The position numbers were made by a program, and so were the translations under genes. Positions 1 to 33,251 of a stretch of 33,251 nt of DNA are shown here, piece after piece. Source of the stretch: Candidatus Aenigmatarchaeota archaeon (GTDB taxonomy: Archaea; Aenigmatarchaeota; Aenigmatarchaeia; QMZP01; JAFGSV01). Positions within the stretch are counted from its first letter, which is position 1, and each line of letters begins with the position of its first letter. Where the stretch lies: contig JAGGXP010000041.1 of NCBI GenBank assembly GCA_021163005.1, forward strand, positions 1-33,251, in the 5' to 3' direction. A model generated the notes under the pieces. It made no database searches and was not told where the DNA came from. It saw only the letters and a list, made by a program, of their open reading frames with translations.

Positions 1-140
1 ACATATAAGATGTCACTATAGACAATCCTAAACTTGAAAAAGGCAATAAAACATACACATGCGAAAACTGTAATAAAAAACTCAATCCAAAACATGATAG
101 CATATTTTCTCTATCAGACGTGACAACGTATGGTGAATCT

Positions 141-272
141 TCATATCGTTTTACCTTCAATTATCTCCTTTAATCCCGATTTTTCAGCGAGTATTTCATA
201 AGTAATGGTCTTTCTTTCTTTTGCTTTACTCTTAATAATATTATAAATTTCTTGGATTATCTCTTCATCCAT
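141..272 (-). CDS. Possible 43-aa small ORF (MDEEIIQEIYNIIKSKAKERKTITYEILAEKSGLKEIIEGKTI), perhaps a truncated helical/HTH protein
   Basis: Hand-translated from ATG at 272 to TGA at 141; helical, protein-like composition; too short to assign. Confidence 0.3.
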   Translation of the reverse strand: MDEEIIQEIYNIIKSKAKERKTITYEILAEKSGLKEIIEGKTI

Positions 273-324
273 TACAAATTTTTGTTAAGTATCCTTAAAA
301 AACTTAAATTCCCCCTCTAAATCG

Positions 325-474
325 TTAATCTCCCGGCGGGGGCATATCTTCTATTAAATCAAACACGTCAACAACCGTCCGACAAAGCCGACAAAACATT
401 CCATCTATAATGATGCTGTGTGTGCTGAACCTGCCGGAATGATTCTTGCCCCTTTTATGGGGTTTCTTTAGACC
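325..474 (-). other. Open frame directly after the E1-like gene, in its -1 frame, encoding GLKKPHKRGKNHSGRFSTHSIIIDGMFCRLCRTVVDVFDLIEDMPPPGD-stop
   Basis: Codon-by-codon reading on the minus strand; joins the E1 frame if a -1 slip (or a missing base) occurs in the T5 run at 475-479; contains CRLC. Confidence 0.4.
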
Positions 475-1016
475 AAAAATTCAGAGAGTTCTTCCATTAC
501 GCCTGCAGCAGCCATGAGAAAGCCGAATTTCACCCTGACGCCCTGAAGATGTTCCCCGCCCTGGCAGGAATGCCTTGTTTTCATTTTGCTTCCGGATGGC
601 AGCGATTCTGCTGCCTGCCTGCTTTCGGGTTTCCTGCTGCTGAACACAACCCATTGCGAGCCACTGCATCTCGCATCAATCCATTGTTTTTTTGTCCTGT
701 ATACAAGATGCCTCGATGCCTCATTGTCGGTGGTTGTTATCACAAGGTCAAAAGGCCGGAGTTGCCTGCTGCTGGTGATATATTCGGGCAGGGCCTTCAT
801 ATGATACCTTTTCGCCAGCACTTCCGTCTTGTTTTTGCCTATGTCCTCGGATTCAAACCGTTGCCAGAGCAGGTTTTTCAACTCAACCCTGTCACCGTCC
901 GCAAGTGTCACATCGGCTCTGATTATGCTGTTCCTTCTCGCGAATTCGAGGAATTCAGCCAGCCAAGATCCTATCCCGCCGCAGCCCATTATCAGTATTT
1001 TCCGCTGCATGGACAC
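468..1016 (-). CDS. ThiF/MoeB/UBA-type (E1-like) adenylating enzyme, short form
   Basis: N-terminal nucleotide-binding GCGGIGSWLAEF; ADGDRVELKNLLWQRF resembles xDxDxVExxNLxRQ; GKNKTEVLAKR; TTTDNEASR; SCQGG...FLMAAAGVMEEL. Confidence 0.8.
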   Translation of the reverse strand: MSMQRKILIMGCGGIGSWLAEFLEFARRNSIIRADVTLADGDRVELKNLLWQRFESEDIGKNKTEVLAKRYHMKALPEYITSSRQLRPFDLVITTTDNEASRHLVYRTKKQWIDARCSGSQWVVFSSRKPESRQAAESLPSGSKMKTRHSCQGGEHLQGVRVKFGFLMAAAGVMEELSEFLV

Positions 1017-1025
1017 TGACTCCTC

Positions 1026-1253
1026 CTATCTCCTGAACTGTTTCCGCGGCGGAAGTTTTTTCAGGCCGTGCATTATTTCAAGCACGCATTTTTCCGAACA
1101 CGCGTCCTTCTCAAAGCGTGTCACCTCAACGGGTCCCAAACTTTCCGCGGCTGTTATCGTGAACCAGCCGTACGGAAGATCGTAACCGTTCCTGACAGTC
1201 TCTTCCTTTCCGCAGCTGTCGCACCTGATTCTGCGGTATTCAGCTATTGACAT
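1026..1253 (-). CDS. 75-aa putative zinc-binding protein (CxxC...CxxxC, treble-clef-like)
   Basis: RCDSCGKEE...DACSEKCVLEIM; about 10 nt upstream of the E1-like start. Confidence 0.65.
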   Translation of the reverse strand: MSIAEYRRIRCDSCGKEETVRNGYDLPYGWFTITAAESLGPVEVTRFEKDACSEKCVLEIMHGLKKLPPRKQFRR

Positions 1254-1286
1254 GTTTTCCCTCCCCTCAGACAGATGAAGGGCTCT

Positions 1287-1481
1287 TCAGCCCCCGACAA
1301 GTCTGTCTGTTATGATGACCTCGGAGTCATCTTCTATGCTGTCTGCTGCCGGCTGGAACATGCCGTCTTTGAAAACCCATTTTCCGGCGGCTATCTGCTC
1401 GGCTATGTAGGACGTCGCTTCCTCCGTCTTCAGTTCCAGTTCTGTGTGTCCATTTTCATTCAGCACTTTTATTTTTACCAT
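1287..1481 (-). CDS. 64-aa putative ubiquitin-like (beta-grasp) modifier with C-terminal di-glycine
   Basis: MVKIKVLNENGHTELELKTEEATSYIAEQI...DDSEVIITDRLVGG-stop; two N-terminal strand-like segments then a helix, final hydrophobic strand and RLVGG tail (ubiquitin ends RLRGG); codons verified at 1287-1316; E1-like gene two genes downstream. Confidence 0.7.
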   Translation of the reverse strand: MVKIKVLNENGHTELELKTEEATSYIAEQIAAGKWVFKDGMFQPAADSIEDDSEVIITDRLVGG

Positions 1482-1499
1482 TTTACTACCTCCTTTTAA

Positions 1500-3080
1500 T
1501 TAAGAGATTATGACTTCATCGTTGCCCTCATCAGAAAGTGTCTCGACCTCTGCTTTGAGAGACGTGTCGTTGAGCAGGAGAAGCATCTGCGAAAGCAGTC
1601 TGTCCGAATTGACTAAATACTTTTTTCTGTCATCTTCTTCAATGCAGATATACCCTCCGGCCGGAAATGTGCGTACTTCTGTATCGTTGCTTATGAAATA
1701 ATTGCGTATCTCTCCTTTGACTATGTAGCCTTCCTCACCGTCGAAAACATCTTTTTTTATTCTGTCCCTGTGTTTCTCCAGGAATTCCCTAAGCAACCTG
1801 TCTGCATTTCTTTTCGCCTTTGCAGCGTTCTCCCTGGCTAGTTCCATTATCTTAAGGGTGTCCTTCTTGCCGAATATTGAAGAAAGCCGACGGAACATCC
1901 AAGAGACTTCAAAATGGTCTATTAACCAGCGAGGAGGTTTGGCAATATCCGGTAAATAGTCACGGAAGAACATATCATCGAGTTCTGAAACGTTGTATTT
2001 CAAAGGCACGGTTTTCCCGTCGAGCGGCGATACCGCGTACATTTTCCCCTGTTCGTAAGACACTGCTATTTTGATGTGAAATTCCTTGTCTCCATCGGCT
2101 TTGAGACCGCGGGCGCTGAACAGCAATCCCCTTTCCAGCTGCCGTTTGACAGCTATGGGTGTCACGGAAAGTTCGCTGCTCATTTTAAGTAACTCTTTTC
2201 GGCTTTTAATGTCCGGGGAATTCATGATAAGATGGCCGAGGCTTTCGGTGTCTATTTCCCTGCCGTCTATGAAAAATCTGTTCTTCTTCACCTCAAACCA
2301 AAAGTATATGTCTCCCAGTATCATTTTGTACCTGCCGTTCTGAAGATTCGTAATGTTTTCGGAAATGGATTTAAGGATATATTCAACATTTGCTTGGGAA
2401 TGAAGAAGAGAAAAGCAGCTGGGGAGTCCCATATTCACATATGAGACGATGTCTGTATTTTCTATGCCGTATTTCCTTCCTTTGTAAATGAAGAATTTTC
2501 GTGTCATTTTCAGCGGCCCCTTATTATGCAAAAGATTCTTTCTAAGCCTTTCGAAAAGTCTCATGTTTACTTTCAGCTCCTTCTCTGTGAATGTGCCCTT
2601 CCTGTTTTTGCCGGAAGGTGATTCGAGAATGTCAAAAAAGATGTCCTCGTCCATGGCTGTTTCATCAATCGGCCAGTAGTTCATATTGAATGTCCGCGTT
2701 TTGGATTTGGCCTTGATTTTTCTCACTGTTTCGCTGCCGAGGTTTTTCGTTCGGATTATGATACCGTCAAACTCGTAAAATCCATCTTCGAAATGTCTGT
2801 ATCTTGGCTGGTTGTATTTCGAGATTTCCAGTTCCCTGCTATTCCACAGCACGAACTTTGTTCTCCCCTTCGTCCAGACCTTTTCAATTCTGAGCAGACG
2901 ATCAGACCGCCAAGTGTTCATCCCAAAGGAATCAGGCATTTTGATGGAGACTGGCTTCGTCATCGAGGACCAGACGCTTTTAAGATTAGGGTCCTCTATC
3001 CCGTAAATCTTCAGCGTGTAGTAAAGGTCTCTCCATGACATAAGACGCTCCTTAACTATTTCCTGATTTTCCAGCAACAT
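1500..3080 (-). CDS. 526-aa uncharacterised protein of the Ubl/E1 cluster
   Basis: Long ORF 18 nt upstream of the Ubl gene, same strand; I recognise no family; only two Cys (PSCFSLL, GYICIEED). Confidence 0.75.
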   Translation of the reverse strand: MLLENQEIVKERLMSWRDLYYTLKIYGIEDPNLKSVWSSMTKPVSIKMPDSFGMNTWRSDRLLRIEKVWTKGRTKFVLWNSRELEISKYNQPRYRHFEDGFYEFDGIIIRTKNLGSETVRKIKAKSKTRTFNMNYWPIDETAMDEDIFFDILESPSGKNRKGTFTEKELKVNMRLFERLRKNLLHNKGPLKMTRKFFIYKGRKYGIENTDIVSYVNMGLPSCFSLLHSQANVEYILKSISENITNLQNGRYKMILGDIYFWFEVKKNRFFIDGREIDTESLGHLIMNSPDIKSRKELLKMSSELSVTPIAVKRQLERGLLFSARGLKADGDKEFHIKIAVSYEQGKMYAVSPLDGKTVPLKYNVSELDDMFFRDYLPDIAKPPRWLIDHFEVSWMFRRLSSIFGKKDTLKIMELARENAAKAKRNADRLLREFLEKHRDRIKKDVFDGEEGYIVKGEIRNYFISNDTEVRTFPAGGYICIEEDDRKKYLVNSDRLLSQMLLLLNDTSLKAEVETLSDEGNDEVIIS

Positions 3081-3185
3081 GAATCGTATAAGAAGCGAGG
3101 ATTAACTATGCTTTTGTTTTTTTTCGTGACGCGGAAAAAAGTCCGGACATGACGAAATATATCCATTCACAATGAAATGTTTCCG

Positions 3186-3464
3186 TTATTTTTTGGAATA
3201 TGCTTCAAAAAACGGGGGCATGTTGAATTTCGGATTACAGACATACCCGACCCTCGCCTTTCCATTAACTATCTTGCCGCTCGTTTTAATGATGTCCAGA
3301 TTTGCGAGTTCCCTAAGTATTGTATATACCCTGCTCTTGCCCATCGACAACCTTTCGATTATCTCGCTGGTAGTGAGTACACACCCGGCCCCATAAAGGC
3401 AAAGATAGACTTTCCAGTGCGAATGCGTCCACCTGCTTATCAGAAACTGTTCAATCTCGTTCAT
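3186..3464 (-). CDS. Winged-helix DNA-binding protein (TrmB/MarR-like)
   Basis: HWKVYLCLYGAGCVLTTSEIIERLSMGKSRVYTILRELANLDIIKTSGKIVNGKARVGYVCN reads as a wHTH; start overlaps the stop of the upstream gene. Confidence 0.65.
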   Translation of the reverse strand: MNEIEQFLISRWTHSHWKVYLCLYGAGCVLTTSEIIERLSMGKSRVYTILRELANLDIIKTSGKIVNGKARVGYVCNPKFNMPPFFEAYSKK

Positions 3465-4351
3465 CTGTCATCTACCTTTACTTTGTGCTTATCGCCGCCG
3501 CTTTCGTTTTCCATCAGCGAGAGATAGTAATCCCTCAGTTCCTTTTTGGCCTTAAACAGCATGTTCTCAAAATCTATATTTTTTTCAATGAACATGGATT
3601 CGATGATGGCGTTGGTGTTTTCTTCACTACCAACAGTAGGACTCGAGACCAGATGCAGGAGTATGAGATTTTTTATGAGTATTTGCTCGTCGGGCAGCAG
3701 TTTTTTCAAAAGGTCCTCCTTTATTATGGGATAAAAGAAGTTCACACCGGAATAGAACATGTAGTTATGGAAACCGTCAAAAATGTCACTGAGCGTTATA
3801 TCCGCTGTTTTAAAGTAATCGGCAATTACGTCTTTGAGGTATGTCAGAATAAAATTCTTCATCATCCTGTTTGAAAATATTTCCTTTCTATTCTTCATAA
3901 ACTCGTGTATGATTTTTCTCTCTTCTTTATCTTCATACACTACATATTTGTCATTATAATCGTAATCGAAACTTTTTATGAGAAGGGCATAAATCTTGTT
4001 CCAGTTGATTCTGATGAGCCTGTTCTTTCTTTTCGTTGAATCGAACCTCAACAGGTTTTTTTCCGCCATAATGTTAATCTGCCTCGTGATGGCCGCCTTT
4101 GACTTCTTCAGCATCTTGGCTATATCAATCGCTCTCATTCCCTTATGAGTGATTTTCTTGCCGTCTTCAGATTCTGCAAAGAATTCATCGTCGGCAAGCA
4201 GTGCCAGAATGGAAAATATAGGAGACGAATCGAGAATTTTATCCGGTTTCATCATTTCCCTGGCTTCTTCAATAGTCAGACTCTCCCTGACTGATTCCTC
4301 TCCGGTTTCTGCACCTTCCATGTCTTTTTCGACATTCTTTCCTGAAGTCAT
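3461..4351 (-). CDS. Winged-helix (MarR/ArsR-like) transcriptional regulator, 296 aa
   Basis: KGMRAIDIAKMLKKSKAAITRQINIMAEKNLLRFDSTKRKNRLIRIN is a HTH segment; 4-nt overlap with the following gene. Confidence 0.65.
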   Translation of the reverse strand: MTSGKNVEKDMEGAETGEESVRESLTIEEAREMMKPDKILDSSPIFSILALLADDEFFAESEDGKKITHKGMRAIDIAKMLKKSKAAITRQINIMAEKNLLRFDSTKRKNRLIRINWNKIYALLIKSFDYDYNDKYVVYEDKEERKIIHEFMKNRKEIFSNRMMKNFILTYLKDVIADYFKTADITLSDIFDGFHNYMFYSGVNFFYPIIKEDLLKKLLPDEQILIKNLILLHLVSSPTVGSEENTNAIIESMFIEKNIDFENMLFKAKKELRDYYLSLMENESGGDKHKVKVDDR

Positions 4352-4370
4352 GCATTATTTTCAGTGCAAA

Positions 4371-4381
4371 GTTTTAAAAAC
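4371..4381 (-). promoter_or_regulatory. TATA-box-like promoter element for the regulator/Ubl cluster
   Basis: TTTTTAAAAC about 25 nt upstream of the 4351 ATG on the minus strand, consistent with a leaderless archaeal transcript. Confidence 0.45.
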
Positions 4382-4474
4382 AGTTAACATCATGTAAACT
4401 ATATTTTCCATCGCAGATATGGAATTGTATATTTTTGGTGCATTGTTTTTAGAGCTTATTTCTAACATCTCATC

Positions 4475-4741
4475 ATGGAAAGCGCCAAGAAGTCCGATTC
4501 AACGGGCATGATGATTATAGACTTCAGCAACGGCGTCCGGGTCATGCTCGACGTGCATGCGCTTCTCAGGGACGGGAACGGACGCAGGTTCATAAGAGCG
4601 ATGGGCGATACTTTGAGGCGCGGCCTGGTGACGAAAGAGAATCTTGAAGCGGACAACAGAAGGCGCTTAGAGAGGGACTTGCTCATCGCCCAAAATGCCG
4701 GTGATGTCATCTGGAACCCAAAGAAATACGCGCATGTTTAG
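4475..4741 (+). CDS. Hypothetical protein, 88 aa
   Basis: Complete ORF between divergent and convergent neighbours; no recognised motif. Confidence 0.55.
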   Translation: MESAKKSDSTGMMIIDFSNGVRVMLDVHALLRDGNGRRFIRAMGDTLRRGLVTKENLEADNRRRLERDLLIAQNAGDVIWNPKKYAHV

Positions 4742-4749
4742 CTGCTTTT

Positions 4750-5922
4750 TCACGCAGGGACTCTCGCTATCTTCCACCGCACGAGAAGCCATGAGAACAA
4801 CATGGGTATCATGAATGTGAACACTATGCTCGACGCCACGACGACCGAGTAGAGCTCAATGCCTATGAGTCCGCTGTCAAAGAGTATCTTTATGATTATA
4901 ATGCTCGTGCTGAACCTCACTGAAAGCCCTATGCCCAGCATTATGCTCTCCCTGAAAGGCATGGAATTTCTCGCTGTAAGCAGGCTTCCTATGAGCTTCG
5001 ACGCCATGGAAACCGCGACTATCAGCAGTATCATTACCGGGAAGGATGTCAGATAGGATATGTCGAGAGACGCTCCCACCCATACGAAGAATATGGGGGC
5101 GAAAAAGCCGTAGCATACAGACTTCACCTCGCTCTCTATGAGCCTCAGTCTCTTTTTGGAAACGAATGTCCTGAGCCCTATGCCGGCGAGGAATGCGGCA
5201 AGGGCAGTCGCCTCGGCGTATTGCCCTATGCCGAGGAACAGGAACAGCACGAAAATCGAGAAAATGAAGAGCGTTTCTATGTTGAGGAAGTTGAACTTCT
5301 CACCCTCTTCCTTGAGCTTGCTGAAGGTGAAGGTGAGTACAAACAGGGCAAGCAACGAGCCGAGAATCAGCCAGATGTTGACGCTGCCAGCCTCAGCTGT
5401 TGTCGTGCCGACAACAGCCACCACCATGACAAGAGCCGCCACCTCTATGATGTCGTCAAGCACACCTATGCCTATTATGGCCTCACCCAGCCTGGTCCTG
5501 ACCATCCTGAACTCGTCGAGTATGGGTATAAGTATGGCCTCGCCTACCGTTGCGAACGACAGGGCCACGAGGAACGATACCAACCAGCCGTAGCCGAACA
5601 CGAAGTACACCAGAAGTGTGCCGAAGAATGCCTCGAAAAGTATGATGAAGAATGTTGACTTTAGCAGGAATGCTCCCTTCTTCTTCATGTCCTTTAGGTC
5701 TATCTCGAAGCCTATGATGAACAGGAGGAAGTACATGCCGAGCTGTGCCAAGAATGCAAAGCTCTCAGAGCCCGTGACGTCCGAAAACGGGTTGTACACT
5801 GCTAAAAGCACGCCGAATATGAGGGCGGCGAAAATCCACGGCATCCTGAAACGCTCGAGCACCTTTCCCACTATTATCGTGAAGATGAATGCCACAGCGA
5901 GAACCAAAAACATGTTTAGCAT
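4750..5922 (-). CDS. CPA2-type cation/proton antiporter (Kef/Na+:H+ antiporter family)
   Basis: Many TM segments; LAQLGMYFLLFIIGFEIDLKDMKKKG...GEAIIGIGVLDDIIEVAALV...AFLAGIGL; start taken at MLNMFLV. Confidence 0.85.
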   Translation of the reverse strand: MLNMFLVLAVAFIFTIIVGKVLERFRMPWIFAALIFGVLLAVYNPFSDVTGSESFAFLAQLGMYFLLFIIGFEIDLKDMKKKGAFLLKSTFFIILFEAFFGTLLVYFVFGYGWLVSFLVALSFATVGEAILIPILDEFRMVRTRLGEAIIGIGVLDDIIEVAALVMVVAVVGTTTAEAGSVNIWLILGSLLALFVLTFTFSKLKEEGEKFNFLNIETLFIFSIFVLFLFLGIGQYAEATALAAFLAGIGLRTFVSKKRLRLIESEVKSVCYGFFAPIFFVWVGASLDISYLTSFPVMILLIVAVSMASKLIGSLLTARNSMPFRESIMLGIGLSVRFSTSIIIIKILFDSGLIGIELYSVVVASSIVFTFMIPMLFSWLLVRWKIARVPA

Positions 5923-5979
5923 AATAAAACTTTGTCTTTGCCTATAATAAATTCCCCGCATGCGAATGCAGGGAGCAAC

Positions 5980-6999
5980 TCACAGCAGCAGGCCCGTCGT
6001 GTGTTCGGCATTGCCGACAGCTGTGCCGAAGTCCTCTGATGTCTTCTTTTTTCCCGTCTTCCTGTCTTCAAGCATTATGTCGCTGATTGTCGCAGGATAC
6101 TCATTGTACACGAGCCTGTTCGGGATGAGCCCGAACGCGCGCTTCCGGAAGATCCATGACGAGTGTGCATAAGATTTCACTGTGAAACTTATCCTGCTTT
6201 TTTCGTTCTCACCACTCACTTCAAAATTGGGAATGTCCGTTCCCTTTCTTACAACTTTCATGTTCTTGAAAATGTGCATGTCTTTGCCGTCGAAGAATGA
6301 TATGTCCTTTTTTACATTCTTTCCGAAAACGAAGTGGTTAGTGTATGTCATTGCCGCTCCTTTTTCGAAATGGAAAATGCCCCAATACCATGGTATGGCC
6401 GGTGCGTTCACAAAAACGCGCTGGAAGTAGGCGGTTCCCTTTATGTTTTTTCCTTCTAATTTACCTGTAAGTTCTGTGTGATTGAGCTTCAGTATTGAAT
6501 AACCCATATTGCCTAACAGTTTATCGGAATGATAAAGAGATTTCTTGAAACTGTCCCCGGTGTTCTCCTTTGCAATGAACTCCATTTTGCGGCCTATCCT
6601 GACTACGCTTTTCGTGCCATTAACAGCAAAGGACGTCGGGGTTTTTGAATCAGTGGAAATGCTGTCTTTCCCGACTTTGATATGACATTTATCCAAAAGG
6701 AAGTTGTGATGCATCCTGTTTCCGTCAAAGTACCAGGCAGCAACCGCGCCGTCAAGATTTGTTCTGTCTAAAGGCAGCTTGATGTCCAGCTTCATATCAT
6801 TGCAGTATATTGTCTTCTCATTCTTTGCTGACCATAATATCATCAGTTGCCGTGGTTTGTCGGGATTCTTTGGATTGTTGAAGAAAAACAGCCAGAACCA
6901 CCACCACCACGAGCCTTTGGGCATGGGTTCATGCCTTATGTCGAAAACCTTTTTCGCAAAATCCACCCTGAGCTCAACCATATTATCTATTGGCGCCAT
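5980..6999 (-). CDS. Lipocalin-like / AttH-CrtC-type (hydroxyneurosporene-synthase-like) protein
   Basis: beta-rich ORF with W/F-rich blocks (GTAYFQRVFVNAPAIPWYWGIFHFEKGAAMTYTNHFVFG); the tracked N-terminus beyond 6999 is antisense to the next gene. Confidence 0.5.
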   Translation of the reverse strand: MAPIDNMVELRVDFAKKVFDIRHEPMPKGSWWWWFWLFFFNNPKNPDKPRQLMILWSAKNEKTIYCNDMKLDIKLPLDRTNLDGAVAAWYFDGNRMHHNFLLDKCHIKVGKDSISTDSKTPTSFAVNGTKSVVRIGRKMEFIAKENTGDSFKKSLYHSDKLLGNMGYSILKLNHTELTGKLEGKNIKGTAYFQRVFVNAPAIPWYWGIFHFEKGAAMTYTNHFVFGKNVKKDISFFDGKDMHIFKNMKVVRKGTDIPNFEVSGENEKSRISFTVKSYAHSSWIFRKRAFGLIPNRLVYNEYPATISDIMLEDRKTGKKKTSEDFGTAVGNAEHTTGLLL

Positions 7000-7030
7000 T
7001 ATTTTAAACCATTTGTGATAATTGGTATCT

Positions 7031-7948
7031 ATGAAAAACCTGACAGTCGGTATATTCAATGACGAGGAACTTGGCGCGCTTCTCGGTAAGAGGGGAACAG
7101 ACACAGATATACGCATGTTCAACAGGAAGGAAAACGACATCATATACACATTCATGCACCCTGTGGAAGGCAGGCCCGTTCCAAAGAGCCAGATTATGTC
7201 CGCAATTAATGCTGCCATTGTTTCATTCGAAAAGCAGACACCCGAACTGGGGGAGAGCATACTGATGCTTGACGCCGCAGGCATCTCCCAAGGCATAGCG
7301 ATAGTGCCTGAAGGCACTGACGTGAAAAGCGTCATAGGCATGACAAAAGGCACGTCGCTCGAGGGTTTTGTCATGCTTCCCAGAGACCAGCACAGGATAA
7401 TCGAAGCGCTTTCTAAGATGCATGCTGAAAGGGACTCCGCCGGACCGGCATCAGTGATTATTGACCAGGCATTCAGTGTCAGGGGTGTCGGTGAGGTGGC
7501 TCTGGGTTTTGTAAAAACCGGGACAGTGAAAAGGCACCAGAAGCTCATGCACATGCAGGCCGGGAAGGAAGTGGTAATACGCAGCATCCAGATGCACGAC
7601 AAGGATTTTGAAGAAGCCGGTATCGGTTCGAGGGTCGGGCTCGCAGTGAAGGGTGTGACAGCAGAGGAGATGAAACGCGGGACAGTGCTTTCTGAGAATG
7701 GGGTCTACATGCTCGCCGACAATGTTAAGCTGGAGTTCAGGGAAAACCGTTTTTACGGAGGCGCAAAGGAAGGCAAATTCCACGCGACTGTTGGAATGCA
7801 GTCGTTTCCCGTTGAGTTGAGTTTTGATGATGGCAAAGCTGTTGCAAAAGCCGACAGGAAGGTGGCCTACAGGAAAGGCGAAACATTCTTCCTGCTTGAC
7901 CTTAACGCAGAAAAGGTTCATCTCATCGGGAGCGGCAGGCCGCTTTAG
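7031..7948 (+). CDS. EF-Tu/SelB-like protein lacking a canonical GTPase domain
   Basis: IIDQAFSVRGVGEVALGFVKTGTVKRHQKLMHMQAGKEVVIRSIQMHDKDFEEAGIGSRVGLAVKGVTAEEMKRGTVL resembles SelB/EF-Tu domain II. Confidence 0.75.
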   Translation: MKNLTVGIFNDEELGALLGKRGTDTDIRMFNRKENDIIYTFMHPVEGRPVPKSQIMSAINAAIVSFEKQTPELGESILMLDAAGISQGIAIVPEGTDVKSVIGMTKGTSLEGFVMLPRDQHRIIEALSKMHAERDSAGPASVIIDQAFSVRGVGEVALGFVKTGTVKRHQKLMHMQAGKEVVIRSIQMHDKDFEEAGIGSRVGLAVKGVTAEEMKRGTVLSENGVYMLADNVKLEFRENRFYGGAKEGKFHATVGMQSFPVELSFDDGKAVAKADRKVAYRKGETFFLLDLNAEKVHLIGSGRPL

Positions 7949-8937
7949 AGGAATTTCTTTATGCCGGGCATATCCCGCAGGCCGGCGGGAGGTCGGGCGC
8001 CCATCTGCTCCACCACCCTTGCGGCAACAGCAGAGCCTATGTTCCCGCAGGTTGTTATGTCCTTTTTTCTGATAAGTCCGTAAAGGAAGCCGGCGGCATA
8101 GAAATCACCCGCGCCCGTCGTGTCGACGACTTTGGCTTTCACAGGCTTTATGCGGATAGTGTCCTTTCCCCTCTTTTTGACGAGAGAGCCTTTGCTTCCT
8201 GTCTTCACGACAGCTATGCCGCAGAGCTCGGATATCCTTTCGACCGCTTCCTCAGGACCAAGGCATGTGAAAGCCATTGCCTCATCCTCATTGAAGAAAG
8301 CTATGTCAGCATACTTTTCTATGACATGCCTGAACAGGTCAAGGTTGTTCTCTACCAGAACAGAATCGGAGAGGTCTATGGATACCATCACGCCGTTCCT
8401 TTTTGCTGTCCTGAGGAGGTGAAGCGTTGGTTCCGTGAGTGCGTCATGTGCAATCACGTAGCCTTCGGTGTGGAAAATGCGGGAGCTTTTCAGGTCGTCT
8501 TCGACATCCCCAAGCTCTTCCTTCGTGATGGTGACAGCAGCGCCGAGGTTCACCACGAACGTCCTCTCCCCGTCAGACGTCACGAGATTTATCACAGTCC
8601 CTGTCTTGCTTCCGCTTGTGCGCTTCAGTGCGGATTTCACATTGTCCTCTATTATAATCTCCTCATAGAGGCTGCCGTATCTGTCATTGCCCAGCTTCCC
8701 GCACAGGACTGTTGAAGCGCCCAGCGATGCCGCAGCGAAGACAGTGTTAGCCGCAGAGCCCGCAGGAATGACTTTCTTTTCACTGCTGTCAAAGCGCCTG
8801 AGTACATCAGCCATCTTTGCCTCCTCGACGAGGTGGAACGTCCCCTTCCTCAGGTCAAGCTCCGCTATATGGCTTTCGTCAACCTTGATAAGAATGTCAA
8901 CGAGCGTGTTCCCGAAACCGAAGATATCATATGTCAT
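7945..8937 (-). CDS. PfkB-family carbohydrate/nucleoside kinase
   Basis: GFGNTLVDILIKVDE; PAGSAANTVFAAASLG; KPVKAKVVDTTGAGDFYAAGFLYGL. Confidence 0.9.
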   Translation of the reverse strand: MTYDIFGFGNTLVDILIKVDESHIAELDLRKGTFHLVEEAKMADVLRRFDSSEKKVIPAGSAANTVFAAASLGASTVLCGKLGNDRYGSLYEEIIIEDNVKSALKRTSGSKTGTVINLVTSDGERTFVVNLGAAVTITKEELGDVEDDLKSSRIFHTEGYVIAHDALTEPTLHLLRTAKRNGVMVSIDLSDSVLVENNLDLFRHVIEKYADIAFFNEDEAMAFTCLGPEEAVERISELCGIAVVKTGSKGSLVKKRGKDTIRIKPVKAKVVDTTGAGDFYAAGFLYGLIRKKDITTCGNIGSAVAARVVEQMGARPPAGLRDMPGIKKFL

Positions 8938-8986
8938 AAGGAAACTAATGGATGGATTTTAAAAATCTTTTCGGGATTTATTTATC

Positions 8987-9241
8987 ATGAAAAGGTACGT
9001 GCTTAACCCCGATACTGTGCCTTTAGATGTAGCACAACGTATACTCGACCGCGGGGCAGTGTACCCCGCTGAGCATTATCCGGTTGGCTTCGGAACACAT
9101 TACGATGGCTTCGTCCAGGAAGGGCGGCCTGATGTGCTGAACATTCTCGATTCAAGCGGCAGCTTCCAGGCGTATCCGGCTGCATGGTTCAGCGAGGTCG
9201 TACCGAAGGAGAACGGCTTTGAGCTGAAGCCGGTGGCATGA
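8987..9241 (+). CDS. Hypothetical protein, 84 aa
   Basis: Complete ORF starting shortly after an AT-rich intergenic gap. Confidence 0.55.
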   Translation: MKRYVLNPDTVPLDVAQRILDRGAVYPAEHYPVGFGTHYDGFVQEGRPDVLNILDSSGSFQAYPAAWFSEVVPKENGFELKPVA

Positions 9242-9266
9242 TTTTTATAGGGGTTGGGCGCCAATA

Positions 9267-9422
9267 ATGTCTATGCTTGAAAAATGCAGTGTCTGCGGGC
9301 GGAGGCTCAGGATAAAGGTTACCTGCGTGGAGACTGGGAAGCCCATGTGCAAGAAATGCTGCGAGCTTCACAACGAAAACTGCCAGTACCATTTGTTCTG
9401 CTGGAACAGCATGCAGCTATGA
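9267..9422 (+). CDS. 51-aa Cys-rich zinc-binding protein (MSMLEKCSVCGRRLRIKVTCVETGKPMCKKCCELHNENCQYHLFCWNSMQL)
   Basis: CxxC and CxxCC pairs; below the ORF-track length cut-off; ends inside the 3' end of nadA (convergent). Confidence 0.6.
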   Translation: MSMLEKCSVCGRRLRIKVTCVETGKPMCKKCCELHNENCQYHLFCWNSMQL

Positions 9423-10322
9423 CAGTTCGAGCATCCTTTCTATTGAGATAAGTGCTTTCTTCCTTACGTCTTCCGGCACATTTACCTCATGCCTCATCTC
9501 TCTGAGGGCCAGCAGAACCTTAGAGAGGTCTGTCTTCTTCATGTTCGGGCAGACGGCTGTCCCGGAAGCCGGGTAAAATTTCTTCCCCGGGATTTCCCTT
9601 GAAAGCCTGTATGCCATCTCTTTCTCAGTTGCTATGATGAACTCATCCGCGGGAGATTCCTTTGCATAGGACACCATGCCGCCGGTGCTCGTGACTGCGT
9701 CAGCCATTGAAATAACAGCAGGCAGACACTCCGGATGGGCCAGCACCTTTGCACCCGGATGCAGCTTCTTCTGCATCGCGACGTGCTCGGGAAATATCTT
9801 CTGATGGGTCGGACAGTAACCAGCGGCTGTTATCACCTGCTTTCCTGTCCTCTTCCTTATGTAGTCAGCCATGTTGCGGTCGGGGACGAATATCACCTTT
9901 CCGGAATCAAGGAAGTTGACCACCTCTTCCATGTTCGAGGACGTGCAGCATATGTCAGCTATTGCCTTGACCTCAGCATCTGTATTCACATACGCCACCA
10001 CAGGCACGCCGGGGTTCTCGTTCCTGAGCTTCCGCACCGCCTGAACTGAGGACATCGCAGCAAGCGGGCATCCGGCATGAGGATCCGGTATAAGGACCTT
10101 CTTCTCAGGCGAGAGTATCTTGGCGGTTTCGGCCATGAACATCACACCGCAGAAAACGATTACATCAGCGTCCGTTTTCGCCGCCTTTCTCGCAAGGCCG
10201 AGTGAATCGCCTACATAATCGGCGATGTCCTGCACTTCCGGAATCTGGTAGTTGTGCGCAAGTATGACTGCATTCCTCTTCTTCTTGAGTTCCCCTATCT
10301 CATTACGAATGCTTCCGGCCAT
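9417..10322 (-). CDS. nadA: Quinolinate synthase A
   Basis: ILAHNYQIPEVQDIADYVGDSLGLARKAAKTDADVIVFCGVMFMAETAKILSPEKKVLIPD; CCTSSNMEEVV. Confidence 0.95.
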   Translation of the reverse strand: MAGSIRNEIGELKKKRNAVILAHNYQIPEVQDIADYVGDSLGLARKAAKTDADVIVFCGVMFMAETAKILSPEKKVLIPDPHAGCPLAAMSSVQAVRKLRNENPGVPVVAYVNTDAEVKAIADICCTSSNMEEVVNFLDSGKVIFVPDRNMADYIRKRTGKQVITAAGYCPTHQKIFPEHVAMQKKLHPGAKVLAHPECLPAVISMADAVTSTGGMVSYAKESPADEFIIATEKEMAYRLSREIPGKKFYPASGTAVCPNMKKTDLSKVLLALREMRHEVNVPEDVRKKALISIERMLELS

Positions 10323-10488
10323 CTCTATTTTTCCTGCGCCGCGGATTTAAAGGTTTGCGCCGAAGGGACGTTTTTCGACGTCAGGCTGGTTAATTGACCG
10401 GCTCACAGCGCTTCTTTGACATCAGGTAACATTCGGGCAGCACGAAATGCAGCGCAAATGTAAAAGCACCAAGCGCAAAGAATAATAC

Positions 10489-11472
10489 ATGATTGTGGCA
10501 GTTACAGGGACTCCGGCAACAGGGAAAAGCTCGTCTTCAAGTATGCTTGCAGGCATGACGGGCTGGAAGCTTGTCAGTCTCAATGAGCTTGCAGAAAGGA
10601 AGCGGCTTTACAAGGGATATGACAATGAGAGGGGATGCAAAATCGTCGACACAGCGGCCTTAAGAAGGGAGATATCGTCCATGCAGAAGGAAGGCGGCAA
10701 CCTGATAATAGAGTCACATTACGCCCACGAGATGCCTTCAGACCTGGTAATAGTCCTCACGGCAGGGCCCGGCGAACTGAGAAAACGGGCCGGGGAAAAG
10801 GGCTGGGAATTCCGCAAAACCGAGGAGAATGTCATGGCCGAGATAATGGAGGTGTGCAAGACAGAGGCGCTCGAGCTCGGGAAGACCGTAAGAGTCGTGG
10901 ACACTACCGGTTCCGGCAAAAAGGAAACAGCAGAATCCATGGCAAAAATAATGGAGGAGGAGGGTCTCTGGATAAGGAAGGACCTGAAGATACCCGCGTC
11001 TGTCCACGAGGAGCTCCGCGAGCCCTATGGAAAACTGTTCAAAAACATATCAGGAGCTCTCAGATACACGCGCGGAAGGAGCATAGCCACTGTCGGCGAC
11101 ATGGTCAGTTATGAAACACTTAAGGCAGGAATAAAGCCCGGCATTGTGATAATAGACGGGCGCATAAAGAGGAACCCGTCCAACAGGAAGATTGATGCTG
11201 GCGGGAAGGAGATTCCTGCTGAAAATCCGACCGGTTATATTACAGCAGACATGTTTTCCAGAATCTGCGAAGCGCTTTCAGGCCCAAAGCCCGTGATGGT
11301 CCGCGTGAAAGGCGAGGAGGACATGGCTGTCCTTCCGCTGATGCTGTTCGGCAGAGAAGGGCTTCGTATCATATACGGTCTCTTCGATAAAGGCGTCTGT
11401 GTAGTCAGCGTTGACAAAAACACAAGAAAGGCTGCAAGGAACATACTGAAAAAGATATCATCCTCCCAATAA
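10489..11472 (+). CDS. Fusion: AK6/Fap7-like adenylate kinase + GTP-dependent dephospho-CoA kinase (DUF359-type)
   Basis: N-term VTGTPATGKSS, IESHYAHEMPSDLVIVL, KTEENVMAEIMEV; C-term LREPYGKLFKN, IATVGDMVSYETLKAGIKPGIVIIDGRIKR, VKGEEDMAVLPLMLFG, IIYGLFDKGVCVVSV. Confidence 0.85.
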   Translation: MIVAVTGTPATGKSSSSSMLAGMTGWKLVSLNELAERKRLYKGYDNERGCKIVDTAALRREISSMQKEGGNLIIESHYAHEMPSDLVIVLTAGPGELRKRAGEKGWEFRKTEENVMAEIMEVCKTEALELGKTVRVVDTTGSGKKETAESMAKIMEEEGLWIRKDLKIPASVHEELREPYGKLFKNISGALRYTRGRSIATVGDMVSYETLKAGIKPGIVIIDGRIKRNPSNRKIDAGGKEIPAENPTGYITADMFSRICEALSGPKPVMVRVKGEEDMAVLPLMLFGREGLRIIYGLFDKGVCVVSVDKNTRKAARNILKKISSSQ

Positions 11473-11501
11473 ATTAAAAGACTTGCCCCAATTATTAAAC
11501 T

Positions 11502-12341
11502 ATGTTAAGGACATTCATACTGTTTTTGACGCTGACGGTAATACTTCTGGCAGTCGGTTTTGTGTTAGGCGGCATAGCAGGCATGACAGGTGCCCTGATT
11601 TTTGCGGGCTTCATAAACTTCTTTTCATACTGGTACTCAGACAAAATCGTGCTCCGGCTTTACGGGGCTACGAAGACGCTTGACGAGGGGCTGAAGGAAA
11701 CGGTCAGAAAGCTGGCGAATGAGGCAGAGATTCCTGTCCCGGAGATATACATAATACCGAGTGAGCACCCGAATGCATTTGCCACGGGCAGGAACCCGGA
11801 GCATTCTGCTGTTGCCATAACGCGCGGGCTGACAAAGCTTACGAAAAGCGAGCTTGAGGGCGTGATAGCCCACGAAATAGCGCACATAAAGCACAGGGAC
11901 ACGCTTGTCCAGACAGTGGCAGCCACGCTTGGCGGAGCCATATCCTACCTCGCCATGATAGGATACTGGAGCCTTTTCCGCAGGGACGGCAACAGGGACG
12001 GCGCAGGCATGCTGATAGGTATTGTGCTTATAGCCATCTTCGCCCCGCTTGCGGCCACGCTGATAAAGCTCGCGATTTCAAGGCGAAGGGAATACGCGGC
12101 CGACCATGAAGGCGCGCTCCTGACCAGAAACCCGGGCGCCCTTGCGACAGCGCTCATGAAGATATCAGAAGATACCAGCCACAGCAGGATACACGGAAAC
12201 TCTGCCACGTCCCATATGTGGATAGTCAACCCCTTCAGGAGTGACTGGTTCACAGGCATGTTCTCAACACACCCGCCAATAAAAAGAAGAATAGCCAAGC
12301 TTGAAAGGATGACAGGAAAGTTTGGTGGTGAAAATGAATGA
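11502..12341 (+). CDS. htpX: HtpX-type membrane zinc metalloprotease
   Basis: TM N-term; VIAHEIAHIKHRDTLVQTVAATLGG; AISRRREYAADHEGALLT. Confidence 0.95.
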   Translation: MLRTFILFLTLTVILLAVGFVLGGIAGMTGALIFAGFINFFSYWYSDKIVLRLYGATKTLDEGLKETVRKLANEAEIPVPEIYIIPSEHPNAFATGRNPEHSAVAITRGLTKLTKSELEGVIAHEIAHIKHRDTLVQTVAATLGGAISYLAMIGYWSLFRRDGNRDGAGMLIGIVLIAIFAPLAATLIKLAISRRREYAADHEGALLTRNPGALATALMKISEDTSHSRIHGNSATSHMWIVNPFRSDWFTGMFSTHPPIKRRIAKLERMTGKFGGENE

Positions 12342-13011
12342 GGCCCGTAAAAAAGGGATACATATAGGTCTCATACCAGATGGCAATCGCAGGTATGCAA
12401 TAAAGCACGGAAAGCCTGTCATACAGGGGCATATAGAGGGCGCCAAGAAGATAGAGAAGTTCATGGAATGGTGCGCCGAGCATCCAGAGATAAAGATGAT
12501 ATCCATTTTCGCGCTTTCCACTGAGAACCTGAAGAGGCCCAAGGACGAGATGGATGCGCTGTGGAGCGTCTACAGCGATGAGCTGAAGAAGCTGCTCAAA
12601 GACCCCAAAGTGAAAAACAAGAAGCTGAATGTCCGCGTGCTTGGCGACAAGGGGACATGGAGTTCGGATGTCAGGGAGACTGCCAAGGAGCTTTACAATT
12701 CCACAAAGAGCTACTCGAGGATGATTCTCAACATAATGCTCGCATACGGCTCAAAGCTCGAGCTCAGGCAGGCTGTCAAGGAGATGCTGAAGAAGCCGTT
12801 CATGAAGCTCGACAAGGCGCTCTATGTCAAGGAGCCGCTGGACCTTGTCATAAGGACAGGCAACCAGCACAGGCTGAGCAACTTCATGCTCTACCAGGCA
12901 AGCTATGCCGAGATTTACTTCTGCGATAAGATGTGGCCCGAGTTCACAAGAAAGGACTTCGAGAGGATACTTGAATGGTACAAAGAACAGCAAAGGAAGT
13001 TCGGAAAATGA
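12334..13011 (+). CDS. uppS: cis-Prenyltransferase (undecaprenyl/polyprenyl diphosphate synthase)
   Basis: HIGLIPDGNRRYA; IFALSTENLKRP; LDLVIRTGNQHRLSNFMLYQASYAEIYF; overlaps htpX end. Confidence 0.93.
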   Translation: MNEARKKGIHIGLIPDGNRRYAIKHGKPVIQGHIEGAKKIEKFMEWCAEHPEIKMISIFALSTENLKRPKDEMDALWSVYSDELKKLLKDPKVKNKKLNVRVLGDKGTWSSDVRETAKELYNSTKSYSRMILNIMLAYGSKLELRQAVKEMLKKPFMKLDKALYVKEPLDLVIRTGNQHRLSNFMLYQASYAEIYFCDKMWPEFTRKDFERILEWYKEQQRKFGK

Positions 13012-13024
13012 ATGTGTGAGGGCA

Positions 13025-14992
13025 TCAGCCCTCTTTGAATCCCACTGCCTTCTTGAGCTCGTCGACGCATTCGGGGTTCATGAGCGTGCTGAGGTTTCCC
13101 ATGTCGGGGTCGTTCTTCACGAGGCTCCTCAGTATCCTGCGCATTATCTTCCCTGACCTGGTCTTCGGGACGTCGTCGACGAAGTAGATTTCATGCGGCC
13201 TTGCAGTGGGCCCTATCATGCTGTCGACGTGCTTCACTATCTCCTTTTTGAGCCCGTCAGATGCCTTTGACGGGTCCTTCAGCATCACGAAGGCTATTGG
13301 CACCTCGCCCTTTATGTCGTGCGGCTTCGGGACAATTGCGGATTCCCTGACAAGCGGGTGCTCGTTTATGGCATTTTCCAGCTCAGCTGTGGACAGCCTG
13401 TGGCCGGCGACCTTCATGGTGTCGTCAACACGGCCTGTAACCCTTATTGTGTCAAACTCCCTCCTGACAGCGCCGTCGCTCGTGTCGTAGTAGCCCGGGA
13501 ACCTTGACCAGTAGGTCTCGACGAACTTCTTCTCGTTCTTGTAGACTCCCCTGAGCATGCCGGGTGCGAAAGGCGGGACCTGGGCAAGGTAGCCCGACTG
13601 GCCCTCCTCGACCTCATTGCCTGCCTCGTCAAGCAGTATATGCTTCGTTCCGGGGAACATCCTTCCGGCAACAGTCGGTATGAACGGCCCGACACCGGGA
13701 AGCGAGTTTATCAGCGTGCCGCCTGTTTCTGTCTGCCACCAGGTGTCTATTACCGGGCAGCATCCACCGCCTATGGTGTTGAAGTACCACAGCCATGCCT
13801 CCTCGTCTATGGGCTCGCCTACTGTTCCAAGGATTCTCAGCGAGCTCAGGTCGTACTTCTTCGGCCACTGGTCGCCGAACTTTATGAACATGCGTATGGC
13901 TGTCGGTGCTGTATAGAACACTGTGACCTTCTGCTCTTCTATGGTCTTCCACCATCTTCCCGCATCCGGGTAGTCAGGAGCGCCCTCAAACATGAGCACC
14001 TTGACGCCGTTGAGCAGCGGGCCGTAGCATCCGTAGGTGTGGCCTGTCACCCAGCCGACATCAGCAGTGCACCAGAACAGGTCGTCGTCGTGCAGGTCGA
14101 AGTCCAGCTTTGTGGTCCAGTACGCCTGCGTCAGGTACCCCCCTGTGTCGTGGACTATGCCCTTCGGCTTCCCTGTGGTGCCGCTCGTGTAAAGAAGGAA
14201 CAGCGTTTCATTGCTCTCCACGAACTCCGGTTCGCAGTAGTCGTCAGCATCCCTGAGAAGCTCATGGTACCATATGTCCTTCTTCTCATCCCAGGCAACA
14301 TCAAGTCCGGTCCTTTTCACGACAATTACATGCTCAACGCTCGGAGCTGATGCGCCTATGTCAGCGTTCTTCTTCAGGTCAAGGGGCTTCCCCCTCCTGT
14401 AGTATCCGTCTGCTGTGATTATGACCTTGGATTCCGCGTCCTCGACCCTGTCCCTGAGCGACTCGCCGCTGAATGCCGAGAAGCAGACGCTGTGAACGGC
14501 GCCCAGCCTCGCCGTAGCAAGCATTGAGACCACGACCTCTGGTATCATGGGAAGGTAAATGGAAACCTTGTCACCCTTCTTCACGCCCAGTTTCTTCATG
14601 GCGCCCGCGAGCCTGTTGACTTCATCATAAAGCTGCTTGTATGTGTATGTCTTTGGTTTCTCGTCTGTGGGCTCCGGCACCCATACAAGGGCTTCCTTGC
14701 CGCCGTTGCCTGCCTTCACATGCCTGTCAAGAGCGTTGTAAGAGGCGTTTATCTCACCGCCCAAAAACCATTTGAATTTCCACGGCTTGTCCTTGTCCTG
14801 CTCATACCCGGTCTGCCATTTCTTATGCCACTCAAGTGCTTCCTCTGCCCTTTTCTCCCAGAACTTTACAGGATCGGCCTTTCCCTCCTCGTAGAACGAC
14901 TCGTCAGAGAGCCATGCCCTCTTCTTCATCTCATCCGATGGCCAGAAAACATTCTTGTTTTCCTTGTCTTCAACAACCCACTTAGTTGACAT
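13025..14992 (-). CDS. acsA: Acetyl-CoA synthetase (AMP-forming)
   Basis: TLFLLYTSGTTGKPKGIVHDTGGYL; DTWWQTETGG; KTRSGKIMRRILR. Confidence 0.96.
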   Translation of the reverse strand: MSTKWVVEDKENKNVFWPSDEMKKRAWLSDESFYEEGKADPVKFWEKRAEEALEWHKKWQTGYEQDKDKPWKFKWFLGGEINASYNALDRHVKAGNGGKEALVWVPEPTDEKPKTYTYKQLYDEVNRLAGAMKKLGVKKGDKVSIYLPMIPEVVVSMLATARLGAVHSVCFSAFSGESLRDRVEDAESKVIITADGYYRRGKPLDLKKNADIGASAPSVEHVIVVKRTGLDVAWDEKKDIWYHELLRDADDYCEPEFVESNETLFLLYTSGTTGKPKGIVHDTGGYLTQAYWTTKLDFDLHDDDLFWCTADVGWVTGHTYGCYGPLLNGVKVLMFEGAPDYPDAGRWWKTIEEQKVTVFYTAPTAIRMFIKFGDQWPKKYDLSSLRILGTVGEPIDEEAWLWYFNTIGGGCCPVIDTWWQTETGGTLINSLPGVGPFIPTVAGRMFPGTKHILLDEAGNEVEEGQSGYLAQVPPFAPGMLRGVYKNEKKFVETYWSRFPGYYDTSDGAVRREFDTIRVTGRVDDTMKVAGHRLSTAELENAINEHPLVRESAIVPKPHDIKGEVPIAFVMLKDPSKASDGLKKEIVKHVDSMIGPTARPHEIYFVDDVPKTRSGKIMRRILRSLVKNDPDMGNLSTLMNPECVDELKKAVGFKEG

Positions 14993-15041
14993 AACATCAC
15001 TCCTAATTAATTAAAGATTAATATAATTCGGAAAAGGGCTT

Positions 15042-15401
15042 TTATTTGTTACGTTCGGACCGCCTTCCCTTCTCCTTCCACATCTGAAGAAGGTCCAGAA
15101 AATCGTCGAAGCGCAGCACCACAAAAGGCGGGGTCCGGGTGAAGTTGAACACGAGGAAATCCTGCGTGCCTTTGGCAAGCTCCGTAATTTCGCCTTCGGG
15201 GAACGAGACGTACTTCTTGGCCTTGGTGGTCTTGGCCTTCCCGAAGAACTTGTTCTCGACTATGATGTCTGTGTTCGGTATGTCCTTTTCGCCTTCAGGT
15301 CTCTGCCTGCCCGACAGCGGCACTCTCCTTGCATCAAAACCGGCAGCAACAAGCTTGTCCTTGACGAGATGCTCGAAGCGGCGTCCTCTGGCATAACTCA
15401 T
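15042..15401 (-). CDS. Hjc-like Holliday-junction resolvase / PD-(D/E)XK nuclease
   Basis: YARGRRFEHLVKDKLVAAGFDARRVPLSGRQ...DIPNTDIIVENKFFG matches the RRxE...SG...D...E-x-K layout. Confidence 0.6.
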   Translation of the reverse strand: MSYARGRRFEHLVKDKLVAAGFDARRVPLSGRQRPEGEKDIPNTDIIVENKFFGKAKTTKAKKYVSFPEGEITELAKGTQDFLVFNFTRTPPFVVLRFDDFLDLLQMWKEKGRRSERNK

Positions 15402-15428
15402 GAAACATAATTGTCAGGCATCGTTTAA

Positions 15429-16178
15429 ATGTTGGCTGCACAAAAACTGTTTATGGGCAGGATAACCAGCGCTCTCATACTAATCAACATAGCTGTGTTC
15501 CTTCTCGTGTTCAGCATGCCTGATGCACTGATGGAGAATACATTCTCAGCATTCCAGTTCTCATCTTCAGGCTTTCTGGAGGTCTGGCGCTGGCTTACAT
15601 CAATGTTCCTGCACGCGAGCGCTTCCCACATATTCTTCAACATGCTGGCGCTCTACTTCTTCGGCAACGCCATAGAGGATGAGATAGGGGCCAGGCGCTT
15701 CCTGCTCATATACTTCCTTTCAGGCGTCGCCGGAAACCTTGCGTACGGGCTGACCAGCGCTGTTCCCGCTGTAGGAGCCTCGGGATGCATATTCGGTATC
15801 ATGGGAGCGGCCATGCTGATGAAGCCGAAGGAGATGATAAACATGTATGTTTTTCCCCTGCCTCTCGGCGTCATAGCGATGCTGTACGTGCTGACGCAGG
15901 CGGCGCTTGCAGCTGTCCCCGTGAATGAGATGGGCATAGCGTACATGGCGCATATCGGGGGACTGGCTGCCGGCTCGCTGATTATGTTATATTCTGAGCC
16001 GAAGAATTCGGCAAAGGGTGTGCTCGTGCTTGCCGGCCTCGGAATACTGATGCTGGTATTGTGGCCTTTCGTGGGCCTGCTCGTGGGCATAGGCCAGCTG
16101 GTGCTCGGCTTCTTTGACTTCGTGGTGGGCATTGTTCTTTACGGGACAGCAAAGCTGCTCCTGTCATGGCTCTGGTAG
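15429..16178 (+). CDS. Rhomboid family intramembrane serine protease
   Basis: HIFFNMLALYFFG; VGASGCIFGIMGA; MAHIGGLAAG. Confidence 0.9.
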   Translation: MLAAQKLFMGRITSALILINIAVFLLVFSMPDALMENTFSAFQFSSSGFLEVWRWLTSMFLHASASHIFFNMLALYFFGNAIEDEIGARRFLLIYFLSGVAGNLAYGLTSAVPAVGASGCIFGIMGAAMLMKPKEMINMYVFPLPLGVIAMLYVLTQAALAAVPVNEMGIAYMAHIGGLAAGSLIMLYSEPKNSAKGVLVLAGLGILMLVLWPFVGLLVGIGQLVLGFFDFVVGIVLYGTAKLLLSWLW

Positions 16179-16217
16179 CACAGAAAAGCAGATTAATATG
16201 AAATGCAAAAATTATTC

Positions 16218-16472
16218 ATGCCTGAAAAGGTTCTTATTGGAAAGATAGCCCACTACTTCAGCAAGATAGGCGTCGCCGTCATAGAGCTTTCCGCTCCTCT
16301 GAGTCTGGGAGACACGATATCCATAGAAGGTCCGACAACCAGCTACAAGCAGAAGGTGGAAAGCATGCAGATTGAACACAAGCCCATCACTGAAGCAGAG
16401 GCAGGCCAGTCAGTCGGCATGAAGGTTGATGAGAAGGTCAGGGAAGGAGACCAGGTCTTCATTGAGAAGTAA
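16218..16472 (+). CDS. Small stand-alone EF-Tu domain-II-like protein
   Basis: EKVLIGKIAHYFSKIGVAVIELSAPLSLGDTISIEG...QIEHKPITEAEAGQSVGMKVDEKVREGDQVF. Confidence 0.75.
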   Translation: MPEKVLIGKIAHYFSKIGVAVIELSAPLSLGDTISIEGPTTSYKQKVESMQIEHKPITEAEAGQSVGMKVDEKVREGDQVFIEK

Positions 16473-16501
16473 GGCACGATGAGAAGAAGCCCTTCTTGCA
16501 G

Positions 16502-17488
16502 TTATCTTTGCATCCAGGGAATTTCTGACTCGTCCGTCCTCCATCTCGGCAGCACTTCGGGTTCGGAGCCGAGCGGCTTCTGTCCGTTTTTGTGCGCGAG
16601 AATGCCTGTCCATGCAATCATCGCGCCGTTGTCGCCTGAATATTCCAGAGGCACGGCAGCTGACTTTGCACCCCTTTCGGAGCACATGATGCCGATCATC
16701 TCCTGAAGTCTCTTGTTGGCTGCAACACCGCCCGTGAGCAGGACCTCGCTCTTTCCTGTATGAGCGAGCGCCCTCTCTATGACTTCTGTCACCATTGAGA
16801 ACATGCTCTCCTGCAGGGAGAAGCATACATCATTAAGCGGCTCGCCTGAATTGAGCTTCTTGGCAGCCTCTGTCACTATTCCGGAAAACGACAGGTCCAT
16901 GCCCTTCACAACATATGGCATGCCTGTCCACCTGCCCTTTGCAGCAAGCTCTTCTATCTTCGGCCCGTGCGGAAACTGCAGGCCTGCTGCCCTTCCGAAC
17001 TTGTCCAGGGCGTTGCCTATGCCTATGTCCTGTGTTTCGCCGAATATCCTGTACCTTCCGGCAGTATACGCTATTATCTGCGTGTTCGCGCCTGACACGT
17101 AAAGCGTCACAGGGTCCTTCAGTTTCGTCATGAGCCTGCCTATCTCTATGTGGGCCACGCAGTGGTTGACGCCCATAAGAGGCTTCTTCAGCTTCGCGGA
17201 CAACTCTGCTGAATAGTTCATTCCCGCGTAAAGGCATGGCGGCAGGCCCGGTCCCTGTGAGACCGCCAGAGCGTCTATGTCCCTTTCGGAAATTCCGGCT
17301 TCTGAAAGCGCCTGACCCATAACGCTTTCGGCTACGTCCTCGTGATGCTTCCTCGCCTGCATCGGCACTATGCCCCAGCCTGCCTTCGGCTTGTAGGTGT
17401 CCCTGACGTTTGCGAGAATGTTTCCGTTTTCGTCGCAGATGCCCACGCCGAATGTGTGGGCAGTCGTCTCTATGCCAGCGCAAATCAT
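16502..17488 (-). CDS. kae1: Kae1/TsaD family tRNA threonylcarbamoyltransferase
   Basis: GIETTAHTFGVGI; VNHCVAHIEIGR; GPGLPPCLYAGMNYS; VLLTGGVAANKRLQ; RWRTDESEIPW. Confidence 0.95.
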   Translation of the reverse strand: MICAGIETTAHTFGVGICDENGNILANVRDTYKPKAGWGIVPMQARKHHEDVAESVMGQALSEAGISERDIDALAVSQGPGLPPCLYAGMNYSAELSAKLKKPLMGVNHCVAHIEIGRLMTKLKDPVTLYVSGANTQIIAYTAGRYRIFGETQDIGIGNALDKFGRAAGLQFPHGPKIEELAAKGRWTGMPYVVKGMDLSFSGIVTEAAKKLNSGEPLNDVCFSLQESMFSMVTEVIERALAHTGKSEVLLTGGVAANKRLQEMIGIMCSERGAKSAAVPLEYSGDNGAMIAWTGILAHKNGQKPLGSEPEVLPRWRTDESEIPWMQR

Positions 17489-17539
17489 GTGAAATACTTG
17501 CTTATCTGTTTTAAAATCTTTCCGTGGTTATTTTAGAGC

Positions 17540-17836
17540 ATGGACAGCGTTTATGAATCGAGAAAGCTCCGCAGGCTGCTTAACGGTCTGGGTCCCTCGG
17601 ATGAGGTCGTGGTGACAACAGGCATAAGCCCGCAGACAGAAGAATCTGTCTATTCGTGGGTGACTGTCTATGTGAACGGGAAAAGCAGAAAATTCGAAAC
17701 ATACAGGCTCGAGAACCCGGCTGTGACGCAGGGAAACGCGAGAAATGCAGCAACAGCAGAAGCTGTGAGATTTTCGGGATACATAAAGAACGAATGCCGC
17801 AGCAAAGGCGCCAGCGTCATGGACGCAGACATCTGA
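17540..17836 (+). CDS. Hypothetical protein, 98 aa
   Basis: Complete ORF, no recognised motif. Confidence 0.5.
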   Translation: MDSVYESRKLRRLLNGLGPSDEVVVTTGISPQTEESVYSWVTVYVNGKSRKFETYRLENPAVTQGNARNAATAEAVRFSGYIKNECRSKGASVMDADI

Positions 17837-17839
17837 AAA

Positions 17840-18091
17840 TCACTGATTTTCGCTTTTTTCCTCAGTGCTTCCGCTTTTAGAGAACTCAGTGTAGCCGCAC
17901 CTGCCGCAGTATTTCCTGTTTCCGTGCACTGAAAGCATTGTTCCCGGTCCGCATCTTGGGCAGTGGCTCCTCTTCCTCTTGACTGTATTGCCGTCAACTT
18001 CGTAGTATTCCCATACCTTGAGTGACGAGTGCTTCCTGCCTGTCCTTTGCTTCTTCTCCCTTGACCTCACTTTCTTCTCGGCCATGCTCAC
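17840..18091 (-). CDS. rps27ae: 30S ribosomal protein S27ae
   Basis: SHCPRCGPGTMLSVHGNRKYCGRCGYTEF zinc ribbon; adjacent to S24e as usual in archaea. Confidence 0.9.
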   Translation of the reverse strand: MSMAEKKVRSREKKQRTGRKHSSLKVWEYYEVDGNTVKRKRSHCPRCGPGTMLSVHGNRKYCGRCGYTEFSKSGSTEEKSENQ

Positions 18092-18603
18092 TCACTGTCT
18101 TCCTTTTTCTCTTCGAGCTTTTCCTCAGCGGCTTCTTCTTTTGCTTCTTCAGCTGGCTTTTCCTCTTCAGCTGACTGCCGGGATGCAGCTTCCTCTTTCA
18201 CATCTGTCGCAGCTTCTGCCTTTTCAGGCTGAGCATCATCTTTTGGTTCAGACTCAGCTTCTGCCTTTTCAGGCTGCGGTTCTTCCGCAGATTCTGCCTT
18301 TCCAGTCTTTGCGCTCTTCTCAAGGAACTTCTTCACTTTCCTTTCCTGCCTTGCGAGCTTTCCTGCAGGGACGTCATCCTTTTTGGAGTAAACCATTACC
18401 TTGACCCTGCTCTGCGCTGCTCCCCTCTCAGTGAAAATCTTGTCAAGCAGCGTCAAGTCTTCCTTTGAGCCGAGCTTCTTGGCTATTGCCGGCAGCAGGT
18501 CGTGCCTGTTGGGGGTCTCCTTTCCTGCGTGGTCCACCATAAGCCAGTATTCCTTCCTCTTCATGAGAGGATTGTCCTTTTCCGATATGATTTCAGTTTT
18601 CAT
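18088..18603 (-). CDS. rps24e: 30S ribosomal protein S24e with long acidic Ala/Glu/Lys-rich C-terminal tail
   Basis: MKTEIISEKDNPLMKRKEYWLMVDHAGKETPNRHDLLPAIAKKLG...; tail EEPQPEKAEAESEPKDDAQPEKAEAATDVKEEA... Confidence 0.9.
   Translation of the reverse strand: MKTEIISEKDNPLMKRKEYWLMVDHAGKETPNRHDLLPAIAKKLGSKEDLTLLDKIFTERGAAQSRVKVMVYSKKDDVPAGKLARQERKVKKFLEKSAKTGKAESAEEPQPEKAEAESEPKDDAQPEKAEAATDVKEEAASRQSAEEEKPAEEAKEEAAEEKLEEKKEDSE
18210..18276. repeat. 22-bp direct repeat (cagcttctgccttttcaggctg) at 18210-18231 and 18255-18276, 45-bp period, in the S24e tail
   Basis: Exact repeat by eye; in-frame 15-codon unit. Confidence 0.85.
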
Positions 18604-18706
18604 AGCAACCATTCTTTTTTCAATTGGAATATTTTTATAACAATACCATATAAAAGCTTTGCTGCATCAGGGCATCTTTTTTTAATACAGGCCAACAAGA
18701 AAACTT

Positions 18707-18913
18707 ATGGGAGTAGAGCCAAGCCGCAGATTCAAGCCGGAGGCGTGTCAGAAGTGTGGTCTCATAACGCGGGACCTTAAGCAGGCTGAAATAAACGGAA
18801 AATGGTATTATGCCTGCCCGGAATGCAGGGGCGTCAAGAGGGACGAAAAGGAAACCCGAAGGGAGCGCCTCAGGAAGATGTATGCAAAGGATGCCGCAAA
18901 GATGGGCTTCTGA
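18707..18913 (+). CDS. Small zinc-binding protein (CxxC...CxxC), 68 aa
   Basis: EACQKCGLITRD...YYACPECRGVKRD. Confidence 0.6.
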   Translation: MGVEPSRRFKPEACQKCGLITRDLKQAEINGKWYYACPECRGVKRDEKETRRERLRKMYAKDAAKMGF

Positions 18914-18920
18914 AAGGTCC

Positions 18921-20579
18921 TCACTTATGAGCAAAGCAGACCGTGATATGCTTTTTCTCAACAGCATCTATTCTGCCGAATCCTATGCGCTCCAGCTGTA
19001 TTATACTGCCCTCGTTGATTTTCAGCATGGCCGGCTCGCACAGTCCTTCCTTCTCACCGTCAGCAGTCAAGAGCGTCAGGCGGGCGTGCGGCTTTGATAC
19101 CCATTGCAGCTTGGGCATCTTCTGGACTATGTCATTGCCTGCGTAGCTTGCCTTTTTTCCAAGCACGATATTTCCAAGGCCCTTGAGCCTGACTGTCTTT
19201 CCTGAAAAATGCCTGAAATCATCGCCGGAAACATAAACTTCATCAAAGTCCACAGGCATCTTCTTCTTTCCCCTCTCAGGGAAATCCGGGTGCAGCTGCT
19301 CCTCGGCCTCGCGGATGGCAGGGGCGCCTGTTATTGATATTCTTTGCGGCTCCAGCACAGCCATGTACCTGCCGGCCTTGGAATCTATCAGCTTCCTGTT
19401 TATGCCTTCTATGTTCTCCCAGCCCACGCGTATGTCGTTCTTCGTGATGCCTACATCCTCGGCGAACATCCTGAATGCCTCCGGCTGGAAGCCTCTTCTT
19501 AAAAGCGCGCGCACTGTGGGAAGCCGGGTGTCATCCCAGCCGGATACCTTCCCTTCATCTATCCACTGCTTCATGTCCCTTGTATGGATTTTTGTTCCGG
19601 GCAGGTAAACCATGCCGAAGTTCACAACTTCAGGCATCTTCCATGCGAATGTGTCATAGAAAAGCTTCTGCACGGATGTGTTGTGTTCATGCTCCTTGCC
19701 CCTGAAGACATGCGTCACGCCGAGATAGTGGTCCTCAATGGCGCAGGCAAAGTTATAGAGCGGCCACACGTGATACTTGTCTCCCTTTACAGGATGGCTG
19801 CCCTTTGCAACCCTGAGCATCGGGGGGTCCCTCATGGCGGGGTTCCTGTGGCTCATGCTCGTCTTGAATCTTACTATGGCTTCCCCTTCCCCGTACTTAC
19901 CGGACAGCATATCCTTCCATCGTGAAAGGCTGTCATCATTCCTGCAGGGGCATTCTTTCTTACCCGCCTTTAACTTCCTGAACTCATCGGCAGGGCAGGT
20001 GCAGACATATGCCTTCCCCTGCTTTACCAGCTCCTCAGCATGCCTGTAATAAACGTCCATGCTGTCCGATTCCAGAACAAGCTTGTCCCACTTTATGCCT
20101 GTTCTCATGAGGTCTTCCTTTATCATGTCGTAAAACACGCTGCCAATATTTTTCGGGTCAGTGTCCTCTATCCGCAGTATGAATGTGCCGTCATACTTCT
20201 TTGCATAGAGATACGGCAGCATGGCGGCCCTCAGCAGCTGGCCGAGGTTTAGCGGGCCCGTCGGCGACGGCGCGAACCTTGTGACAAACTTTCCCTTTAC
20301 AGCGCTCTTTATCTCCGGCAGCCCTTCGCGCTTTTTCACTTCCTTCCTCAGCATCTTGGGGTTTTTCTTTTCCAGGGCTTTCTCCTGCTCTTCGGGGCTC
20401 ATGCTGTTGACTTCCGCTGCTATCTCTTCTATGAGCTTTTTCAGCGCAGGCACATCTGACCTGAGGTCCGGATTTGCAGCGAGCAGTTTCCCGAGAACTG
20501 CGCCGGGGCTGGCTTTCCCTTTGTAGAAAACGGCATTCTGCAGGACATAAGCAAGCGCCGTCTCCCTGAGTTTTTCCAT
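18921..20579 (-). CDS. gltX: Glutamyl-tRNA synthetase (archaeal type)
   Basis: VTRFAPSPTGPLNLGQLLRAAMLPYLYAKKYDGTFILRIEDTDPKN; SGWDDTRLPTVRALLRRG; start taken at MEKLRE (upstream start at 20624 possible). Confidence 0.9.
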   Translation of the reverse strand: MEKLRETALAYVLQNAVFYKGKASPGAVLGKLLAANPDLRSDVPALKKLIEEIAAEVNSMSPEEQEKALEKKNPKMLRKEVKKREGLPEIKSAVKGKFVTRFAPSPTGPLNLGQLLRAAMLPYLYAKKYDGTFILRIEDTDPKNIGSVFYDMIKEDLMRTGIKWDKLVLESDSMDVYYRHAEELVKQGKAYVCTCPADEFRKLKAGKKECPCRNDDSLSRWKDMLSGKYGEGEAIVRFKTSMSHRNPAMRDPPMLRVAKGSHPVKGDKYHVWPLYNFACAIEDHYLGVTHVFRGKEHEHNTSVQKLFYDTFAWKMPEVVNFGMVYLPGTKIHTRDMKQWIDEGKVSGWDDTRLPTVRALLRRGFQPEAFRMFAEDVGITKNDIRVGWENIEGINRKLIDSKAGRYMAVLEPQRISITGAPAIREAEEQLHPDFPERGKKKMPVDFDEVYVSGDDFRHFSGKTVRLKGLGNIVLGKKASYAGNDIVQKMPKLQWVSKPHARLTLLTADGEKEGLCEPAMLKINEGSIIQLERIGFGRIDAVEKKHITVCFAHK

Positions 20580-20607
20580 AAAGTCTATTTGGCCTGAGGC
20601 TATAAAT

Positions 20608-20976
20608 CTATTTATTCCTCTCAAGGCGCCTTATCTTGACCTCAATCTCTGTTATCCTCTTCTCATAATCCTCTGCCATGCGCCTGTAGGAATCGTTGTC
20701 TATCTTCTTCCTGTAGAACTTGCCCTTCAGGGCGTCCTTGACTTCCTGAAGCTCCTCTTTGCGGTCCTTCAGTACTGTCAGTGTGTCCTTCTTTATGCCT
20801 GCAATCTCCCTGAAAACTATCATGAAGGCGGCGCTCAGTCCTATGTAGAGCATTATGTATGCCGTTGTCACGAGCGTGCCGATGAGAGGGGAATAGAAGA
20901 ACGCTATTATGAAGACGATTCCCGATATGACGAAGAAAACAGACCATATGAGGATTGCCCTCTCCTGCTGATTCAT
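20608..20976 (-). CDS. Small two-TM membrane protein with C-terminal coiled coil
   Basis: WSVFFVISGIVFIIAFF...LVTTAYIMLYIGLSAAFMIVF then K/E-rich helix. Confidence 0.55.
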   Translation of the reverse strand: MNQQERAILIWSVFFVISGIVFIIAFFYSPLIGTLVTTAYIMLYIGLSAAFMIVFREIAGIKKDTLTVLKDRKEELQEVKDALKGKFYRKKIDNDSYRRMAEDYEKRITEIEVKIRRLERNK

Positions 20977-21028
20977 AATTAAATTATGTTGTCTTGATTA
21001 ATATATTGTCCGGAATCAAATACTATTT

Positions 21029-21811
21029 ATGAAGCTCTACCTGAAGCCCGAGTACTTCCAGACCATACATTACTATTTCTTCTCGCTTGGCGTATTCAGC
21101 CTCACAACAGCGCTCATGTTCACGGAGTACAGCATATACACATTCATCTTCGTGGGCTTTTACGTGGCGCATTCCGCGATTTCATGGTACATGAGCTGGT
21201 TCATGCACAGGAAGATGAAGCTCGTCTACATCATACAGCGCAGCAGCTACATTGTGAATCATATGGTGCTTGTGCTCGTGGCAGGACTGGGTGCCGTTGG
21301 CTTCGGCTACATCTTCAGGGAAAGCTACGACGCTGTGATGACATCCATGATAACGCTAAACTTCTTTGTGGTTTTCCTCGGCATCATGTGGTACGCCATA
21401 GGAGCGACAAGGATTGCGGAAAGGTTCTTCGACTGGAGGGAGGAAGGGCGGCTTTCCAGGGGGCGTGACATGCTTCTGGCCTTCAGGAAAAAGCGCTTCC
21501 TCGAGCTGGTGAGCGATGCCGCCGTAAAGGGCTATAAATGGGGGAGCGACCCGCAGATTGACGGCCTGTTCATGGACCTGAAAATGCTGGCCGGGCAGGG
21601 CAGGGACTTCAGCGAGAAGGCGAAGGAAATAGAAATAAAGCTGGCCGAGGCCGAGATTGCCGGGCTCGAGAAAAAAATGGCAAATCTTGGAGACAGCGAG
21701 GCCGACAAGAGCCTTGCGGAAAGCTACATGAACGCCATAAAGTCAAAAAGAAAGGCCATAATGGAATACGAAAAGGCATTCTACAGGAAGTTCCATTCAG
21801 AAAATGCTTAG
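21029..21811 (+). CDS. Multi-TM membrane protein with helical C-terminal domain
   Basis: About four TM segments then KEIEIKLAEAEIAGLEKKMANL. Confidence 0.6.
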   Translation: MKLYLKPEYFQTIHYYFFSLGVFSLTTALMFTEYSIYTFIFVGFYVAHSAISWYMSWFMHRKMKLVYIIQRSSYIVNHMVLVLVAGLGAVGFGYIFRESYDAVMTSMITLNFFVVFLGIMWYAIGATRIAERFFDWREEGRLSRGRDMLLAFRKKRFLELVSDAAVKGYKWGSDPQIDGLFMDLKMLAGQGRDFSEKAKEIEIKLAEAEIAGLEKKMANLGDSEADKSLAESYMNAIKSKRKAIMEYEKAFYRKFHSENA

Positions 21812-22711
21812 CAGCCATACTACTGCGAAGCCTGCGAAGCAGCCTGCTGTGACAAAAGGCATGGCAGGATAAAACTTGTCCTTTTCAGCCTTCACGAAAA
21901 GCGCCAGTAGGGCAGCTGCAGTGAAAAGGGGTATTATAAGCGACTCGAGGAACGCGTGGAACAGCGAAACGCCTGTGTATCTTATCAGCCAGTCCAGCGC
22001 TACAGCAGAAAAGACAAGAGGGAATGCTATGTCTCCTCCGCCGAGTATGGCGGTTTTCATGCCCCTGACCTTCACGCCGCGTGGTATGTCCGTTTTTATG
22101 CCGCCTTTCCGGCCAATGCCGTAAGGAACCACGAAGCCGGCGAATGCCCTTGTGCCTGTCTGGAACTTGGCAAGGGTTATCATATGGCCCGACTTCCAGA
22201 CAGCGAACATGTCGTATGCGGATATGGCGAGAAGCAGCATCGCTGCCCAGTATATGTTGAACAGCGGGGCGAAAAGGAGCGCTATGCCGGGGTATATCAG
22301 TATCTCGGTTATGTTGTGTATGTATATGTTAGTCCTGACGAGTTCCAGCAGGGCGAGCACTGCCGCGACTGCCATAGCCATCGTTGGGCTTATGAAAACG
22401 CCCAGTGTGATGGCAGATGCGAGCCAGACGGCCATGAAATACATTATTTTCCACAGGTTCACCTGGCCGAAACGCGCGAACATCATGACTATGCCCGTGC
22501 CGATGAGTATGCCGAACAGGATGTACAGAAGGGAAACGGCTCCTTCTATTTCAGGCCTCTCGCCCACAGCTGTGTCTGCATAAGAGACCGACCTGCTGCC
22601 GTTGTCATTCGTTGTTATATGCATGCTCTGGCTGAATGCGTACAGGCCGAAAATCTGTATGAAAAGGAAGACTATCACGAGAACCATTGTCACCGACAGC
22701 GTGTGTTTCAT
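21797..22711 (-). CDS. Presenilin/signal-peptide-peptidase-like (GxGD, A22) intramembrane aspartyl protease
   Basis: ISAYDMFAVWKSGHM (YD), LGGGDIAFPLV (GxGD-like), YPAMPFVTAG (PAL-like), multi-TM. Confidence 0.85.
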   Translation of the reverse strand: MKHTLSVTMVLVIVFLFIQIFGLYAFSQSMHITTNDNGSRSVSYADTAVGERPEIEGAVSLLYILFGILIGTGIVMMFARFGQVNLWKIMYFMAVWLASAITLGVFISPTMAMAVAAVLALLELVRTNIYIHNITEILIYPGIALLFAPLFNIYWAAMLLLAISAYDMFAVWKSGHMITLAKFQTGTRAFAGFVVPYGIGRKGGIKTDIPRGVKVRGMKTAILGGGDIAFPLVFSAVALDWLIRYTGVSLFHAFLESLIIPLFTAAALLALFVKAEKDKFYPAMPFVTAGCFAGFAVVWLLSIF

Positions 22712-22787
22712 GAGTATAATTGCAGCTCGGCTGTTAAAAATATCGCTCCTGTCAGATTTTTATATCAATTAATCAAATGTTGTTTTC

Positions 22788-25214
22788 ATGGAGCCCAGGA
22801 TTAAAAGCAAGCGCTGGAACAGCAAAATAGAGGACGAGATAAGCGGGCTGTGGAAGAAGTCATGGCCTTACGGCTTTGACGAGAAGTCAAAGAGGCCGGT
22901 CTACTCGATAGACACGCCGCCGCCGTATGTCAACACACCTGTTCACATCGGCCAGGCCACCACCTACGTGCTCATGGACATGTTTGCCCGCTTCAGGCGC
23001 ATGTCGGGCTACAATGTGCTTTTCCCGCTTGGCCTTGACAGGAACGGCCTGCCGATAGAGATGGCTGCTGAGAAGCGCTTCGGAAAGAAGCTGACGGAGC
23101 TGCCGAGAAATGAAGCAATAGCATTGTGCCACAGGATACTCGAAGAAGCCAGTCTCGCGAGCGTGGATTCATTCCGCAGGCTGGGCGTGAGCTTCAATTC
23201 ATGGAAGAAGGGCACGGGTATCGGTGACCTCTACGAAACCGACAGCCCGGACTACAGGGCCCTCACGCAGGAGACGTTCATAGACATGCTGAAGAAGGGG
23301 CTTGTATACGAGGACAACCGCGTCAACAACTTCTGCCCGGGATGCCAGACCACGCTGGCGGACGCTGAGGTTGAATACGAAAACAGGGCGGGCTATTACT
23401 ACAACGTACGGTTCCGCGTAAAGGAAACCGGAGAGGACATAATAATAGCGACAACAAGGCCTGAGCTCCTGTGCACGATAGGCATGGTCATATTCAACCC
23501 CAAGGACAAGCGTTACAGGCACCTTGAAGGCAAAACCGCGATAGCTCCCGTATTTGAGAAGGAGGTTCCGATAAAGTCCCACCCGTCGGCTGAGATGGAC
23601 AAGGGAACTGGCATAATGATGGTCTGCTCATTCGGAGACCTTGCCGACATACGCTTCTTCAGGGAGCAGAATCTCAAGCCTGTCATAGCCATAAACAAGA
23701 ACGGCGTGATGAATGCCAATGCAGGCTTCCTTGAGGGCATGAGCATAAAGGACGCCAGAAAGAGGGTGGTCGAGGAGCTGGAGAAGAGCGGCCTGATTGT
23801 CGGGAAGATACCGACAAACGAGCACAGGACACCCATATGCGAAAGGAGCAAGGACGCCATCGAGTTCATAGCCATGCCTGAGTTCTACGTGAAGCAGGTG
23901 GAATTCAAGAACGAGATGAAAAAGCTCGCAAAGAAGCTGAAATTCTTCGCGCCGAAGTCAAGGCAGATACTGCTTGACTGGATAGACTCGGTTTCAATAG
24001 ACTGGCCCATAAGCAGGAGAAGGTATTATGCAACAGAAGTGCCCCTGTGGTACTGCAAGAAGTGCGGGCAGAAGATAGTTCCGCCGAAGGGCAGGTACTA
24101 CCAGCCGTGGAAAGAGAGCCCGCCGGAAGGCAGCGAGGGGCTGAAAGACGGAAAATGCTCGAAATGCGGCTCAGAAGGCTTCCGCGGCGAGGAGAGGGTA
24201 TTCGACACATGGTTCGATTCCAGCATATCGCCGCTGTACATACTGAAATACCACAAAGACCCGAAGGGCTTTTTTGAAAAGAGTCAGCCCTGCACACTCA
24301 GGCCGCAGGGCAAGGAGATAATAAGGACATGGCTTTACTACACTGTCCTCAAGGACTGGCTGCTCACCGGAAAGCTCATATTCAGGGACGTGTGGGTGAA
24401 CTATCACATTCTTGATGAAAGGGGCAAGAAGATGTCAAAGTCCAAGGGCAATGTGATTGACCCGAAGGACGTGCTTGAGAAGTTCGGAGCCGAGCCGTTC
24501 AGGCTGTGGGCCGCAGTCGAGGGCAACCTTGAAAAGACTGACTTCAGGTGCTCTTTCGAGAGGATAGAAGGTGCAGGAAAGACGCTGACAAAGCTATGGA
24601 ATGTCTCGAGGTTCATCTCGATGTTCGATCCTCCGGCACGAAAGCCTGCGAATCTTGAGCCTCTTGATGAGTGGATAATCAGGGAAACAGAATCGCTGGT
24701 GGATTACACGGCGAAGAGCTATGAGAAATACGATTTCCACAATCCTGCTGTCAGGATAAAGAACTTCATATGGGAGACATTTGCTTCGCATTATGTCGAG
24801 CTTGTGAAGAGAAGGGCATACAACATGGACAAAGACTTCAGCAGGCCTGAGCAGGATTCGGCAAGATACACCCTCAACTATGTGCTTGACAGGATTATGC
24901 TTCTCCTCGCTCCTGTGCTTCCGTTCCTCACATATTCTGTGTACAGAGACCTGCGCGGAAAGGATGTGCACAAAGAGCCCTTCCCGGCTGCTGACAAAAA
25001 GATGCTCAGGAAGGACATTGGCTTCAGCGCTGATGACATAGCCGCATTCAATTCCGCTGTCTGGAAGGCCAAGAAAGACAGGGGCCTTTCCCTTAGGGAG
25101 CCTGTTAAGTCAGCCACCATTCCGGAGAAGCTGAAGCCAGCTGAAAAGGACATAAAGGCAACGCACGGAATAGGGGCCTGCAAATACGGCAGGAAGACTT
25201 CCTTCAGCTTTTAG
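22788..25214 (+). CDS. valS: Class Ia aminoacyl-tRNA synthetase, most like archaeal valyl-tRNA synthetase
   Basis: SIDTPPPYVNTPVHIGQATTYVLMD; PLGLDRNGLPIEM; ATTRPELLCTIG; VFDTWFDSSISPLYI; KKMSKSKGN. Confidence 0.82.
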   Translation: MEPRIKSKRWNSKIEDEISGLWKKSWPYGFDEKSKRPVYSIDTPPPYVNTPVHIGQATTYVLMDMFARFRRMSGYNVLFPLGLDRNGLPIEMAAEKRFGKKLTELPRNEAIALCHRILEEASLASVDSFRRLGVSFNSWKKGTGIGDLYETDSPDYRALTQETFIDMLKKGLVYEDNRVNNFCPGCQTTLADAEVEYENRAGYYYNVRFRVKETGEDIIIATTRPELLCTIGMVIFNPKDKRYRHLEGKTAIAPVFEKEVPIKSHPSAEMDKGTGIMMVCSFGDLADIRFFREQNLKPVIAINKNGVMNANAGFLEGMSIKDARKRVVEELEKSGLIVGKIPTNEHRTPICERSKDAIEFIAMPEFYVKQVEFKNEMKKLAKKLKFFAPKSRQILLDWIDSVSIDWPISRRRYYATEVPLWYCKKCGQKIVPPKGRYYQPWKESPPEGSEGLKDGKCSKCGSEGFRGEERVFDTWFDSSISPLYILKYHKDPKGFFEKSQPCTLRPQGKEIIRTWLYYTVLKDWLLTGKLIFRDVWVNYHILDERGKKMSKSKGNVIDPKDVLEKFGAEPFRLWAAVEGNLEKTDFRCSFERIEGAGKTLTKLWNVSRFISMFDPPARKPANLEPLDEWIIRETESLVDYTAKSYEKYDFHNPAVRIKNFIWETFASHYVELVKRRAYNMDKDFSRPEQDSARYTLNYVLDRIMLLLAPVLPFLTYSVYRDLRGKDVHKEPFPAADKKMLRKDIGFSADDIAAFNSAVWKAKKDRGLSLREPVKSATIPEKLKPAEKDIKATHGIGACKYGRKTSFSF

Positions 25215-25245
25215 GATTTTTATACTTGGATATCAAAAGTTAATT

Positions 25246-25506
25246 ATGGAAGACGAAGGTGCCTACAGCGGCGGCATTCCGTACAAAAACGTAGGTCTCG
25301 TCTTCTTTGTGACATTCATCCTCGTCTTCGTTCTTTTCACGATGGTAGAGCCGAAATTCCACTGCTATGACAGCTACGGGAACGACATACCCTGCAGGAC
25401 GTTCAGCATAGGCGGTGATTTCATACTGGGACTGCTCATTTCAGGGGTGCTCTTCCTCTTCGACATGCTTCTGGTGTACATGACGCTGAGCGAATACCTC
25501 ATGTAG
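25246..25506 (+). CDS. Small membrane protein, 86 aa
   Basis: Two predicted TM segments. Confidence 0.5.
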   Translation: MEDEGAYSGGIPYKNVGLVFFVTFILVFVLFTMVEPKFHCYDSYGNDIPCRTFSIGGDFILGLLISGVLFLFDMLLVYMTLSEYLM

Positions 25507-25677
25507 CCCTTTTCTGTTCACTCTGTCAAAAAGCGCTAGCGGAAAATACGGGTTCGGGCTGTCCAGTCATTGACCCGAAGCCCGGCTGCCTTTTATCCGA
25601 GACAAGAAAGGCGCAGGTAAAATGAATATGCAGAATCTAATTAATTCATAGTAAACGTAGTACAATCGCAATGTTCG

Positions 25678-25746
25678 AACAGAAACGCACACCGCTGCAA
25701 CATCGTATAGCGCACAGCCGAACACTCCAAACAGAAACGCACACCG
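25678..25746. repeat. 17-bp direct repeat (aacagaaacgcacaccg) at 25678-25694 and 25730-25746
   Basis: Exact repeat by eye in intergenic DNA. Confidence 0.8.
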
Positions 25747-25849
25747 ACGACATGCGCAGTGTGGACAAAGTCGTCCCTAAAAGGTATGGACAAATCCCCC
25801 AACATCACAGCTATAATGCAAATCTTCCTTTCCCTCAAGGCTTTTGCGG

Positions 25850-25918
25850 ACGCGGAAGCATCGGGAACAGGGTTCCCTTGCGTCCACTCACGCGGAAGCA
25901 TCGGGAACAGGGTTCCCT
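25850..25918. repeat. 29-bp direct repeat (acgcggaagcatcgggaacagggttccct) at 25850-25878 and 25890-25918; each copy has the hairpin GGGAAC-AGG-GTTCCC
   Basis: Exact repeat by eye, 40-bp period, intergenic. Confidence 0.88.
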
Positions 25919-25961
25919 CGTTTTCCGCTTCGCGTAAAACTCCCGTAAAAGGCTTGAATGC

Positions 25962-26585
25962 CTACTCGCTTTCAGAAACCGTCTTCTTTTTCGGTGTCTC
26001 GTCCGCCAGGCTCTTGGCCTTCTCACCAGCCATCTTTATGGCAGTTTCCTCGTCAACCTGCTCAAGGTCGTCTATGGCTTTCATGATGTCCTGCGACTCG
26101 TCGTCCACAGGTATCTCTTCCTTGCCCAGTATGTTTCCCATCTTCTCCTTCACAAGGTCCAGCCTGCCGTCCTCCATGGCCTTTTTGACGTCGATGTCCA
26201 CAATTGCATCGGACAGCTGCTCCACATCCGTGTTCATTATTCTCTCCACGAAATCAGACTCCTTGTCGAATTTCTGCTGCTCGTGCATGGCCTCGACGAG
26301 AAGAAGCACCTGAAGCTCCCTGAGATAATGATTCGCCTGCTGCTGCTTTGCCGCGGCTTCAAGCCTCAGGGACTTTATCTTCTGCACGTTGAGCATCTTC
26401 AGCGTCCTCGGCTGGCCCTTGGCCTCTATCATCAGGTTCTGTATTTTTTCCTGTATGGCCTTGATGTCATCTGAGAGGCGCTCTATGCTTTTTTCAGTCT
26501 TGAGTCTCTCCTTGAGAAGGTCGTTGGGATTGAGTGAGAAAACATTCTTTCCGAATTTATTCTTCAGGAAACTCTTTATGTCCAT
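25962..26585 (-). CDS. Alpha-helical coiled-coil protein, 207 aa (Snf7/ESCRT-III-like architecture possible, unproven)
   Basis: Almost wholly helical, basic N-half, acidic C-terminus. Confidence 0.55.
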   Translation of the reverse strand: MDIKSFLKNKFGKNVFSLNPNDLLKERLKTEKSIERLSDDIKAIQEKIQNLMIEAKGQPRTLKMLNVQKIKSLRLEAAAKQQQANHYLRELQVLLLVEAMHEQQKFDKESDFVERIMNTDVEQLSDAIVDIDVKKAMEDGRLDLVKEKMGNILGKEEIPVDDESQDIMKAIDDLEQVDEETAIKMAGEKAKSLADETPKKKTVSESE

Positions 26586-26676
26586 ATCACTTTAGATTTA
26601 GGTATCTTCTTTTTATAAGTTTGACTGGGAGCGCAGCCAAGAAGCAATATAACCGAGAAAACCAATTATTTAATTA

Positions 26677-29292
26677 ATGAGAAGGGGATTTATTTTTTCA
26701 ACAGACGCAATGATATCCGTAGGCCTGCTGTTCATAATGGCGTCGTTCGTCACGAGCATCGCCATAACGTACTCTTCTCCGGGCATAGAGTACAACAAGA
26801 TGTACTACAGGGGAAAGGATGTAATGAACCTGCTTCAGAACACGAAGCTTTCAGGTGTGGCTGACATGCTTCCGGAGAACTTCACCCAGGACTGCAACAT
26901 AAGCACCGCTGACCTTGAAAAGAGCATACTCGACACCCTCGGTTATCTCTGGGCGCAGAACAGCACAGTGCTGAACTCCTGTGCCGGGAACCTCACGAGG
27001 ACTGTGCTCAACAGAACGCTTCCTGATGGAACAGGTTACGAGGTGCTGATAGACGGTGTCAGCATATACAGAAAGGGAAACGCTACAAATTACCTCTCAA
27101 GGCTGCACACGATTGTTTCAGGATACCAGCTCGGAAAGCCTGTGTCGGGATACTTTGCAAGCGCCTACATATCGCGAATCAGCAAGACGACATCGAGTTA
27201 TGTGTATTTCGGTGGTTATGAAGGGGACGGCAATATAACCAAGAAACTTGACCTTCCGGACGACGCCAACGTGACAGAAGCATATCTTGAGCTGGCATCA
27301 GGCAACAACTTCACGCTTTATGTCAACGGGAACAACGAGGGAAGCTTCACTGTTTCGCCGTTTAACATGACCGCAGACAACTGGACGATATGCAGCGATT
27401 ATGCGTCATGCGGCAGCTTCAGCAAAGGCGAAAACATCATAAAGCTCGTGTTCAGCAGCAGTGAAGACAATTATATAGGCGGCGGCTTCATGAGGGTCAC
27501 CTACAATACGAGCAAACCCGACACCCTGCCTTTCCAGGCCAGCAATGAAAGCGCCATGAAATATTATTATTTTCCCGGCATAGAGGGCATGGTAAACCTT
27601 TATTCATCATTCTACATACCCGGAAACCTTGACAACATGACAGCGCACATACATTATGCCTCAAACTGCACCTCGGACTGCAAGGTATTCGTTAACATAG
27701 GCAATACCACTGTCTACGAGAGCAACAGCACAGGCGATATAACAGCAGACATAGGCAACGCAACGCTTTACAGCCTTCTCGGCGGCTATTCGTCCCTCAG
27801 CAACAGCACCGTGCCGCTGAGGATGGGATACAGGAACATGACGCATGACGAGGGCAAAAAAGGCACGGGAGATTCCGTGCTTTCGACAGACGTCTCCGGA
27901 AGCATGCAGGACTGCGCAGATTATACAGGCAACCGTTCCTGTTGGTATGAATACTGCAGACTGTGGATTTTTGGCACATGTCTTGGTGGATGGGGTGGTG
28001 TCTCGTGCGACAACCCCGGCACATGCTCTGACGATGAATGCGCAATCGGAACCACCCATGTCAGGAACCACCGGGTTTGCGACAGCAAGCTGAATCTCGC
28101 ACAGGACGGAAACAAGGTTTTCGTGAACACTGTTCTCAACTATACCGGCAACAGGGTAGGGCTGGTCAATTACTCAACCTCGACCCTCGGCACGTTCAGC
28201 CTCACGGACGACAACCAGAGCCTGCACGACGCAATAGACACCTATGAAGCAGGAGGCGGCACATGCATATGCTGCGGAATAATAAGCGCGACAGACATGC
28301 TTAACGCAGAGAGCAACTCAAGCAACAGAAGGAGCATCATAGTCATGTCAGACGGCGAAGCAAACAGAAGGTGTAACAACGCTGACACAGACCTTGACGG
28401 CGATTCCGATGTGGATGCCGCTGACGACACTATTCAGGCAGCATGCGACGCGTACAATGACTCAGGAATTGTGGTTTACACAATAGGATACGGCGATGCT
28501 GACAACACGACAATGAACCTCACTGCGGAGTGCGGCGGCGGCGAATACTACTTCAGCAATGCCACAGGGCTGGCGGACACCTACAGGAAGCTTGCCGAAG
28601 ACATAGCAGTAACCTACTTCGCGCAGACCGTCAAGGTCGACTATGCAAATGTGAACAGCACCCTTTACTCCGATTCGTACATAACGTTCAATTACACGCC
28701 GAAGGATGTGCTCGGCTACGGCGAGGTCTCGCTGGCTTTTGAATCCCCGAGGTTCGGCGGGGTCATCGAATCGCCGAAAAACAGCACATTCAGCATACCT
28801 TCGAACTCGCGCATACTTGACGCAAAAACGCTTTCATATTCCTCGCAGTTCTGGACGAGCTCTCTCGAGGTAAACAGCTCGGCCACGGGCGGCTGGGAGA
28901 GCGTGTACGACATTTCCGATTACAGCTCGAACAAAGGCGCAAAGGACGAATTCATAGACATCGGCGACCCCTTCGTCGTGCACATGCCTATTGACAGCCT
29001 CATATCCGGGAACAACAGCGTACGCGTGGACACTGGCTTCTCATCCAATGATACGACAGGCGGCTCGCCGGATGACAGGGTCGTCTACTATGTAGGCGTG
29101 AGCGGCATAGTAGGCTACGGGGATGTGTTTTCCACATACGAGAATGCGACAGATGATGCTGTCCAGCGCCTTCAGGACAAGCTGTCGGAATTCAACATAA
29201 CGGCGCTTGATGTGGTTACACCCACAAACTATGTGTCAGAGCTCCCTGCACTGTGGGGCCCTTCAATAATGGAGATAAGGGTATGGTCTTAA
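26677..29292 (+). CDS. VWA-domain cell-surface protein with pilin-like N-terminal hydrophobic segment
   Basis: MRRGFIFSTDAMISVGLLFIMASFV; MIDAS STDVSGSM; IIVMSDGEANRRC; many N-x-S/T sequons. Confidence 0.8.
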   Translation: MRRGFIFSTDAMISVGLLFIMASFVTSIAITYSSPGIEYNKMYYRGKDVMNLLQNTKLSGVADMLPENFTQDCNISTADLEKSILDTLGYLWAQNSTVLNSCAGNLTRTVLNRTLPDGTGYEVLIDGVSIYRKGNATNYLSRLHTIVSGYQLGKPVSGYFASAYISRISKTTSSYVYFGGYEGDGNITKKLDLPDDANVTEAYLELASGNNFTLYVNGNNEGSFTVSPFNMTADNWTICSDYASCGSFSKGENIIKLVFSSSEDNYIGGGFMRVTYNTSKPDTLPFQASNESAMKYYYFPGIEGMVNLYSSFYIPGNLDNMTAHIHYASNCTSDCKVFVNIGNTTVYESNSTGDITADIGNATLYSLLGGYSSLSNSTVPLRMGYRNMTHDEGKKGTGDSVLSTDVSGSMQDCADYTGNRSCWYEYCRLWIFGTCLGGWGGVSCDNPGTCSDDECAIGTTHVRNHRVCDSKLNLAQDGNKVFVNTVLNYTGNRVGLVNYSTSTLGTFSLTDDNQSLHDAIDTYEAGGGTCICCGIISATDMLNAESNSSNRRSIIVMSDGEANRRCNNADTDLDGDSDVDAADDTIQAACDAYNDSGIVVYTIGYGDADNTTMNLTAECGGGEYYFSNATGLADTYRKLAEDIAVTYFAQTVKVDYANVNSTLYSDSYITFNYTPKDVLGYGEVSLAFESPRFGGVIESPKNSTFSIPSNSRILDAKTLSYSSQFWTSSLEVNSSATGGWESVYDISDYSSNKGAKDEFIDIGDPFVVHMPIDSLISGNNSVRVDTGFSSNDTTGGSPDDRVVYYVGVSGIVGYGDVFSTYENATDDAVQRLQDKLSEFNITALDVVTPTNYVSELPALWGPSIMEIRVWS

Positions 29293-29314
29293 ATCCGCCG
29301 GATGTGTGATAATT

Positions 29315-30109
29315 ATGGACGAGATGAAAACCATTTACGGCTTGCTTGTGATAGATGTGTTTCTGATAGCTGTCATATCCGTGCTTTTCATGCTCACATC
29401 ACCGGGGACGGACTGTCTCCCCGGAGACACCCACTGCCTTGAAAATTTCAATGAAAACAGAGAACTCTGCCAGCCGTCCGAAAACGTCATAACAGTGGGG
29501 AACTCGACGAATTACATAAAGATGAGGGTAAAAATATACTGGGACGGCGAAAAATGCGTTACCGAGGAGGATGTTCTCGAAGACCACAGCTCAGGTATCG
29601 GGCCGATAGACCTTACAGGGTATAACAACACATGCAACCTCACGCTCGAGGAGCTGAGAAAGTACGGCCCCCACGCCTGCGAGGGGTCACTGCTTGACTT
29701 CGTGGCGCCTCCAAGCTCGAGCACATCTTCAGAAGGTTCTGAGGGAAGCAGCGAATCCGAGCCGCCTTTCATATACTGCTCGATGAACGATACGGAGTGC
29801 CATATGAAGATATCCGATTATGTGAATAACTGCGAACCCCTTACAGCTGAGGCAACCCAGATAATAGGGCAAAAAGACGGAATAAGTTATATGACATACT
29901 ATCTTGAACTAAGAAGACAGTCCACGGACTGCGTACTTAAGTTCAAAGTGCTTAACATTGTAAACCTGCCGCCCGAAATACCTCCGGAGATTGAGGGAAT
30001 GGGAATGACATGTACTGCTTCCCTTTCACTGTTCCCACGCGACGGCATAGAAAAGGAATGGTGCAAAGGCGACCTGATAGAATACTTTGACAGTCTTTAC
30101 AGACCTTGA
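29315..30109 (+). CDS. Membrane-anchored extracellular protein of the surface operon
   Basis: N-terminal TM (YGLLVIDVFLIAVISVLFML), paired Cys, N-x-T sites; 3' end adjoins the next ORF. Confidence 0.6.
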   Translation: MDEMKTIYGLLVIDVFLIAVISVLFMLTSPGTDCLPGDTHCLENFNENRELCQPSENVITVGNSTNYIKMRVKIYWDGEKCVTEEDVLEDHSSGIGPIDLTGYNNTCNLTLEELRKYGPHACEGSLLDFVAPPSSSTSSEGSEGSSESEPPFIYCSMNDTECHMKISDYVNNCEPLTAEATQIIGQKDGISYMTYYLELRRQSTDCVLKFKVLNIVNLPPEIPPEIEGMGMTCTASLSLFPRDGIEKEWCKGDLIEYFDSLYRP

Positions 30110-30147
30110 CTCTGGACCAATATAAAAACCGGAAGCCAATTAGAATT

Positions 30148-31353
30148 ATGAAGGCGCAGTTTTACTCATTAATCTCCATTCTGATTGCCATACCCATATT
30201 CGTGTTCGTGGTCCAGTACATGGAATATAACGCCAACACAGGCGATGCGATTTCCGAGCGCGTCATATCCGACCAGCTGGGGCAACTGGTGAATTCAATA
30301 GAGATGGACACTGTGAAAGCCATGGAGATATCAGGAAGGAGAGCACTCCTCGCCGCGACAAACTATGTGATAAGCTCCGGGGAGGCGCTTGACGACCCTG
30401 TAGCCAACATCACGGAACTCATGACAAACGGGACAATCAACGGCAGCAGCTCGTTCCTGATGCTCAACAACACCATGCCTGACTGGGAACAGCGCATACT
30501 CTCAAAGCCCGTTGACTTCACTGTCACGCTGGATTACTGGAACATCTCGATAGCAAACTACGACGGCTATTCGCTGGTCGTTGGCATGGACGTCAATATA
30601 ACAGCTACGGACAAACTCGGGAAGGTCAGGATAGACAAAACAGGGAAGCGCAAATACGCCTACATATCCGTGGCCGGCCTTGAGGATCCCATGTTCCCGC
30701 TCGAAACAGGGGGATTCATAAGAAGGATTGTGCAGCGTCCGGAGCCAGGCCATGTGGCGTTCAAGGTTGTCGCGGGAAGCTCAAACTCATCAGGAACCTG
30801 CTCCGGGCCAGTCACATTCAACAAGTCCGAAGATGACGACACGAAGATACTGGTCGCTGAGAACCTCACAGGTGTTGTGTTCAGCAGGCATCTGGGCATA
30901 ATACTCGAAGATGAGGACGACCTGTCGGGTCAGATAAGCTGCTACGTAACCGGAAACAACAGTGCTGTCGGGCTTGTCCGCAGCGCACTGGAAACCGGCT
31001 ATGACGTCATCCACATAGACAATGAAACCAAATCAGCATGGTCAATGCCCATTGAGAACAGCCTGCCCGAGAGATATTACTACAGGATTCCCGGGCCGAC
31101 ATTCCTGCAGCGGCTCGGCGGCGACTATACTGCGTCTCCGGACGGAATTGCCACATTCATCTATGTCCCGGAGCTTCAGGAGCAGGCAATACCTGTGGAC
31201 GATTATTCACGGGTGGCGTACAGATATTTCTCGAGAAGCGGAAGCTGTTATCAGGTCGACGACATGCCGGAGTGGTTCGGCATGGACAGCAGCGACGCCT
31301 CGGACATGAACCTCACGGAGCTCCTGACATCTGACCCGTGCACGGTGAGCTGA
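30148..31353 (+). CDS. Pilin-like membrane-anchored extracellular protein of the surface operon
   Basis: MKAQFYSLISILIAIPIFVFVVQYMEY; many N-x-S/T sequons. Confidence 0.65.
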   Translation: MKAQFYSLISILIAIPIFVFVVQYMEYNANTGDAISERVISDQLGQLVNSIEMDTVKAMEISGRRALLAATNYVISSGEALDDPVANITELMTNGTINGSSSFLMLNNTMPDWEQRILSKPVDFTVTLDYWNISIANYDGYSLVVGMDVNITATDKLGKVRIDKTGKRKYAYISVAGLEDPMFPLETGGFIRRIVQRPEPGHVAFKVVAGSSNSSGTCSGPVTFNKSEDDDTKILVAENLTGVVFSRHLGIILEDEDDLSGQISCYVTGNNSAVGLVRSALETGYDVIHIDNETKSAWSMPIENSLPERYYYRIPGPTFLQRLGGDYTASPDGIATFIYVPELQEQAIPVDDYSRVAYRYFSRSGSCYQVDDMPEWFGMDSSDASDMNLTELLTSDPCTVS

Positions 31354-31387
31354 ATGTGTTTTTAAGAATTTGAACCAAAATCTAATT

Positions 31388-31747
31388 ATGGCAGGCTTCA
31401 TTTATCCGTCGAGAGAATCAATCATAAGCGTCAACAAGATCGTCAATCTCATGTCCGATAATAAGGCAGACTCGCACAAGCTTCTAATCAACAAAAGATT
31501 CATAGATGCTGTACTGGAAAGAGTCAGGAAAAACAAAGGCGATGTCTATGAAAAGGCCGCGGTACTTCTGGAAGGTTTAGTAAAAACTCATGGATTTGCA
31601 AGCGGAAACAAGAGAACTGGCTTTGTTGTGACAACCTATTTCATAAAGAAGAATGGCGGTAAAACAAGATTCGATGATTTCTACATGGTGGAAAAGGTTT
31701 TAAGAAACATACGCCTATATAATACATCAGAGCTGCTGAGTGGCTGA
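31388..31747 (+). CDS. Doc/Fic-fold protein (death-on-curing-like)
   Basis: VKTHGFASGNKRTGFVVTTYFIKKNG resembles HxFx(D/E)(G/A)N(G/K)R; start taken at MAGF. Confidence 0.78.
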   Translation: MAGFIYPSRESIISVNKIVNLMSDNKADSHKLLINKRFIDAVLERVRKNKGDVYEKAAVLLEGLVKTHGFASGNKRTGFVVTTYFIKKNGGKTRFDDFYMVEKVLRNIRLYNTSELLSG

Positions 31748-31762
31748 GAACAGGTGATATAG

Positions 31763-31855
31763 ATGAAAGCAGATTCAAAAGATGAGCTGAAGATGGAACA
31801 GGATATGTTAGACATAGCTCTGAAATACAAGAAGCTTCTCAAAAAACTTGAATAA
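31763..31855 (+). CDS. 30-aa helical microprotein (MKADSKDELKMEQDMLDIALKYKKLLKKLE) downstream of the Doc-like gene
   Basis: ATG-to-TAA ORF 15 nt after the Doc-like stop. Confidence 0.35.
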   Translation: MKADSKDELKMEQDMLDIALKYKKLLKKLE

Positions 31856-31887
31856 GCGAAGGATTTGTTTACGCAAAAGATGCGCTA

Positions 31888-31897
31888 CTTTTAAATA
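31888..31897 (+). promoter_or_regulatory. TATA-like element (cttttaaata) for the structured locus
   Basis: Centre about 26-30 nt upstream of the first paired bases at 31923-31925. Confidence 0.45.
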
Positions 31898-31924
31898 CAT
31901 CACACACAGAATTATAGTTACAAT

Positions 31925-32199
31925 GCCCCTGTCGTCTAGACACCCTTTTCTGGTCAAGGCAGGCAAAAGCGCGCACCGGAAAATCAGAAAGTGGTGGGGA
32001 AATCCGGCCAATTTCCGGAATCGCATTTCCGGAAAGCCGAGAGGATACCGGCCTTTCGATTCGGTTCGAAAGGTTTGAGTCACAGGACGGCGCTCCTGCG
32101 GCAATGAAAGATGATCTGGATGTCCGAAGAAGACAGCCGATGACCCGGGAAAGCATAAGGACAACTCATGCTTCGGGAATTCAAATCCCGGCGGGGGCA
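31925..32199 (+). ncRNA. Putative ~275-nt structured RNA with tRNA-like termini
   Basis: 5' GCCCCTG pairs with 3' CGGGGGC, then A; 3' arm TCGGG-AATTCAAAT-CCCGG; possible D-stem GTCT/AGGC; internal perfect stems TTTCCGGA/TCCGGAAA, CCTTTCGA/TCGAAAGG, AAGCAT/ATGCTT. Competing reading: 51-aa leaderless ORF 31923-32078. Confidence 0.45.
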
Positions 32200-32239
32200 T
32201 ACATATTTATAAATGGGGCTTTCAGGAACAAGAAATAAG

Positions 32240-32350
32240 ATGATACATCATTATTTCGGGGTCGATCTGGATATCGTTCTGACCATCATAAAAAAAGACA
32301 TTCCCAAACTGAGAAAAATGCTGAAAATACTGAATGACATGGAGAAATAG
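32240..32350 (+). CDS. 36-aa microprotein (MIHHYFGVDLDIVLTIIKKDIPKLRKMLKILNDMEK)
   Basis: ATG-to-TAG ORF after a TATA-like catatttataaat. Confidence 0.35.
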   Translation: MIHHYFGVDLDIVLTIIKKDIPKLRKMLKILNDMEK

Positions 32351-32480
32351 GTTGTATTTGCGCTTTTCCGGTGAATTTCTGTTTTACAGTTACCTATATA
32401 AGGAGCCGCTTCCAATAATAATTATAGTATAACAAATTTTAATATTAAAAATAATATAAATATTATAAATATTGAGAAAC

Positions 32481-32627
32481 ATGGCAAAGAAAGTCATGAG
32501 CATAACTGTAGACAAGGGACTGTTTTCTGAGTGGAAAAAATATACAGACGAGATGTGCATAAACTCGTCGAAGCTCATTGAGAAGCTCATGAAGGTTCAT
32601 CTTGAGAATAACAGGGGGGAATCATGA
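32481..32627 (+). CDS. 48-aa ribbon-helix-helix-like DNA-binding protein
   Basis: MAKKVMSITVDKGLFSEWKKYTDEMCINSSKLIEKLMKVHLENN fits RHH strand-helix-helix spacing; overlaps next gene by ATGA. Confidence 0.55.
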   Translation: MAKKVMSITVDKGLFSEWKKYTDEMCINSSKLIEKLMKVHLENNRGES

Positions 32628-33251
32628 AAAAAACACTGGTTTTCTTCTTTCTGATGGCATTATTCTTCATGATAACAGAAGCTTCCTCTATGAATGTATC
32701 GCTCTCTGACCAGGGAACCGGCGTGAAGCTTGTTTCAGACGGCCAGCTGGTGGACAACGGAAATCTGACTGTGAGCATATATGACAACGAAACCGGCGGC
32801 AATCTTGTTTACAGCGAAACCTTTGTGAATGCCATAAACAGGGGTGCATGGAATGTGATGCTCGGTGAGAATTCCTCGAATCCTCTTGACATCGACTATG
32901 GCAGAATCTACTACAAGGACTACTCCATAAACGGAGTTGACGTGGACTTTTACGACTATCTCGGAAACACGGTAGAGAGGCAGTTCTTCTATTCCCCGCT
33001 GGGGACGATAAGTCCTGAATACTTATCAGGCATGTGGGGCATCGGCGGAGTCGGTAGCAGGGTCTCAGCACAGGGAATGGTGCTCAGCCTCAGTTTCAAT
33101 GAACAGAACGTCATCGGCTCTCCCGGCAGCGAGACTGTTCTGGACAGCTCAGGGTATAACAACCACGGAAGCAATAACGGGGCAGTTTATGATTCAAGGG
33201 GCGGCTTCAACGGCGGCGGTGCCTTTGTCTTTGACGGCGTTGATGATTACA
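32624..33251 (+). CDS. Secreted LamG/concanavalin-A-like surface protein (truncated by window end)
   Basis: Signal peptide MKKTLVFFFLMALFFMITEASS; LSLSFNEQ...VLDSSGYNNHGSNNGAVYDSRGGFNGGGAFVFDGVDDY. Confidence 0.82.
   Translation, partial: MKKTLVFFFLMALFFMITEASSMNVSLSDQGTGVKLVSDGQLVDNGNLTVSIYDNETGGNLVYSETFVNAINRGAWNVMLGENSSNPLDIDYGRIYYKDYSINGVDVDFYDYLGNTVERQFFYSPLGTISPEYLSGMWGIGGVGSRVSAQGMVLSLSFNEQNVIGSPGSETVLDSSGYNNHGSNNGAVYDSRGGFNGGGAFVFDGVDDY

Follow-up and report, generated by a model that had tools for sequence, protein, structure and literature searches.

A candidate minimal ubiquitin-like conjugation module shared by an Aenigmatarchaeota genome island and marine archaeal tailed viruses

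Contig JAGGXP010000041.1 of the Candidatus Aenigmatarchaeota assembly GCA_021163005.1 encodes, at its left end, a small ubiquitin-like protein (Ubl) and an E1-like enzyme close to a 526-aa protein. The question is whether such a gene set attaches the Ubl to other proteins, transfers sulfur or has neither function. The complete contig of 33,251 nucleotides was analysed and is called the window. The core of 526-aa protein, Ubl and E1-like enzyme is read, with somewhat better than even confidence, as a minimal conjugation module made up of a Ubl, an E1 and an E2-like protein; it would stem from a virus or mobile element and lie on a variable island of a DPANN-type genome.

The cluster consists of six closely packed ORFs, all of which are intact in the ORF reading of the window and lie on the minus strand, as do all features given below. 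A 296-aa protein with a MarR-like winged helix (3461..4351; Pfam MarR 7.5e-4, below the cut-off) overlaps a 92-aa winged-helix, TrmB-like regulator (3186..3464; Pfam TrmB 5.4e-5, slightly under the cut-off) by 4 nt, and a gap of 105 nt separates the latter from the gene of the 526-aa protein (1500..3080). The Ubl gene (1287..1481) follows after 18 nt, a gene for a 75-aa small zinc-ribbon-like protein (CxxC...CxxxC; 1026..1253) after 33 nt and the E1-like gene (468..1016, 182 aa from GTG, or 180 aa from the alternative ATG at 1010) after 9 nt. These spacings agree exactly with those of an earlier note on this DNA, which had, however, extended the E1-like gene to 325; its stop lies at 468. Positions 325-467 are non-coding, and RNA structure at 325-470 was unremarkable (z -1.4). 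No family was found for the zinc protein. Between the Ubl and E1 genes of G008, a genome from another family of the same order, no zinc gene is present, and no counterpart of the zinc protein or of the winged-helix regulators was recognised in related viruses. Judged by these sequences, the zinc protein probably does not belong to the conserved module, and conservation lends no support to the suggestion that it and the two regulators are members.

The 64-aa Ubl was modelled by AF2 with a pLDDT of 86.8 as a beta-grasp fold. In a Foldseek search of the PDB, the top matches were ubiquitin, MoaD and TtuB (best TM 0.70, best E 4.3e-3); by TM-score, the sulfur carrier TtuB ranked first (0.70) and MoaD next. 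An independent viral Ubl profile matched the protein with an E-value of 1.5e-12. The model thus confirms the predicted beta-grasp Ubl (beta-beta-alpha-beta-beta), the lack of which had been named as grounds for dropping the proposal, and together with the Pfam ThiF match of the E1-like protein (1.3e-17) the proposed pair of Ubl and E1-like enzyme is upheld. A conjugable Ubl carries a C-terminal Gly-Gly that is either free or exposed by a peptidase. The window protein has the mature C-terminus RLVGG (...TDRLVGG; Gly-Gly codons at 1290..1295), and the GG is invariant in viral Ubls. An AGGAGG Shine-Dalgarno sequence (1489..1494) is located 7 nt upstream of the Ubl start.

Homologues of Ubl, 526-aa protein and E1 form part of a conserved module on magrovirus-like contigs of marine archaeal tailed viruses, which are assigned to the order Magrovirales by gene content. 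On many contigs this module comprises Ubl, a 396-aa protein (f3), TFB, E1, JAB, GroES and GroEL. Among the viral loci with enough upstream sequence, the Ubl was present in 48 of 52 and f3 in all 52, and JAB was found in 79 of 79 viral loci. In viral Ubls the GG is followed by 0, 1 or 2 variable residues; this tail and the JAB peptidase encoded nearby are as would be expected of a processed precursor. In both viruses and window, homologous Ubl, E1 and Cys-bearing protein (396 or 526 aa) are encoded close together, whereas JAB, TFB and chaperonin genes lie in the same stretch in the viruses only and the gene order differs. The window in turn has a Ubl without tail, no JAB, and the additional zinc protein and winged-helix genes. 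Of the viral set of Ubl, E1, Cys-bearing protein and JAB, it therefore holds three of four; JAB is missing from the window, as had been stated before, and RadC was the only JAB match in the host genome. The layout had been thought to match none known, but its core is common to a frequent archaeal-virus module. No earlier description of the viral set of Ubl, E1, Cys-bearing protein and JAB as a system was found in the literature.

Detection depended on the query. Single window proteins gave no match in IMG/VR, and E1 alignments were required. In INPHARED phages, tblastn searches with the 526-aa protein, one viral f3 protein and one viral Ubl gave no match, and the window E1 gave only partial ThiF matches. 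The A4 scan of the viral contigs was without match. When genome contigs were scanned for the Ubl, matches were confined to contigs titled 'Altibacter', which are taken as misbinned viral contigs.

The 526-aa protein has relatives in G008 (34% identity), in genome G023 (E 3e-10) and in viral f3 (hhalign E 1.3e-10). The family has an invariant Cys in its C-terminal domain, in the motif G-x-I-C-I-D; it is Cys338 of viral f3, invariant in 65 sequences, with which Cys479 of the 526-aa protein aligns (GGYICIEED; codon 1644..1646). The C-terminal domain of the family (in the 526-aa protein residues ~408-526; 1503..1859) matched an E2 profile with an hhalign E-value of 0.0012, at a probability of only 20% and with the Cys in register; this match was equalled by 0/200 shuffles and 0/43 control families. 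The topology of the C-terminal domain is E2-like in a model of viral f3, the Cys loop of the 526-aa protein being shorter than that of this modelled homologue, and the Foldseek match to E2 was not significant (prob about 0.2). The HPN motif of E2 enzymes is absent, and Pfam gave no consistent family for f3, its C-terminal domain or the Ubls. By predicted topology and profile match there is, hence, moderate evidence that the C-terminal domain of this family resembles E2. The statement that no recognisable E2 is present needs revising to this extent. With its paired strands, C-x-x and helix, the C-terminus of the 526-aa protein could also suggest a SWIM-like domain, but this is less likely: further zinc ligands are missing and Pfam returned no SWIM match.

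The E1-like protein groups in one clade with the E1s of G008, G023 and the viruses. It is a minimal form; UbaA/MoeB-type E1s have an N-terminal segment and zinc Cys, both of which are absent. The Cys of its SCQ motif (Cys151; codon 564..566), a candidate thioester Cys, is invariant in alignments A1 and A3 and present in 120/120 viral E1s. In the preferred conjugation reading, the E1-like enzyme would adenylate the exposed -GG of the Ubl, which would be passed to Cys151 and then to Cys479 in the E2-like domain. The remaining parts of the 526-aa protein, a proposed target-selecting carrier, might choose the targets, to whose amines the Ubl would be joined. In the viruses, the Ubl would be made with 0-2 residues past the GG, and the JAB near E1 may trim this precursor, remove the tag or both; the archaeal copies encode a Ubl already ending in GG, with no JAB nearby. 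The host genome encodes a 20S proteasome. A wider claim has about even chances: a full Ubl cascade (Ubl precursor, minimal E1, new E2-like family, viral JAB) would be encoded by marine archaeal tailed viruses and by DPANN mobile islands themselves, would modify proteins during infection and would have been captured by host genomes.

Among known systems, the bacterial PRTRC cassette, which we take to be operon type 6d, is the closest published layout. Type 6d operons contain Ubl, JAB, E1, an E2-like and a helical protein (Iyer et al. 2006, PMC1779556). A small stand-alone Ubl, a short stand-alone E1 and a separate Cys-bearing protein, putatively E2-like in the window, are shared with the window, which lacks JAB and ParB; the Ubl and E2-like sequences are unrelated at family level. 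Among the PRTRC ThiF, A-F and ParB family models, the ThiF model was matched with 41.8 bits, below its cut-off of 144.75, and no other model matched, which places the cluster outside PRTRC. SAMP/UbaA and Urm1-type systems of Archaea likewise have an archaeal GG Ubl activated by a ThiF-family E1, with a probable E2-independent history, but the UbaA model gave 18.1 of 450 bits and PF02597 is absent from the genome. Defence systems such as type II CBASS, BIL and others of the E1-E2(-JAB) kind have either a Cap2-type E1-E2 fusion or separate E1, E2 and JAB genes with a defence Ubl. The PADLOC E1-E2 models matched in their ThiF part only, and the window has neither fusion nor JAB; going by layout, it is probably not a BIL locus.

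MoeB, of the ThiF family, is among the most prevalent auxiliary genes in predicted archaeal viral genomes and was linked to ubiquitination in the RaFAH paper (PMC8276007); the passage concerned does not mention Ubl, JAB, a Cys-bearing partner, Ubl tails or archaeal chromosomal copies. If the conjugation reading is true, this prevalent gene would have identifiable partners and a function open to testing. Archaeal viruses of a group common in the ocean would then possess a Ubl tagging pathway of their own, which includes a candidate for a new family of E2-like enzymes and a Ubl predicted to be processed by JAB, and the prokaryotic relatives of ubiquitination would gain a simple member. The archaeal copies, with mature Ubl and without JAB, would form a three-gene minimal set which could be reconstituted in vitro.

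Within the phylum, Ubl, 526-aa protein and E1 co-occur in 2-3 of 156 genomes and are missing from 153; Ubl and 526-aa protein are present in the same two genomes. G008 has the same linked set, with the relative of the 526-aa protein adjoining Ubl and E1. Together with the viral contigs, this provides the co-conservation of Ubl and E1-like genes across relatives that had been called for. A 79-aa protein ending in KGG in G023 is merely suggestive as a Ubl (E 0.05) and was left out of the counts. With PfkB as synteny anchor, the flanking region was variable among relatives; the Na+/H+ exchanger yielded no anchor. Sporadic distribution and variable flank support the view that the cluster of this small, symbiont-type DPANN archaeon sits on a variable island, in line with the accessory island proposed earlier.

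The best surviving alternative, considered unlikely, is a sulfur carrier: E1 would adenylate the Ubl, whose C-terminal thiocarboxylate would donate sulfur to a cofactor or in tRNA thiolation, and the 526-aa protein would act as a sulfurtransferase or accept the sulfur. The structural ranking of TtuB and MoaD fits this. Furthermore, the E1-like enzyme is the sole ThiF-family protein of the host genome (~0.95 Mb, DPANN-sized), in which Pfam found no ThiS/MoaD/SAMP, so the cluster could fill a sulfur-carrier gap. However, sulfurtransferase, rhodanese, MoaE and ThiG-type genes are absent beside the cluster, a housekeeping tRNA modification would not be missing from so many relatives, and the viral counterpart carries JAB and the Cys-bearing partner but no sulfur genes. 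Sulfur transfer is thus the weaker reading compared to conjugation.

Rather improbable is a reading without conjugation: the E1-like enzyme would have lost activation of the Ubl, or would do no more than AMPylate it, and together with Ubl and 526-aa protein would make up a complex with a regulatory or structural role in a mobile element, e.g., in its maintenance. Compared to MoeB, R14 is absent and R73 is replaced by Trp or Tyr throughout the family, hence adenylation is not assured; the G023 copy, moreover, is on a ParB-bearing element. Against this, K86, D130, the glycine-rich loop, the SCQ Cys and the Ubl GG are all retained, and viral Ubls keep their GG despite a variable tail and in the company of JAB. 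A decaying remnant left behind by an integrated virus or plasmid and now without function, which would suit the sporadic occurrence, the missing JAB, the variable flank, the two frameshifts in the G008 copy and the position at the contig end, is quite unlikely given the intact, closely spaced window ORFs, the strong ribosome-binding site ahead of the Ubl and the retention of C151, C479 and GG. The AT-richness ascribed to the whole cluster applies to most of 1.5-4.5 kb, where GC is ~0.38-0.44 compared to ~0.51 further right, but not to the Ubl, zinc protein and E1 stretch, with a GC near 0.50.

The minus-strand cluster at 468-4351 encodes a ubiquitin-like protein (Ubl), an E1-like enzyme and a Cys-bearing 526-aa protein, all with viral counterparts. 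On re-reading the sequence, the six genes and every spacing described in the earlier note were exact, except that the E1-like gene does not end at 325; its stop lies at 468. Shine-Dalgarno sequences are located 5' of the Ubl and E1 genes. Of the six products, only the E1-like one could be clearly assigned to a family (Pfam ThiF, 1.3e-17). Both upstream products are of the winged-helix type, with Pfam scores under the cut-off, and family model searches gave no match to known families for the Ubl, zinc and 526-aa proteins. Within the genome (945 kb, 43 contigs, the window being one complete contig of 33,251 bp), which judging by its size and relatives is probably that of a DPANN-type archaeon, the E1-like protein is the sole ThiF-family member, and ThiS, MoaD and SAMP gave no match. 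Prok-JAB was matched by a RadC-like protein alone, and the 20S proteasome is represented by two subunits. The stretch from the E1 gene to the contig end contains a short ORF at 142-271 (-; MDEEIIQEIYNIIKSKAKERKTITYEILAEKSGLKE...), which may be a truncated gene belonging to this island. Near the AT-richer right contig end, a 125-aa ORF at 31370-31747 (+) carries the motif HGFASGNKRTG as in Fic/Doc proteins.

A beta-grasp fold had been proposed for the 64-aa Ubl and was recovered: the AF2 model (pLDDT 86.8) has the order beta-beta-alpha-beta-beta, and Foldseek returned ubiquitin, MoaD and TtuB (TM 0.70), every E-value being at least 0.001, which is unsurprising for only 64 residues. The window Ubl (VLNENGHTEL...GKWVFKDGMF...ITDRLVGG) matched a viral Ubl profile built without it (ILNETGHTEL...THWVFVDGEMVSR...DLTPAIVGG) with an E-value of 1.5e-12.

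The viral set was obtained from E1 alignments against IMG/VR, which gave 305 candidate stretches encoding a relative, 80 of which were kept. ORF clustering revealed the conserved order Ubl, small genes, ~396-aa f3 (the homolog of the 526-aa protein), TFB-like, E1, JAB, GroES-like, GroEL and ATP-dependent ligase. Where at least 6.5 kb upstream of E1 was available, f3 was present in 52/52 loci and Ubl in 48/52, and JAB was present in all 79 loci with enough downstream sequence; the contigs share ancestry, and these counts are not independent events. All 119 members of the viral JAB family have the motif H-x-H...S-x-x-D, and one matched Pfam Prok-JAB at 4.5e-5, under the cut-off. The contigs are called magrovirus-like, because the genes they carry and their low GC (31-33% in three of them, L016-L018) fit Magrovirales as published (PMC10768690). 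Three contigs titled Altibacter sp. EAC109 (L153, L154, L155) carry a magrovirus-type Ubl and probably represent viral DNA binned by mistake with a bacterial MAG.

Viral Ubls have no residue after GG in 11 loci, one in 5 and two in 40; archaeal copies have neither a tail past GG nor a neighbouring JAB. In combination, the invariant GG, variable short tail and adjoining JAB would fit a precursor that undergoes processing. Weak matches to Pfam Inhibitor_I24 (PinA peptidase inhibitor) were seen for 11/36 viral Ubls in one alignment (A8; best E 1.4e-4).

Across the class and phylum, 156 genomes were available; the 526-aa protein and the Ubl profile were each found in the same two, that of the window and G008, and the specific E1 group in these and G023. 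Contig C8 of G008 encodes, in this order, a 512-aa protein, the Ubl and E1, and no zinc gene separates the last two. Ubl and E1 carry one frameshift each (L011, 5813-6620), representing either true decay or sequencing error; continued in the next frame, the Ubl ends ...LRMVGG. Co-conservation of Ubl and E1, which the earlier note had set as a test, was found both in this relative and in the viral loci. In G023, E1 comes after a 702-aa protein related to the 526-aa one (E 3e-10), and the gene directly after E1 encodes 79 aa with KGG at the C-terminus; the 33-kb contig (C32; L012, L013) also encodes ParB and a RecU-like nuclease and resembles a plasmid or viral genome. At the equivalent position, G001, G002 and G003 showed nothing of window 1-5970, and synteny with congeners holds above about 5980; the region is therefore an accessory spot, as had been suspected from its composition.

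No equivalog model matched the E1-like protein at cut-off (PRTRC ThiF 42/145 bits, UbaA 18/450 bits). Residues were compared with an E. coli MoeB row. At ~185 aa the family is short: the segment with R14 at the MoeB N-terminus is missing. It has Tyr or Trp in place of R73, retains K86 and D130, and has one Cys (SCQ, in 120/120 viral E1s) at the site of the MoeB CxxC. In the E1 tree, window and G008 group together (95/94), joined by G023 (85/84) and adjoining viral E1s (86/87); MoeB and the E1s of bacterial phages fall elsewhere. These support values are of moderate strength, and the G008 sequence in the tree was spliced over its frameshift.

The cellular 526-aa family matched viral f3 in a profile comparison (E 1.3e-10). 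One Cys is invariant in 65 f3 sequences (G-P-I-C-I-D-N; GGYICIEED in the window, Cys479). Around it, the AF2 model of a viral f3 homologue (pLDDT 89.8) shows helix, four strands, Cys loop, helix and helix, the same order as in E2. Against six eukaryotic E2s, the domain aligned over ~109 columns with the Cys pair in register (E 0.0012, probability 20%). None of 200 E2 alignments with shuffled columns scored as high (26.8 for the closest, against 27.1), and 43 unrelated viral families did far worse (best E 0.031 over 8 columns). Foldseek with the full f3 model placed Ube2V1 and Ube2W top by probability (about 0.2, not significant), and all BFVD matches were similar proteins without a name. The earlier note recognised no E2; the C-terminal Cys domain is a candidate, and we lean slightly towards regarding it as E2-like.

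The established features (Ubl fold with GG, E1 family, conserved Cys residues, co-conservation and viral counterpart) would accommodate a pathway in which the E1-like enzyme adenylates the Ubl and holds it as a thioester, from which it might pass to Cys479 of the 526-aa protein and be conjugated to targets, possibly chosen by the same protein; JAB would trim the Ubl. In viruses, where replication and chaperonin genes surround the module, the likeliest role is tentatively that it modifies proteins of the host or the virus in the course of infection. For the archaeal island, regulated defence or inter-element competition may be the likeliest, with similarly low confidence.

Ubl-E1-E2-JAB operons are known in prokaryotes (PMC1779556), and PMC8276007 reports a ThiF/MoeB gene to be prevalent among predicted archaeal viruses. 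The searchable literature, to which the original magrovirus paper did not belong, yielded no account of the Ubl, of its Cys-bearing partner or of the module; they are apparently undescribed, and earlier notice is possible. Two bacterial-phage-like contigs (L019, 2668-7729, and L021) encode a short E1 retaining the MoeB R73 Arg. By eye, L019 resembles PRTRC, with a small MoaD-like protein encoded upstream and a possible JAB-like one downstream.
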